64,000 bases of DNA from Sorex araneus (Eukaryota; Chordata; Mammalia; Eulipotyphla; Soricidae): the NCBI RefSeq assembly GCF_027595985.1, contig NC_073303.1:100412328-100476327 (forward strand). The letters are read 5' to 3'. Under the pieces are notes generated by a model, which made no database searches, was not told the DNA's origin, and saw only the letters and a list, made by a program, of their open reading frames with translations. The translations under genes and the position numbers were made by a program. Positions 1 through 64,000 of the stretch are shown in pieces; within the stretch, counting starts at the first letter, position 1, and each line of letters begins with the position of its first letter.

Positions 1-241
1 GGAGCAATAGCACAGAGGGTAGGGCGTTTGCCTTGCACATGGCGACCCGGGTTCAATTTCTTCGTCCCTCTCGAAGAGCCTGGCAAGCTACTGAGAATAT
101 CCCACCCGCAAGGCAGAGCCTGGCAAGCTACCCATGGCATATTCGATATACCAAAAACAATAACAACAGGTCTCACGATGGAGACGTTACTGGTGCCCGC
201 TTGAGCAAATCAATGAACAACAGGATGACAGTGCTACAGTA
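1..241 (+). mobile_element. SOR-R SINE (RTE-tailed), cut by window start
   Basis: tRNA-type head with A box (tagcacagagggtaggg) and B box (gggttcaattt) in the first 60 bases, then the body with two 'agcctggcaagcta' repeats. The 3' end is gatgacagtgctacag without poly-A. The opening ggggct of the head lies outside the window. Pol III-transcribed non-coding retroposon; the 3' tail matches the RTE end at 3.54-3.62 kb. Confidence 0.93.
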
Positions 242-244
242 GTG

Positions 245-402
245 GGGAGGCATTGGGGTCACAATTAGCTATGCTCACTCCTGGTTCTGTGTTCAGGGGT
301 TACTCCTGGCAGCATTTGGGGACCCTAGTGATGCCAGAAATCAAAGCTCTGGTGTTGGCCACTTACAAGGCAAGTACTATTTCTCCAGCCTACTGAATCC
401 TG
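245..402 (-). mobile_element. SOR-A SINE, old copy
   Basis: Read on the minus strand it has a degraded head (ctggagaaatagtacttgcc), a lost B box and the terminal 'ggtcacaat' side. Key words on the plus strand are ggggttactcctggcagc and tttctccagcc. Many substitutions mark it as older than the copies with poly-A. Confidence 0.75.
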
Positions 403-436
403 CTGGATGGGAGAGCTCAGCCACATTATGGAGCCT

Positions 437-550
437 CTCAGCACCTCAGTTTCCTCATCTGTAAAGCGATGGTGGTACCATTATCTACACCTCAATACAG
501 TTTTATGAGGATAAGTGGTTTGGTAAAAATGAAAGGCTTGGAACACAGCC
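437..550 (+). mobile_element. MIR SINE fragment
   Basis: Contains the MIR core run 'cctcagtttcctcatctgtaaa' region (bases around 447-468) and the following taatga-type region. Ancient mammalian tRNA-SINE, 3' half only. Confidence 0.8.
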
Positions 551-1021
551 CTTTTGTCAATAGAACTGTGGTGGATAACATGAACTTCATCTGTGATCCT
601 GACAGGGTTCCCATCTGCTGGGGAAAGACAAATGCAAAACCAACAGTCATAAATGTATATTATAAGGCAACAACACAGTGGGAGGAGCAGGCGGGAGAGG
701 CAAAGAGGAAGGAAGCGCTCTGCAAGCCAAAGCTATGAATGGACATTCTAAGCAGAACTTGGAGAAAGAAGGAAGGCTGTTTGTGCAGTCCTACCATAAA
801 CCAAGCTCAGGAGGAGTTTGCAGGCAGGAGCTTGGAGCGTGAGGCGGCAGGGCAGGGCAGGACATCGGGGCTGACATCAGAACAGCAATTTGCCTTGGTG
901 TCAAATCATGGAGCCAGAAGCTGATGAAGCCAGTCCCTCCCACGGTGAGGGCCTATGAACCCCTCCACAAAGGAGGTGAGCCCAAGCACCCTAGCACAGA
1001 AATCAAAGATGCAAAGGGGTT
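551..1021. other. unassigned single-copy DNA
   Basis: No repeat, conserved frame or RNA motif recognised. Open frames here lack splice context and codon bias, so no exon is called. Confidence 0.5.
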
Positions 1022-1310
1022 GGGGCCAGAGGGATAGTAAGTATAGGGATTAAGGTGTGTGCTTCGAATGCAGCTGCCACCAATTCTATCTCTGCCACCA
1101 CATAATCTCTTGAGCATCACCGAGTACAGTCATGGAGATCCCTGAGCACCACCAGGGTGATCCTCAGCACTGCAAACCCCAGCAGTACCCCATCCTCAGC
1201 CCCTGGCATTGCACTGCTGGTCTGGTTGGCCAAGAATCTGGGAAGGGCCTTCTGAGCACCACTTGAGAGAGCCGCCCCCATCTAGAACAAAGATTACAAA
1301 GGGTCCAGTT
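1022..1310 (+). mobile_element. SOR-C ancient tRNA-type SINE
   Basis: Starts ggggccagagggatagtaag (a decayed tRNA head) and runs through 'ccctgagcaccaccagggtga' to ggttggccaagaatctggg at 1224-1242. The last word and its flanks recur at 51.7 kb, which shows this is an interspersed family about 290 bases long rather than single-copy DNA. Confidence 0.6.
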
Positions 1311-2350
1311 CCAAAAACAGGGATGGGACCTATCAGGACAGACACTCCTCAAAAGAGAGAGATGGTAACCCAAGCTGGGTCACAGAGGTAGGCTCGCTGA
1401 GAGGTCTGAGCAGAGGGGGACGCAGCCAGTCTGCGCTTTCAGAATTAGACTGGCCTCCAGGAGGAAGCGTGGATACTGGGCACTGCCCTATGAGCACTAG
1501 GACTGGAGAGGTAGGTGGGTGGGAGCCTGGAAGGCAACCGGAAGGAAACAGTTGGGAGGGGCGGGGGCAGGACTGCTGGTTGGAAGGATGACAGGAAGAA
1601 GAGGGAGAAACCACTTCTCCTTCCCTTTCTGATAAAGGCAAGAGTATTAGTTGAGAGCAGGGCTCTCTTCCCAAAAATCAGGAGCGGAAGAACCCTGGGA
1701 GCACACCCCCAACAGAAGTTGCAGGCCCCCAGATCACGTGGCATCCCCGCCCCACCCCCACCACCGCCCCCAGTCCCACCGACCTAGTTGGCCCACAGGA
1801 CAGCCTCGTGGGCCGCCAGCTTGGCCTCACACGGGCCCCTTTTGCGCGAAAGACAAGGCACAGAAACCCAGTAACGAGTGGGGAGAGATGGCCCTCCCTG
1901 CACTGAGGATGACGCAATGCGGGCACTTGGGGACCACAGTGACCAGTGCAGGGTTGAAGATCTGTGCAGACCTGGCTGGGATGAGACACCCACCAGAGAC
2001 TCCACAGAACTGCCTCCGGGGACCCAGAGAAGTTGGGGGAAGGGCAGGAACTCAGGGTCCTCATTGCTCCCCGGGCTTCACCACCTGCCCCACTTCCAGA
2101 ACCATAGAGAAGATGCTTCTGGCCTTGGCTTTGCAGCAGGGACGCCCCCCTGCTCCCAGGCCCCCCAAGTGCCCTACTCCACTCTAAGCCTGTCCAGCAA
2201 CCTCAGCCTGCCTGTTCCGTTCTCCTGGCCCGCCCTGCCACTGGCCAAGGAAACAAAAACATCTCCAAAGGGATTCTTCTGGACAAGGCCGACTGTCTCG
2301 GCAGATGCAAACCAGCTGATGCCCAGTACAGTTCAGGCTGCCCGCTCGTG
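1311..2350. other. single-copy GC-rich DNA
   Basis: No repeat recognised. Several overlapping open frames of 60-180 codons exist on both strands because the stretch is GC-rich and stop-poor. They are proline-rich low-complexity translations without a recognisable domain, so no gene is called. Confidence 0.45.
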
Positions 2351-2522
2351 CCCCGCCCCCAACCCCCCCACCCCCCCACAGCCCTCCCCTCTTGCCCCCG
2401 GAGCCAGGCCTGGCCGCTGCGGGTAAAAAGAAAGGACTGCTATCTCTGATTCCGCAGGGCCTCTGATAAGAAATGTCATCCCTTGCTGGATAATATTTCC
2501 CTCCTGATAAGAATCTCTATCA
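2351..2522. promoter_or_regulatory. candidate GATA/CACCC regulatory cluster
   Basis: Four WGATAR matches lie within 83 bases: 2440-2445 (minus), 2464-2469, 2505-2510 and 2517-2522 (minus), plus a GGATAA at 2488. A C-rich stretch with CCGCCC and CACCC-type boxes is just upstream (2351-2395) and a CATATG E-box is close downstream. GATA plus CACCC/KLF plus E-box is a known arrangement in haematopoietic or endothelial enhancers. No experimental or conservation support is available here. Confidence 0.3.
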
Positions 2523-2683
2523 AGCTCAAACATATGGCTGGCTGCAGAACACAGGGCCCAGTGGAGCAGGATAATTTATTTGCTTAAGCTGAAAGCCCTG
2601 GGCAGCCAAGAGAAGTACACTGAATAGAAGAGGAAGAACCAAATTATAACCTCTTCTGCCCTGGAGTTTGGGATTTCCCCCCC

Positions 2684-2685
<2 letters not shown>

Positions 2686-2741
<56 letters not shown>
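2686..2741. repeat. (CA)n microsatellite
   Basis: About 28 uninterrupted CA units preceded by a C run. Likely length-polymorphic. Confidence 0.97.
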
Positions 2742-2744
<3 letters not shown>

Positions 2745-2861
2745 CACCACCACACCCCCAGGAAGGATGAGGCACCTGTGAACAATAGGGGGCGGGGGAG
2801 GATCCCTTTTCTCCAGGAATAATAAGCACTTTCACCTTGTCTTTCCTCAAAGGGCACTTTC

Positions 2862-3060
2862 ACTTATGTTATCACATTTAATCCCTGAGACAATCTCCAG
2901 AGAAGCATTTTGAGCCTCCTCCTCACAGATCAGGAAATTGAAATTCAGCAAAGTGAAGTAACATGGCCAAGGTCAACGCCAGTGGCCACAGTCAGCATGT
3001 GAGGAGGCGAAGCCACTGGGGTCTGAGTCTCCTGTGTGCCACCAGAGTGCGATGCAGGGC
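2862..3060 (-). mobile_element. MIR SINE
   Basis: Reverse MIR: 'acagatcaggaaattgaa', 'agtgaagtaacatggccaagg' and 'ggggtctgag' fall in the expected order. This is one of the longest MIR copies in the window. Confidence 0.85.
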
Positions 3061-3540
3061 CCAGCTGCTGGGTGGTTTGGCTCCTACAACTGAATAAATT
3101 AAGTCGGATCTGCCTGACTCAACTGATGATGTCAGCTCCACATTATCATCTGAAAGGTCTCTGTCTCTAACCCAGACAAGGCATGAACAAGACTTGCATA
3201 GCATTAAAAACTCTAGGGACCGGAAGGGAGGCCAGGGAGAGTGCCTGGGAGAGGGAAAGGGACTCCAGCCCAGAGGAATGGCAGGTAGAGGGAAACACAA
3301 ACTCACAGATAGGGGTAGAAGGAATAGGATGACGTGACTTTGGACCCACCCAGGTTATCATGCTGCAAGGGGACAGACCAGATCCGGCTTTTGCTGGAAC
3401 CACAGAACCACAGAAGGCACTAAGAGAACATACAGGTGACCAATATGGAAGTGGTGTCTATGTCTTTGACACGGTTCTAGGCCTGCTTTTTTGCAAGTTC
3501 ACCTAGTTAAAATTGGCATTGCTTCTAACAGATTCCAAGA
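3061..3540. other. unassigned single-copy DNA
   Basis: Nothing recognised between the MIR and the RTE fragment. Confidence 0.5.
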
Positions 3541-4400
3541 ACTTCATCACTTGTCATTTGTATCACTTGTCATCCCGTAGATCTTTGATTTGCTCGAGTG
3601 GGTGCCAGTAATGTCTTCATTTGTCCCTGTCACATGCTAGTGTAGCCCAATGATATCTGCTCGCTCCAGGAACAGGAAGAGTCCCAAATCTCTCATTCAG
3701 GGTTTTGACGAAGTCTGACCATCTCCTTGGTGGGCAGCCACGCGGTCTTTTGACATCCCGTGGAATCCAGTTGGTAACAGCTATAGTCCAGCGGTCATCT
3801 TTGAAACGCATTACGTGTCTGGCCTATCTGATTTTTGACACCTTGGCAAATAAGACAGCGTCCCTGATTTTTGACCATCAATGGAGGTTGGAACTCTGGA
3901 TCCTTCTCTCACTTGAGTGAAATGTGATACTCCAAGCATAGCTCTTTCCATTCCTCTTTGGGATACCCGAATACTGTTCTCATCCTGTTTGCATAGGGCC
4001 CAGTCTCTGAGGCACATGTTAGTGCAGGAAGAACGGTGGAGTTGAAAAGATGTGCCCGGAACCGGAGGTTCTTCATCCTCTTAACCACCTCTTCGATGCT
4101 CTTGAAGGTGTTCCATGCTGCTCTCTTCCTCCTGTGCAGTTCTGGTGCCAAGCCTTCCTCATGTTGAGTTCTCGACCCAGGTACACATAGCTGCTGCATT
4201 TGGAGATATTCGTTCCATTGAGAGCAAACGGAATGTCAGGAACATCATTTTGCTGAGATTCAGCTGCAGTCCAAACTTTCCACACTCGCAGTTGAAGTCG
4301 GCCAGCATTTGTGCCGCTTGGCTAATGTTTGGCGTTATAAGAACGATGTCATCTGCAAAGAGGAGGTGGTGTAGTTGCCGACCATCAATCTTCACAAAAC
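3541..4400 (-). mobile_element. RTE-clade LINE, 5'-truncated 3' fragment
   Basis: About 860 bases of a non-LTR retrotransposon. Its 3' end is at the low-coordinate side, where a tcacttgtcat word is repeated twice as a terminal short repeat with no poly-A, as expected for RTE. The coding part runs almost to the 3' end, so the 3' UTR is minimal. It is decayed by frameshifts and stops and cannot be active. The residue pattern (FADDIVLITPNISQA, NGTNIS, SSYVYLGRE) resembles nematode-type RTE elements rather than ruminant BovB; that judgement rests on memory of family sequences. Confidence 0.85.
3604..4395 (-). pseudogene. RTE reverse transcriptase C-terminal remnant
   Basis: Read from 4395 downward the fragments are, in order: (1) RT palm with the catalytic F-A-D-D motif and ITPNISQAAQMLADF (about 4395-4260); (2) after a frameshift, NGTNIS..SSYVYLGREL and the R-KRAAW segment (about 4260-4075); (3) KSIEEVVKRMKN..RAHLFNSTVLPAL (4130-4020); (4) a WTIAVTNWIPRDVKR-type segment ending HWATLACDRDK (3811-3617). 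The next codons, after a TGA where W is expected, read RHYWHPLEQIKDLRDDK. Endonuclease and N-terminal RT parts are absent. At least three frameshifts and one stop make it a pseudogene. Confidence 0.85.
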
Positions 4401-4802
4401 TTCATAAAGTTATCAATCCTTTAAAACCATTATGTTGTATTCCATTTTATGAATGGATCACAATTTAATCAGTCCTCAATTAACATTTAAATTAGGTCTC
4501 ATTAGCATACACAAATAGGGTGAGCATAGAGGACTTTTGAAGCAAAACTTCCTTGCTCCACATGACCCTACAATGGTGAATACCTGTCATTAGACATTGG
4601 TCAAACCAGAGAATGACCCCAACCCAAATGACCCCTAAAGCAAACTATAGGCATGGGATGATGATAATATCTCATTGGAGGTTCATTAATTGCAATAAAT
4701 TTCCCCGTCTGGTGATAAAGAAGGAGTGCAGGTGTGGAAACAGGGGCGCTTGGGAACTTCACTTTCCTATGAATCTAAAACTGTTCTTAAAAATGTATTA
4801 AT
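4401..4802. other. AT-rich single-copy DNA
   Basis: No repeat recognised. It lies between the truncation point of the RTE and a SOR-A insertion. Confidence 0.45.
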
Positions 4803-4982
4803 TGGGGCTGGAGTGATAGTACAGTGGGTAGAGCATTTGCCTAGCATGTGGCCAATCCAGGTTTGATCTCTGGCACCACACATGGTCCCTCAAGTTTGTC
4901 GGGAGTGATCCAGAAGTGCAGAGCCAGGAGTAAGCCCTGAGCACAGATAGGTGTGGCCCCAAAACAAAAACAAAACAAGAAA
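4803..4982 (+). mobile_element. SOR-A SINE
   Basis: ggggctggagtgatagtaca head, B box ggtttgatctc, and 3' ggtgtggccccaaaac with an A-rich (AAAAC)n tail instead of pure A. Moderately diverged. Confidence 0.9.
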
Positions 4983-5007
4983 GTTTACTAGCTGGTTGAT
5001 TTGGGTT

Positions 5008-5040
5008 TAGGGGCCACACCCAGCAGTATTCAGCTCTTTG
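5008..5040 (-). mobile_element. SOR-A 3' fragment
   Basis: ggggccacacccagcagtat is the inverted SINE 3' end. Only about 33 bases remain. Confidence 0.45.
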
Positions 5041-5756
5041 GATTTTTTTTTTTTTACCAGCTCATTATGCAAAGGTGAGGTTATCTTGAGAATTTGAGTT
5101 CTGTTTTGCTTTCTGCTGAACAAGTTTTTTTGGTGTGTGTGTGTGTGTGTTTGTGTTTTCCTTTGAACTTGAGTCACATCCTCAGCATTTTATGTCAGTG
5201 GATTCATGGACAAAAAAACAGACATTCTAACGGATGTTGTATCTAATCGCTATTTCAAACAAGTGTCAAGACAAATGTCCTTTTTCCATACTCTGTTCCA
5301 TTCCTATACTTCTGAAGAACAAATTCTTCAGACCCACTCAACATCTTTTTCCACCCGATGTCTCCTGTCTCTGTTGTTAATAGCAGAGAGGATGGCAAAG
5401 TCTCCACACTGAGCCTCGGCAGCCTTGGGGTCTCCTGTGAGTCCCATTCTTTGCTGACCCTGGCAACTCCCCTACCAGGACCTTTAGTGCCTTGGAGAGC
5501 TTCTGCTGCCACTTCTACAGAAGCCCCAAGGCAAGCATCAAGAGTTCCTTTCTGCGACACCAGTCCTCTGGGCCCCTATGCCCTGCCTCCCCTGAACACG
5601 GATGGCTTCACCCAGAAAAAATCCGGCAACTTCTCTTCACCCAGGCCTCTCTCAGAGCAGGTCAAGAATGCAGAAAGCCTGAGGCCGGAGAGAGGCAAAT
5701 TTCCACGGGGGCTGAGGAAGCCTCTAACCTGTAGTCTGACCTAGGAAAACATCATG
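5041..5756. other. single-copy DNA with short T and GT runs
   Basis: A T run at 5042-5055 and a short (GT)n at 5133-5150. The 128-codon frame at 5358-5744 has no family resemblance and no splice or start context that I can defend. Confidence 0.45.
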
Positions 5757-5843
5757 AATGTCAACTATGCAACTGGGAGCCCCAGGCACCTGGAACGCAC
5801 GCATTCAGGGCTGCTGAGAGCTCCCTGTTGCATAGTTGACATT
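5757..5843. repeat. 24-bp-stem hairpin (inverted repeat)
   Basis: Left arm 5757-5780 and right arm 5820-5843 are reverse complements: 17 perfect pairs, one T-T mismatch (5774/5826), then 6 more pairs, around a 39-base loop. Outermost pairs are aatgtcaac/gttgacatt. The size fits a pre-miRNA-like or MITE-like foldback. I recognise neither a known microRNA nor a transposon terminal repeat. Confidence 0.9.
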
Positions 5844-5915
5844 TATTGTGTTCGCAAAACAAACAACCACAAAAAGAAAGCAGTGACATACTGAAAATCA
5901 TGGGATCATCAATAG

Positions 5916-5918
<3 letters not shown>

Positions 5919-5974
<56 letters not shown>
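5919..5974. repeat. (GT)n microsatellite
   Basis: About 28 GT units, followed by a G-rich stretch. Confidence 0.97.
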
Positions 5975-5978
<4 letters not shown>

Positions 5979-6093
5979 GGGGGGAAGGGGGTGGCAGCAG
6001 AAGAGGAGGTCTGGAAGTCCCATCAGGCCAAGGACGCTCTGCAGTGGGCAGGTGACTTATCTGTACAGATCTCAACCAATAGGCCCAAAATAC

Positions 6094-6343
6094 TGTAGCA
6101 CTGCAGCACTGTCGTCCCATTGTCCATCCATTTGCTCAAGCGGGCACCAGTAACATCTCCATTGTGAGACTTGTTCTTACTGTTTTGGCATATCGAATAT
6201 GCCATGGGTAGCTTGCCAGGCTCTGCCGTGTGGGTGGGATACTCTTGGTAGCTTGCCAGGCTCTCCGAGAGGGACAGAGGAATCAAACCTAAATCGGCCG
6301 CATGCAAGGCAAACGCCTTACCCTCTGTGTTATCACTCCAATT
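6094..6343 (-). mobile_element. SOR-R SINE with target-site duplication
   Basis: Full-length inverted copy ending in a gtagcactgcagcactg-type tail. Flanks aggcccaaaatac (6081-6093) and aagcccaaaatac (6344-6356) are a 12/13 target-site duplication. Only 21 bases separate its head from the next SINE in the opposite orientation. Confidence 0.95.
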
Positions 6344-6364
6344 AAGCCCAAAATACAAGAATTA

Positions 6365-6543
6365 AAAATGTGTCATAGCACAGTGGGTAGGGCATTTGCC
6401 TTGCATGCGGCCGACCCGGGTTCGATTCCCAGCATCCCATATGGTCCCCTGAGCACCGCCAGCAGTAATTCCTGAGTGCATGAGCCAGGAGTAACCCCTG
6501 TGCATAGCTGGGTGTGACCCAAAAAGCAAAAAAAAAAAAAAAA
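6365..6543 (+). mobile_element. SOR-A SINE, head slightly truncated
   Basis: Starts at atagcacagtgggtagggc (the ggggctggagcg is missing). B box gggttcgattcc, tail of about 15 A. The body is close to consensus, so it is fairly recent. Confidence 0.95.
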
Positions 6544-6544
6544 G

Positions 6545-6712
6545 TGTCTGTCAAGGAATTGGGTTGGGGGGATGAGAGGGTACCTGGGGTCATGGGTAGA
6601 AGGATGTGGGGTGGAGACTGGAGTTGGGAATATTGTATGTCTGAAACTTAATTGTCAACAACATTGTAAATCATGGTATCTGACACAAATAAATTAAATA
6701 AAGGGAAAGAAA
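6545..6712 (+). mobile_element. L1 3' end, older subfamily
   Basis: 'tctgaaacttaattgtcaac', 'attgtaaatcatggtatc' and a terminal aaataaattaaataaa. The same ending recurs at 28.0 and 55.8 kb, which marks it as an interspersed LINE 3' end. Confidence 0.55.
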
Positions 6713-7961
6713 AGGGTCTCTGGGGCTGAAGTGAGGTGGGCCTTAAGGCACAGTGGCCATCCTATGCCTGAGCTGTGGAGCACCTGGCAGAGACCTCCTC
6801 CAGGAGGAAGCTGCGCCCTCCTAGTGGACCCTAGGGAAGGGGCTGTGATGCCTGTGATCACAGATGGAGGAACCCAGAGAGAAAGGCACTATGGATACTG
6901 CGTGCCTGAGTGAGACAGTCTGAGGGTCCCGAGGCAGAGTGGGAAGGGGCTCTCTGAGAGTACCAGCAGTGTGAAAGGGTGGTGGGCAGGCAGTGCAGGC
7001 TCTCTCCTGTCCATGCCGAGGGCATGGCAGAGGCTCGGGGATGTTCATGGGTCAGGATTGCATCTCTCCTTGTCACCTCCAAAGAGCAATTGGGGAGAGC
7101 CACTAGCAGTCATGTGGGAACCCCCACACGGAGCCTCCCGCAGACCCACAGAGATGGGACTTAGCACAGAAACTCGGGCCCAACTCAGAGTTCGAGGCCC
7201 AACATTCCTGCCACTGGCAGCAAGAACATGTCATAATGTGTTCCCTGGAGAGGTTTCTCATTGGGAAAACAGGGGTGCTAATGCAAAGGCCATGGGGGGC
7301 TGGTGCATGCATTCAGACTCCCTCAGCTCCACCACTCCAGCCACCTCCACTGACTTCCTCTCTCAGCACTGACACTTTTGGGGAGACACTTAGCTGCCTT
7401 AAAGGGGAGCAGGGGAAAGCTTGTTCTAGCACAGATTTGCTGGGGCTCCAGTCTGAAGGCTTAGGAGTGCTTTGGGGACTGCCAGCTTCTCCTGAGCATC
7501 CCAACAGCATCACTGGACGAAGGGGAATCTAAGATAGAAATACCCTATCTGTCTCCCGGTCCACCTCTCCTCCACTTCTGAGGAAGTCAGAAACTTTGGG
7601 GGATGAAGATTACAGCTGCACAAGTTTTAAATTCCCCAAGTGATTTCAAAATTCAGGCCTGTTTAGATGAGTTCTTCTGATCTAAAACTCCACTGGACTG
7701 GGACATAAGGCAAAAGGGGCCACAAGACGCCCTGTAACCCCCCAGGGTTCTTTCCCCACCCTCAAGGCAGGGACAGGGACGATGATAAAAGGGGACCATG
7801 GAGACAGCATGCTGGGTCAGTGATTAGAAACCGTCCTGGTAGCTACCGTTGTGATCTGTCCCTCCCATCTCTTCCGGAAATAGGGTAAGTGGAGAGGACC
7901 AAGGAATTGCCCTGTGGCGGAGCCTGCCTGGAGATTAGGACAGGTTAAATGCAGGGCATTA
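6713..7961. other. single-copy DNA
   Basis: No repeat identified over about 1.25 kb. Open frames (up to 133 codons) show no domain. Confidence 0.5.
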
Positions 7962-8177
7962 GTGGGATTTTTAAAAAATTATTTTAATGAATCACCATGA
8001 GATACAGTTACAGACTTAAGAACGTTCGTGATTATATTTCAGTTATACAATGATCGAGTACCCATCCCTCCACCAGTGCCCATTCTCCACCACCAACGGT
8101 CCCAGTATCCCTCCCACCATCCCCTCAGGCCCCCCTGTCTATATGGCAGGCACATTTAATTTTTTTATTTATTTTAG

Positions 8178-8239
8178 TCTCTGTCTCTCTTTCTCTCTCT
8201 CTCTCTCTGTCTCTCTTTCTCTCTCTGTCTCTCTCTCTG

Positions 8240-8285
<46 letters not shown>

Positions 8286-8286
8286 C
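8178..8286. repeat. CT/GA microsatellite inside L1 3' UTR
   Basis: (TC)n with interspersed TGTC units, at the position where the L1 3' UTR carries its polypurine tract (purines on the L1 sense strand). Confidence 0.95.
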
Positions 8287-8532
8287 CCTCCCCTTTGGGG
8301 TATTATGGTTTGCAATACGGATACTAAGCGGCCATCATGTTCAGTCCATTGTCTACTTTCAGCGCACATCTCCCATCCTGAGCGAGCCCTCCAAGCATCA
8401 TTTACTTGGTGGTCCCTTCTCTATCTTAGCTGCCTTTCCCCCCAGTACATGAGGCCAGCTTTCAAGCCATGGAGAGATCCTCCTGGCCCTTTTCTCTACT
8501 ATCCTTGGGTGTTAATCTCCCATTATGTCACT

Positions 8533-9473
8533 TTATATTCCACAGGTGAGTGCAGTCATTCTATGTCTGTCCCTCTCTTTCCGACTCATTTCACTTAGCA
8601 TGATACTCTCCATGTCAATCCACTTATATGCAAATTTCATGACTTCATCTTTTCTAACAGCTGCATAGTATTCCATTGTGCAGATGTACCAAAGTTTCTT
8701 TAACCAGTCATCTGTTCTCAGGCACTGTTTTTTTTTTTCCAGATTCCGGCTATTGTAAATAGTGCTGCAATAAACATACAAGTGCAGATATCATTTCTAC
8801 TATAATTTTTGCATATCTGGAATATATTCCCAGAAGTGGTGTTGCTGGGAGCTCAATTTCTAATTTTTTGAAAAATGTCCATATTGTTTTTCAAAAGGGC
8901 TGAACCAGTCGGCATTCTCAAAAGCAGTGAAGGAGAGTCCCCTTCTCCCCACATCCACGCTAACACCAGTTGCTTTTGTTCTTTTGGATGTGGGCCAGTC
9001 TCTGTGGTTTGAGATAATATTTCATTGTTGTTTTGATCTGCATCTCCCTGATGATTAGTGATGAAGAGCATTTTTTCATGTGTCTTTTGGCCATTCGGAT
9101 TCCTTCTTTGAGAAACTTTCTGTTCATTTAATCACCGCATTTTCTGATGGGATTGGATATTTTCTTCTTGAAGAGTTCAACCACTGCCTTGTATATCCTT
9201 GATATTAACCCCTTATCAGGTGGATATTGGGTGAATATCCTTTCCCATTCTGTAGACTGTCTTTGCATTCCGGTCACTGTTTCTTTGAAGCTTCTTAGTT
9301 TAAGATAGTCCCATTTGGGGCTGAAGAGACAGCACAGTGGGTAGGGCGTTTGCCTTGCACGCGGCCGACCTGGGTTCAAATCCCAGCATCCCATATGGTC
9401 CCCTGAGCACGGCCAGGGGTAATTCCTGAGTGCAGAGCCAGGAGTAACCCCTGTGCATCACCAGGTGTGACCC

Positions 9474-9504
<31 letters not shown>

Positions 9505-10431
9505 TAGTCCCATTTGTTTATCTCTGTTTCCAGTTGCTTTGTCAGTGGTGTTTCATCTTTGAAGATACCTTTAGCTTCAATGTCGTAGAGAGTTTGCTGA
9601 CCTTTTCTTCAGTGTACCTGATGGATTCTGGTCTGATATTGAGGTCTTTAATCCATTTTGATCTGACTTTTGTGCATGGTGTTAGGTAGAGGTCCGAGCC
9701 CATTTTTTTTTTGCATGTAGCTGTCCAGTTTTGCCAGCACCATTTGTTAAAGAGGCTTTCCTTGTTCCACTTCACATCTCTTGCTCCCTTTTCAAAGATT
9801 AGATGATCATATATTTGAGAGTATGTGTAAGGATATTCAACCCTGTTCCATTGGTCTGTGGCTCTGTCTTTGTTCCAATACCATGCTGTTTTAATTATTA
9901 ATGTTTTGTAGTAGAGTTTGAGGTTGGGGAAGTTTATGCCTCCCATCTTCTTTTTCCCAAAAATTGCTTTAGCTATTTGTGGGGGTTTGTTGCTCCATAC
10001 AAATTTCAGGAGTGTTTGATCCATTTCTTTCAAGAATTTCATGGGTATCCTTCTAGGGATCACATTGAATATGTATAATGCTTTGGGGAGTATTGCCATT
10101 TTGACAATGTTAGTTCTCCCAATCCATGAGCAGGGGATGTGTTTCCATTTCTTCTTGTCCTCTTTTATTTCTTGAAGTAGTGTTTTGTAGTTTTCTTTGT
10201 ACAGGTCCTTTACCTCCTTAGTTAAGCTGATTCTGAGTTATTTGATTTTTTTTTGAGGCATGATTATGAACAGGATTGCTTTTTTTCATATCGCTTTCTT
10301 CTCTCATTATTAGCATATAGGGAAACCATGAACTTTCGGGTATTGATTTTATAGCCTGCAACTTTACTATACAAGTCTATTATTTCTAGGAGCTTCTTGG
10401 TTGAGGCTTTAGGGTTCTCTAAATATAGTTG
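8533..10431 (-). pseudogene. L1 ORF2 C-terminal remnant
   Basis: Read from 10431 downward: CSWIGRTNIVKMAILPKALY (about 10135-10060), then LKFVWSNKPPQIAKAI, GGINFPNLKLYYKTLIIKTAWY, DQWNR, LFNKWCWQNW and WIKDLNIRPESI down to 9542. A SINE then interrupts (9318-9500). QSTEWERIFTQYPPDKGLIS and RIYKAVVEL follow at about 9270-9160, and the last part TDDWLKKLWYICTMEYYAAV to the TALTCGI stop lies at 8721-8533. This is the region downstream of the RT domain, equivalent to the human ORF2p C-terminus. The frame changes several times. Confidence 0.92.
9318..9500 (+). mobile_element. SOR-A SINE inserted in L1, perfect TSD
   Basis: Inserted antisense to the L1. Target duplication aagatagtcccatttg at 9302-9317 and 9501-9516 is 16/16 identical. 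Tail of about 22 A. Recent insertion. Confidence 0.98.
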
Positions 10432-10624
10432 GTGGGATCTTTTACTTTCTTACTTTTACTTTCTAACTCTCACTCATTAGCAGTCCATCCTTTTCTCAAC
10501 AGTCAGACTAAGGGAAAGAACTGACTTAGGAGCCAGAGAAGGGGACCTAGGGGAAATACCAGAAAGATGAAGTATTAAACTACGAAAAACTATCAGAGGA
10601 GAAACTGTGCTTTGAATGTTGATT

Positions 10625-11390
10625 TTAAAAAATTCACTAGTTTGTAGTGCTATCCAAGATTCAGGAACACCGTTTCAGGCCCCTACTATTACAACTCTCC
10701 CACTTTGCACCCATCCCCAGGTGATCCTACCCTTCTTCCTCACTATCTAACCCCTCCCCCCACACACACACCTTCTCTTCCTTTTTCAATCCCTCCCCAA
10801 CCAACCCCTTCCTTCTGCTAACCACCAGTACCGTTCTTAGAGTTCAAGAGGGTTCGTTGTTGTGATTTGTTGTTTGGTTTGTTGATCTACATTGCACAAA
10901 GGAGAGAAACTATTTGGTATCCTCTTGTACTTTCTGATGAATTTCACTAAGCATCATCACCTAAAGTTCCATTCATGTCACAAAAGGTGATAATTCATTT
11001 CTTTAACAGCTGCATAGTACTCTACTCAGTACCTACACCACAGTGTCTTTATCCAAACATCTGTACATGAGCATTTAATCTGCAGCCAGATCTTGGCCAG
11101 AGAGAGTACAGAAAGTAGGGCATTTGCTTTGCACACAGCCAACCTGGACCAAATCCCTGGCAGCACGTGTGGCTCCACCAGAAATGAGTACAGGGCCTGG
11201 AGTAATTCCTGAACACTTCTGGTGTGATCCCACAACAAAATGCTGTGTTTTTTGTGTATATGCATTTTGTCTTCTCAAATTATTTTTTTGAGAAAAAAAA
11301 TTGAAAATATTTTTTCAGATAAATACCCGAGTGAAAATGCTAAAGGAATAGTTAGACAGTGGAAGCCATTTTTTATTTAATGTTTTCTAA
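10625..11390 (-). mobile_element. older L1 3' fragment (split by SINE)
   Basis: 'tttcactaagcatcatcacc', 'aacagctgcatagtactcta' and 'tctttatccaaacatctgta' are the inverted end of L1 ORF2, diverged from the copy at 8.6 kb. The sequence resumes after the SINE with a 'gataaatacccgagtgaaaa' segment. A C-rich 3' UTR tract lies at 10.68-10.80 kb. Confidence 0.75.
11093..11242 (+). mobile_element. SOR-A SINE, old, within older L1
   Basis: Diverged head (ggccagagagagtacagaaa), B box reduced to ggaccaaatcc, 3' end ctggtgtgatcccacaac and no A tail. Confidence 0.8.
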
Positions 11391-11739
11391 TGTTCTAAAA
11401 CGGAAACCAAAACTTTCCAAGGAGAGATAAAGCCCTGATACAACTGCTAGAACTGAGGGGGGTCGGGGCCAGAAAAGCCTTCTTCTCAGCAGATGCCATG
11501 AAGCCTGCTGGGCTTCCAGTGGGGGCAGTGATAAGAGGGGGACTGGGTGTGGTCACCACCAGCCCAGAGCAGACGTTAAGATAGGACACGCACTTTATCT
11601 GGTAACAATGGGACAACCTACAGTTTGTCCTGGCCGAAATCTGACAAGAAGGGATAAGACTCCAGGAAACTGAGTCTCCAGACAACTAGCCCAAGGGCTC
11701 CCATGAACTACTGGCCCAAGTGTTTGTTCCTTCATCTAT
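11391..11739. other. single-copy DNA
   Basis: Nothing recognised. Confidence 0.5.
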
Positions 11740-11860
11740 CCCAAATTCATCCACTGAGATCCAGCATTGACTGCACGTCAGCCACATACCAAGAATGGGG
11801 TTGGAAGAAGGAGGCACCTTGGTGAACAAGGCCGCCATCTACCCACTCAGGAGAGACAAA
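11740..11860 (+). mobile_element. L2-like LINE 3' fragment
   Basis: 'gtcagccacataccaagaat...ggtgaacaaggc' resembles the ancient L2 3' end (tgccaggcactgtgctagg...tgaacaa pattern). Diverged and short. Confidence 0.4.
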
Positions 11861-11954
11861 GGTACACCAGGGAAACAAGGAAGTTGTGTTTAGGTACAAG
11901 ATTGTGTGCTAAAATGGGACAAGTATAATGATGATGGTGATGACTAGATCACCA

Positions 11955-12125
11955 CTAATTCATGGCCCAGGTGCCAAATCCTTAAAGTAAGATCGATCAC
12001 TTCATTTCCCAGACATGGAAACGAAGGCTCAGAGAGGCTGGTGATTGCATACAGATCACACAGCAACAAGCAGGGCTGATTCACAGAGGAGGACTGTGCT
12101 GTGCCAATGCCCTGATTCTCTCTCC
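11955..12125 (-). mobile_element. MIR SINE
   Basis: 'cccagacatggaaacgaagg', 'ctcagagaggctggtgattg' and 'cagatcacacagcaacaagc' lie in MIR order on the minus strand. Confidence 0.8.
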
Positions 12126-12435
12126 ACTGCTTGGGGCTGTGAGCCAAAGACTCCTTGGAGGGAATAGTAGGGGAAAAATATAGAACCAACATGATGCCAC
12201 ATTGCACTAACCACCCAGCCTGTATTTCACTGCTAAGTGCTTACACATCGGAACCCACAGAGTAGCATTTCAGGAGCGGCGTCACGCTGAAGACAGTTCA
12301 GGGCTAGAGGGGCCTGCAGATTCCTAAAGCCAAGTTGTGAACCTGCTGCGCTGATTCTACCTACCCTAGAATTCCATTCGCTGGTGAGCGAGGCTCTACT
12401 GACGGTGGTCGGGCTCATCATCAAGACATGCACAG

Positions 12436-12618
12436 GGCTGGATCGATAGCACAGCAGGTAGGGCCTTTGGCTTGCACACTGCTGACCCAGGTTCGATTCC
12501 CAGCATCCCATATGGTCCCCTGAGGACCACCGGGTGTAATTCCTGAGTGCATGAGTCAGGAGTAACCCCTGTGCATCACTGGGTGTGACCCAAAAAGAAA
12601 AAGAAAAAAAAAGAAAGA
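12436..12618 (+). mobile_element. SOR-A SINE with 13-base TSD
   Basis: Target duplication aagacatgcacag at 12423-12435 and 12619-12631 is perfect. Tail (AAAAAG)n/(AAAG)n. Head has two differences from the young consensus. Confidence 0.97.
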
Positions 12619-12631
12619 AAGACATGCACAG

Positions 12632-13213
12632 CAAAAATCTACAGGGTGGGAAACCAGATGAGAGAGAGACAGATGGGGTTCCCGGCTCACAAAGCACATT
12701 CATTCACTTACACATTCCCTTGATTTTTTTTCAAGCAAATTTCCCCCACATGGAGAACTTTATTCATGACCACAAGTTTATTTCCCTCCCCAAAGACCAA
12801 CTGTAAGCAGATTTTATCACAACCAAGACTTCGTCGTCTTCCCCGAACAAGATGAAGCTCGGAAGGGAATAGTAGGCCCTTTCTTTTCCTCACTGACATC
12901 TCCCCCCACTTCAGAATGCATGCATCCCTGACGGCCAGCCTTCTCTTAGATCTGCAGGCCTCTCAGCACATTCAAGTCTCAACACAATCTTCTTTGTAGT
13001 TGAGAATTTTTCTGGAGAAACGGGCTTAGTCCATAACCACATGGCTTCCTGTCACCAGGCTGCTTTTCCTGGGTCTATGGAGAATCCTTTCCCTTTCTGC
13101 TCTGTGTGACTCTGTGGAGCTGGTGCTTGCCACATTTCTCAGGGAAAAGTGTGGTATCTTCAAGGAAAGCACAGAGCACGTTTTAAACCCATTTGGAAAA
13201 TAAGGATTCTTGG
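12632..13213. other. single-copy DNA
   Basis: No repeat or exon recognised. Confidence 0.5.
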
Positions 13214-13389
13214 GATTGGAGTGAAAGTATAGTGGGTAGGGCATTTGCCTCTTGCAGGGCCAATCCAGGTTTAATTCCAGCACCCTATATGGTTCCCAAA
13301 GCCCTCCAGGAGTAAATCCTGAGTGCAGAGCCAGAGTAACCCTCGGCACCACCAGGTGTGGCCCAAGAACAGAAAAATGAAAATAAAAA
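13214..13389 (+). mobile_element. SOR-A SINE, diverged
   Basis: A box tagtgggtagggcatttgcc retained, B box ggtttaattcc, ends ggtgtggcccaagaacag. Possible flanks aataaggattctt / aataaaaattctt. Confidence 0.88.
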
Positions 13390-13545
13390 TTCTTCTCCCC
13401 TGCTGATTCTAATACTGACACCACCTTATTCCCTTCCAAACCAGCTTTCCTTCCTCCAAGGAGAAAAACCTGAGTTCTGTAACCATTTTCCTTCTTTCTG
13501 AAGGGGGCTGAGGGAGGGATCCAGTGTAATGCTCAAAAGGTCCGG

Positions 13546-13746
13546 TGCCACTCCTGGTGATACTTGGCAACGGAACCAAATGGTTTCATTCTAGGACCCG
13601 TGAGTGATACTGTTCAGGACCAGTGGTTCTGGGGCGCCAACAGGATGACACCTGGGGAAGCTCCGGACACCATGCAGGGTCAGAGATTGATCTGGGGCCT
13701 CATACATGCTATGATACACCCCAGCACTTTGAGCTATGCCCCGGCC
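13546..13746 (-). mobile_element. SOR-C ancient SINE
   Basis: On the minus strand it opens ggggccggggcatagctcaa. Further in is a 'gcgccccagaaccactggtc' word that matches the related word at 40.86 kb (ggccccagcaccattggttc). No A tail. Confidence 0.55.
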
Positions 13747-14194
13747 CCTATTCTGTGTGCATGTTCTGATGTCTCACTTAAGCTTTGTGCAAGGTTCTTC
13801 TGTCTCCCATACCAAAGCAAAAGACCATTCACACAGTCCATGCGGGCAGCCGGGCTTTCCTGTGGCCAGAGCGCCACAGCCAACCTCGGCGGTGGGTATT
13901 CCATTCAAGCCACAGCCTCTGACAACAAGGAAAGGGGGTGAATGGGGAGCGCGTGATGGTCTCCTTAGGACACATGAAGCACTGGCCGTGATCTTAGGCC
14001 TGACCTCACCTACCAAAACATAGCATCAGATCTGAACAGTTCAGAAGAGCTTTGATACACGGCTGCTCAAGGAACCTGCTTCCAGAAACTCAGAATTACA
14101 GGCCTTTTTCTTTTTTTCCCAGGGAATGCACTTACGAGGTATGTTCCACCTACCTAGATCTTAGAGATGGTGGAATCAGTAAAGGAAGGATACA
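13747..14194. other. single-copy DNA
   Basis: No repeat recognised. The 125- and 95-codon frames overlapping here begin inside the SINE and have no domain. Confidence 0.45.
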
Positions 14195-14262
14195 GAAGAG
14201 GGAGAAAAGGAAAAAGAGAGAGAGAGAAGGAGGAAAGAGAGAAAGGAGGAAAGAGAGACATT
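14195..14262. repeat. GA-rich low-complexity tract
   Basis: Irregular (GA)n / (GAAAG)n purine run on the plus strand. Confidence 0.85.
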
Positions 14263-16383
14263 GAATGTACATTGGATTTTTAAAAAATTCTATGGAAAAT
14301 AATTGAATGTTAAAAATAAATAACTGACTTAAACTCCCCAAATAAACCTATGCCAGGAGCAAGGGCTATGGCCAAGTAGAATCCTGAGTTGCACCACAGG
14401 GTGCCATAGTCCAATCAAACTCACAAGACTTCCTTCTTCTCTCCTTCTCAGACCCTCCCTCGAAGCTGGGGACAGGCGCTCCATCTCCTAGTGCCTTCAT
14501 GGGGCACTTCCTTTTATCCCAACCAGGCAGGGACACGGAAGACATTCAGGCATTCACCCAAGGACAATGGGAGGGGGAGGGCCAGGAGGGCAGGAACAAG
14601 TTGGAAGGCGCAGGCTGAGCTCTCCGTGTCTTTGAAAGGGTTCCTGGGACAGCTGGTGTGGATTATGCCCAGAGCTTGATTTCAAAGAAGCCAGGTTAGG
14701 AAAGGAGGGTGTGGAGGGAAGGAAAGGGATGGAGGGGCCTCAAGGCTCATGCAGGTGCAGGGAACATCTGAGTAGATGCTACTAGTTAATACAGCCCAGG
14801 AGGACTCTCGGGATCAAGGGCAGAAAGAAGGGCCAGAGTTCGGGACCAGCAGGAAGCACACGGCTCTGGGTCCCCCTCGGGGGCCACCACAGTGCCAATC
14901 CAGGGTTTGGTCAGGCCTCTGATGCTCTGTCCCCACCCTCCTGTGTCCCTTCCCAGTGCTCTGTTGAGGCCGTGGCACCAAGACTCAGGCTGCCAGGCTT
15001 CTTCAGCCTTCTGAGGCATTGTCTGAGTAGTCTGGGCAAAGAGAGGGGGACCTCTCTTTTGCCACAGGAAAAGGGGTTCTCCAGGCTGGGATCCCCCAAC
15101 TCCAGATCTCCCGCCTTGGCCAGGATGCAGAGTTCTTGCAAGTGCGCAACCCAGGGCTTCTTTCCTGGAGAGGCTACTAACGGGCCCTAACAGCAAACAC
15201 CTGGAGGGGTCCCCCAGAGGGTCAAAAAGGTCCAGCCAGTGGCAGGGTCTGAGAGAAGGTCCCTGATTGCTCCAGAGTCCTATTATTTGGTGACTGCCAC
15301 TCTCCATCCCCGCATGAACTGCCCCTCCCTGCCAGCCTCCTGTGTGTCCTCCAGGTGGTCTGCTTGGCTCTAGTCTCGGGTCCTGTTAGGACTATGGCCA
15401 CATATGTGCCCCCATGAGGCAATCTCGAAGTGCCAGGCACAAGGCAAGAACTGATTAAATAGGTGATCGGGAGAGAGTCAGCTAGAGAGATCCAGGGAGC
15501 ACAGGAACCTTCCACAAACAGTGAACCCAAATCCTTGACACCGGACAGTGCAGTGACTGAGAGTTCCTGAGAGTTACCAGTGACCCCAGTCTGGTTTCAG
15601 GACTTCTGCTAGGAGAGGTGTGTGTGTATGGTGGGGGGCGGTGTCTTCTGGTTATTCTTCAGTGAATCACATAAAAGGGGCTTCCTGAGGTTCAGCTGTC
15701 AAGATGAGCAAGTGTGAACCAGTGACTCTTAGTGGGAGGCATTTGTCTCTCCAGTCCACCGGGGACATCTGACAATGGTCTGTGAGTATTTTTCATGGCC
15801 ATGACCAAGAAGGAGAAGGCACTGGAACCTGAGGTACAATGCTATGGAATTCCCTAGGAGGCCCAGGGCAGCCCTCTGAACAGAGAACCAATTTGCCCCA
15901 AATGACAACCAGGCCACGATTGAGAAACCCTAGGCTGGAAGGCATGAACAGAGCAAGCTGGATTCTCCACACAGCTGGGAACTCTCACCCAGCTAAATCT
16001 TCAGGCCAAGCAGTGGCTCCCACAGAAAGGACACTCCTTCCAGCACCATCTTTCTCCCCCCCACCCCCACTCTGCCCAACTCCCCATTCTGTCCACTCCT
16101 GCTACCAGCCTTCTTTCTCTTATTGACACTGCCAAGCCTCCATCCTCTGCCAAGCTATGTAGATCCTATCCCCATGGGATGAGGTCTTATATGTTCTCCT
16201 TCCTCCCCGCTTCCTAGAGGCCCCCTAAAACAGCCAGCCCACTCTGGAGAGAAGCTGAGATTAAAGATGGCTTTCCCAAGACTTTGTTTGGTCTTTGTTG
16301 TTATTATTATTTGCATTATTTTAAACCAGTATTTATCATTCTTTGGACCATCTATTCCTTGACATCAGAATCTTCAATGTATT
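14263..16383. other. 2.1 kb single-copy DNA
   Basis: No interspersed repeat recognised. The 173-codon minus-strand frame at 14786-15307 lacks any domain. A short GT run lies near 15620. This is the longest unique-looking stretch in the first third of the window. Confidence 0.45.
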
Positions 16384-16401
16384 AAAGAATGAAATCCCTG
16401 G

Positions 16402-16532
16402 AGAGACCGTACAGTGGGTAGGGTACTTGCCTCACACACAGCTGACCCAGGTTTGATTCCTGGCATCCCATCCTGAACACTGTCAGAAGTAATTACTGAG
16501 GCATTGCTGGGTGCCATCCCCCCACCAACAAA
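16402..16532 (+). mobile_element. SOR-A SINE with internal deletion and TSD
   Basis: Flanks aaagaatgaaatccctgg (16384-16401) and aaagaataaaatccctgg (16533-16550) differ at one base. The gtcccctgagcacc segment is shortened and the tail is interrupted by C runs. Confidence 0.93.
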
Positions 16533-16659
16533 AAAGAATAAAATCCCTGGAAAATAAGACTCAGAGGCCTTGCTCTTTATCTACTTAAACTTCAGAGCCA
16601 GGCATTTGCGTTGATTCAAAGCATGTATTTAAAGAGTTTTTCCCTCTCAATCTTTTACT

Positions 16660-17490
16660 ATTGTTCTCAAGGAAAGAAGGTTATATCATGTTGGTTTGTA
16701 AGATGATATAGGTTTCAGGTGAGCATCATGATAAGCCAAACTCTGGATTGCATGACGTACACCACCATATGTCTAATTTTATTCTTCATCCATCAATGGA
16801 CCACTTTGATCCCACTGAATCACTCATGACCCTCCATCTCTTCTGATAGACATTAATGGGTCTTACTGCTCAAGAGTCTGTTTTTATTTTACTTAGTTCA
16901 TTTGTTTTGTCTCTTAGGCATCACAGATAGGAGCATTAGAAGCATTTTGCTTTCCTAGGACTCACTTAACCAAGCCTAACACCAGCTAGATCCATCCATG
17001 TATATATATATGTGTGTGTGTGTATGTGTTTGTGTGTGTGCATGTGTGTATGTATGTATATATCATATTATATTTTATGTGCATATTTATATATAAAGCA
17101 TATACATTTTAAATAGCTGACTTGTATATATACCACATCTTCATTATTCACTCATATGCCATAGGTTGTTTAAACTCCTAGCTATTATCAATAATGCTGA
17201 ATCCAGCCAAGCATGCAGAAATCTCTTTGGATTTATGTCTGAGTATTTTTTGGTATAAACATCCAGAAGTGATATAACTGGATCATATGGAATTTCTATT
17301 TCTAATTTTTTTTAGAACCATCCATCCTGTTTCCCACCATTGATGTACCCACTGGCATTCCCACCCCAGGAGTACAAGGGCTCTCTTCTCTTCTTATGCT
17401 CCCCAGCACCTGTTGGTTTTTGTCTTTTTGATAAAGGCCATTCCCAAGGAGTATTTTGTGCATGCCTGGAAAAAATGCATGAGAAGGATG
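16660..17490 (-). mobile_element. older L1 3' fragment
   Basis: 'agctagatccatccatgtat', 'atatgccataggttgtttaa', 'tattatcaataatgctgaat' and 'ccagaagtgatataactgga' are the inverted L1 ORF2 end. 'ccagcacctgttggtttttg' is at the far side. More diverged than the 8-10 kb copy. Confidence 0.8.
17001..17095. repeat. (TA)n/(TG)n low-complexity repeat
   Basis: Mixed TATA, TGTG and GTATGT units. Lies within the older L1 near its variable region. Confidence 0.9.
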
Positions 17491-18562
17491 TTGTAGAATC
17501 AAAGGAATGATAAATGGGAGAAACCCAAGTGAAAAAGTCAGCCATCTGTCAAAGGACTTCGGTGAGAAATTGGTGGCCAGGAAGAAGTACAGAAACGTTT
17601 TTGCATTGAGCTCTTCAGGATGGAATTGATGGCATTTCCCCCACGAAAGTATGCTGATATCTTATCTCCAAGTACCTATGAATGTCATCTTGATTTTAAA
17701 ACACAGTGCTTGCAGATATCATGGAGCCAGATGTAGTGATGCTAGACCAGAGCAGCCTAAGTCTTGAGCCTTGTGTGCATTCACGGAGAGGCAAAGACAC
17801 AAACATACAGAAGGCTCAGTGATGATGAGGCAGGGAATGCGCCCATGGAACAACAGACCAAGGACCCTGAGGATACCTGGCAGCCACATTAACAAGAAAG
17901 AGGCAGGAATGAACCCTCATCTGCCGCTGTCAAAGAGCACAGTAACACTTTGATCTGGGCTATGGTGGGACAGTCCTTTTCTGTTGTGCAAGCTGGCCAG
18001 TTCTGTGGCACTCTGTTATGGCCGACAAAAGAGATGGAAACAGACTCTGGCACTACAGTAGGAGCATTTGGAAGAATGAAGATGAGTTGACCAGGCTCCC
18101 TCAACCCAAATCTCTTATCATGACACTGCCCCCTCACCCCCAGGAGGTGAAGCATCTTTAGGTATCATGCTAAAGACATCCCTCAGGACTTTAGGGTCCA
18201 GAAGTCCCACAGTCTCTTGTGTCACTTAAATAAATCTCCAAAGTATGGGTGGGGTGGGCAACACTCAGGGGCTATAAACACATACAGCTCAGTAAATACT
18301 GTGGGACAAAGGAGGGTGATCACTCCATAAGGCGGAAGGACTTGGGGAAGCCCTGGGAATCAGTCAGCATCACCTATCCCCTTTACCCGTCAACAGGCAT
18401 TTTCAGATGGAAGTTCCCCCATTCAGAAGCTGTGCCCACTCAGTGCTATTCTTGGTGGTCCATCCTGCAGCAGACAGCTTCTACAGCAATCCTGAGGGCC
18501 AAGGGGGTCAACTGACCTGGTGGAAAAGATGGGGAGCAGCTGACCCTAAATATGGGGGGGGG
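17491..18562. other. single-copy DNA
   Basis: Nothing recognised. Ends in a G run (18555-18563) at the 3' side of an inverted SINE. Confidence 0.45.
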
Positions 18563-18677
18563 GAATTAGGTCACACCTGGTGGAGTGAGGGGACCATGCG
18601 TAGTTCTGGGAAGTAGACTAGGGTCAGCAGCATGAAAGGCAATTACCTCACTCTTGTACTACCTCTCTGGCCCTGGA
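18563..18677 (-). mobile_element. SOR-A SINE, old and internally shortened
   Basis: 'ggtcacacctggtgga', 'ggggaccatgcgtag' and 'tactacctctctggccc' mark the 3' end, middle and head of an inverted SINE. Most of the body is lost. Confidence 0.6.
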
Positions 18678-19430
18678 ACATTTTAAAAGAGGGTTTTCAT
18701 GTCCACAATAAAATTCTAGAAATGCAAAGGAGCGAGCATCATGGTTTTCTTTTTCAAGGTGCAGGCACTGAGCACTGAGAGGTCCAGTTGCTCAAGCCAC
18801 CCCAGCAAGTCAAAGCAAGTTAGAGATACAGAGGCCCATCTTCCCTGCTAAAGCCTGAGGGGCCTTTGCCTTTCAGCTGCACAAACCAAGTGGCATGCTG
18901 GTTGGGGGCTGCCCCTGGGCCAGCAGGAATGGCTTCATGTTCTGCTACGAGAGGCAGAGAGAGCAGATCTCACCCAGAGTCCCAGGAAGCTCCCCTTCCA
19001 AGGCAGCCGTCTAGCAGCCAGCTGCATGCAACACCTCGTGGTACACGACGCATATGACATAAACTGCTCATCTCTTGACTCAGCATGTGTTTCAAAGGAC
19101 TGAAAATATTCAGCGTCTGCTCTATGCCAGACACTGTGTGGGGCAGGCAATGTCAACTCCGGGTAAGTAGGAGAAACAAGTAGGAGTCACAGAGATGGAA
19201 TGATTACAAACTAGGTGAGTTATGCAATGGAAAATTTAAAAAATCTATGATCACTTGTAGGGGAACTTGTAGATGATATTTTCAAAGAGGTTACAATATT
19301 GTCTTAAGTAAAAACTTTGGCTTGTTTGACCATTCTCACTTAACCATTTTTAGGCTCTCCTTTTAGGTTAATATAATGGTAGTCTGAGATTTATGCACGT
19401 GAGATATCATGTTTGAAATGAAATTGAAAT
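18678..19430. other. single-copy DNA with probable MIR and L2 scraps
   Basis: 18755-18840 has weak inverted MIR features (cactgagaggtccagttgct). 19100-19150 (tctgctctatgccagacact) resembles the L2 3' end. Neither is secure. Confidence 0.35.
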
Positions 19431-19446
19431 GCAACTAGAAATTTCT

Positions 19447-19616
19447 TTTTTTTGGGGGGGGTCACACCCGGCTATGCACAGGGGTTACTTCTGGCTCATG
19501 CACTCAGGAATTACTCCTGGCGGTGCTTGAGGGACCATATGGGATGCTAGGATTCAAACCTGGGTCAGCTGCATGCAAGGCAAACGCCCTACCCGCTGTG
19601 CTATTGCTCCAGCCCC
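19447..19616 (-). mobile_element. SOR-A SINE with 16-base TSD
   Basis: Target duplication gcaactagaaatttct (19431-19446) and gcaactggaaatttct (19617-19632). Poly-T then G8 at the 3' side. Complete head. Confidence 0.97.
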
Positions 19617-19708
19617 GCAACTGGAAATTTCTAATGGAGCTGAACATTTCTAGAAAGAAGGATGAGAAAATAAGGATGATTTATATAATCATTTAAATGT
19701 AGCCACAT

Positions 19709-19960
19709 GGGGCTGGGGATATAGAACATGGGTTACTATGCATAGCCACACATGCACCCAACATTAGCTCCATACCTGGCACTACTTGGTTCCCAACCTC
19801 TAAAGACCATGACCCTGGAATTCAGACCCACCCCAGCACCTCTTCACAGTGGTCCTGGAATCTCTGGCATCACATGGCCCATGTGGCATTACATCCCCAG
19901 GCTGTTGCACTGAGCCCCACACCCAGTTGTCTGGAAATCATTAAGATTTACATCTCCCCC
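19709..19960 (+). mobile_element. SOR-C-like ancient SINE
   Basis: Begins ggggctggggatatagaaca and ends with 'gttgcactgagccccacaccc'. Its first part (19733-19836) is repeated in inverted orientation at 20.65 kb, so it is either a dispersed family or a local duplication. Confidence 0.5.
19733..19836 (+). repeat. inverted repeat, arm 1
   Basis: Reverse complement of 20644-20748 at about 90% identity by eye. Shared words include 'acccaacattagctccatac' and 'ccctggaattcagaccca'. Confidence 0.9.
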
Positions 19961-20051
19961 AAAATGTAGCAATGTTTATTTAAATATAGCATACTCTTAA
20001 ACTATTTTATATTGTGCTATTCTCTTCTTGGGGGCAGGGGTGTGTGCTGGG

Positions 20052-20207
20052 GAGGCAAACCCAGCAGTGCTCAGGGCATACTCATAGCTCTACACTCAGG
20101 AATTACTTCTGGTGGGCTTGGGGGACCATATAAGATGCTAGGGATTGAACCTGTGTGGACCACGTGCAAGGCAGGTGCCCTACCTGCTGTACAATCTCTC
20201 CAGATCC
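20052..20207 (-). mobile_element. SOR-A SINE, diverged
   Basis: 'aaacccagcagtgctcaggg', 'aggaattacttctggtgggc' and 'tacaatctctccagatcc' mark an inverted copy. No poly-T remains. Confidence 0.88.
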
Positions 20208-20643
20208 ATGATGTTTTGCTAATATACAATACATTATACTCTGCCCTCTACTTTCCTGGATGCTTGGAATTTCCCCCCAAAGTTTTAAAGACCACAATTA
20301 AATAGACATTTGTAGAAAAGCTGTTTGGGTTTTTCCTTCTTCCTTTGAATTGTCCCTTTAAGATTAACCTGAGTAGTGAGGTCCTGAGTGAAAATACAGG
20401 CTCCATGAAGATACTCCTGCCAAGCTCTGGACCTGCCCTTGAGGTCCTGCGAACACATTACAGCCATGCCGGTGATGCCTCCACTGTTTCTTCACTGAGA
20501 GGCTGGAAGAGGCACGGCCATGGCAGTCAGCACTTCTCCCATTCCCAGTAAGTGGCTGAAGGGCCGATCTCATTAGCAAGCTGCTCCCAGTGCGCAGACG
20601 CTGCACTGGAGAATCGGTGGACTAAGGGCGAATCCCAGCTCTC
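20208..20643. other. single-copy DNA
   Basis: Nothing recognised. Confidence 0.45.
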
Positions 20644-20748
20644 CTGGGATGGGTCTGAATTCCAGGGCCATGGTCTCTAGAGGTTGGGGACCAAGTAGTG
20701 CCAAGTATGGAGCTAATGTTGGGTGCATGTATGGCTATGCATTGTAAC
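20644..20748 (-). repeat. inverted repeat, arm 2
   Basis: Partner of 19733-19836, with a spacer of about 800 bases that contains an inverted SOR-A. Confidence 0.9.
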
Positions 20749-20761
20749 ATATTGTGGAGTG

Positions 20762-20831
20762 GAGTATCTCCTCCACTGCCTCGACTTTCTTCCGCCCAAG
20801 GGACCAAGTGAAAATTCCAACAGTAGCTTTG
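20762..20831. repeat. direct repeat copy 1 (about 70 bases)
   Basis: Matches 22166-22237 in the same orientation at close to 90% identity by eye; shared 'gggaccaagtgaa[a/g]attccaac'. It starts only 13 bases after the inverted-repeat arm 2. Confidence 0.88.
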
Positions 20832-21074
20832 GTGGGTAAAAGCTTGGACATCCTAGACTCAGGACTTCCTTTTCTGAGAAACAGGGGTAAGATGTTGCCC
20901 AGCAAGAGGATGTGGGGCTTCCCGACCTATCTTTGGTGTGATCTGCAGGGAAATGTACCAGTCAGCAAATGGACCTTCCACGATGAACACAGGTGCTGCC
21001 TGGACATGAGGCGGGTGGTGGAGCAAAGGGTCTGACTTCCAGACAAGGGCAGAAAGGTCAAGAATGGCTGGGGG

Positions 21075-21235
21075 GGGCTGGAGCGATAGCACAGCGGGTA
21101 GGGCGTTTGCCTTGCACGCGGCCAACCCGGGTTCGAATCCCAGCATCCCATATGGTCCCCTGAGCACCGCCAGGGGTAATTCCTGAGTGCAGAGCCAGGA
21201 GTAACCCCTGTGCATCGCCAGGTGTGACCCAAAAA

Positions 21236-21258
<23 letters not shown>
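21075..21258 (+). mobile_element. SOR-A SINE, young near-consensus copy
   Basis: Best reference copy of the family here. Head ggggctggagcgatagcaca, A box tagcacagcgggtagggc, B box gggttcgaatcc. The body carries 'catcccatatggtcccctga' and 'gagccaggagtaacccctgt' and ends gtgtgacccaaaaagc plus about 22 A. Target duplication aagaatggctggggg (21060-21074 / 21259-21273) is perfect. The tRNA-derived head gives internal pol III promotion, and the A tail indicates L1 mobilisation. Confidence 0.99.
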
Positions 21259-21266
<8 letters not shown>

Positions 21267-21584
21267 CTGGGGGCTCCCTCTGCCTGCAGGCATGCATAGT
21301 CCAGTTGGTTTCATCTCTGGTGGACTCCTCCAGCAGTGCTCCTGGGCTGTCCTTCCTTCTCCACACCCTTTATTGGCAAGGCCTCAGGAATGCAGACAGT
21401 GAGTGACACGGTGACAATGAAGCACTAACCAAGGCATGCGCACTTCTACTTATGGCACAGGGTGGGGGAATGTGTGGTTGGGGGATCCCAACTTCAAACC
21501 GAAGCCAGTCCCTCCCCTCCCTTAAGTTCGATTGTGAACATAAGAGCAAACATTCTAATCACATCTGCAACCACCTCTTTAGTT

Positions 21585-21726
21585 CGGGGGCAACACCCAG
21601 CAGTGATGAGGGCTTACTTATGGCTCAGCACCCAGGGATCACTCCTGGCATGGCTTGGGGGGCCATATAGGGCCCAGGTGGGCTGTGTGTCCAACAGTGC
21701 TCTACCCACTGTACTCTCTTTCCAGA
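21585..21726 (-). mobile_element. SOR-A SINE, old
   Basis: 'ggggcaacacccagcagtga', 'gggatcactcctggcatggc' and 'cccactgtactctctttcca' mark an inverted copy with a deleted B-box region. Confidence 0.82.
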
Positions 21727-21817
21727 TCTTCTGATCATCTCTTGCTTTCTGGTGACCACCAGCAAATTAGCCTCTCCTTACTCAGTTTCCCCATGTGGAA
21801 GAAGAAGAATGATTGCT

Positions 21818-21981
21818 TTGGGACTGGAGCGATAGCACAGCGGGTTTGCCTTGCACACAGCCAGCCCAGGTTCGAGTCCCAGCATCCCATATGGTCCCCT
21901 GAGCACCGCCAGGGGGAATTCCTGAGTGCAGAGCCAGGAGTGACCCCTGTGCATCGCTGGGTATGACCCAAGGGAAAAAAA
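21818..21981 (+). mobile_element. SOR-A SINE with TSD, A-box deletion
   Basis: Target duplication aagaatgattgct (21805-21817 / 21982-21994) is perfect. The head reads agcacagcgggtttgccttg, lacking the usual tagggcg just 3' of the A box. Such a deletion should weaken pol III transcription of this copy. Confidence 0.96.
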
Positions 21982-22165
21982 AAGAATGATTGCTCCTCTC
22001 CATTTAAATACATGTGTGATGTCAAAGGAGAGAAGAGCATGAACCAGTCACAGAAAGACAAGACAAACAATCTGTGCTATGGGCTCTGATCCCTGGGGGC
22101 AGAGGGAGAGGGTGAGGGTGCCTACATTGGGCATTAGGTGATGGAGCCCTATTATGCGGACCCAG

Positions 22166-22237
22166 GAGTATTTCTTCCACTGCCTGGACTTTCTTTCGCC
22201 CAAAGGGACCAAGTGAAGATTCCAACCGTAGTTTTGC
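22166..22237. repeat. direct repeat copy 2 (about 72 bases)
   Basis: Partner of 20762-20831. The surrounding 22000-22160 and 22240-22600 stretch is otherwise unassigned. Confidence 0.88.
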
Positions 22238-22608
22238 TGCACAGACCAGAGCAACCTCGAAGCCCCATGCACCAGGAATGGAGCCGGAACCGATGGGCAT
22301 GTAAGCAGGAGTGAGAGCGACACTGACAGAAGAAAAAGAACGTCTGTATCCTCCTAAGGAGCTTTGCAGGCCAAGCCTGGGAATTCTGGTACCTTGCAGA
22401 ATGGCAGGAGGCTCAGGAACCAGTCAGAGAGCCTGGGAGCAAATGCACAGCTACCGACGGCAAAGTCTCTCTCGTAAAGGCGCCCACATAAACTGCTCCT
22501 GGCACCCAGTGTTTTCCTGGGGCAGGGGGCTGGGAGAACACACCACCCTCTAAAACTGCACATCGGGGGCCGTTCACATTTTTCCCAGTCCCCAGAAAGC
22601 ATTCTTTT
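22238..22608. other. single-copy DNA
   Basis: Nothing recognised other than a possible MIR piece at its end that the following SINE splits. Confidence 0.45.
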
Positions 22609-22790
22609 TATTTATTTATTAATTTACTTTGCTTTTTGGGTCACACCCAGTGATGCTGGTAACCCCTGACTCATGTGCTCGGGAATTACTCCTGGTGGTG
22701 CTTGGGGGACCATATGGGATACTGGGAATCAAACCCAGGTCAACCGCGTGCAAGGCAAACACCCTACCCACAGTGCTATTGCTCCAGCCC
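22609..22790 (-). mobile_element. SOR-A SINE with 18-base TSD
   Basis: Target duplication cccagaaagcattctttt (22591-22608 / 22791-22808) is perfect. Complete head; T-rich (TTTA)n at the tail side. Confidence 0.97.
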
Positions 22791-22806
22791 CCCAGAAAGC
22801 ATTCTT

Positions 22807-22925
22807 TTACAGACAAGGAAGCTGGAACTAGGAGAAACAATGTGCCCTAAAGTCTCTCCACCAACAGAAGATGCAAACAGACTTGAGCCAAGCTTAAGAG
22901 CGCAGGGCAAACTGTTGCTCAGAAC
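22807..22925 (-). mobile_element. MIR SINE fragment
   Basis: 'cagacaaggaagctggaact...acaatgtgccctaaagtc' follows inverted MIR order. The SOR-A next to it inserted into this MIR. Confidence 0.55.
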
Positions 22926-22970
22926 CACTCAGCCATAGGGCCCCTCCACTGCTGCAGAGCAGGGATACTA

Positions 22971-23219
22971 ACTGTAGCACTGTAGCACTGTCCTCCCATT
23001 GTTCATCGATTTGCTCGAGCGGGCACCAGTAATGTCTCCATTGTGAGACTTGTTGTTACTGTGTTTGGCATGTTGAATATGCCACGGGGAGCTTGCCAGG
23101 CTCTTCTGTGTGGGTGGGATACTCTCGGTAGCTTGCCAGGCTCTCCAAGAGGGGCGGAGGAATCAAACCCAGCTCAGCCACATGCAAGGCAAATGCCCTA
23201 CCCACTATGTTATCGCTCC
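22971..23219 (-). mobile_element. SOR-R SINE
   Basis: Complete inverted copy. Its terminal repeat is two actgtagc units before 'actgtcctcccattg'. Body 'ggtagcttgccaggctctcc' is present twice in related form. Confidence 0.95.
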
Positions 23220-23262
23220 CGACATAAAATGTGGCAGTGGTTCCTTGGACGTTGTGCAAGGC

Positions 23263-23298
23263 TTGACCACAGGGATATGCCTGACCACAGGGATATGT
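23263..23298. repeat. 18-base tandem duplication
   Basis: [t/c]tgaccacagggatatg[c/t] occurs twice in tandem with two differences. Confidence 0.9.
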
Positions 23299-23467
23299 TC
23301 TGAGCCATGAGCCGTTAAGAAGGCTGCTTCATGACCAATTTAGAGGGCACAGCCAATGACACACCTATGCTCTAGGGGATGGCTTATTGTAACCAATAGC
23401 ATCTTGTGGACCTGACCATCTTTATGACTAGATTTGTTTCCTAAACAGTTGGCCGACGTTGATCACA

Positions 23468-23556
23468 GGCACCACCTATGATCTCCTGAACATTGCCAGG
23501 AAGGATCCCTGAGCAGAGTCAGGAGCAAGCCATGAGCACTGCTGGGTGTCCCCCCT
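23468..23556 (+). mobile_element. SOR-A 3' half
   Basis: 'ccctgagcagagtcaggagc' and 'gagcactgctgggtgtc' without a tRNA head; 5'-truncated or decayed. Confidence 0.6.
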
Positions 23557-24705
23557 GCACCCAATCTCCACTCCCAAACACACACTATAACACACTGTCA
23601 CATATTGTCACAAGCTTCATGGCTAAAAATATGCACATGCAGCCTTTTCTAGTTCTTCAGGTCAGAAGTCCAAAATAAGAGGTTAGGTACAAAACTCAAA
23701 GTATCAGCAGAGATCACAGGGACAAACTGCTCCTGGATGCCTGCGCTTCTCCAGGCAGTGGGCAGGCAGGCCTTGGCTCCTGGCCAGTCTCCAGTCACTG
23801 CTTCCACGTGAGCTTCCACGCTCACATGAATGTCAGCTCTGGGCCTCAAATCTCCTTCTGCCTCTCTTGCCCCGGTGGACACTTGTGACTGTTTTGAGAT
23901 CAGCTGATCAGGCTGCAGGACGGTCTCCCATTTCAAGATCCTTAACCCAGTCCATCTGCAAAGTTCCTGTTCCCACGTGAGGTGGACAGGTTCTCAGCAT
24001 GAGGCTGTCGACAGGATTGGAGGAAGGAAATGTGGTGACTTGTTAGGCTCCTGTACCAAATGTCCTCAGTGGTATCCCAGGACCGAACTCTCTGCCTGCC
24101 ATACAGCCAATGTTCTACTAATGTAGAAGACACAGCAGAGCAAGGGGAACCAAGGAGGAAGCTCAGTCCTCAAGTCCTCAGTCCTTCTGTCCATCCTGCC
24201 TGAGGTCCCCAAACCACGGCAGCCAGACGAGACTCAAGCAAGCAGCAGGTTGCCATGTCTACTGGCAACACTTACAAACGGCAACGTGTCAGCATCTTAA
24301 TTGCTCGGGAATGGGGCTCTCCAGTGTGGAACCAGCTTGCTTGCCCCTCTGGGGTCCCCGAGCAGCTGCTGTCGACACAGTGGGCTAGCCAGCACCAACC
24401 GGTTCGTTTCCTGCAGATCTCCTGGGAATCTCGGCTGGTTGAATCACAAGCAGAGCCAGCAGAGTTTCAGGCTGTGTCTCCCTGACCCAGGAAGGCACTT
24501 TTCCTACAAGAAAAGTCAACTAAGCCCAGGAGAAAATAAAAACAAAGCTCAAGAGAAGCCTGCAGAGGGCTGTTGCTCTTGTCACACATGCTGCTACTTT
24601 CCCTCAGAGAGAGTAAAACAGGGTCCTCTGCTTTACTTTTACTTTTAACAAGACCCACTGCTTGTGCTAACACTGTTGCAGACAACATCTGCATTCTTTT
24701 AATTT
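23557..24705. other. single-copy DNA
   Basis: No repeat recognised apart from a weak inverted head-like stretch near 24.05-24.12 kb. No convincing exon. Confidence 0.4.
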
Positions 24706-24797
24706 TCTTTTTTTTTTGGGGGGGGGTCAAGCCCAGCAATGCTCAGGGGTTACACCTGGCTTTGCACTCAGGAATTACTCCTGGTGGTGCTTGGGGG
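24706..24797 (-). mobile_element. SOR-A SINE, 5'-truncated
   Basis: T10 G9 then ggtcaagcccagcaatgctc ... ggaattactcctggtggtgc, ending abruptly at gcttgggg. The tRNA head is missing, as in a truncated insertion. Confidence 0.88.
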
Positions 24798-25203
24798 TCT
24801 CCTGCCCCCGTTCCTGGCTGTCTTCATTGGGGCCCCTTGGAGGGGGGCAGGCTGAGTTTCCCTCCATGCCCCAAGCAGAGCCCCGGCAGCCGAAGACCTC
24901 TAGAACCCAGTCACAGCCATGCTCAAGGCCCCTCTCTACATGCTTGGATGAGCCTCACACATGAAGGAACCGGCAGAGGAACCCAGGTGTGCAGATCTCC
25001 AAGACTGCTCAGATCGGGACTGGGCCTCCTCCACCCAGATCCCCCATTTTCCAGTAGCTAGGCAGTCACACTCACAAACTGCCCCCCCAACCCTTCTCAT
25101 ACCATGTAATCCCATCAACAGTCAAGATCCAGAAACTATAAAACAAAGCTCCCAAAAGTGCGCAGCTGCATTCACAGCCGAGCCACGTCTTATTGTCTAC
25201 TTG
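24798..25203. other. single-copy DNA
   Basis: Nothing recognised. Confidence 0.45.
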
Positions 25204-25467
25204 TCTCTCAGAGAACCTGGCAAGCTACCGAGAGTATCCTGCACACAGCAGAGACTGACAAGCTCCCTGTTGCATATTCGATATGCCAAAGAGAGTAACA
25301 ATGATGGGTCTCATTCCCCTGACCCTAAAAGAGCCTCCAATCGACACCGTTGGGAAAAATGAGTAAAGAAAGGCTGCTAAAAATCTCAGGGCTAGGACAA
25401 ATAGAGACATTACTGGCACCTGTTCGAGGAAGTTGATGAACAGTGGGATAACAGTGATACAGTGATA
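25204..25467 (+). mobile_element. SOR-R long variant, headless
   Basis: Starts in the body (tctctcagagaacctggcaa), lacking the tRNA head. After 'gccaaagagagtaacaatga' it has about 80 extra bases absent from other copies (25310-25390). It then runs into gacaaatagagacattactg and the RTE-like tail. In one frame the tail reads DK-stop-RHYWHLFEEVDEQWDNSD, longer and closer to the RTE C-terminus than in ordinary SOR-R. Confidence 0.8.
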
Positions 25468-25471
25468 TGGT

Positions 25472-25532
25472 GAACCTGGGTCGGCTGCCTGCAAGGCAAA
25501 CGCCCTACTCTCTGTGCTATCGCTCCAGCCCC
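25472..25532 (-). mobile_element. isolated SOR tRNA head, inverted
   Basis: Exactly the first 61 bases of the SINE head (ggggctggagcgatagcaca on the minus strand), abutting the tail of the long SOR-R variant in opposite orientation. Confidence 0.9.
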
Positions 25533-25554
25533 TCTTTTCAACTAATCAGGTCAA

Positions 25555-25695
25555 GTCACTATTTCTACCTTTATTTTGCAGGTGAGGAACCTGAGGCAAA
25601 AGGCTGCAGTTAACTATGTGAAATCACTAGTTGGGAATAGGCAAAGCAAGGACTCAAACCTGAAACTGTTAAGCCCTGGGTCCTTTCCCTTTTGA
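25555..25695 (-). mobile_element. MIR SINE
   Basis: 'aggtgaggaacctgaggcaa', 'atgtgaaatcactagttggg' and 'aggactcaaacctgaaac' are the inverted MIR 3' to 5' series. Confidence 0.82.
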
Positions 25696-26442
25696 GACAC
25701 AAATTGCCCAGCCCAGGGATTAAATTGGCTTCATGCAGTGACACACTTTGTCAGGAGAATGTGCTGGTTGCAGCCGGTGCCATCAATTTCCAAGACAGAG
25801 AGCTGAGCAATTCAAGCGGATTCAAACCCGGGCTCCTGCCAAATCCAGGGGATCCCCAAAGTATTCTCATGTTCTTCATTCAGGAGCCAGAATTTGGGCC
25901 CTCAGTCTCAGATGTGAATTCCTGCCCTGGGAAAACAGGCCTCACTGGTCAGGGGCCCAGGGCAGGTGAGCAGAGAGCAAGCAGTCAGTGCTCCTTAGGG
26001 ACAGAAGGAAGGCACAGAAGAGTTTCCATCCTTGGGGTGAAGGAGGCAGAGGAAGAGCTCCCTCAACACCATGATGAATCACTTCCTTGAGACCATTCCG
26101 GACCATTATAGCCCACTCAACTCTTCGGGGTACAAATTTCATGGGGGAGACCCCAGCACCCCCTGGTTCTCTTGTGGCTCACTTCTGAAAGGCCAAATTT
26201 TCCTGAAGCCCCTCAGCCAAGGCACCCAGTCATTCCAGAGAAATCCTCAGGTCTGTGATCTAGCCTCTGGGGTGACCACCCGAGGGATGCGTGTGGGAAC
26301 CCAGTCCTGTTAGAAGGCAAGGTCAGGGTGTCGGTCCCACGGAGTCTCTTCCTCCCCGCCTCCACCCCCTGAGAAACCCTGTGTGAGAGAATTGGCCGGA
26401 ACGTGCTCAAAGTTCAACCCAGACACAGTCTTCAGGCTCTTT

Positions 26443-26444
<2 letters not shown>
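25696..26444. other. single-copy DNA
   Basis: Nothing recognised. The 132-codon frame at 25692-26090 begins in MIR sequence and has no domain. Confidence 0.45.
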
Positions 26445-26493
<49 letters not shown>

Positions 26494-26503
26494 TCACTCA
26501 CAC
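26445..26503. repeat. (CA)n with (CACT)n end
   Basis: About 22 CA units followed by three CACT units. Confidence 0.97.
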
Positions 26504-27676
26504 AGGAAATAGACCAGCGACCAGAATGACAGCCAGGTCTCAGCTGGGCCATCTCAAGGAAGTACCAGCCTCCCTCCTCCCACTCCCCAGAGTCATGGGG
26601 CTCGCTGTCCTGACCCCCACAGGACCTTGTGGAAGCTAGAAAAGGCCTTACTGGGTGGTGGGGGTTGGGGTGTCTGCCCTGATCCTGGGAAGGACATCCT
26701 TCTACTTCCATCATCGGCAGGTTCTGGGAGCAGATGAAAGAGGCACAGAGCAGAGCTGTAAACACCCCAGACCTCCCCCATCAGCCAAAGTCTGCCAAGA
26801 TCCCAACATGGGGGGAGTCCAGCCAAGATCAGCCAGAGCAGTGGGGCCAACCACCCCTGGCGCATGAACAATAAATGCTTATTATGGAAAGCCATTGGTG
26901 CTTGTTACCCAGCATTACTGTGGCAATACATCCTTGATACCACCTGTATGATGATAATAATAATAGTACAAGGGACCACTGAAGGCCACGTGGAGGGGAA
27001 AGAGCTCTGTGATGCCAACACTTTTCCTCATTGGGTTCGAAGTCACCGATGCAAGGACTGCTGAGCCTGGATCTGCCGCACAGAACGGGGACAGGTCTGA
27101 GGTAGCTGCCAGGATGGGGTGACCTTTCCATCCTCCTGCTATAGACCATTTCCAGCATGGATTTCCAGCATCGATCTAGAAATCCTGTGCTCACCCTCAT
27201 ATCCAGGCCATCAGCATTAGAGCCATGTCCCTGGCCTCCTGAAACACTTCTCTGGGTGCATTTGGCCCCTTAAGACTCAGACCTCAAAATGCTCCCCAGT
27301 CCAGGGATTGTTCTGAGGATCAGATGTGGAAGTGAGCTTGAACTTCTAACAGGGAGTGCACAGGCCACCCCTCTTTCACCATCACCATCAGAATTATCAC
27401 CACCATGGTGGCCATCACCTCATGATCAATAGGCACACACACAAGACTCAGGAAGAATTGTGGGTCAAGGTTCTTTGCCAGCGCACATGGGACTGTTTAT
27501 TCTCTGAAACAGACCACAAGATGGGTCACAAAACATATCCCTGTAAAATCAAGAGGGTAGAAATCATATTGATTATCCTCTCAGACTAGGATGCTTTGGG
27601 AATAAAATTTAATCAGAAACAGAAATGGGGGTTTTCTGGTTTTCAAAAAAAAAAACAACAACAACAAGGTAATATG
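26504..27676. other. single-copy DNA
   Basis: No repeat recognised except short ATAAT/CAC-type simple runs (26950-26966, 27380-27420). Confidence 0.45.
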
Positions 27677-27841
27677 TGAGGAGCTAGAGAGATAGTACAA
27701 TGGGTGGGGAGTTTGCCTTGCATGTGACTCACCCAGATTTGATCCTCAGCATCCCAAATGGTCCCCCCAAGCACTGCTGGGAGTAATTCCTGAGTGCGAA
27801 GCCAGGAGTTATCCCTGGGTGTGGGCCAAAGAATCAAAAAG
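27677..27841 (+). mobile_element. SOR-A SINE, diverged
   Basis: 'ggagctagagagatagtaca', 'gtttgccttgcatgtgac' and 'agtaattcctgagtgcgaag'. The 3' end is ggtgtgggccaaag with a short A run. Confidence 0.9.
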
Positions 27842-27934
27842 TTAATCAGTGGAAACTAAAATAGACACAGTAAAGGGAAAAACAAATGGCCAAAGATGAC
27901 AGAGCTGGAACATTGGCATACAGAATGAAATTTT

Positions 27935-28345
27935 CTTGGGACAAATGTGTATGAAGGGTCATTGGCTCATTGGTGGAGGGAAGTTGATATTCTGTTGAAG
28001 CAATGCTTGCATGAAACTATCAATAACAGTATTGTAAACCATGGTAGCACAGTAGCACTATCATCCCGTTGCTCATCGATTTGCTTGAGTGGGCACCAGT
28101 AACGTCTCCATTGTGAGACTTGTTGTTACTGTTTTTGGCATATCGAATATGCCACGGGTAGCTTGCCAGACTCTGCCGTGCGGGCAGGATACTCTCAGTA
28201 GCTTGCCGAGCTCTCTGAGAGGGACAGAGGAATCGAATCTGGGTCGGCCACATGCAAGGCAAACACCCTACCCGCTGTGCTATCGCTCCAGCCCTGTGAA
28301 CCCATGGTAAACCATGGTACCTCAATAAATATGGGAGAGGACAAA
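27935..28345 (+). mobile_element. L1 3' end, older subfamily (split by SOR-R)
   Basis: 'ttggctcattggtggaggga', 'tgcatgaaactatcaataac' and 'agtattgtaaaccatggta'. After the SINE, the 'accatggtacctcaataaat' end follows. Same terminal subfamily as 6.6 kb. Confidence 0.55.
28047..28297 (-). mobile_element. SOR-R SINE inserted in L1 end
   Basis: Complete inverted copy with head at 28.29 kb. A gtaaaccatggta word flanks both sides (28034-28046 and around 28307-28319). The right side is slightly rearranged, so the exact duplication is uncertain. Confidence 0.94.
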
Positions 28346-28409
28346 GAAGAGAAACCACACAATACCATGTGCGGTTTTGCACATGGACTCAACCACCAGC
28401 AACATCAGT

Positions 28410-28595
28410 TTTATGAGCTGTGATACCCTAGAAAAGTCCCTGACCATCTCTGAGTTTCAGTGTTCTCATACATAAAAAATGGAGAAAATGGAACTGGCTA
28501 CCACCCAGTATCATTATGGAAATCAAATGAGTTAATACACACAAAACACAACGGTGTTTGGCACACAGTCAATGCTCAGTAAGTATCGGCCGCCA
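28410..28595 (+). mobile_element. MIR SINE
   Basis: 'gaccatctctgagtttcagt', 'aatcaaatgagttaatacac' and 'tggcacacagtcaatgctca' cover the MIR core and 3' end. Confidence 0.9.
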
Positions 28596-28639
28596 CTGTT
28601 ACTGCTTGTCATGATTATTTAACAGCCACCTTGTCAGCA

Positions 28640-28765
28640 CTTTTGTCTCCCATGTCATCCAATTCTCTAAGAACCCTAAGAGTTTGTGGTCATCAAGCCC
28701 CTTTTGCAGAAGAGAACACCATCCTGCAGTGAGGCGAATTGGACCTGCCTAGGTCTGAGGTGAAG
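28640..28765 (-). mobile_element. probable MIR fragment
   Basis: 'ccccttttgcagaagagaac' and 'cctgcctaggtctgaggt' fit inverted MIR loosely. Confidence 0.4.
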
Positions 28766-30799
28766 GGTGTCTACACCCCAGGTGTTGTGCCAGGATATTC
28801 AGGCCACCTCAAGGCCTAGGAAAGCTCCCCCACTCCTTCCCACACCGAAACCCCCCACCAGGAAATGGGCTGATAAACTCTCTCCAGTTCCTAGGGCATT
28901 TTCATTTTATTTGTCCTGCTTTTTGCAGCTTTTGTCTGGTACAATGCACTCAGCTGGGCAGGCGGCCCCTGTGGATATCAAAGGCCCCGCTGGCAGAGGA
29001 CCCAGGGAGCAGCCATGCCAAGGTCCCTCCCCTGCCAGCCACCCACCACTGCCACCCTCCACGCAACCCGGGAGATTCATAAAAAGGAGGTGCTTGGTCT
29101 TCAAACCACTCCAGGTGTTACTTAACCCTCAGTCATGAGACTGTTCCAGGACAGCCCAGGTGTGCCAACACCAGGCGTGACAGGCAGAGGCTGATGTCCA
29201 AGAGGCTCCTGGACCCATGCGTCGGCTGGCAAGCTTGTGGGTCTGGGGAACGTAACCTCAGCATGTGGTAAAAAGGGTTCAGGGCAGCGTGGTGGGGAGG
29301 GCAGTGTCTGGAAGCCAGAACGGCAGGCGCCCTGTGTCCACAATTCACTGTTCAATGGCCAAGCACCTGCCCCGTCTTGGACTTGGGCCGAGGGCTTCTA
29401 AATGAATTGGACACTGTCTTGGCTGAAGGGCACTCGGGTTGAGAGGGGCCACATGGGAAGACGCTGAAGGCAACACGAGATTGGAGCTAGATGCGAACCC
29501 AAGCGACCGGAACTGAGTCTTCCCCTCCGTGACTGAGAACTGGGGTCTTCCCAGCAGTCAGGGGGTGGGGGATGAGTATGTTCACCAAATGTCTTGGGGC
29601 CATACTTTTCCTGAAAAGACTTTCATGGAAGAAGAAGCTAGAGGTCACTCGTGCCCCCAAGCCACTGCTGGGTCATTCGAGGGGTACTGGACCTTGCTGC
29701 TCAGAGAGTCAATGTTTTCCTCTGTGCAATGGGTCTGATGTATTCGCATGATGCCCTGCCTCAGAGACTCTACAACCCTGTAGAAACCATTCCCAGGAGG
29801 AAAGAAGTCCCGCCTAGGTGAGATGGCAAAACATGGCTGGAGATACTTTACTCCTTGCAAATAAATGTACATGTGAGAACGTGAGTGTAAGAACGTGAAC
29901 ATGCTAAAGGTGTGTCCCATGTGCACAAGCTGTAGAGAGCTCGCACATCAGGAGGCTCGCACAGCAGGACTGATGCCTAACAGGTCCGGAGTTTGCGGAG
30001 CCTGAGAGCAAAGTACCAGTCAGCTCTATCCCTGGTGAGTCCCTTTTGTTGCTGCATCTCTGTGTCCTTTCTTCTGTGCCCACTGGGAAAGTGAAAACCA
30101 TGTTTCCCTCTTCTCCGAAGGTCTAGAAATCCCGCCCTGAAGACTCATCCAATGTCATCTAACCCTAACCACCTCCCAAAGGTCTCACCTCCGAGTACCA
30201 CTCCGATGGGAATTAGTGCTGAGCCCAGAAATTCAAGACCTCCACCCGTCAGTCCCCATCCACATGTGTGAGCGTGCGTGTTCACACGCCGAGGGGTGAG
30301 CTTCACAGGTATTCTCGGTGTTTCCTCTGGCTTCTCTGAATGCCCTAAATAGTACAGACACCACATAGGCCTGCCTAAGTGACAAACTAAGATGAGAAGA
30401 TTTCTCCTTTTCTCACGCATCCCCCCACTCCCACCTTGAGGAGGTAGGGAACAGTCTACCCAAACAACGCTCACAGAGGCCTGGAGACCATTCCCGGTCA
30501 TACCTGGCCAACCGGACCAGAGGATTCTGTGCTCAGACCCAGCAGGGCTGAGGACCAGCATCAAGCATTAATGCCTGCTTGAACTTAGGGTCATACAGTG
30601 CCCAGGATTGAAACCAGGGCACCCACTCTAGCCCCCATAGCTCTCTTTCAGGTCCCTCACAATTGTGGGATTTCAACAGGAGTCACAGTGACCTGGGGGT
30701 GCGAGGGAGAGGCCGAGCTGGGTTCATAAACTCTTTCTCACTCTTCCTGGAGCTGTGATTCCCAGCAGCTTCCAGGATCCCCACACACTGATGACCAGA
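28766..30799. other. 2 kb mostly single-copy DNA
   Basis: A weak plus-strand MIR scrap lies at 29690-29780 (caatgttttcctctgtgcaa). 30570-30656 may be a decayed inverted SINE head. Otherwise nothing is recognised. No exon is defensible although frames reach 139 codons. Confidence 0.4.
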
Positions 30800-31520
30800 A
30801 AGGTGCCAGCCCAAACCCTTCCAGGGGCCGTGGACTGCGTGCTCCCTTCTCCCTGCCGACAGGAAGGGAAACTGGGACACAAAGCTGCTCAATCCCAGAG
30901 CTCAGGATGGCCGGGTGAGGGGCTGTGCCCGACGCCAGGACCCTGCACCCCTGCCCCAGGAGAGGTCCTGTCCCTCCCGAGAGAGAGCTCAATCCCGTTC
31001 CTGCTCTAGTCCTTGTCTGTGGGGAGCCAAGCGGGTGGTTGACACAGAGTTTCACTGGCGGGCGACCAGAGAAAGGACTGGGCCTGGGAGAACGGGCCAG
31101 TCAGCAACCCCCGCCCGGATGAATGTCCGTGCCACCTGAGGTGAACATCCGGGCACTGCCATCCCATCTGAATGGGCCCCGGAACAGCCAGGTCGGAGGA
31201 GCCAGCAAAGCAGAAAGTGGTTGCCAGGGCTCTGGCACCAGCCCCGGGCTGTGGGCACAGGGGCCAGCTCTGTTGGCCGCCTGTCAAGATTTCAGAGGGG
31301 TGTAAAGAAGCAAGCTGGGGGACCGGGCTGGGCTGGCTGAGGAGAGAGGAGAACAAAAGGAGGCCGTTGTGTGCTGGCCTGGCGGGCCAGAGGGAGGGGA
31401 GGGCTGCAGGGGGGGCGGGCAAGGTGGAGGCGGTGGAGCCGGGAGGTCAGCGAGGTTCTCAGGTAGTGCCCGCTCCCTAGGCTCCGGGCTGGGCTTGGCA
31501 GGTGGGTACAATCAGCCCAC
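30800..31520. other. GC-rich single-copy block
   Basis: GC-rich with G runs at 31380-31450 and scattered CpG, but by eye not dense enough for a confident CpG island. Several overlapping stop-poor frames reflect composition. Could be a regulatory or 5' exon region, unproven. Confidence 0.35.
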
Positions 31521-32540
31521 GTGTGAGGAATCCCAGGGACTCAGCTGGCAGCTCCATGTTTCCAAGAATTCCCCTTCAGGTCACCTTGCCACTGTGGCCT
31601 GACCACCTGCCCGCAGTGAGACACTCAGCAGCCTAGTGAGCCTTCCAGGGGGGCGAAGGGGCTGCCACAGCAGAGGGGAGGTTGGCAGCCACCCCCCGCC
31701 CCAGGGCCTAAGGAGGGAGTGTGCTCCATGATTCAAGAGCATCCGCTGTGGAGACAGCCGACAGGATGCCTGGACCCCCTCCCCACTGAAATCCTCACTG
31801 GCCACGACCTTGGTCAGAGACGCTCCCCGAGACTTGGTGGCTCACACAGAGAGCATGCTCACTGTCTGTCGGAGCCCATGGGTAGTGGAAGTGATCCCAG
31901 GATGCCACCCACTCCCTAGAAAATTCTGACTGCAGCTCACCAGCTCCTGGGACTCACGGGCACGCATGAAGCCCCTGCCCCTCATCTCTGGTGCAGGAGA
32001 GGACGGGATGGAGAGGGAGAGGCAGTCACTCAGGGACCACAGGCCACTCGCCCCTGTGGACACACTCAGGGTGGGCACCGGAATCCCACTGGTGTGGAAC
32101 CTCAGCTCTGCGTCCTCGAACACACAGAACTGGGGCTCAGGGGGTGGAGTGAGGTGCAAGCTGCTGGTGATCAAGCACCAAGGGAGAACTGGAGGTGATG
32201 CAAGGGAATAGAGAGGCTGGGAGAAGCAGGACAGGCAGGAGGCCAGGCTCCGGGGCCCCCTTAACACCCCAGCAGCCCTTCCACTAAGTGGCACTTCTTT
32301 CCTTCACATCTCTCCTGTGGAAAACAAGGGCCTTCGGGAGCAGGAGGATCACGGCTCTCTCCTTCCAGAGGACCTATACTCACTCTCCACAACTCTGAAC
32401 TGGAGAGCATGAGGGGAGCTCACGTGAGGCCCATGGACTATAAGTTCTGAAGGGGAAACTGAGGCACAAAATAAGCAAGGTGAAGAGAAAACTGATGTTT
32501 GGGCTTGTCTCTTGAAAGGATTAATAGAGGGTGAAGGGTG
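31521..32540. other. single-copy DNA
   Basis: Contains a probable short inverted MIR piece near 32445-32490 (ggggaaactgaggcacaa). Nothing else recognised. Confidence 0.4.
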
Positions 32541-32585
32541 TTGCTCAGAAGTAGAGCATTTGCCTTGTGTGAGGCCCTGAGAAAG
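32541..32585 (+). mobile_element. ID-like tRNA head fragment
   Basis: ttgctcagaagtagagcatt then tgccttgtgtgaggccctga is a tRNA-Ala-like A-box half. It passes straight into the purine tract. Confidence 0.45.
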
Positions 32586-32990
32586 CAGGAAGGAAGGGAG
32601 GAAGGGAGGGAGGAAGGAAGGAAGGGATGGAGGGAGAGAGGAAGGGAGGGAGGAAGGAGGAAGGGATGGAGGAAGTGAAGGAGGAAGGGAAGATGGGAGG
32701 GAGGAATGGAGGAAGGGAGGAGGAAAGGGAGGGGGAGAGAGGAATGGGAGGAGAGGGAGGAGGAGGAAGGAGAGGGAGGGAGAGGAGAGGGAGGGAGTGG
32801 GATGGGGGAAAGGAAGGGAAGAGAAGGGAGGAAGAGAGGAAGGGAGGGAAGGAGAGAGGGAGGGAGAGGGGGAAAGGAAGAGAAGGGAGGAAGAGAGGAA
32901 GGGAGGGAAGAAGAGAGGAGAAGAAGGCGAGAAAGAAGGGACGGGAGGGAGAGAGGAAGGTAGGAAATTGGGAGAAAGGGAGGAATGGAG
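32586..32990 (+). repeat. GGAA/GGGA polypurine tract (about 405 bases)
   Basis: Almost uninterrupted purines on the plus strand in irregular GGAA, GGGA and GAGA units. All long open frames here (Glu/Arg/Gly or Ser/Pro/Leu rich) are artefacts of it. Confidence 0.98.
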
Positions 32991-33178
32991 GACCTAGTCG
33001 CATCAGCTCTGGGGCGGCACTCACCCTCCTAGATAAGTCAGCAGCTTCCCCAGGGCTCAGCCTACCTGGCACACTGGGTCTCAGCAGAAGGTCACTCAGG
33101 ATGCGTGAACTCCGGGCAACCCTTTAGCAGTCAAGGTGCTCCATCGTACAAATGTGAGAGACTTTGGATCTGGGAGGG

Positions 33179-33211
33179 ATCGCTTCTCAACTTTTTGGCT
33201 AAGATCAAGTG
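33179..33211 (+). pseudogene. U2 snRNA 5'-end pseudogene fragment
   Basis: atcgcttctcaactttttgg followed by ctaagatcaagtg matches the first 33 bases of U2 snRNA with about 3 differences (U2 has ggcctttt where this has aactttt). It stops before tagtatctgttc, so the branch-point-binding region is absent and it cannot be functional. A following ggattt could come from a later part of U2 joined by an internal deletion, which is speculative. Confidence 0.8.
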
Positions 33212-33401
33212 GATTTGGGGGGAAGGTTCCCCTGGAGTACCTAAGCTTCCTTACATATATCAGGTGGTTAATACCTGCCTCTGGAGATGAGGGCTGGGAA
33301 TGGGGTTCCGTGGGAGAGTGCCTTCTGCAAATGGGGCCCAGAGTCCTCCAGAGCCCTGCAGGTTATGCCCTCCCCCCAAGAATAATAACAGAAAGCAAAG
33401 G

Positions 33402-33530
33402 ATGGGAGTATATACTTTGCATGGGACAGACCTGCAGTCAACCCCCAGGACTGCATGATCCCCTGAGCACCAGCAGGACTGAGCCAGAAATAGCCTCTGA
33501 GCACTGCTAGGTGTAGCCATGAACAAAAAG
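33402..33530 (+). mobile_element. SOR-A SINE, old
   Basis: 'gcatgatcccctgagcacca' and 'ctctgagcactgctaggtgt' with a short AAAAAGG end. The head is degraded. Confidence 0.75.
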
Positions 33531-33704
33531 GATCAATGGAGAAACCACACCAGGTGGATTAACCCAAAAGTTTAGCTCAGGGAAATCATTCCTTTCTTTT
33601 CTCTTCTGGTTTTGAGTACAACCTCCTCCTGGTTGAAAAACTCACCTCTTCCAAGTCTAATACTACCAAAGGGTGATGGAGAAAAATGTTTGGATTTTCA
33701 GAAG

Positions 33705-33815
33705 AAAGCTCTGGAGTCGGGTCCTTGCTCTGGTGCTCATTCTCTTCGTAAGGCCCTGCTTACAGTACTCTACTTGTCTCGGCCTCAGTGAGCAGACCAG
33801 GAAAGGGGAGCCATG
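33705..33815 (+). mobile_element. MIR SINE fragment
   Basis: 'agctctggagtcgggtcctt' and 'tgtctcggcctcagtgagca' fit the MIR 5' and core portion. Confidence 0.55.
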
Positions 33816-34713
33816 AGTAATGCTGCGTTCACATCAGGCTCTGGAGTTTGCGAGTAAACCAATGCAGGGGAAGTGCTTTATCAACCAGAAAACTCCAAAT
33901 AATGTTTTAGCAAAGCAGGGGGCCTCTGTTTCATGCCTTGGGACCATCTCTCCCACGGTTCTAACAGGGAACGGTGCTGAGCTGGAATTCTGGGAGGAAA
34001 TGCCCCTAACACTGCCTCCAAGGCAAGAGGTGCTTGTCCCAGATTTGCAGCAAATTACTTTCTGACATAGTACAAAGAATCTGGGGCTGGTGAGATCCAG
34101 GACGTTCAGAGGCGAGAAGGGGAGTGTGGGGGTGAGGGGGTTCATCCTCCTGGCTGGTGTCTAAAGAGCCTCGTGCCCTCCTTGGAAGTCCCTGCCTGTT
34201 TGCTCTGTGCTCCTGCCTTCAGCCTCTTCCTGCCTTCTCCCTGGGGTTATATTAGGTGAGGGTGGTTATAGAACCCGCCTGCTGACTGAGAGGGAGAAGA
34301 CAAGAGACAACTCCTGGGAGAAGCTGCCAGCCCGAGCAGCTGCCCCCCGAGGCCCGGAACGCCCAGGGTTCAATGGAAAGCGCCCCACTTCCTCCCCCAA
34401 CCGCTGAGCAAACAGGAGGATGGCAGGTGCCTGGGGGCGACCAGCCAAGCAGGGCTCTGCCCGCTGCTCGCTCCGCCTCCTGCCTCGTGGCCAACTTTGC
34501 GTCGAGGCCTAGTGACCTGCCTGGCACTGCGTCTCCCGGCTGAGCTGGCAGGCAGGATGACGGGCAGGTCATGGCTGGAAGGGGGCCCTCTCTCCCCACT
34601 GTCAGGTAGGATGTCTGAAAAGCAGAGTCCGGCAGAGGTGGGCCGCAGGGCCGTGGTCCGTGGGGCACCATTTAAGGAGCTCAGGTAGAAACCAAGACAT
34701 GGTGGCTTGCCCT
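33816..34713. other. single-copy DNA
   Basis: No repeat recognised. GC-rich toward 34.3-34.55 kb. The 132- and 139-codon minus frames have no domain. Confidence 0.4.
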
Positions 34714-34868
34714 GGGGAAATAAATCGCTGCATTTCTGCCAGGCCCTGGGAATCCCAAAGGAGCTCAACCGGTCTCACCCAGGGGTGCTGGGGCACTTGG
34801 GGCCACAGCGTATGTGATCCTGACAAGTCAGTTCTCTGCTGGAAGAATTTCTTTGGGGAAGGGCGAAG
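34714..34868 (+). repeat. local direct duplication, copy 1
   Basis: About 155 bases from ggggaaataaatcg to ggggaagggcgaag, repeated at 35354-35506 at roughly 87% identity by eye. Sharp edges on both sides. Confidence 0.95.
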
Positions 34869-34986
34869 GGTTTGGCCTAGGGTCCCTGTTGAGGGGCTGG
34901 ACACAGAAATCTCATCTGCTCCTTTCTAAGCTGTGTCTGCTGTTGATTCCCTCCCTTTCCAGTCACACAGGCTGCCTTGGGGTGTG

Positions 34987-35012
34987 GCGACAAAGCGACA
35001 AAGCGACAAAGC
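34987..35012 (+). repeat. (GCGACAAA)3 tandem repeat
   Basis: Three perfect 8-base units plus gc, lying between the two copies of the 155-base duplication. Confidence 0.95.
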
Positions 35013-35353
35013 ACTCAGTGGAGTGGACCTTAGCCTGCAACTCCCCATCGAGGACTAAGAGCTTCTCTACTTTCCAACAGGCACATGTTCATTCATTCAC
35101 TCTCTGCATCTCATCACACACAGACACATGCCCACTAATGCACATGCAGCAAACGCCTCCTCAGCTGGTAGTAAAACCGAGTGATGTGGGTGGGGGAGGG
35201 CGGAATTGTAGTGAGCTCAGCCAATTAGACAAGTCCTAGCTCAGAGAGCCAACAACTGGCAGCCTGGTTCACAGGAAGGTCATCTGATTGATACGGGATC
35301 AGCTGGATCATCCCACCAGGATTTGACGTGCTGTACAATGTGTGTAGTGCTAA

Positions 35354-35506
35354 GGGGAAATAAATCACCGCATTTCTGTCAGGCTCTGGGAATCCCAAGA
35401 GCTCAACCAGTCTCACCCAGGGGTGCTGGGGAACTCGGGGCCACGGCGTAAGTGATCCTTACAAGTCAGTACTTGGTTGGAGGAATTTCCTTGGGGAAGG
35501 GTGAAG
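35354..35506 (+). repeat. local direct duplication, copy 2
   Basis: Partner of 34714-34868, one base shorter at 'cccaa(ag)gagctcaacc'. It contains ggcgtaagt, which resembles a 5' splice site; copy 1 has agcgtatgt there. Confidence 0.95.
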
Positions 35507-35765
35507 ACTCCATGCAGGAGTCAAGTCAGCAAATTGTTGTTCTGATGTTCCTCTTCTCCCCAGCACTGTCCCACTACCTCACATCAAAACCTTAGTGGCA
35601 GAAACCCCCAGTGTCCAAGTGACTGGGTGCCCTTAGCTGGACTCACTCAAAGGCCAGGAACTGACTGCGGGTCACTGGGTTCAGGCTGGTTTTCAACCAG
35701 GATGATGCATGTTCTTTGGTGTTGTTTTTTGCCACTCTTGTCCTCCTGGGGTAAGAAAGCTAGAC

Positions 35766-36180
35766 TGAGAGTATCACTCAAGGACAGTAGAGACAACGGC
35801 CAGGAGGACTGCTCTCCAGGTTGGAAACCTACCTCATGTGCTGGGGGAGAAGGCAGTTGGGATAGAGGAGGGACCAATAAGTCAAAAATGTTGGAGGGAT
35901 CACTAGGGATGGGAGAGGTGTGCTGAAAGTAGACTAAGGACCAAACATGATGGCCTCTCAGTATCTGCATTGCAAACCATAATGCCCCAAAGTAGAGAGA
36001 GAGTAAGAAGAAAAGTGACCGCCACAGAGACAGGGAGTGGAGTGGGGTGGGGGTGGCGGGAGGCATATTGGGGACATTGGTGGTGGAAAATGTGCACTGG
36101 TGGAGGGATGGGTGTTTGATCATTGTGTGACAGAAACTCAATCATGAAAGCTGATTGTAACTGTATCTCACAGTGATTCG
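35766..36180 (+). mobile_element. L1 3' UTR, 5'-truncated
   Basis: 'gacagtagagacaacggcca', 'aaaccataatgccccaaagt' and 'ggtggagggatgggtgtttg', ending 'ctcacagtgattcgatgaaa'. Directly continuous with the AAAG tract. Confidence 0.9.
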
Positions 36181-36184
36181 ATGA

Positions 36185-36244
<60 letters not shown>

Positions 36245-36417
36245 GGAAGGAAGGAAGGAAGGAAGGAAGGAAGGAAGGAAGGAAGGAAGGAAGGAAGGAA
36301 GGAAGGAAGGAAGGAAGGAAGGAAGGAAGGAGGGAAGGAAGGAAGGAGGAAGGAGGGAGGGAGGGAGGAAGGAGAGAGGGAGGAGGGACAGAAGGAAGGA
36401 GGGAAGGAAGGAAGGAA

Positions 36418-36459
<42 letters not shown>

Positions 36460-36950
36460 GGAAGGAAGGAAGGAAGGAAGGAAGGAAGGAAGGAAGGAAG
36501 GAAGGAAGGAGGGAAGGAAGGAAGGAGGAAGGAGGGAGGGAGGGAGGAAGGAGAGAGGGAGGAGGGACAGAAGGAAGGAGGGAAGGAAGGAAGGAGGAGG
36601 GAAGGAAGGAAGGAAGGAAGGAAGGAAGGAAGGAAGGAAGGAAGGAAGGAAGGGAGGGAGGGAGGAAGGGAGGGAGAGAAGAGAGGGAGGGAGGGAGGGA
36701 GGGAAGGAAGGAAGGAAGGAAGGAAGGAAGGAAGGAAGGAAGGAAGGAAGGAAGGAAGGAAGGAAGGAAGGAAGGAAGGGAAAAAGGAAGGAAGAAAGGA
36801 AGGGAGGGAGGGAGGGAGGGAGAGGAGGGAGGGAGAGAGGGAGAGGGAGGGAGGGAGGGAAGGAAGGAAGGAAGGAAGGAAGGAAGGAAGGAAGGAAGGA
36901 AGGAAGGAAGGAAGGAAGGAAGGAAGGAAGGAAGGAAGGAAGGAAGGAAG
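36181..36950 (+). repeat. AAAG/AAGG/GGGA polypurine array (770 bases)
   Basis: Starts as (GAAA)n at the L1 tail, shifts to (GGAA)n, and includes G-rich blocks. A block of about 90 bases at 36328-36420 recurs at 36504-36596, showing a duplication of about 176 bases. G runs at 36685-36703 fit a quadruplex. Frames of 288-295 codons across it are not genes. Confidence 0.98.
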
Positions 36951-37824
36951 CTTGCTTCTCTGGAGTTTGCTTACTTGGGGGAAGGCAAAGCCCAACAGTG
37001 TAAACAGAAACACTCCTTTAAAGCTCAGCGTGCAATATGGCTGCTGAGGCTCCACTGCACAAGGCAGGAGGAAGACTGCGTGCGTCTTAGAGACACAGGG
37101 TGGTGGAGCGCGGGGCCTTCCCTACTCCCCAGAGTGCCACACTGACCTTCGAGAGGGAGGTGCGTACCACTGTGTGACTTATACCAAGCTACCAAGCCCA
37201 ACCCCCCGGACCTCTGCTGCTTTAACCGGGGCTTCCAGGAGAGCTGCTTTCTCCAGCACCAATACAGTCAGCCTGTTGCTGCAAGGGGCCTTCCCCAGGG
37301 AGTACTTCAGTGCCTCTCAGATATCGGGGGTGGGGCGCTTAGTGAGTGCAGGGAAATACCTACCTGCCCCAAGACTGGACTGGCCTTGTCAGCTGGGAGC
37401 ACACTCAGGCTCTGATCATCAGGTGTTCTGCCTCCCCCCAAAGAGAAGGAGTTCAAACAGCAGTGAATTCAGGGGGGAGCTACCACCATTCCACTTGGGA
37501 AAGTAAGCATAAATTAAGTAGTTCCCCTGGAAAGGAATGCAATCCTCTCTGTATTCCCAAGCTTCATACATCTGGGATAAAGGCCAAGCAAAGCCTGCGT
37601 GCTAAATGAGCTACCCCCTGGCCCTCCCACCCCAAACTGCCCTCATTCTACGGGGGTGGGACAATGAGGAGCGCTTGCAACCGCACAGGAGCCACAGCTC
37701 CACTGCCTCTGCTAGGTTGAGACCAGAAAGAAAAGACCAGACAGGGGTCTGACCTGATACCCAAATTCTGAGTCAGTGGTTAGGACCGGGATGCAGGGGC
37801 TGCTATAGAAAGGCCTGCAGCTGG
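36951..37824. other. single-copy DNA
   Basis: Nothing recognised. Confidence 0.45.
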
Positions 37825-37972
37825 GGCCGGAGAGATAATACAGTGACAGGGCTCTGGTCTTGCACGTGACCAACTTGTGATCGATCCCCAGCATCCCGTA
37901 TGACCCCTTGATCACAGAGGCAGGAATAAGCCCTGAGCATCACAAGGATTCTCGGATCCCAGTTTTGGCCCA
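37825..37972 (+). mobile_element. SOR-A SINE, old
   Basis: 'ggggccggagagataataca', 'gtgatcgatccccagcatcc' and 'aggaataagccctgagcatc'. Confidence 0.82.
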
Positions 37973-38432
37973 TGCCTTTAACTCCACCTGAAGGAATGCA
38001 GCCAGCCAATGACGAGGCGCCCCACTGACCAGGCATGCCCCAGGCTAGAAAGCACTCACATTCTCACCAGGAAATGGAGAGAAACCGATGCCTGTACACG
38101 GCCACACGCAGAGGCAGCCACGGACGAAGGGAGGGCGGCAGTGCAAGCAGCTAACCCGCACTTCCCACTTCTCACACGGGCATCATGTTCGGCTCTGAGA
38201 GCACATGACCGCGTCCATGCCTTGCCATAATTGTGTGAAAGTAAGGGGCAGAGGCGGTCAAACACCCCCAACCCCAGAGCGAGTGAGCCATGGAATGCAG
38301 GGGTGCCGGCGGATGCCCTGAGCACAGGTCCCAAGCTCTCACCACTGGCTTCTACAGAGACAAAATCACTCACTCTGCCAAGGGATTGAGTAACAAGACG
38401 TCAGGGACTCGAGCTGACCCTGAAGCACCTTA
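37973..38432. other. single-copy DNA
   Basis: Nothing recognised. Confidence 0.45.
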
Positions 38433-38570
38433 TAAAGGAGAGAAGACAATACAGTGGGTAGGGCGCTTGCCTTGCATGTAGTTGGCCTATGCTCAATCCC
38501 CAGCACTACAGAGGGTCCCCCAAGCACTGTCAGAGGATAGTCCAAAAACCAAAACCCAAGCAAACAAAAT
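38433..38570 (+). mobile_element. SOR-A SINE, old, 3' shortened
   Basis: 'gagaagacaatacagtgggt', 'agggcgcttgccttgcatgt' and 'tccccagcactacagagggt'. Ends in an A/C-rich tail. Confidence 0.82.
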
Positions 38571-38669
38571 TTTGTGTGTGTGTGTGTTTTCTTTGTATGC
38601 CTAGCATCTTACAGCAAGGGAACTCTAAGCAAGATCAGTATTTTCTGGGTTTTGTTGTTTGGTTGGTTA

Positions 38670-38823
38670 GTGGTGCTATGGGGGTAGTTTGGACCATACC
38701 TGGCAGTGCCCAGAAGTTATTTCTGGCTTAACTCTCAGGAATGACCCCTGGCAGAACTCAGGGGACCCTATGTGATGCCAGGGATTGAATCAGAATAAGT
38801 TATGTTACACTTCCTCTGGCCCT
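38670..38823 (-). mobile_element. SOR-A SINE, old
   Basis: 'aggaatgacccctggcagaa', 'ctcaggggaccctatgtgat' and 'cacttcctctggccctg' mark the inverted body and head. The A-box region is damaged. Confidence 0.72.
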
Positions 38824-38965
38824 GTCTTGCCTTTTAGTGGAAAAGGACACAGCCATTTTATTATATATATATTTTTGTCTTCTTCTTCTGCCAGCTTCCT
38901 GTTCACTTTCTATTCACTTTCTGTCCAGCCACAATCCAAGGATGCAGCCACTGCCTCCCCCCCCC

Positions 38966-38976
<11 letters not shown>

Positions 38977-39034
<58 letters not shown>
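38977..39034. repeat. (GA)n microsatellite
   Basis: About 29 GA units preceded by C10 (ACACAC). Confidence 0.97.
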
Positions 39035-39035
<1 letters not shown>

Positions 39036-39691
39036 ACCTACTATGTGCATCCAGGCCTGGAACAAAATTGCTGGGAATAGAAAGGAAAAAGCCCCCAGAG
39101 AGGTTAAGAAATGAGCCTGCAGATGCACAGCTGACGCAGGGCTCAGCCCTGCCGCTCACTTCAGTCTTTAGTGTCTGGTCTCCTCCGAAATGTGATTCAC
39201 ACTCCTATGTCAAGGCTCTTGGGGACTCAAAGAAAATGTTGACACCCAGGCTGGAAAAATGTGATGACCATGTGGAGTGGAGGGAACGGAACTTCCTGTG
39301 CAGTTATTAAAAGTCATGAAGGGGGTGGGGTGGGACTGGGAATAGGAAATACGCTGCTTCCCAGCAGAGGGGGCATTTGGGAGCCAAGGATCTGCTATGT
39401 TCTCGAAGGCACATTCCAGGGCAGGGTCAGGCCGCAGCAGCCGTCCAGGCTCAGGGCCACCCCGAGGTTCCCCGGGCTGGGTTTGCTATGCGCCTTGCTT
39501 CTGTGGATGGGCTTGGGCCCCCAGCCAGCAGCAGGCTGGGACAGACGCTCTGGAGCTCCTCAGGATGAACGATGGAAAGATGTGCTGTTTCCCTGTCTAC
39601 CCACGCTCCTCAGCCTGGAACAGCAGTCGAAGGGGGAAAAAAAACACCAAAAACCAAAAACCAAGGAATTTTTGGCTAATAACTCACCCAC
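39035..39691. other. single-copy DNA
   Basis: Nothing recognised. The 150-codon frame 39261-39713 has no domain. Confidence 0.45.
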
Positions 39692-40066
39692 AGGGGCTAG
39701 AAAGATAGGTTAGAGGAAAAAGTGAGTGCCTTGCATGCGGTTGACCTGAGTTCCGTCTCCGGCACCCCACATGGTACACCAAACCCCACCAGGAGTGGTA
39801 CTTGAGCACAGAGACAAGACTAAGTCTTTTTTTATTTTTTCCTGCTTTTTGGGTCACAACCGGCGATGCACAGAGGTTACTCCTGGCTTTGCACTCGGGA
39901 ATTCCTGTCGGTGCTTGGGGGAACCATATGGGATGCTAGGAATCGAACCTGGGTTGGCCGCATATAAGGCAAACGCCCTACGCGCTGTGCTATTGCTCCA
40001 GCCCGACAAGACTGAGTCTTGATTGCTGCTGGGCTGTACCCACCCCCAAACCTAACGTTTCATTAA
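39692..40066 (+). mobile_element. SOR-A SINE, old, split by a younger SOR-A
   Basis: Left part 39692-39828 (ggggctagaaagataggtta ... gagcacagagacaagac). The right part from 40005 resumes at the duplicated target and continues 'gattgctgctgggctgtacc'. Confidence 0.8.
39829..40004 (-). mobile_element. SOR-A SINE nested in older SOR-A
   Basis: Target duplication gacaagactaagtctt (39813-39828) and gacaagactgagtctt (40005-40020), 15/16. T-rich tail side; complete head at 40.0 kb. Confidence 0.97.
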
Positions 40067-40118
40067 AAAAGAAAAGAAAAGACCCAAAACAAACTCACAC
40101 ATGGAAATCCCACAGATG

Positions 40119-40297
40119 GGCTGGAGCGACAGCACAGCGGGTAGGGTATTTGCTTTGTATGCGGCTGACCCGGGTTCAATTCCCAGCATCCCATATGGTC
40201 CCCTGAGCACCACCAGGAGTAATTTCTGAGTGCATGAGCCAGGAATGACCCCTGAGCATCTCTGGGTGTGATCCAGAAAGAAAAAAGGAAAGAAAAA
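40119..40297 (+). mobile_element. SOR-A SINE with TSD
   Basis: Flanks aaatcccacaga at 40106-40117 and again after the (A/G)-rich tail near 40299-40310. B box gggttcaattcc, body close to consensus. Confidence 0.95.
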
Positions 40298-40603
40298 AAA
40301 ATCCCACAGACTGAGAAATAAATACTATCTTAAGGAACTATCATCCTTTCTACCACTAGCAAGTGGACTCTGGGGGCATTGCTGGTGGGAGACAGAAGTA
40401 GTGAGTGTGTGGAGGGAGAAGGGAGAGTACGGGGGCGCTTCCTGCAGGGAGAAGGGCATCCTCTCACTCAGAGGCTTGCCAGCCGGCACCTGCTCCTGTT
40501 CCTCAGAGGACAGATGAGAAGGGAAGCACCCTTGCCCCATCCCTGTGTGAGGATGGAGGACCCCACCAGCCAGCCCCGAACGCAGGAAGGGGGACTGCAG
40601 AGA
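40298..40603. other. single-copy DNA
   Basis: Nothing recognised. Confidence 0.4.
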
Positions 40604-40918
40604 GGGCACAGGGGGAAAGGCGGGAGCCTCGCACGCAGCCGGCTGGTTCGAATCCCACCACCAGCAGATAGGAGTGATACTAGCACAGAGCAGTGAATTG
40701 TCCCTGAGCCACTTGGTTTCCCCTCCCCCCACACACACCAGAGACAGGAGGGACTGGGCAGAGGACTCAAAGGAAGCATGTGTGCCTGGCACAAAGCCAA
40801 AAGTCCGATCCCCAGGATGGTGTGGTGTAGTCCTGAGCACCCGTGGGTGCAGCCTTGAAGGCCCCAGCACCATTGGTTCTGAGCAGCACTGCAGCCTGTG
40901 TCCCCCCTGAACACTGTT
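40604..40918 (+). mobile_element. SOR-C ancient SINE
   Basis: 'gcctcgcacgcagccggctg' plus 'ggttcgaatcccacca' (B box), a C-rich middle, and 'gcccagcaccattggttct'-type end at about 40860-40880. Probably two overlapping old copies. Confidence 0.5.
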
Positions 40919-40939
40919 TGAAAGACATCACCAAAAAAT

Positions 40940-41175
40940 AAGCACTGTAGCACTGTCCTCCCATTGTTCATCGATTTGCTCAAGCGGGCACCAGTAATGT
41001 CCCCATTGTGAGACTTGTTACTGTTTCTGGCATATCGAATATGCCATGGGGAGCTTGCCAGGCTCTGCCTTGCGGGCGGGATACTCTTGGTAGCTTGCCA
41101 GGCTCTCCGAGAGGGACGGAGGAATTGAATCCGGGTTGGCTGCGTGCAAGGCAAACGCCCTACCCGCTGTGCTAT
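40940..41175 (-). mobile_element. SOR-R SINE
   Basis: Inverted; head ends at gctgtgctatt, so the outer ggggctggagcg is lost. Tail repeat actgtagcactgtcc. Confidence 0.94.
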
Positions 41176-41354
41176 TAAATAATGATAGGCAGTAAATTTG
41201 AAAAAAAAAAAAAAAAAAGCAAGAATCAACCATGGTAGCAAGGCTAATACAAATGCCATACAACCATATTGGGGTACTGGAGGGTTGTTTACCCTCTGAT
41301 GAGGGGGACAAAATGTAGGTATGGAAGAATATTGTATAGCTCGGGGCACACAGT
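41176..41354. other. A run and unassigned DNA
   Basis: A18 at 41201-41218, then sequence not recognised; possibly an old LINE 3' end. Confidence 0.35.
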
Positions 41355-41535
41355 ATCCGAGCCTCCAAAATCAAGCTGTCTGGGCCCTATTACCAACTTG
41401 CTGTGCCACATTGGGTAGATCACTTAACATCTCTGTACCCCTTTCTTTATGAAACTCAAGAAGGAATCGTCCCAACCTCAAAGCGTTGTGGCAAGGCTTA
41501 TCTGACCAGCCCATAGTGAGAGACATGTTAGTTAT
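41355..41535 (+). mobile_element. MIR SINE
   Basis: 'gctgtgccacattgggtaga', 'tcacttaacatctctgtacc' and 'caaagcgttgtggcaaggct' follow MIR order. Confidence 0.75.
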
Positions 41536-41727
41536 TCTTACCAAATTGGTGAAGGTAAAACTATTATAAACAATAAAAAATTATTGACCCCTATTTGGAC
41601 CCTCTTCAAACTTACAAGCAGTCGCTCCATACAAAAATGCATGTGTCATGGGAAAAATGTGCTAAAGAATACTTCTGAGATGTTTCCAAATCTTACATGC
41701 AGCCATTTAAAATGCTGCAAACAGTCT

Positions 41728-41822
41728 GGGAATGTGACTCAGTGGCTCAATGGTAGAATGTAAGCTTTGCTTGTGTGAAACTCTGGGTTTGATTCCTGGC
41801 ACTGCAAAATAATAATAATAAC
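41728..41822 (+). mobile_element. ID-like tRNA-derived SINE
   Basis: A box tggctcaatggtaga, B box gggtttgattcct, tail (AAT)n at 41806-41822. The A box differs in type from the SOR head (tRNA-Ala-like pattern). Confidence 0.6.
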
Positions 41823-41845
41823 AACATCAACAACAATAACAACAA

Positions 41846-42090
41846 CTGTCACTGTCACTGTCATCCCGTTGCTCATCGATTTGTTCGAGCGGGCACCAGT
41901 AACGTCTCTCATTGAGACTTATTGTTACTGTTTTTGGCATATCCAATACACACGGGTAGCTTGCCAGGCTCTGCCGTGCGGGCTCCATACTCTCGGTAGC
42001 TTGCCGGGCTCTCCGAGAGGGGCAGAGGAATTGAACATGGGTTGGCCACGTGAAAGGCAAAAGCCCAACCACTGTGCTATCGCTCTAGCC
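41846..42090 (-). mobile_element. SOR-R SINE, TGACAG-tailed, in (CAA)n
   Basis: Inverted copy with ctgtcactgtcactgtcatc at its 3' end, meaning a 6-base tail unit. Both flanks are (CAA/CAATAA)n, so it landed in or generated a CAA microsatellite. One frame reads RRYWCPLEQIDEQRDDSDSD. Confidence 0.95.
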
Positions 42091-42140
42091 CAACAACAAC
42101 AACAACAATAACAATAATGAAGTACCAAAGGAATCCATTG

Positions 42141-42240
42141 GAAGACCAGGGAGATAGCTCAGAGATCTGGAGCACATGCTCAGCACATGGAAAGCGAGGG
42201 TTCGAGCGCCAGCCATGCATGAGCTCTGAGTGGCACCTCA
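42141..42240 (+). mobile_element. ID-like or SOR-C head
   Basis: 'gggagatagctcagagatct' and 'gagggttcgagcgccagc' are A-box- and B-box-like. Confidence 0.45.
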
Positions 42241-42796
42241 GTGGCAGCATCCCTGGGCACTCCTTGTAGGCACCGGGCAGAGCCCTTCAGGGTGGGTGTA
42301 AGGGGGAGCGGTGAACAAGTCAGGCACACACTGATGGGGCATGCCGATGCTAACAGTCCAGAGGCACCTGGGAAAGAGGCTCAGAGAGGCGCGCCCCTGT
42401 CACGGGCAGGGCCTGTGGGACCCAGGCAGGGCGGTTTGCACTGGATGTTGCAGAGAGAGAAAGCCACGGAGACGCGTGCGGCTGGGGCAGGCGGGAGGCA
42501 GGTGAGGCTGCCTGCAGGATGATGCATCCGGCAGAAGTGTGCAGAGCAGCTGGGATGCACAGAGGCTCGGGTCTGGGGAGACCCCTTAGGAAGTCACAGC
42601 AGCATCCGGGGGGGGGAGGAGGGTAGAAGAGGCAGCTGAACCCCATATGATACAGTGGTTCCACCCAGCAGTGAGTGCTAAGGCACGGGCAGGGATGGAC
42701 TGTTTGGTCAGGCTGGCTCCCTTGCATGAAACGTGGGGGACGGAGTAAAAGGAATGGTGGGGAGACCAAGGAGAGAGAGGGTGGGGGGAGAGGGAG
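42241..42796. other. GC-rich single-copy DNA
   Basis: Moderate CpG at 42380-42500 and a G10 run at 42609. The 266-codon minus frame (42350-43150) crosses a (CA)n and a SINE and is not a gene. Confidence 0.45.
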
Positions 42797-42830
42797 GACA
42801 CACACACGGACACACACACACACACACACA
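42797..42830. repeat. (CA)n microsatellite
   Basis: About 16 CA units with one CGGA interruption. Confidence 0.95.
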
Positions 42831-42840
42831 ATGTGAGGGA

Positions 42841-42990
42841 GAGGCTGGGGATAGTACAGTGGGTAAGGCACTCTCCTTGCATGAGGACAACCTGGGTTTG
42901 ATCCCTGGCACTGGCACCACTTACAGTTCCCCAAGCACTGCCAGGAGTGAGCCCTGCACAGAGTTAGGAGTGAGCCAGGTTTGGCCGAGA
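42841..42990 (+). mobile_element. SOR-A SINE, diverged
   Basis: 'gaggctggggatagtacagt', 'cctgggtttgatccctggca' and 'agttaggagtgagccaggtt'. Tail replaced by (GAGACA)n. Confidence 0.87.
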
Positions 42991-43327
42991 GAGACAGACA
43001 GAGACAGAATGAGAAATGAACGGTTGTCACCTTGTTCTCAATAGCCAGGAGTGGGTGAGAAAGAGACACTGAGGAGTCGAGGGTCTCATAGGTGGAGTCA
43101 GAAGCGGGAAGCCCAGCCCTGTCGTCCGGGCACCATGGTTCTGCATTCATCTTTTATAATTGTCTCTGCATATGTAACGGTTTTCCAGGACATCCACCTA
43201 GATTTCTTTCTTCCAGAGTCAGAAGCACAGGCCAACCCCACTGGGTTGGTGGCCCCTGACTTCCCCGACTACATATGTGTAAGGTGCAGTCAGCTGGGCT
43301 CTACTCAGAAGGGCACGGAAAGGACCC
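42991..43327. other. single-copy DNA
   Basis: Part of a 216-codon plus frame that continues into a minisatellite and a SINE; no domain, so no gene is called. Confidence 0.45.
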
Positions 43328-43447
43328 TCTTCCAAGCTCATTCATTCATATTCTGGTCCTTTCAAACTCATTCCTCCACGCTACAGTCCTTCCAAGCTCA
43401 TGTCTTCATGCTACTGGTCCTTCCACTTTTATTCATTCATGCTATTA
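43328..43447 (+). repeat. about 30-base degenerate minisatellite, 4 units
   Basis: Units start 'cttccaagctcattcattca', 'ctttcaaactcattcctcca', 'cttccaagctcatgtcttca' and 'cttccacttttattcattca' and end in a ctggtc-like word. Confidence 0.85.
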
Positions 43448-43448
43448 G

Positions 43449-43693
43449 ACCAGGCTGGAGCGATAGCACAGCAGCTAGGGCGTTTGCCTTGCACACGGCT
43501 GACCCGGGTTCAATTCCTTCACCCCTCTCAGAGAGCCTGGCAAGCTACCAAGAGTATCTCACCCGCACGGCAGAGCCTGGCAAGCTCCCTGTGGCATATT
43601 CAACATGCCAAAAACAGCAACAACAAGTCTCACAATGGAGACGTTACTGGTGCCCGCTCGAGCAAATCGATGAGCCACAGGATGACAGTGACA
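43449..43693 (+). mobile_element. SOR-R SINE, full length
   Basis: Best full-length reference of the RTE-tailed family. Head caggctggagcgatagcaca, B box gggttcaattcc, two agcctggcaagct units, a caacatgccaaaaacagcaa linker and tail gagacgttactggtgcccgc to gatgacagtgaca. One frame reads WRRYWCPLEQIDEPQDDSDS. Target duplication gctattag (43441-43448 / 43694-43701). Confidence 0.97.
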
Positions 43694-43701
43694 GCTATTA
43701 G

Positions 43702-44858
43702 TCCAGAGCTGAACATTTAAATTGTCTCCATATCCTGGATGTTGTACTGTCTTCATGGATGTGCAGATAATCTTTTCAAAGGAATGTCTATGTCGTGGAG
43801 GGGGAGGGGGCAGTCATAGGTGTTGTTCATAGGTATTGTGGAGCAACGTCACTGAGTCCTACGGAAGCTCTCTTCTTACTTTGAGAAGCCCCCATACTAC
43901 TTTCCACAGAGCTGAAACAGAGAACGTGTGTGACAGTGAGTGAGGGACCCTCTCCCACTGCATCTTTCCCAGCACTGTTGCCTGGGTCTCTGATGGAGGC
44001 TGTGCTCAGGGCTGTGAGGTGATGCACCGCTGTTATTCTGATTTGCATTTCCCCATATAAGGAGTGGCAACAGCACTTTTTCCATACAGAAGGCACAACT
44101 CTCGACATTCAGGGGGCAGGTACTACCGTCCGGGAACTCTAAAGGCGGTTCCCTCCTCCGTGGCCATGCTGCTGGAAACCGGACAGTGCTGGCTAGCAGT
44201 CGGAGGCCTCCAGGAGGCTGGACATGTCTCCTCAGCAAAAGGTCTCCATCCGCTGCAGCCTGAGCCAGGAGGCCCAGACCTCATGTGCTCCCATCATTAT
44301 GAATCACACAGAAACTGGCCAACAAGGAGTTTCTCCAGGCCCCGCCAGCGTTGCATTCCCAACCGGCCCTTCCCCTGGTGCTTGTCAGATCCAGGTCCAA
44401 ATAATTTTAAGGAGGGAGGGACCCACTGCCCACCCAGGGAAGATGAAGCTGCGTCTCGGGTGCAATACTCTGGGGACACATGCATCCCACCGCCCCCAGT
44501 CCAGTTGTGAGTGGTGGAGTGATGGGCTCCCACCCAGAGGGCTACACTGAGGGGACAGAGATGGACTGCCCCTCCCAGGGTCACCCTCATTCCTGCTCTT
44601 ATCTCCAGGATCAGAGACGCTTCCACCTGGGACCTTCTCTATCTCTCCCTGCCCTCCACACACATGCACACGTGTCTCCAAGACTCTCCCTGTGAGAGGC
44701 GACAGGATGCACGGTCAGAGTCAATGTGTGCGTTGGGGGGCAGGGAGGGCGGGTGCCGCCGTGACACATGGTGAGTATACAACATGACACACAGCGTTGA
44801 AAATGGTCAGCTCAGGGCCAGACTGCCCAGGGCTTCTGTTAAGTTTCATGGAGGGAGT
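43702..44858. other. single-copy DNA
   Basis: Nothing recognised. The 148-codon plus frame 44064-44510 has no domain or splice support. Confidence 0.4.
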
Positions 44859-44865
44859 GGGGGGT

Positions 44866-44896
<31 letters not shown>

Positions 44897-45000
44897 GAGG
44901 AGGAGGAGGAGGAAGAAAGAGAGACAGACAGAGACAGAGATAGAGACAGAGACTGAGAGAGAGAAAGAGAGAGACAGAGACAGTGACAGAGATAGAGATT
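44859..45000 (+). repeat. G run, (GGA)n and (GACAGA)n compound repeat
   Basis: G-rich start, about 14 GGA units (44872-44913), then GAGACA/GACAGA units up to 45000. Confidence 0.96.
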
Positions 45001-45642
45001 ATGCTCCAGATGGACAGATGTTCATTTTCTGGACCAGCCTCCTTGCTCCCTCTGCCCTAGCATCTGCAGCTGGTCATACCAGGATGGCTGACCTCTGGCC
45101 ATTTCATCTGGCCTTGGCCAGGCACTTGTGGTTCTTGGTTTTCCACATCTCATCCTCCTGCCAGGCAAACGCTTGCATGCAGTCCTTCTTTCCCGGGAGG
45201 TAACCCTGTGTCCCCAGCAAGGTCATGTTTAAATGGCAGGAGAATGATTTCTTTACATGTTCTGAGTTCCTTTCACCATGCGTGCATGAATGACATCCTT
45301 GCTACCGTGAGAAGTACCCCGTCAGCAGCTGTCTCTGCACGGGACAAGAATCTGAGTACATGTGGAAGAAATGTGTTTTATTGGGGGGCGGGAAGGTGGG
45401 GCAGCTTTCCTGGAAATACTCAGCCCCACAGTGCAGGCCTGATGATTTATTTGGGGCTCAGGCCCGGCAGTGTTGGGGGACACCAGGGTTACAGCAGGTG
45501 AGGCTGAGGTGGGGGTTGGGCACTGGGGGAGGGAAAGGAATCAGTGCTAGGACTGTGCTCGGGGAGTCCTGCAGGTCGGCAATATGCTTGGACCCTTGAG
45601 CTAGTTTCCCAGCCCCCTCTTGGCCACACACTCCTGGGGTGC
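45001..45642. other. mostly single-copy DNA, possible old SINE
   Basis: 45431-45622 has 'ggggctcaggcccggcagtg' and 'tgagctagtttcccagcccc', consistent with a very decayed inverted SOR-A. The rest is unassigned. Confidence 0.4.
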
Positions 45643-45659
45643 TGGCACATAAGTATTTT

Positions 45660-46050
45660 GGGCTTTTTATTTTTTATTTATTTTTTTAATTTTATTTTTT
45701 TATACAGTCACCATGAGAAACACAGTTACATAGTTGTTCATGATTTGGTTTCATATAATGTTCCCACCCATCCCATTACCAGTGTACATTTCCCATCACC
45801 AATGTCCCCAGTTTCCCTCCCACCAGCCTGTCTGCCTCTACGGTCAGGGAATTTTGTTCACTCCCTCCTTCCTCCCTTCCTCCCTCCCTTCCTCCTCCCT
45901 CCCTCTCTCAAACTCCCTCCCTCCCTCCCACCTCTCCCCTTCTCTATCCCCTCCCCTCTCATTTAGGGAATCATGGTTTGTAATAGAGGTACTGAAAGGT
46001 TATCACCTGTGGCCCGTTACCTCCTCTCAGCACTCAGTTCTTGTCCAGAG
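45660..46050 (-). mobile_element. L1 3' UTR insertion with TSD
   Basis: 5'-truncated inverted L1 of about 390 bases. T-rich 3' end at 45666-45704, then the 'cccacccatcccattaccag' block, a C/T tract at 45865-45955 and 'ggaatcatggtttgtaatag'. Flanks tggcacataagtatttt (45643-45659) and tggcacacaagtatttt (46051-46067), 16/17. Confidence 0.95.
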
Positions 46051-46067
46051 TGGCACACAAGTATTTT

Positions 46068-46661
46068 GCTTGATTCTGAAGAACATGGGAGTTGACTGTG
46101 ATCCACAGCCCAGTGTGACACAGAGATCAGGTTCCTGCCTCCCGTGTCATAGACGAGGGACAGCTGCCCACCAAAAGGAGGGAACCGGCATCCAGATCGT
46201 AATAACTCAGGCCGGACTTGAGGGTGGAGACTGCTGACCCCATGAGCCGTGCAGACAACACAATTCATACTGTCTCCTGCATCAGAAGGTAGGAATTTGG
46301 GTTTCTCGGGAACTGACTTGCTCCTTTCCTACCATCAACACTGCCCTGGAACACAGGGAGAAACGGCCTCTTTGACACGGCCCAGGAGCCATCCAGATGC
46401 AGAGTACGGGAAGCCAGAACTTGCTGGAAGGTCAAAGGGACTTAACTCAGAACACCCAGATTCCACATCAGCTGGCTGGACACTCAGCCTCTGAGAGCCT
46501 CTGCCCTCCCCTGGAGTCTGCTTCCATTTGTCCGGGGTGGGGCATAACCAGATGGCCCCTGAGGTCCCATTTCTGGGGCTCTCAGATGCTCTGGAACCCA
46601 GGGAGAAAGCAGCTGCCCACCCTCGAGGAGAGAGGGTCTGGTTCCTCTTACCTGGGCGGAA
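46068..46661. other. single-copy DNA
   Basis: Nothing recognised. A short word tctggaac[a/c]cagggagaaa occurs twice (near 46346 and 46588). Confidence 0.4.
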
Positions 46662-46792
46662 TGGACCACTGGACTATAAAACTACCTCCATAAAAGCTTG
46701 TGGTGCTCATTCTCCACCCTGGAAACTGACCCGACCCTCCCCCCTCCCCCCTCCGCCCCCCCCCCACCCTGTCATCCTCCAATCTCAACCTG
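46662..46792 (+). repeat. LTR-like repeat, copy 1
   Basis: tggaccactggactataaaa ... to tctcaacctga. First 70 bases are identical to 47581-47650. Contains a TATAAAA box and a downstream CATAAAAG. A C-rich stretch differs in length between copies. Possibly part of an LTR retroelement; the family is not recognised. Confidence 0.55.
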
Positions 46793-47075
46793 AAGACCCA
46801 TTTGCAGCTCAGGAGCCCAAAGCCCTGGAACTCTGATTCCCAGGCCAGGGGAATCTGGGACAGGACAGGTCATGGCTGATCTCCCCACCAGCGTGAGCAG
46901 GGAGGACGGCCCCCCGCTGTGCCTCAGCGGTGACCAGAGGCACCAGCACAGGCCGAGTCCCCGAGAACCAAGGCCCAGCCCAACATGGTGACTGTGGCAG
47001 CATTAGGATGGGGAACAGTCCTGATTTCTACATAAAGATGGTACCATGAACCTTCCGGTGACAAAACGCCAGACC

Positions 47076-47250
47076 TGGGGCCAGGGAGAGAGCTCAAAGC
47101 ATGCCTGGTGTGTGGAGGCCCAGGTCAATCCCTGGCCCCACACAGATCCCCAACACTGCCAGAGGAACCTTTACCCCCAGCACTGCCTTGACCTGGCACT
47201 GAGTCAGACAGTGGGACCAAGTATAACCAGGAGTGATTTCCACATCCCCT
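47076..47250 (+). mobile_element. old SOR SINE, probably SOR-C
   Basis: 'ggggccagggagagagctca', 'gtcaatccctggccccacac' and 'taaccaggagtgatttcc'. Heavily decayed. Confidence 0.5.
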
Positions 47251-47580
47251 AAGCATGGTGTGGGGGAACAGGAAACATTTTTAAGTTAAGAAATAACCCA
47301 CTAAGGCTTTGCTCTCCAAGCCTGTGTTCTTCTGTGAACACGCATCTCACTGGCTGGTGTCTGTCTCTGTGTTTTTCTTACATCTTCCAATCTGGGGAAG
47401 GCTGTGTTCTCTCTAGCGCGTGGATTTCATCTTCTTCTCTCCTCTCACATCTTTCTAAACAAAACTTCACTAACCAAATGTTTTAATGTTGTTCATTAAA
47501 AACAACAACAACAACAAAACAAAACAACAACATAAAGGTTTCCAACAAATAAGCCCAAGGTGGGGTAGTTTGAAAAAATC
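47251..47580. other. unassigned DNA between LTR-like copies
   Basis: 47400-47490 has a CT-rich word 'tctcctctcacatctttcta' similar to the downstream end of copy 2, suggesting a second LTR end. (AAC)n at 47502-47531. Confidence 0.4.
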
Positions 47581-47795
47581 TGGACCACTGGACTATAAAA
47601 CTACCTCCATAAAAGCTTGTGGTGCTCATTCTCCACCCTGGAAACTGACCCTCCCCTCCCCCCCCCATCCTCTAATCTCAACCTGAGATGTGGGCACTCA
47701 GCACTAACCCCCCAGGAGGAGCCTGGTTCTCTCATGAACACACCCTTCTCCTCACATTTATCTAAGCAAATATCCTTAAATAAAACCATTTTACT
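47581..47795 (+). repeat. LTR-like repeat, copy 2
   Basis: Same 70-base core as copy 1, then 'ctcaacctgagatgtgggca', 'tctcctcacatttatctaag' and an AAATAAA near 47778 that could be a polyadenylation signal. Runs directly into the next purine tract. Confidence 0.55.
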
Positions 47796-47798
47796 TAG

Positions 47799-48330
47799 GA
47801 AAGGAAGGGAGGGATGGAGGAGGGGAGGGAAGAAGGAAGAAGAAGGAAGGGAGGAAGAGGAATGAGGAAAGAAGGAAGGAAGGAAGGAAGGAGGGAAGGA
47901 AGGAGGGAAGGGAGGAAGAAGAAAGGATGGGAGGAAGAAGAAAGGGAGGAAGGGAGGGAGGGAGGGAGGGAGGAAGGAAGGAAGGAAGGAAGGAAGGAAG
48001 GAAGGAAGGAAGGAAGGAAGGAAGGAAGGAAGGAAGGAAGGAAGGAAGGAAAGAAGGAGGGAAGAAGGGAGGAAGAAGAAAGGATGGGAGGAAGAAGGGA
48101 GGGAGGAAGAAGGGAGGAAGGAAGGAAGGAAGGAAGGAAGGAAGGAAGGAAGGAAGGAAGGAAGGGAGGAAGGGAGGGAGGGAGGGAGGGAGGGAGGGAG
48201 GAAGAGAGGGAGGAAGGGAGGAAGAAGGAGAGGAATAAGAGAAGGAGGGAGGAAGAAGTGGGGAGGGGAGGGAGAGTGGGTGGGAAAAAGATATATAGAA
48301 GGAGGAAAGAAGGAGAGAGAGAGAGAGCAG
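47799..48330 (+). repeat. GGAA/GGGA polypurine tract (about 530 bases)
   Basis: Internal higher-order repeat: gaagaagaaaggatgggagg occurs near 47916 and 48073. G runs at 47952-47970 and 48172-48198 fit quadruplexes. The 175-182-codon frames are artefacts. Confidence 0.98.
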
Positions 48331-48344
48331 GCCAGACATAGAGT

Positions 48345-48495
48345 ACTAGAGCACAGGAATACAGGAATCAGGATTCTTGTCTTGCATCATGCCAACCAAG
48401 TTGCACTCCGGGCAATGCAAATGGTCCTGAGCACTGGATCAGGAGTAAACCCTGAGCAATGCTGGTGTGGCTCCAGCATCCCCCGCCCCAAAAGT
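48345..48495 (+). mobile_element. SOR-A SINE, old
   Basis: 'tcttgtcttgcatcatgcca', 'aatggtcctgagcactggat' and 'gtaaaccctgagcaatgctg'. Confidence 0.75.
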
Positions 48496-48689
48496 AACCC
48501 TGACAGATTCTCATGAAGAGTTCTTTGAGGCCCTGAGTCTCAGTGGACCACAGGTATGTGGGTTATTTTGTTTTGATTTTTTGGTGGAAATTCCTAAGTC
48601 TTGAGATTTTGAGCAAAATTTTCAGTATTACAGTATTATGCCTCATCTTCTTCTGACTTAAGTTGTGCCTTTCTCTTTTTCTTCTTCTT

Positions 48690-48827
48690 TTTTGGAGGGA
48701 GGCAGATGCAGCTGTGCTCAGGGCTTGCACCTGATGGAGCCTGGGAACATACAGGGTTCAAGGGGTTGAACCTGGATCAGCCATGTGCAAAGCAAGTGCC
48801 CTACCTGATATGTTATCGCGCCAGCCC
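48690..48827 (-). mobile_element. SOR-A SINE, old
   Basis: 'gcagctgtgctcagggcttg', 'ggggttgaacctggatcagc' and 'gatatgttatcgcgccagcc' mark the inverted copy. Confidence 0.82.
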
Positions 48828-48935
48828 TTCCTTTTTCATAATGAATAAGCAACTACACAATAACACCTGAGGCAGGAGTCGGCCAACGCTGACCTTCCAG
48901 CCAAATCTGGCAACTGTCTGACTCTGGTTTATGAG

Positions 48936-49125
48936 CTGTCACTGTCACTGTCATCCCGTTGCTCATCGATTTGCTTGAGCGGGCACCAGTAACGTCTGAT
49001 TGTGAGACTTATTTATTGTTACTGTTTTTGGCATATCCAATATGCCACGGGTAGCTTGCCGGGCTCTGTCGCGCAGGCACGATACTCTCGGTAGCTTGCT
49101 GGGCTCTCCGAGAGGGGTGGAGCTA
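48936..49125 (-). mobile_element. SOR-R SINE, 5'-truncated
   Basis: Tail ctgtcactgtcactgtcatc (6-base unit) and full body, but it ends at ctctccgagaggggtggagc. The tRNA head is missing, so it has no pol III promoter. Confidence 0.94.
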
Positions 49126-49787
49126 AGAATAAATTTAAAATTTTCAAACAGAGGAAAGCATCAGAAGAGGGAGAACATTTGGGGACCCATGAAAATCTGA
49201 AATTTGGGTTTCAGAGCACAAGAAAGAAGGCTGACGGGCACACAGGCATTGCCCATGTGTGATGCCTTATCAGCGGCTGTGACGCCCAGTTGTCACAGAA
49301 GCCACGAAGCCACGAAACCTGGAACCTCTGCACAAGTCTGCTAAGCCCCGCTAAGGCAGCTCCCACCACCCTCAAAGGTGCAGTTCACTCGACTTCTGCT
49401 TCTCACACTGCCTCACTGGTCACAGGTCTGGGGGTGGTGAATCTCTAAGTGTGTAATTTATTTGTGATCCTTAACCTGAGGAACTTCCAAGCGCTTTCCC
49501 AGGCCTCTTCAGAGCAGCAAACTATGGGATGTCCAAGGCCTAGGGCCAGCTGAGCAGTAGAGGACCTGATCTGCTTTGTGAGGTCAGAGACACCGAATGG
49601 GAATCCCGGCTCCACCCCCTATGCCCGTGGCTGATCTTGGGGCTCTGCTGTTCCGAGTCCTCAAGAAACAGCAAAGGGAACAAGCCCCAGTGAGCACAGC
49701 TGTAAGCAGTGTGCAAGCCCTGCGATCAAGTGTGTGCTATCCCTGTTTATCACAGAAACAACAGGGGGAAAGGAAAACATATTTGTT
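49126..49787. other. single-copy DNA, possible MIR
   Basis: 49570-49660 (gaatcccggctccacccc) could be a MIR piece. A short agccacga tandem lies at 49300-49315. Confidence 0.4.
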
Positions 49788-49801
49788 AAAAGACTCCCAG
49801 T

Positions 49802-50160
49802 GGGGCTGGAGCGATAGCAGTGTGTTTGCCTTGCACACGGCCGACCCAGGTTCGATTCCCAGCATCTCATATGGTCCCCCAAGCACCACCAGGAGTAATT
49901 TCTTTTATTTTTTTTTTGGCTTTTTTGGTCACACCCGGTGATGCACAGGGGTCACTCCTGGCTCTGCACTCAGGAATTACCCCTGGCGGTGCTCAGGGGA
50001 CCATATGGGATGCTGGGAATCGAACCCCGGTCGGCTGCATGCAAGGCAAACGCCCTACCCGCTGTGCTATCACTCCAGCTTCATCCCAGGAGTAATTTTT
50101 AAGCACATGAGCCAGTAGTAACCCCTGTGCATCGCTGGGTGTGACCCCCCCCCCAAAAAA
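49802..50160 (+). mobile_element. SOR-A SINE split by a nested SOR-A
   Basis: Left part 49802-49901 with head lacking the bases 3' of the A box (gcgatagcagtgtgtttgcc); right part 50086-50160 ending C9 A10. Outer flanks aaaagactcccag (49788-49800) and aaaagacttccag (about 50161-50173). Confidence 0.93.
49902..50085 (-). mobile_element. SOR-A SINE nested in SOR-A
   Basis: Target duplication ccaggagtaattt (49889-49901 / 50086-50098) is perfect. Complete inverted copy. Confidence 0.97.
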
Positions 50161-50173
50161 AAAAGACTTCCAG

Positions 50174-51095
50174 CAACCATGTTCCCAGCTCAAATCAAAC
50201 AAGACAACACGTCTTGATTCAACTCTCAGACTTGTAAACAAGTGTCCTTGCAGGAGTCTTCAGCCATATTTAGAACCATGCTTTCCTCATTTGCAGGCTT
50301 CCTGTTGGTAGTTTTGCTGTTTAAATGTGTTTCCAAAGCAAAATGCTAAAAGAGTCCAGTCCTCCCCAGGCCAAGAAAGCAAGGGCAAATCCGTGCAGTG
50401 GAGAAGAGACGCATGTCAGATAAGCTTCCTTCCGCTGTAAAGACAGTGCTTCTGGCCAGGAGTCCAGTGCTGACAAACCGACCATATACATTTAAGAATG
50501 TCCCTTTAGACAGACACTGATGTCACACAAGGCTCTCTATCCATTGCCCAAGACCCCCAGGAGTCTGACTGTTCATTTCCCTAGGGCAGATGATTCCACA
50601 GGCTGTTCAGAGTTAGCCTCCACATTAATAGAACTTGACCCACACCAATGAAGCCAAGCCACTGGACTGGCTTTCATCATCTCCTCCACCATTTGAGTCC
50701 CCTGCCCCATCACTAGACCATCACTTCCTTGGGAACAGGGCTGTGACTGGCTAATACTCTGAAGCCAAGGTGGAATCTGACATATATCCTCAGAGTGAGG
50801 CCACAAGGTGAGCTGGGGTCATCTCAAGCTCCGCCTTGAGGTGTTGGCCTCAGAATCCTGAGAGAAGGGGGATCCTGACAGCCCCTTCCCTTGGCGGTCA
50901 GCACAAGTCAGCATATGGCTCTTGCCCCCCTCTCCAGAAAACCTCATAAATGCTCTGGTGAATGGGAAGAGGCCTCTCTCTTATCCAGAAATGGTCATAT
51001 GCTTGATGATTCCACATCCCTTCACATACACTGAACCAAAGCCCCCTTGCAAAGTTGGCTTAGTGCACAGGAAAATCATCTGAAAAGGGAATGCA
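50174..51095. other. single-copy DNA
   Basis: Nothing recognised. Confidence 0.45.
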
Positions 51096-51111
51096 AGACG
51101 CTGTTCATTCT

Positions 51112-51270
51112 TGGGGCCAGAGCAATAGCACAGCCTTGCACGTGGCCGACCCAAGTTTGATTCCCAGCATCCCATATGGTCCCCTGAGCACTGCCAGGAG
51201 TAATTCCTGAGTGCAGAGTCAGGAGTAACTCCTGTGCATCACCGGGTGTGACCCAAAAAGAAAAAAGAGA
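51112..51270 (+). mobile_element. SOR-A SINE with TSD, A-box deletion
   Basis: Head reads gcaatagcacagccttgcac, missing the gggtagggcgtttg segment. Flanks agacgctgttcattct (51096-51111) and agaagctgttcattct (51271-51286), 15/16. Confidence 0.96.
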
Positions 51271-51486
51271 AGAAGCTGTTCATTCTAGCAGAGCCTGTCG
51301 TGACCTTGCCAGTTCATCCATCGTGGTGGGTAAATACTGGGATGACACAGGAAGATTACCCTCTCTCCCTAATCTCATCCCCAAATGCCAAACCTGCCAT
51401 GGGTGTCAGAGTGTTTGAGGTATTGAGGAGAGGAGAGGAAAAATACACAAACCTCAACCATTCAGTTGGGGAGCGACGTGACAATC

Positions 51487-51775
51487 GTGGGCTGAAAGAC
51501 AGTACAGTCACTCAATGGGCATGCCCACGACCTGGGTCCAATCCTGGCACTATCATCACTGGGTGCAGCCCTGGAGGGCCCTACCACCCTCAAGTGTGGC
51601 CCTGGAGGCCTCCTGAGCACCAGTAGGGTGACCAGAGTAATCCCGGCACCACAGGGTCCAAAGAGCTTTGCATTCTTGGGCCTTGCATTGAAGCACAGGC
51701 TCGGTTGGCCAAGAATCCTGGGTGAGGCTCCTGGGTCTCCTCACCACTGCTTGGGAGCACCCCCACCAAAAAAGG
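51487..51775 (+). mobile_element. SOR-C ancient SINE
   Basis: 'ggcctcctgagcaccagtag', 'cattgaagcacaggctcggt' and ggttggccaagaatcctg (51703-51720). Aligns with 1.1-1.3 kb over about 90 bases at its 3' side. Internal gccctggagg word is duplicated. Confidence 0.62.
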
Positions 51776-51822
51776 AGAGAGATCTAAGAAAAAGTACATG
51801 AAGAAACCCTCCCCCCCCTTCA

Positions 51823-51993
51823 GGGGCTGGAGCGATAGCACAGCGAGTAGGGCGTTTGCCTTGCACACAGCCGACCCAGGTTCGATTCCCGGCATCCCAT
51901 ATAGTCCCCTGAGCACCGCCAGGAGTTATTCCTGAGTGCAGGGCCAGGAGTAAGCCCTGAGAATTGCCAAGTGTGACTCAAAAAGCAACCCCC
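51823..51993 (+). mobile_element. SOR-A SINE
   Basis: Near-consensus head and B box gttcgattcccgg. The tail is aaaaagcaa followed by C14 rather than poly-A. Confidence 0.95.
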
Positions 51994-52629
51994 CCCCCCC
52001 CGCCCTTCAAGGCAGGCTGCAGGCATATCCCATATGGGGGCGTATCCTTACACCCAACCTGATCCTCACAAACGCTAACGGAAGGCATTTATGGTGGAGG
52101 GGCTCCCCCAGCTTCCCAGACACGAGAGACATTTCTCAGATTCTGGTTTCAACCTGGGATGAGGGTTCACCAGGCTGGCAGAGGATACCCAGTTTCGTGG
52201 GCTGGGGCAAGGCAAGTCTGCTAGTCTGCCTTCGTTCCCCTTTGCCAGCTGGAGAGACCTCACGGTCCCTGGGAGGATGGCACAGTGGCACCTCGAAGAG
52301 ATCCAAAGTCTGTCCACAGCTTCGGAGAAATACCCCCACCTCCCCGTAGCCACTGACTAGGAAACCTCCTTCTGTGCTACAGGAAAAGGGTATGTGGGGT
52401 GCTGAGCTCTGAGGTGATGGAGGTTTGTCTGTAAGAGCCTCAAAACTGCCCCCCCCCCCCGGCTATTTTCACTCATGAATAAGGAAAGTGGAACCCAAAG
52501 CAGAAGGTTAAACGAGGCGACACGGAGAATCAGATGCTGCTTTGCACTAACTCCCTGAAAAGGTTCCGGTGTCCAGGATCTATTACACCCAGCTGATGAG
52601 CTGGAAGTTTTCTATTTTTTTTTTCCAGT
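51994..52629. other. single-copy DNA
   Basis: C runs at 51990-52000 and 52449-52460. 52470-52550 may be an inverted MIR scrap. No exon. Confidence 0.4.

Positions 52630-52686
<57 letters not shown>
52630..52686. repeat. (GT)n microsatellite
   Basis: About 28 GT units. Confidence 0.97.
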
Positions 52687-52689
<3 letters not shown>

Positions 52690-52919
52690 TTCCAAGCACT
52701 GCTCAGGGGGCCCAGGGGCTGTTCCTAGCCAATATTTGGTCAACAGGGAAGGAGGGTTCAGTGCTTGGCCTTGGTGAGGTTTAGAGCCAGCAATGCCCCG
52801 TGGCCTCCAGAATCCCCCCCCAGCAGTGACTGTTGGGGGCCCTGCAAGTGCTGAGGACCTCATCTGGGTCCTTGCACACACCAGGCATGCTCGCCTCACC
52901 CGTGTTGATTTTTAAAAAT

Positions 52920-53102
52920 TAAATTTTTTTTTTTTTTTGCTTTTTGGGTCACACCCAGTGATGCTCAGGGGTCACTCCTGGCTCTGTACTCAGGAATTAC
53001 CCCTGGCCGTGCTCAGGGGACCATATGGGATGCTGGGAATCAAACCTGGTTCGGCCGCGTGCAAGGCAAACGCCCTACCCGCTGTGCTATCACTCCAGCC
53101 CA
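52920..53102 (-). mobile_element. SOR-A SINE in older L1
   Basis: Poly-T (about 20), complete head. A/T-rich flanks acaaaattaaaat-like suggest the duplication. Near consensus. Confidence 0.95.
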
Positions 53103-53530
53103 CAAAATTAAAATATTTTAAAAAATTATTTTAGGCACTATGGTCTACAATACTGTTCACAATCGGGGTTCATGCATGTAACACTGCAACCCCACACCAT
53201 CCCCCCAGGGAAATACAGATCTGCACACCCATTCTTGGTTTGTTATACCTTTATTAGACTTCTTTGTATTCCACATACCGAAAGGATCTTGCTGTATATG
53301 TCCCCTCAATTCCTGGCTGACTTCACTCAGAACAGTATCTTCCAGTAGTGCCCAAATTGCATGAGTTCATCGTTCCTTCTTGCCGAGTACTGCATACAGG
53401 TACCAGCTCCTTTATCCAGTGGTCTGTTCTCAAATACTTGGGTTGTTTCCAGATTTGGGCAATCGTGAACAACGCTGCAATGAACATAGATGTACAGATA
53501 TCTTTTCAGAATTTCTAAGAGTTCATGAAG
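53103..53530 (-). mobile_element. older L1 3' fragment
   Basis: 'gacttcactcagaacagtat', 'ttatccagtggtctgttctc', 'aatcgtgaacaacgctgcaa' and 'gaacatagatgtacagatat' are the inverted ORF2 end. Confidence 0.8.
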
Positions 53531-53560
53531 TACTCAAAAAATCCAGATGAGAGAGGCTAT

Positions 53561-53581
53561 GGGGTGGGGTGGGGTGGGGGG
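53561..53581 (+). repeat. (GGGGT)n, quadruplex-forming
   Basis: Four G4+ runs separated by single T. Confidence 0.9.
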
Positions 53582-53829
53582 ATACTCTGCAAAGTACCAG
53601 ACATTCTAGTAAGGACTTGATTGCTTTGATCATTAGCTTTCCTGTCCATGATCCCTTTTTCTTGATACGTTTCAGCCACCTAGAATCTCATTTCCAATGG
53701 AAATCAAATGAATATACTATCAGTCAGCACTGACCATTTTTAAATCCTTCTCCTAACTTTGAAATGGGTCAAATATTGCTATGACAATAATAGCTGAAAA
53801 GGATCACTCTGGGCAAGATCTGAGGATTA

Positions 53830-53898
53830 AAAGTAGGTAAGGGATATTCTTGATGACCTTTCAATATTACAAACCACAATGCCCAAAAGTGGGGGGCG

Positions 53899-53992
<94 letters not shown>

Positions 53993-54190
53993 AAAAGCAC
54001 CTGCCATATAGGCTGACGCGGTGGGGGATGGGGGGATGGGCGGGAACCTGGGGACACTTGTGCAGGGAAATGTACACTGGTGGAGGGATGGGTGTTGGAA
54101 TACTATATGATTGAAATCTAATCATGAACAGCTTTGCGATGTCTATCTCACACTGACTCAATAAAAAAGAGTTGGAAAAAAAAAAGAAAC
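53830..54190 (+). mobile_element. L1 3' UTR, 5'-truncated
   Basis: 'tattacaaaccacaatgccc', (GA)n, 'ctggtggagggatgggtgtt' and 'tctcacactgactcaataaa', with an A-rich tail. Confidence 0.9.
53900..53990. repeat. (GA)n within L1 3' UTR
   Basis: About 45 near-perfect GA units at the L1 polypurine tract position. Confidence 0.97.
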
Positions 54191-54213
54191 GGATGAAATA
54201 AATAACAAAAACA

Positions 54214-54380
54214 ACCCCAGCAAGTAAGGCACCTTGCACCAGGTCAGCCCAGGTTCAATCCTTGCTTCCCACCACATATGCTTCCCAGAGCCTTCCAGGA
54301 GTCATCCCTGAGCACAGAGCCAGGAGTAAGCACTGAGCACTCCTGGGTGTGGCCCTCCAAAACAAACAGAACCAAAAAGG
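54214..54380 (+). mobile_element. SOR-A SINE, head decayed
   Basis: 'agcaagtaaggcaccttgca', 'ggttcaatccttgcttccc' and 'ctcctgggtgtggccctcca', then an A/C-rich tail. Confidence 0.85.
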
Positions 54381-55511
54381 AAAAAAAAGCCCATCTTCAG
54401 TCCCACATCCTGCGGGGCACCGGGTCTGAGTTCCTGGTCTGTGTCAGTATGTGCAGTGCCCACGGCCCAAGTGGCCAGAAGCCCCGGGAGTTATCAGAAA
54501 TGAGTGTAGGCTCAGGCTGTTGGGGCCAGATGTGCACACGGGGCATTTTGGGACCCTCACTTCCCTGCTCACAATTAGTCAGCTCCTGGCGATGACAAAG
54601 AGACATCATGAAACGGTGGCCGGCTCTGTCTGTCCCAGAGAGGGAGCACCGTTTCAGAGTTATTTACAGAGAGCGAGCAGTGGTGAAGAGCTGCCACAGG
54701 GCCAGCAAATCTGTGTAGTGAGGAGAACAAACTCCCAAGGGGGAAAAAAAAAAAAGATGTTTTCTCTGGCTCGTTTCTCTCCTCATGTTCTACGTACACC
54801 TCCCGTGACTAACCCTGGGAGCCAATGCAAGCAGTAAGACCATCCCGCAGGGGCCTGGGTGATGGCTTCACGGCTCAAACACCCACCCTGTGAGCAGAAA
54901 GCAGCCCCACTGAGTCCCAGCGCCAGGGCCAGGAAGTACAACCCCAGCAGTGCAGCCGTCTGCGAACCCGGGTTGCCACAAGTAAGTTCTGCTCCGACGG
55001 CATGTGTTCAAGAACAGTCGGGAGATGTGTGAGCAAAGGACCCAAGGAGCGTGACTCCTCACAAGAACCCCCACGATTTGCGTGAGCACCACGTCCAAGG
55101 GTGTGTAAACCAGGTCACCACAACATTAGCAGAGCGAAGGAAATGAGAGAAAAGCCCCTCACCCTGGAACACTAGGGTTGAAACTGAGAGTGAAAAGGAC
55201 CCCTGGGAGCCCTGGGCTTCCCGGCTTCACTGACCGACTCAGCCGGCTCGAGTATAGACTGGCTCTGACCTGTGTGTAGTGACAGGGCTGTCTTCCCAGA
55301 AGACTGGAGGGACCTGCATAAGGGTTGACACTGAACAGCTGTGGACTCCCGGGGTGCTGCTTTCACTGGGTGGATGCATGCACAAAGCACATGGAGCACA
55401 GGGAAATGAAGTAGAGCCATTTCCTTAGCTTAAAGAGACGGCTGTAGATTAATCTAACCGTGCACAGGAGTGTAATGAAAGTGAGATGAAGCACATCAAG
55501 AAATAATCCGA
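54381..55511. other. mostly single-copy DNA
   Basis: 54850-55110 has SINE-like words (gggcctgggtgatggcttca, ctgagtcccagcgcc) and may be an ancient SOR-C. The rest is unassigned. A12 at 54745-54757. Confidence 0.35.
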
Positions 55512-55680
55512 GGGGGTCGGAGAGATAGCACAGGGGCCCTTGAATGTGGCTAACGGTAGTTCTGCATCGCTCTCCCCTCCCTCTCCCCCTCCCATCCAGC
55601 ACAACCCTAGAGAATCCTAAGGACAGAGCCAGGAGTAAGCCCTGAGCATGACTGGGTGTGGCCCAGAAACCAATCAGTAG
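55512..55680 (+). mobile_element. SOR-A SINE, old
   Basis: 'ggtcggagagatagcacagg', a CT-rich middle, and 'aggagtaagccctgagcatg' to gggtgtggcccagaaacc. Confidence 0.82.
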
Positions 55681-55734
55681 AAATAATGCAGAATGGCCAT
55701 TGGCCACCACAGAACTACTCTACAGAACTGAGTT

Positions 55735-55875
55735 TACTGAGGGTGGGGGGTGTGGAGATGGGTGGGGAGGGGCCTGGAGACAATGCTGGTGGGAAACAGA
55801 CATTATTGGTGAAGGATGTGGTATTTTAAATGCTGTATGGATAAGACCCTACTATTAACAGTATTGCAAATCAAT
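55735..55875 (+). mobile_element. L1 3' end, older subfamily
   Basis: 'caatgctggtgggaaacaga' and 'ctattaacagtattgcaaat', paralleling the ends at 6.6 and 28.0 kb. Confidence 0.45.
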
Positions 55876-55901
55876 ATACAACAATTATAAGAATAGAACA
55901 A

Positions 55902-56068
55902 ACGGGGCCAGAGTGATCGTACAGGAAGTAAGGCTTGGACATGGCCAACCCAGGTTCAATCCCCAGCATCCCATCACCCTTGAGCCTGCCAAGAGTGACC
56001 CATGAGTGCAGAGCTAAGAGTAAGCCCGGAATACCACTGGGTGAGGCCCCCGAATAAAAAGACAAAAG
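55902..56068 (+). mobile_element. SOR-A SINE, diverged
   Basis: 'ggggccagagtgatcgtaca', 'ggttcaatccccagcatccc' and 'gctaagagtaagcccggaat', tail AAAAAGACAAAAGG. Confidence 0.9.
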
Positions 56069-56565
56069 GAAATAATTACTCAGGAGCAGCATTTGCTCTG
56101 GCACCAAAGGCCACATGTCATGAATCAGAACTATCTGCTACACATTGCACACACCGTCTTGGCCACTACCCTCACCATAGCAGCCACTGCTCATTATTAC
56201 AACCTCCTGGGCATCATCTGTCTCCTAGAAAATCAAAATGCACCTGCAAAGGGAGGAGACTGTTCTTGTCTATGTCCCAGCATCCAGCAAAAACCCAGTG
56301 AGTATCTATGCAATGGACATGCAGCCTAGGACAGGAAAACACACCTTGATACTAGAGATGCATACATGATGGTGCCACATTACCTGCAGGAAGAAGCGGA
56401 TGCTCCCACAAGGGAAATGGTCCTACATACACACAGAGCATGCGGCTTCCATGGGGCCAGCAATAACTGAGCTTCTCGGAGCCCTAGTGACTTCTGAGCA
56501 GAGTCCTTAGAGCTGATGCACATACCAGCCACATAAAGAAATCAGTCCTAATTAGTAATAATAAA
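56069..56565. other. single-copy DNA
   Basis: Nothing recognised. Confidence 0.45.
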
Positions 56566-56722
56566 AAGGGCCGGTAAGGTGTTTGCCTTGCATGTGACCT
56601 GGCCCCATGCATGGTTCCCTGAGCCTTATGAGGAATGATCCTTGAGTGCAGAGACAGGAGTAAGCCCTGAACACAGTTCGGTGTGGTTCCAAACCAAAAA
56701 TAACAACAACAACAACAGTAAT
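56566..56722 (+). mobile_element. SOR-A SINE, A-box region deleted
   Basis: 'agggccggtaaggtgtttgc' joins head start to the post-A-box part; 3' 'gttcggtgtggttccaaacc', tail (AAC)n. Confidence 0.85.
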
Positions 56723-56844
56723 GAAAACATCCATCATTAAATAGTGGTCATCAATGATATAAGAGTGATGAAATCCTGCCACTGGCAATCACATTAAATT
56801 GATATTAAGGTTTTTTTAATTAAAAATTTGAATATATATTACAT

Positions 56845-57080
56845 ATTTTAAGCACAGCAGGTAGGGCATTTGCGTTACACGTGGCCGACCTAGGTTCAAT
56901 TCCTCTGTCCCTCTTGGAGAGCCTGGCAAGCTATGGAGAGTATCTCGCCTGCACGGCAAAGCCTGGCAAGCTCCCCGTGGCACATTTGATATGCCAAAAC
57001 AGTAACAACAAGTCTCACAATGGAGATGTTACTGGTGCCTGCTCGAGCAAATCAATGAGCTATGGGATGACAGTGATACA
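56845..57080 (+). mobile_element. SOR-R SINE, head shortened, TSD
   Basis: Starts agcacagcaggtagggcatt. Tail gggatgacagtgatacag. A/T-rich flanks gaatatatattacat / gaatatatcatatacat support a duplication. Confidence 0.93.
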
Positions 57081-57502
57081 GAATATATCATATACATTAA
57101 ATACAAAATATGAAATACTTTAATATATTCTTTTTCTAAATAGTTACATGCTAAATTTAATTCAATAAAATATTTTAAAAGTTGTTTAGTTTACACAGCA
57201 GTGGGCTAACATAGTGTGGTTTTCTCTCCGGTCATTTCAAATCCAAGAGACGGCGCCTGCCCTGCACGGACACTGCCTTTTAACTCTGAAGCACCCATGC
57301 TCACACTCATAGAACGATGCCCTGGGACTGAACTGGTCAGGTGCTAGACTTAACACATCCCTCAATGTCTAGTTGTGCAGTTAAATGTTTTTAAATACGT
57401 TTTGAAAAAATTCACAAAGCTTCTGGTTAAAACTTCATTTTAATATCTTTATGAACCTAATGTCTTTAGGCAAGAGTCTTTCAGTACAATTAATGTTTGG
57501 CC
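57081..57502. other. AT-rich single-copy DNA
   Basis: Nothing recognised. Confidence 0.45.
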
Positions 57503-57685
57503 TTTGGGACAAGGGAGATGGCCCCCGGGTTAACGTGCATGCTCTGTGTAGAAGAGATAGGAGTTCAGCTGCTGATACTGTATGGCCTCTCAGGTATCTG
57601 TGGGAGCAACCCCCAAGTCCTGCAGTGGACGGAGCCCATGAGCACTACCAGGACTGACTCCCAAAGAGAAGCAAAGAAATAAACC
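57503..57685 (+). mobile_element. old tRNA-type SINE
   Basis: 'tgggacaagggagatggccc', 'gcccatgagcactaccagga' and a short A-rich end. SOR-A or SOR-C, too decayed to tell. Confidence 0.5.
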
Positions 57686-58520
57686 AAAAGAATGATGTTA
57701 TTTCTAAATTTTTCAAGAGGAGAGTATCACCATCTCCTTGTCTGTGCAAACCAGCAATAACACAGGCGTTCACTCTGCGATGCACAGATTTCGTTAAGGA
57801 TCTGATGAAGGAAAGCAGATAATGAAGTGAAAACCAGATGAAGGCCACTGGGTGAGAATCCTGTGTGGACATGCTGGTGCCGGAAAATACAGCCAATTCT
57901 GAGCTGCCTGTGGTAGCAGAGAAAGTACACATATGTGAACAGAAACACCTTCAGACATACAAACCACATGCTAATTTTTACTTTTTTACTTTTCCATGTA
58001 AGAGTAAAATGTGCTGCTTAAAAAAATTAATGACCCACAAAGTAAAAGCTTCCAGTATGTTACACCTTCCCATCACATTTCCTAGAAATGTCTGTTCACA
58101 GGAAATAGACACTGTTCTCAGAATTTCTCTCATGTGGAGATAAATAAGTGTATGTGTTGTATCGTTCTGTTTTGTGTATGCAGAAGTGGGCTAATTCCAT
58201 ACAAAAAGTACTACTTATTTTTCATAATTGTTCATAAGCATCTTTCCATATTAGTAATGAAAGTCCATCTATCTTTTTATACTTTTCACTTTTAAACAAT
58301 TTTGCACTACATGTTGTTTTTAAAATGTAATGCATTACTAATGTCTATCAAACTGACATCTGTACTCAAATTATGTCAGAAAATTAACAATATAACTTAT
58401 GGCTTATTCCAAGGATGTTGCCCAAATGTCACCAATACTGTCATTCTCCAATCCAGAATCCCAGATTGCATTTAGCTGCTATGTCTCCAGTCTCCTTTAT
58501 TCTGAATTCATCCTTCCGTG
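57686..58520. other. AT-rich single-copy DNA
   Basis: No repeat recognised with confidence. May include ancient LINE sequence at 58.15-58.35 kb. Confidence 0.4.
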
Positions 58521-58537
58521 CTTTATGTTTCATTTTT

Positions 58538-58706
58538 CTTTTTTCTTTTTGGGTCACACCCGGCGATGCACAGGGGTTACTCCTGGTTCTACACTCAGGA
58601 ATTACTCCTGGCAGTGCTCAGGGGACCATATGGGATGCTAGGATTCGAACCCGGGTTGGCTGTGTGCAAGGCAAATGCCCTACCCGCTGTGCTATCGCTC
58701 CAGCCT
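58538..58706 (-). mobile_element. SOR-A SINE with 17-base TSD
   Basis: Target duplication ctttatgtttcattttt (58521-58537 / 58707-58723) is perfect. Near-consensus. Confidence 0.98.
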
Positions 58707-58723
58707 CTTTATGTTTCATTTTT

Positions 58724-59369
58724 GAAGACCAGTTTCTGGTAGAATGCTCCTCAGTTTAGATTGATCTGATGTTTCCACATTATTAAATTCCCACATTTTA
58801 AAAATCTCTGGTTGTAGCACAGAAAGCAAAAAATGAACTGGGAGCAGCCGTGTTCAAAAAGTGATGAAGAAATGTCAAAGGGGGCACATTCTGAACACCA
58901 TCCCAGTGACCAAATGTGAGCTCATGTTGTTTGGAGCTAGGGATCATACCAATGTAATAACTTGCTCAGGTAAGTCATTGAAGCTGTTTTATCATTGTTA
59001 TTTTTTAAATAATAAAGGAAAGCTCTCCCAACTGATAAATGTAGAAACAATGATGACATAAGACAACACTATCAAATATAGCCAAAGTATCAAGCAGTCA
59101 TTAATAATGGATGCTAAAATTAAGAACAGTTTTGGGAAAACCAGTCTTGGGATCATTTCAGAAAAATCTTCTGATTATTCAGCATAAAGGGGATAAACTT
59201 AATAGTGGAGGAGAAACTTGAAGGACTCCACCAACATTAAGTGATCAAGGCCACCAAGGATAATGGGACGTCCTATCTTGCTCCTGGGACCGTTGTGCCT
59301 CCTGGAGATCAGTGAGGCTGTCTTCCAGATTCTGCTGCTGGACCAAGGTCGTGGCAAGACTATCTTTGG
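58724..59369. other. single-copy DNA
   Basis: Nothing recognised. Confidence 0.45.
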
Positions 59370-59383
59370 AAATTTGCTTTATT

Positions 59384-59534
59384 CTTTCGAGTCATGCCCA
59401 GTGATGCTGTTGGCTCTGCACTTAGGAATTACTATTGGCAGTGCTTGGAGGACCATATGGAATGCTGGGGATTGAACCTGGGTCAGCCACATGCAAGGCC
59501 AATGCCTTACCCGCTGTATTATTGCTCTGGCCGC
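59384..59534 (-). mobile_element. SOR-A SINE with TSD
   Basis: Target duplication aaatttgctttatt (59370-59383 / 59535-59548). Lacks a T run, so the tail has been lost. Confidence 0.95.
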
Positions 59535-59548
59535 AAATTTGCTTTATT

Positions 59549-60275
59549 TTTTTTCTAAAAGGATGGACTCAACAGAAGAAACAGCAGGACCAAAGACTCA
59601 CACACCGTACACTTGGTGAGGTCATGTCAACCCTGCCTCCAGAGAGGAGGCCCTATTCATCACCTGCCTGTCCACCCTAGCAGTCTTCCCTCTTTTCCCT
59701 GCCAACAATCTTTGCTCCACCCTGGCAGAAGGCTTAAAGCAGGACACGAGAAAGCCAGTGGCATGACGTCAGCACCTGGGCAGACGCAGTCAGGAGTGTG
59801 GGCTTCAGAAAAACTGGGAGCATGTGGGAATGGACAGCTTTTCTAGGGTTACACCAGGTCAGGGCTTTCGGTCAAGCTGGCATCAGCAGCAGGCACATGG
59901 AAATAGGACAGTAGGGAGAAGGCCAGGCTGGAACGTGACCGCAGGTGCCTCCGAATTGGACATTCGGGAATAACTCCAGAGCTTGAACTTGGACCGATCC
60001 TTATTTGGCCTCCACTCCAGACATCTGTTATAACTTCTTCAAAGCAGAAAACAAGGCTAAGTGTAGTAAGACGACTTCATGGCCAAACTTGTCCATAATT
60101 AACTCCAACCCTTGGGTTAATTTTACAAACCATTTCATGTCACCACATGTGGGGGGGAAAGCACTGAGTTACCTTCAGAGGTAACAAAGAACAGAAATGC
60201 ATACAGGGAAAGTTACTTAACCAGGATCTCACTGCAGGGGACAATGCAAAGGGTTCGGCTGTGGAGGCCTTGTTC
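59549..60275. other. single-copy DNA
   Basis: Nothing recognised. Confidence 0.45.
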
Positions 60276-60468
60276 AAGGGCTAGCTGGAGAGAGAAAAGC
60301 AGAGGGAAAAGCACCTGCCTCGCGCACAGCTGATCTGGGTTTGAAACCTGGCACTGCATATAGTTTCCTGAGCACCATCAGGAGTGATCCCTGAGGGCAG
60401 AGACAGGAGTAAACAAGAGTACTTTCAGATGTAGTCTCCAAAGCAACCCCCCCCCCCAAAAAAAAAGG
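60276..60468 (+). mobile_element. SOR-A SINE, old
   Basis: 'gctagctggagagagaaaag', 'tgggtttgaaacctggcact' and 'tgatccctgagggcagagac', ending C10 A9. Confidence 0.82.
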
Positions 60469-60801
60469 CGTCTATCTGGAAAGTGATGCTCCTAACTACC
60501 GTATGATTGTATGTGAAGACACGGCCCTTGCGGGTACAGTCAGCCTAAGTCACGTGATAGAGGGGAAGCCCTGACCCAAAAGGATCAATGCCCTTTTAAG
60601 ACGACACTCAAAATGGAGTACACACACACTCTCCTCCCCCGCCATCCCTCTCTCCCTGCACTCATGAGAAGGTGCTCATCTGTGTTCTGGAAACAGGTGT
60701 GTTTTCTGAGCTAACTCAGCTGAAGTCTGAGTCCCAGACTGCTCTTCTATGTTGTTCTCATTCTTCAGTACTAGGAATTCTTAGGGAGAAAGTAATAATA
60801 C
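60469..60801. other. single-copy DNA
   Basis: Nothing recognised. Confidence 0.45.
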
Positions 60802-60805
60802 ATGT

Positions 60806-61018
60806 AGCACTGCAGTATTGTCATCCCATTGTTCATCAGTTTGCTTGAGCGGGTACCAGTAACGTCTCCATTGTGAGGCTTGTTGTTACTGTTTTTGGCA
60901 TATCGAATACTCCATGGATAGCTTGCCAGGTTCTTCTGTGCAGGTGGGATACTCTTGGTAGCTTGCCGGGCTCTCCAAGAGGGATGGAGGAATCAGACCC
61001 AGCAAACGCCCTACCCGC
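60806..61018 (-). mobile_element. SOR-R SINE with internal deletion
   Basis: The head keeps only 'caaacgccctacccgc'; the B box is partly deleted. A/T-rich flanks aataatacatgta / aataatatgtgta suggest a duplication. Confidence 0.9.
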
Positions 61019-61071
61019 ACAATAATATGTGTAAATGAAAATAATTCTTTTTTAAAACTCCTTTTTTAAAA

Positions 61072-61256
61072 CTCGAGTTATAGTACAGCAGACTTGTACA
61101 GGGTGTTCTCCTTGCATGTGGCCAACCCCAGTTCAATCCCTAGCACCCCATCTGGTCCTGTGAGCCTGCCGGGAGTGATCCCTGAGTCCAGAGCCGGAAG
61201 CCCTGAACACTGCTGAACACAGGACCCAAAGCCTACCGCCCACCCCCCACAAAAAG
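61072..61256 (+). mobile_element. SOR-A SINE, old
   Basis: 'cgagttatagtacagcagac', 'agttcaatccctagcacccc' and 'gatccctgagtccagagccg'. Confidence 0.82.
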
Positions 61257-61656
61257 GGGAAAGCAATTTTTTGTTGTTCTCAGCTACACATTGGTGGTGT
61301 TTAGCTACAGCATCCTTAGCACACAAAGGTACCATCTATGTGGACAGTTCACCAGGGGGACGCTTGACATAATGCAACGTCCAGTACACAGAAGGCGCAT
61401 AAAAAAAATCAGCTGATGCTGTGGATTCTCGTCACATTTGGGCTCCGTGAGCAGTCTCGAGGAATGTCTGTAGCTAATCGCACGGCGCCCGACACCACAT
61501 CCCAGCACTGGCCGCCCTGGGTCTTGCTGGCAAGAAGGCGAGAGTTCCCACGTGTAGATGGCAGGGTGCCAAGTCAAGGACAGATAGAGCTGCTGTGGCA
61601 CTCACTGGAGGCACCACCTTCAGGGCATGTCTCGACATGAGCAAGAAGTAAGAGAA
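61257..61656. other. single-copy DNA
   Basis: Nothing recognised. Confidence 0.45.
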
Positions 61657-61812
61657 GGCTGGAGAGCATACAGTGAGTAAGACAACTGCCTTGCATGTAG
61701 CCAATCCAAGTTTCATACCCAGCTCCCCAAACTATTCCCAGAGCCTCATCAGAGTGATCCCTGAGCCATGAGTCAGCCAGGAACACTGCTGAGAGTGGCT
61801 CAGCAACCCCAC
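61657..61812 (+). mobile_element. SOR-A SINE, old
   Basis: 'aggctggagagcatacagtg', 'aactgccttgcatgtagcca' and 'gagtgatccctgagccatga'. Confidence 0.82.
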
Positions 61813-62300
61813 CGTCCCGCCCCGCCATTCTAAAGAAGCCAAAAAGACTGTCAGTCCCAGGGGACCATGGTGAGAGGAAAGGACCACAGGAAGTATGCCC
61901 AAATCAGCCTCTGCAGGGCACCCCATGAAGGAAAGCCCCCAAGAAGCACCCAGCCCACGCTTTCTCCCTGGGCCTGCCTCACTTCTCCCTGCTCTGTCTG
62001 ATTTTGAAAAAGCTGTTTCCACCCTGCCCGGACAGACACAAGTCCCTGGAGACCGAGAGGAGCATCCCCCGCCCCGACGCCCTGGGGACCACTGGCCACT
62101 GTGGAAAACCCAAAGCCCCAGTCTTCGGTGTGCAGCAGGCCGTGAACATGGGGGCAGCGGGTGAGGTCCCCTGGTGTAGCCACGGGTGAAGACCGTGGTG
62201 GGGGAGTGAGACATGGGGCTTCCCGGCATCGGGCTGGGGCAAGCCAGGCTTCCAAGGACAGGCAAGCGTGAAAACCTACTTTGAGTTCCGCTGAGAGCAG
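61813..62300. other. GC-rich single-copy DNA
   Basis: The 177- and 160-codon minus frames start inside or next to the SINE and have no domain. Confidence 0.42.
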
Positions 62301-62570
62301 AAGATGCCCCCTATTTGGAACCACAACACCCAAAAGGAAAGAGAGACATCAAATTGGAATGCCCTGCTACAGAGGCGGGGTGGGGTGGGGGGGATGGGAC
62401 TTGGGGGGTGGGAGGGATACTGGGTTCATGGGTGGTGGAGAATGGACCCTGGTGGAGGGATGGGCTCTTAAACATTGCATGCGGGAAAAACAAGCACGAA
62501 AATGTGTGAATCTGTAACTGTACCCTCACTGTGACTCACTAATTAAAAAATAAATAAATTTAAAAGAAAA
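62301..62570 (+). mobile_element. L1 3' UTR, strongly 5'-truncated
   Basis: 'ccacaacacccaaaaggaaa', a G-rich tract (62376-62415), 'ccctggtggagggatgggct' and 'caaataaa'-type A/T-rich end. Confidence 0.85.
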
Positions 62571-62845
62571 AGAAGATGGGGGGTATACCTCGTGAGCCAA
62601 TCAAAGTTCCCGCCTGGCAGCCGCACCAAGACGCTGCTTGAGAGGGCAGAATTTCAGATAAAGAGTTCATCAGTGACTAAAAAAGGGACCTGAGCTGTGG
62701 TGGCTGCCAAGGGGGAAGAACACCCCTTTCAGATGAGGTGTGGGGTGTTATCCACCAAGCTGGAACTAGGGGAGGCCCTGCAGAGTCGGGGTGTCACCTC
62801 TAGATTACTGCAAGCAGGGAAGCTCGTTCCAGACTATGAAATCAA

Positions 62846-62985
62846 AGGCCTCTGCTGTGCACATCACAGAACCTGGTTCAATCCCAGGCACCCTGCAAGG
62901 TCCCCTGAGCAAGCCCCAGGTGTGACCCCTAAGAACAGAGACTGGAGTACACTCTGAGCAGAGTCAGGTATGACACCCCAAGAGA
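62846..62985 (+). mobile_element. SOR-A SINE, 5' part missing
   Basis: 'acctggttcaatcccaggca' (B box), 'caaggtcccctgagcaagcc' and 'gcagagtcaggtatgacacc'. Confidence 0.75.
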
Positions 62986-63437
62986 AGGCAGCCTTCCCCG
63001 CCACCAACCACACCCAAAGTCCTTTCATGCTGGAGGCAACAGCTATCATCAGGCACTCGCTGTGCTGCCAAGGGCAGCAGCTAATTGGGAGAATGTGGGA
63101 GCAGGGGGGGAAATAGAAAGGGGGCAGCCATGCCCTGCCCTCACCCCTGCTTCCGGTCTCCAACGGAGATTGGGATCTGGCCAGGCCGCACGAAGAGACC
63201 ATGGACTGGCAACTGCTCCCTTGCTACCAAACAAGCACCCAAAACTGCACAAAGCACAAGCCAGCGACCGACGGTCTCCCAGCCTCCCAGCCAGCCAGCA
63301 TTCTGGACGGCCCCCCATCCCCAGGTCACTGTCCAACTGTGTCCTCTCTCTCCAACTCCTCTTGACTCCTGCGCCCAGACCATGTCCCAGGGGACAGTGC
63401 AGTGGCTTCTGTCCAGGAAGGCCTTCGAACCTCTCCA
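62986..63437. other. single-copy DNA
   Basis: Frames of 184 and 281 codons cross from here into the L1 and have no domain. Confidence 0.42.
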
Positions 63438-63861
63438 TCCGTTTGGGTTACAATCTCACAATGATCAAACACCCATCCCTCCACCAGTGCACACTCCCCA
63501 CCACCAATATCCCAGGTATACCCCCCCTTTCCCACCCTCCCCTGCCTCCATGGAGGACAATATTCCCCATACTCTCTCTCTACTTTGGGGCATATGGCTT
63601 GCAACACAGACACTAAAAAGTCATCATGTTTGGTCCATTATCTACTTTCGGCATGCATCTCCCATCCCAACTGGTCCCTCCAGCCATCCTTTTCTTAGTG
63701 ATCCCTTCTCTATTCCATCTGCCTTCTCCCCTGCACTCGTGAAGCAGTCTTCCAGCTATGGGGCAATCCCCCTGGCCCTTGTATCTACTGTCCTTGGGTG
63801 TCAGCCTCATGTGATGCTATTCTATACTCCACAAATGAGTGCAGTCCCTCTATGTCTGTCC
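63438..63861 (-). mobile_element. L1 3' UTR, 5'-truncated
   Basis: Inverted: 'acacccatccctccaccagt', 'tcatgtttggtccattatct', 'tactgtccttgggtgtcagc' and 'gagtgcagtccctctatgtc', ending at ctgtccga. This copy reaches just into the end of ORF2. The final 139 bases of the window are unassigned. Confidence 0.9.
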
Positions 63862-64000
63862 GAGGGCATCTTCTTTGCCTTCAAGCAGTCAAACAATGGC
63901 GTTTGGACCTCAGACCAACAAAGCTTATAGTCGAGGAGGAAAGCAAGACTCAGAATACCCAGACCCTTCCTCCCAGCACAGGAATGAGCAAATGCGGCCA

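Follow-up and report, generated by a model that had tools for sequence, protein, structure and literature searches.

The SOR-R copy and related elements in the window

The repeat under study is a copy of the SINE SOR-R at positions 43453-43694 (+) of a 64,000-nt window of Sorex araneus, the window being the whole stretch of DNA that was analysed. The sequence-only reading had assigned this copy to 43449..43693, which agrees within a few bases. By sequence comparison, SOR-R is composed of three modules: the head of the Sor SINE, a slice of the 5' UTR of an RTE element, and the last 17 RTE codons, which are followed by terminal repeats. The copy is surrounded by a 13-bp target-site duplication, in which 12 of the 13 positions are alike. 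The features of the window are as follows.

1..233 (+), SOR-R copy, incomplete because the window begins within it
3563..4401 (-), RTE fragment, broken reverse transcriptase end to C-terminus and tail (Pfam RVT_1; strongylid and Sorex fumeus relatives)
6107..6340 (-), SOR-R copy
22986..23219 (-), SOR-R copy
24798..25470 (+), headless RTE deletion derivative (no Sor head), with 5' module, body, leader and RTE 3' end
28056..28293 (-), SOR-R copy
40951..41175 (-), SOR-R copy
41853..42090 (-), SOR-R copy, the one at 41.85 kb in the sequence-only reading
43441..43453 (+), 5' target-site duplication GCTATTAGACCAG (flank comparison)
43453..43515 (+), SOR-R module 1, tRNA-like pol III head as in the A-tailed Sor SINE (consensus comparison, 63/63)
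43516..43632 (+), SOR-R module 2, RTE 5' UTR slice (consensus 64-174 against fetched RTE 5' regions, 80-94% identity in 8/9 and 10/13)
43633..43686 (+), SOR-R module 3, RTE 3' end with the last 17 codons in frame (translation; blastx to Nippostrongylus protein C-termini, 14/16 residues)
43687..43694 (+), terminal repeat agtgacag (sequence of the copy; ends of 20 copies)
43694..43706 (+), 3' target-site duplication GCTATTAGTCCAG (flank comparison)
48943..49122 (-), SOR-R copy, 5'-truncated
56851..57076 (+), SOR-R copy
60819..60993 (-), SOR-R copy, 5'-truncated

The tail of SOR-R and the RTE 3' end

A DNA word that had been proposed to be shared by SOR-R and the RTE occurred 12 times in the window when up to three mismatches were allowed, compared to no occurrence in 100 shuffles. 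The matches comprised ten SOR-R tails, the 3' end of the RTE fragment (3591-3616, -) and the longer RTE-derived element (25405-25430). The final 50 nt of the SOR-R consensus gave 38-47 identities at 12 places in the window, and no more than 27 anywhere else on the two strands. Chance likeness of the SOR-R tail and the RTE 3' end was rejected, based on 0/100 shuffles and the gap between 38 and 27 identities.

All ten SOR-R tails were readable without a stop in the RTE frame, and the tail of the 25.4 kb element starts with a stop in this frame. The SOR-R consensus translates as WRRYWCPLEQIDEQRDD, the copy at 43.65 kb as WRRYWCPLEQIDEPQDD and that at 41.85 kb as ERRYWCPLEQIDEQRDD. The C-terminus of the RTE fragment in the window reads ..DK, a stop, RHYWHPLEQIKDLRDDK and a second stop, and Nippostrongylus RTE proteins terminate in WRRYWRPLEQIDDQRDDR (longer form DEWRRYWRPLEQIDDQRDDR). 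In blastx, 14 of 16 aligned residues were identical between the SOR-R tail and the Nippostrongylus C-termini, and all six matches listed fell at protein C-termini. Frame translation and nematode protein ends thus support the earlier claim that the SINE 3' end is derived from the RTE 3' end, including the C-terminus of the ORF. The shared 50 bases are native to the RTE, as named nematode proteins end alike, and do not mark an unrelated older element. Because the tail represents native RTE coding sequence, shared with the Nippostrongylus C-termini, the direction was from RTE to SINE. Folding of the tail revealed no excess stability (z -1.7 and 0.2).

The body of SOR-R is a slice of the RTE 5' UTR

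Nine RTE copies were located with a Sorex fumeus protein and their 5' sides were fetched, and 13 further copies were chosen by their endonuclease end. Positions 64-174 of the SOR-R consensus (about 111 nt) were present in 18 of these 22 RTE 5' regions, 115-122 nt away from the start of the RTE ORF, the body being counted as present from 31 nt upward. In the first set it was found in eight of nine copies with 80-94% identity, lying 119-122 nt upstream of the ORF, and in the second set in ten of 13 copies, lying 115-122 nt upstream. The ninth copy of the first set and the remaining three of the second, i.e., all four regions without the body, were 5'-truncated. Three counts were borderline: L072 contained only the last 31 nt, L037 lacked the middle, and L033 had a truncated copy next to a separate SOR-R insertion.

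In the untruncated copies the RTE sequence extends further upstream of the body, which is therefore an internal slice of the RTE 5' UTR. No Sor head was found upstream of the body in the RTE copies read. The RTE origin proposed by the sequence-only reading was accordingly right for the tail but too small, as the body also belongs to the RTE 5' UTR. Between the body and the RTE start codon lies a leader, which was open in the ORF frame in some copies. This leader (L034) matched the N-terminus of Haemonchus P0142 (77% over 43 aa, E 3e-21), and the RTE leader also matched that of the relative P0133 (71% over 59 aa, E 4e-28), both matches running into the ORF. Upstream of the leader no nematode protein match was found: blastx of the body and RTE 5' UTR against 228 non-Sorex relatives gave a best E of 0.065, with none at the expected place. 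The body itself had no match among the nematode proteins searched, and its worm origin is no more than possible.

The head of SOR-R and the joints between the modules

The consensus sequences of SOR-R and Sor were identical over the first 63 nt (63/63). Sor is a poly(A)-ended family without RTE body and tail, and we take the poly(A)-ended SINE of this genome to be the published Sor. In the window and the sampled places it was about three times commoner, with 84 full-head copies versus 29 SOR-R copies reaching the tail. In the available part of PMC8466645, Sor is given as a shrew T- SINE. As judged from its sequence, the head of SOR-R is a tRNA-like pol III head. ARAGORN called tRNA-Ala at 21079-21151 and 50005-50077, which are heads of A-tailed Sor copies, and one of the two also attained the Rfam tRNA cut-off.

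The two consensus sequences diverge after these 63 bases, with ..GATTCCCAGCATCC in Sor and ..GATTCCTCCGTCCC in SOR-R, compared to ..AAAAGCCTCCGTCCC in the RTE, and the Sor/RTE joint in SOR-R is marked by a shared CC. The second joint lies within CTCACAATGG, where the 5' UTR ..CCTCA meets the 3' ..GACAAATGG. SOR-R was not classed as Sor, because none of 20 copies had an A-rich 3' end and the element carries just the Sor head.

Copy number and insertion marks

Sampling of 20 genome places, each 10 kb long and one consisting entirely of N, revealed 19 SOR-R copies, a density of about one copy per 10 kb. Scaled to the 2.4 Gb assembly, this extrapolation from the sampled places amounts to very roughly 240,000 copies. 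Target-site duplications were scored in those 27 of 29 SOR-R copies that extended far enough. Flanking repeats with a score of at least 9 were present in 11 of the 27 copies compared to 0.7% of mismatched pairs, and with a score of at least 7 in 15 of the 27 compared to 8.8%. Not one of 20 full copies had a run of A8 or longer near its 3' end, the ends being RTE-like terminal repeats. SOR-R thus has short terminal repeats and target-site duplications without poly(A), as in Bov-tA-type SINEs, and its 3' end is common to an RTE of the same genome, as also expected for this type. One SOR-R copy (L022:1738-1959) had its 5' part inverted beside the 3' part, as expected of twin priming. Four short proteins from ENA contigs of 518-717 bases (P0235-P0238) matched one frame of the SOR-R consensus at 70-85%.

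Headless RTE derivatives

A further family has the body, leader and RTE 3' end fused without a Sor head; it was found at 24798-25470 of the window and in L006, L012, L017, L022 (twice) and L023. The leader of its consensus matched P0133 with an E of 6e-12 and Haemonchus P0142 with an E of 1e-4. The element at 24798-25470 possesses an extra 5' module of about 360 bp, which is shared with L012, L017, L019, L021 and L022. In L019, this module and the body were observed ahead of RTE C-terminal sequence, and the module may therefore represent the 5' UTR from a different RTE subfamily. In the weakly resolved body tree the headless family stood apart from SOR-R, and the two may thus have been formed separately.

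The shrew RTE and its relatives

One open piece of the RTE fragment at 3563-4401 (-) reached 28.5 bits against Pfam RVT_1, just below the cut-off of 29.6, and the Pfam search with the other open piece gave no match. The read-through of the fragment had 533 relatives at E <= 0.001. Among the best 120 of these, the closest was a Nippostrongylus protein with 67% identity, and the named relatives were strongylid nematodes and Sorex fumeus only. A search from a Sorex fumeus protein yielded 586 relatives, of which the named ones among the best 120 were again strongylids and Sorex fumeus. Some RTE copies (e.g., at the L029-L037 loci) retain the start of the endonuclease as well as the C-terminus, with much of the reverse transcriptase missing, and the Sorex fumeus gene models P0046 and P0056 have the same form.

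Based on its protein relatives, the shrew RTE would correspond to RTE1_Sar, which is likewise common to Sorex and strongylids and which, unlike SOR-R, is an autonomous LINE. The partner described as possibly horizontally acquired in the sequence-only reading is therefore of a type for which horizontal transfer between strongylids and Sorex has already been published, as stated in the available text of PMC6542046, and the acquisition of the LINE is not new here. According to the same text, the RTE is absent from other families of Eulipotyphla, with no hits in hedgehog, solenodon and mole reads and contamination excluded, and the shrew copies are nested inside nematode ones in a tree; an origin in strongylid nematodes was deduced there. 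The transfer was dated only as after the Sorex-Erinaceus split about 60 million years ago, and its direction was left unconfirmed by the copy-age analysis (PMC6542046).

Source subfamily and relative age

In a weakly resolved tree, limited to rows having fewer than 40 gaps across the 111 columns, the SOR-R body is of the older RTE form. By raw identity, its tail is nearest to the young RTE consensus (45/50), versus 39-42/50 for three RTE copies sharing the DEQ residues. With the tail nearest the young RTE and the body of the older form, the source subfamily is unsure. Three of eight RTE copies with both ends fetched had a SOR-R-like, DEQ-type 3' end, and all three had the older 5' form; this pairing says little, because six of the seven copies with a readable 5' site have that form.

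SOR-R copies diverged from their own consensus by 5.2% outside CpG (29 copies). The 11 best-scoring RTE 3' ends were 2.9% from the young RTE 3' consensus. Values of 13% for 12 other 3' ends, from copies chosen by N-terminal piece match and including a young one (L055), and of 15% for five 3' ends from window and sample both contain subfamily differences. For A-tailed Sor, the value obtained (divergence 0.139, sd 0.12) was left unused, as badly aligned rows were included. Dating SOR-R against the RTE by divergence, as had been suggested, gave a rough picture, which fits the order of old RTE, SOR-R and young RTE wave without proving it. As SOR-R holds both RTE ends, it cannot predate that RTE, and the possibility that the SINE was older was not borne out.

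Origin and spread of SOR-R

We consider it very likely that SOR-R is a three-module SINE in which the Sor head, about 111 nt of RTE 5' UTR and the last 17 RTE codons with terminal repeats were brought together by template switching, and which was spread by the RTE. With an RTE 3' end as its first template, the reverse transcriptase of the RTE would have skipped the interior to reach the 5' UTR and would then have switched to Sor RNA at the short CC match. RTE-clade chimeras by template switching have been reported for U6 in the available text of PMC4476161. SOR-R would spread by being transcribed by pol III from its Sor head and by having its RTE-like 3' end recognised by the RTE protein, i.e., through mobilisation by the RTE enzyme. 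A resident SINE head would thereby have exchanged poly(A)-tailed for RTE-tailed retroposition after the RTE had entered the genome.

SOR-R might instead be moved by L1 like Sor, with the RTE sequence as a passenger, as the identity of its head with the A-tailed Sor consensus might suggest; the RTE-like terminal repeats and the missing A8 runs in all 20 full copies make this very unlikely. An inverse course of events, in which the shrew RTE acquired its 3' end or 5' UTR from the SINE, appears extremely improbable. The lack of matches to the body in nematode proteins would agree with it for the body alone, but the C-terminus is present in named nematode proteins, and the body lies inside the RTE 5' UTR, where its distance to the ORF is nearly constant and where, in the copies read, RTE sequence and no Sor head was found upstream.

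The RTE could also be old and vertically inherited in shrews, its likeness to strongylid elements not being due to transfer. The sampled RTE copies are 10-26% from the young consensus, and the element is thus not brand new. However, the restriction of named relatives to strongylids and Sorex fumeus (best 120 of 533 and best 120 of 586) and the absence from hedgehog, solenodon and mole reads, with contamination excluded, in the available part of PMC6542046 leave vertical descent with very little likelihood, slightly less than that of mobilisation by L1.

SOR-R belongs to a known kind of SINE, its nearest parallel being Bov-tA, which is likewise paired with a horizontally moved LINE. The comparison with Bov-tA/BovB made in the sequence-only reading holds, as SOR-R is the counterpart of Bov-tA, with a tRNA-like head and an RTE tail. 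Bov-tA/BovB is given in a table row of PMC3747384 as a tRNA head on an RTE-clade tail, and BovB as horizontally transferred in the available text of PMC6542046. The two systems differ in the tRNA (Glu in Bov-tA) and in the LINE, which is of strongylid type for SOR-R, and for SOR-R both head and body were traced, to Sor and the RTE 5' UTR. Bov-A2, RTESINE1, MAR4 and RTE1-N1_LA combine an RTE 5' end with an RTE tail (available part of PMC3747384) and have no tRNA head, whereas SOR-R has one; the counterpart of Bov-A2 is the headless 24.8-25.5 kb element. Sor itself shares the first 63 nt of the consensus with SOR-R but lacks the body and RTE tail.

The pair of SOR-R and RTE was not found in the freely accessible papers searched. 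The term 'SINE' occurs 0 times in the main text of PMC6542046. The available part of PMC3747384 contains neither 'shrew' nor 'insectivor' and has no shrew pair among the mammalian rows of its SINE/LINE table, and there was none in the available parts of PMC4476161, PMC6009670, PMC8384839 and PMC12026660.

A resident mammalian SINE has probably replaced its poly(A) half by the two ends of an RTE of nematode origin, including coding sequence, and the resulting lineage would number very roughly a quarter million copies. A LINE acquired by horizontal transfer would then have generated a SINE of its own within the recipient, and thus seems to have been converted into an indigenous mammalian repeat. 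After BovB, this is the second example in mammals of a transferred RTE that has a tRNA-headed passenger. The SOR-R tail, reduced to 17 codons and repeats, may reveal what the RTE enzyme recognises. If SOR-R was possible only after the arrival of the RTE, the distribution of SOR-R insertions, shared or absent, among the shrew lineages would delimit when the parasite-to-host transfer took place.
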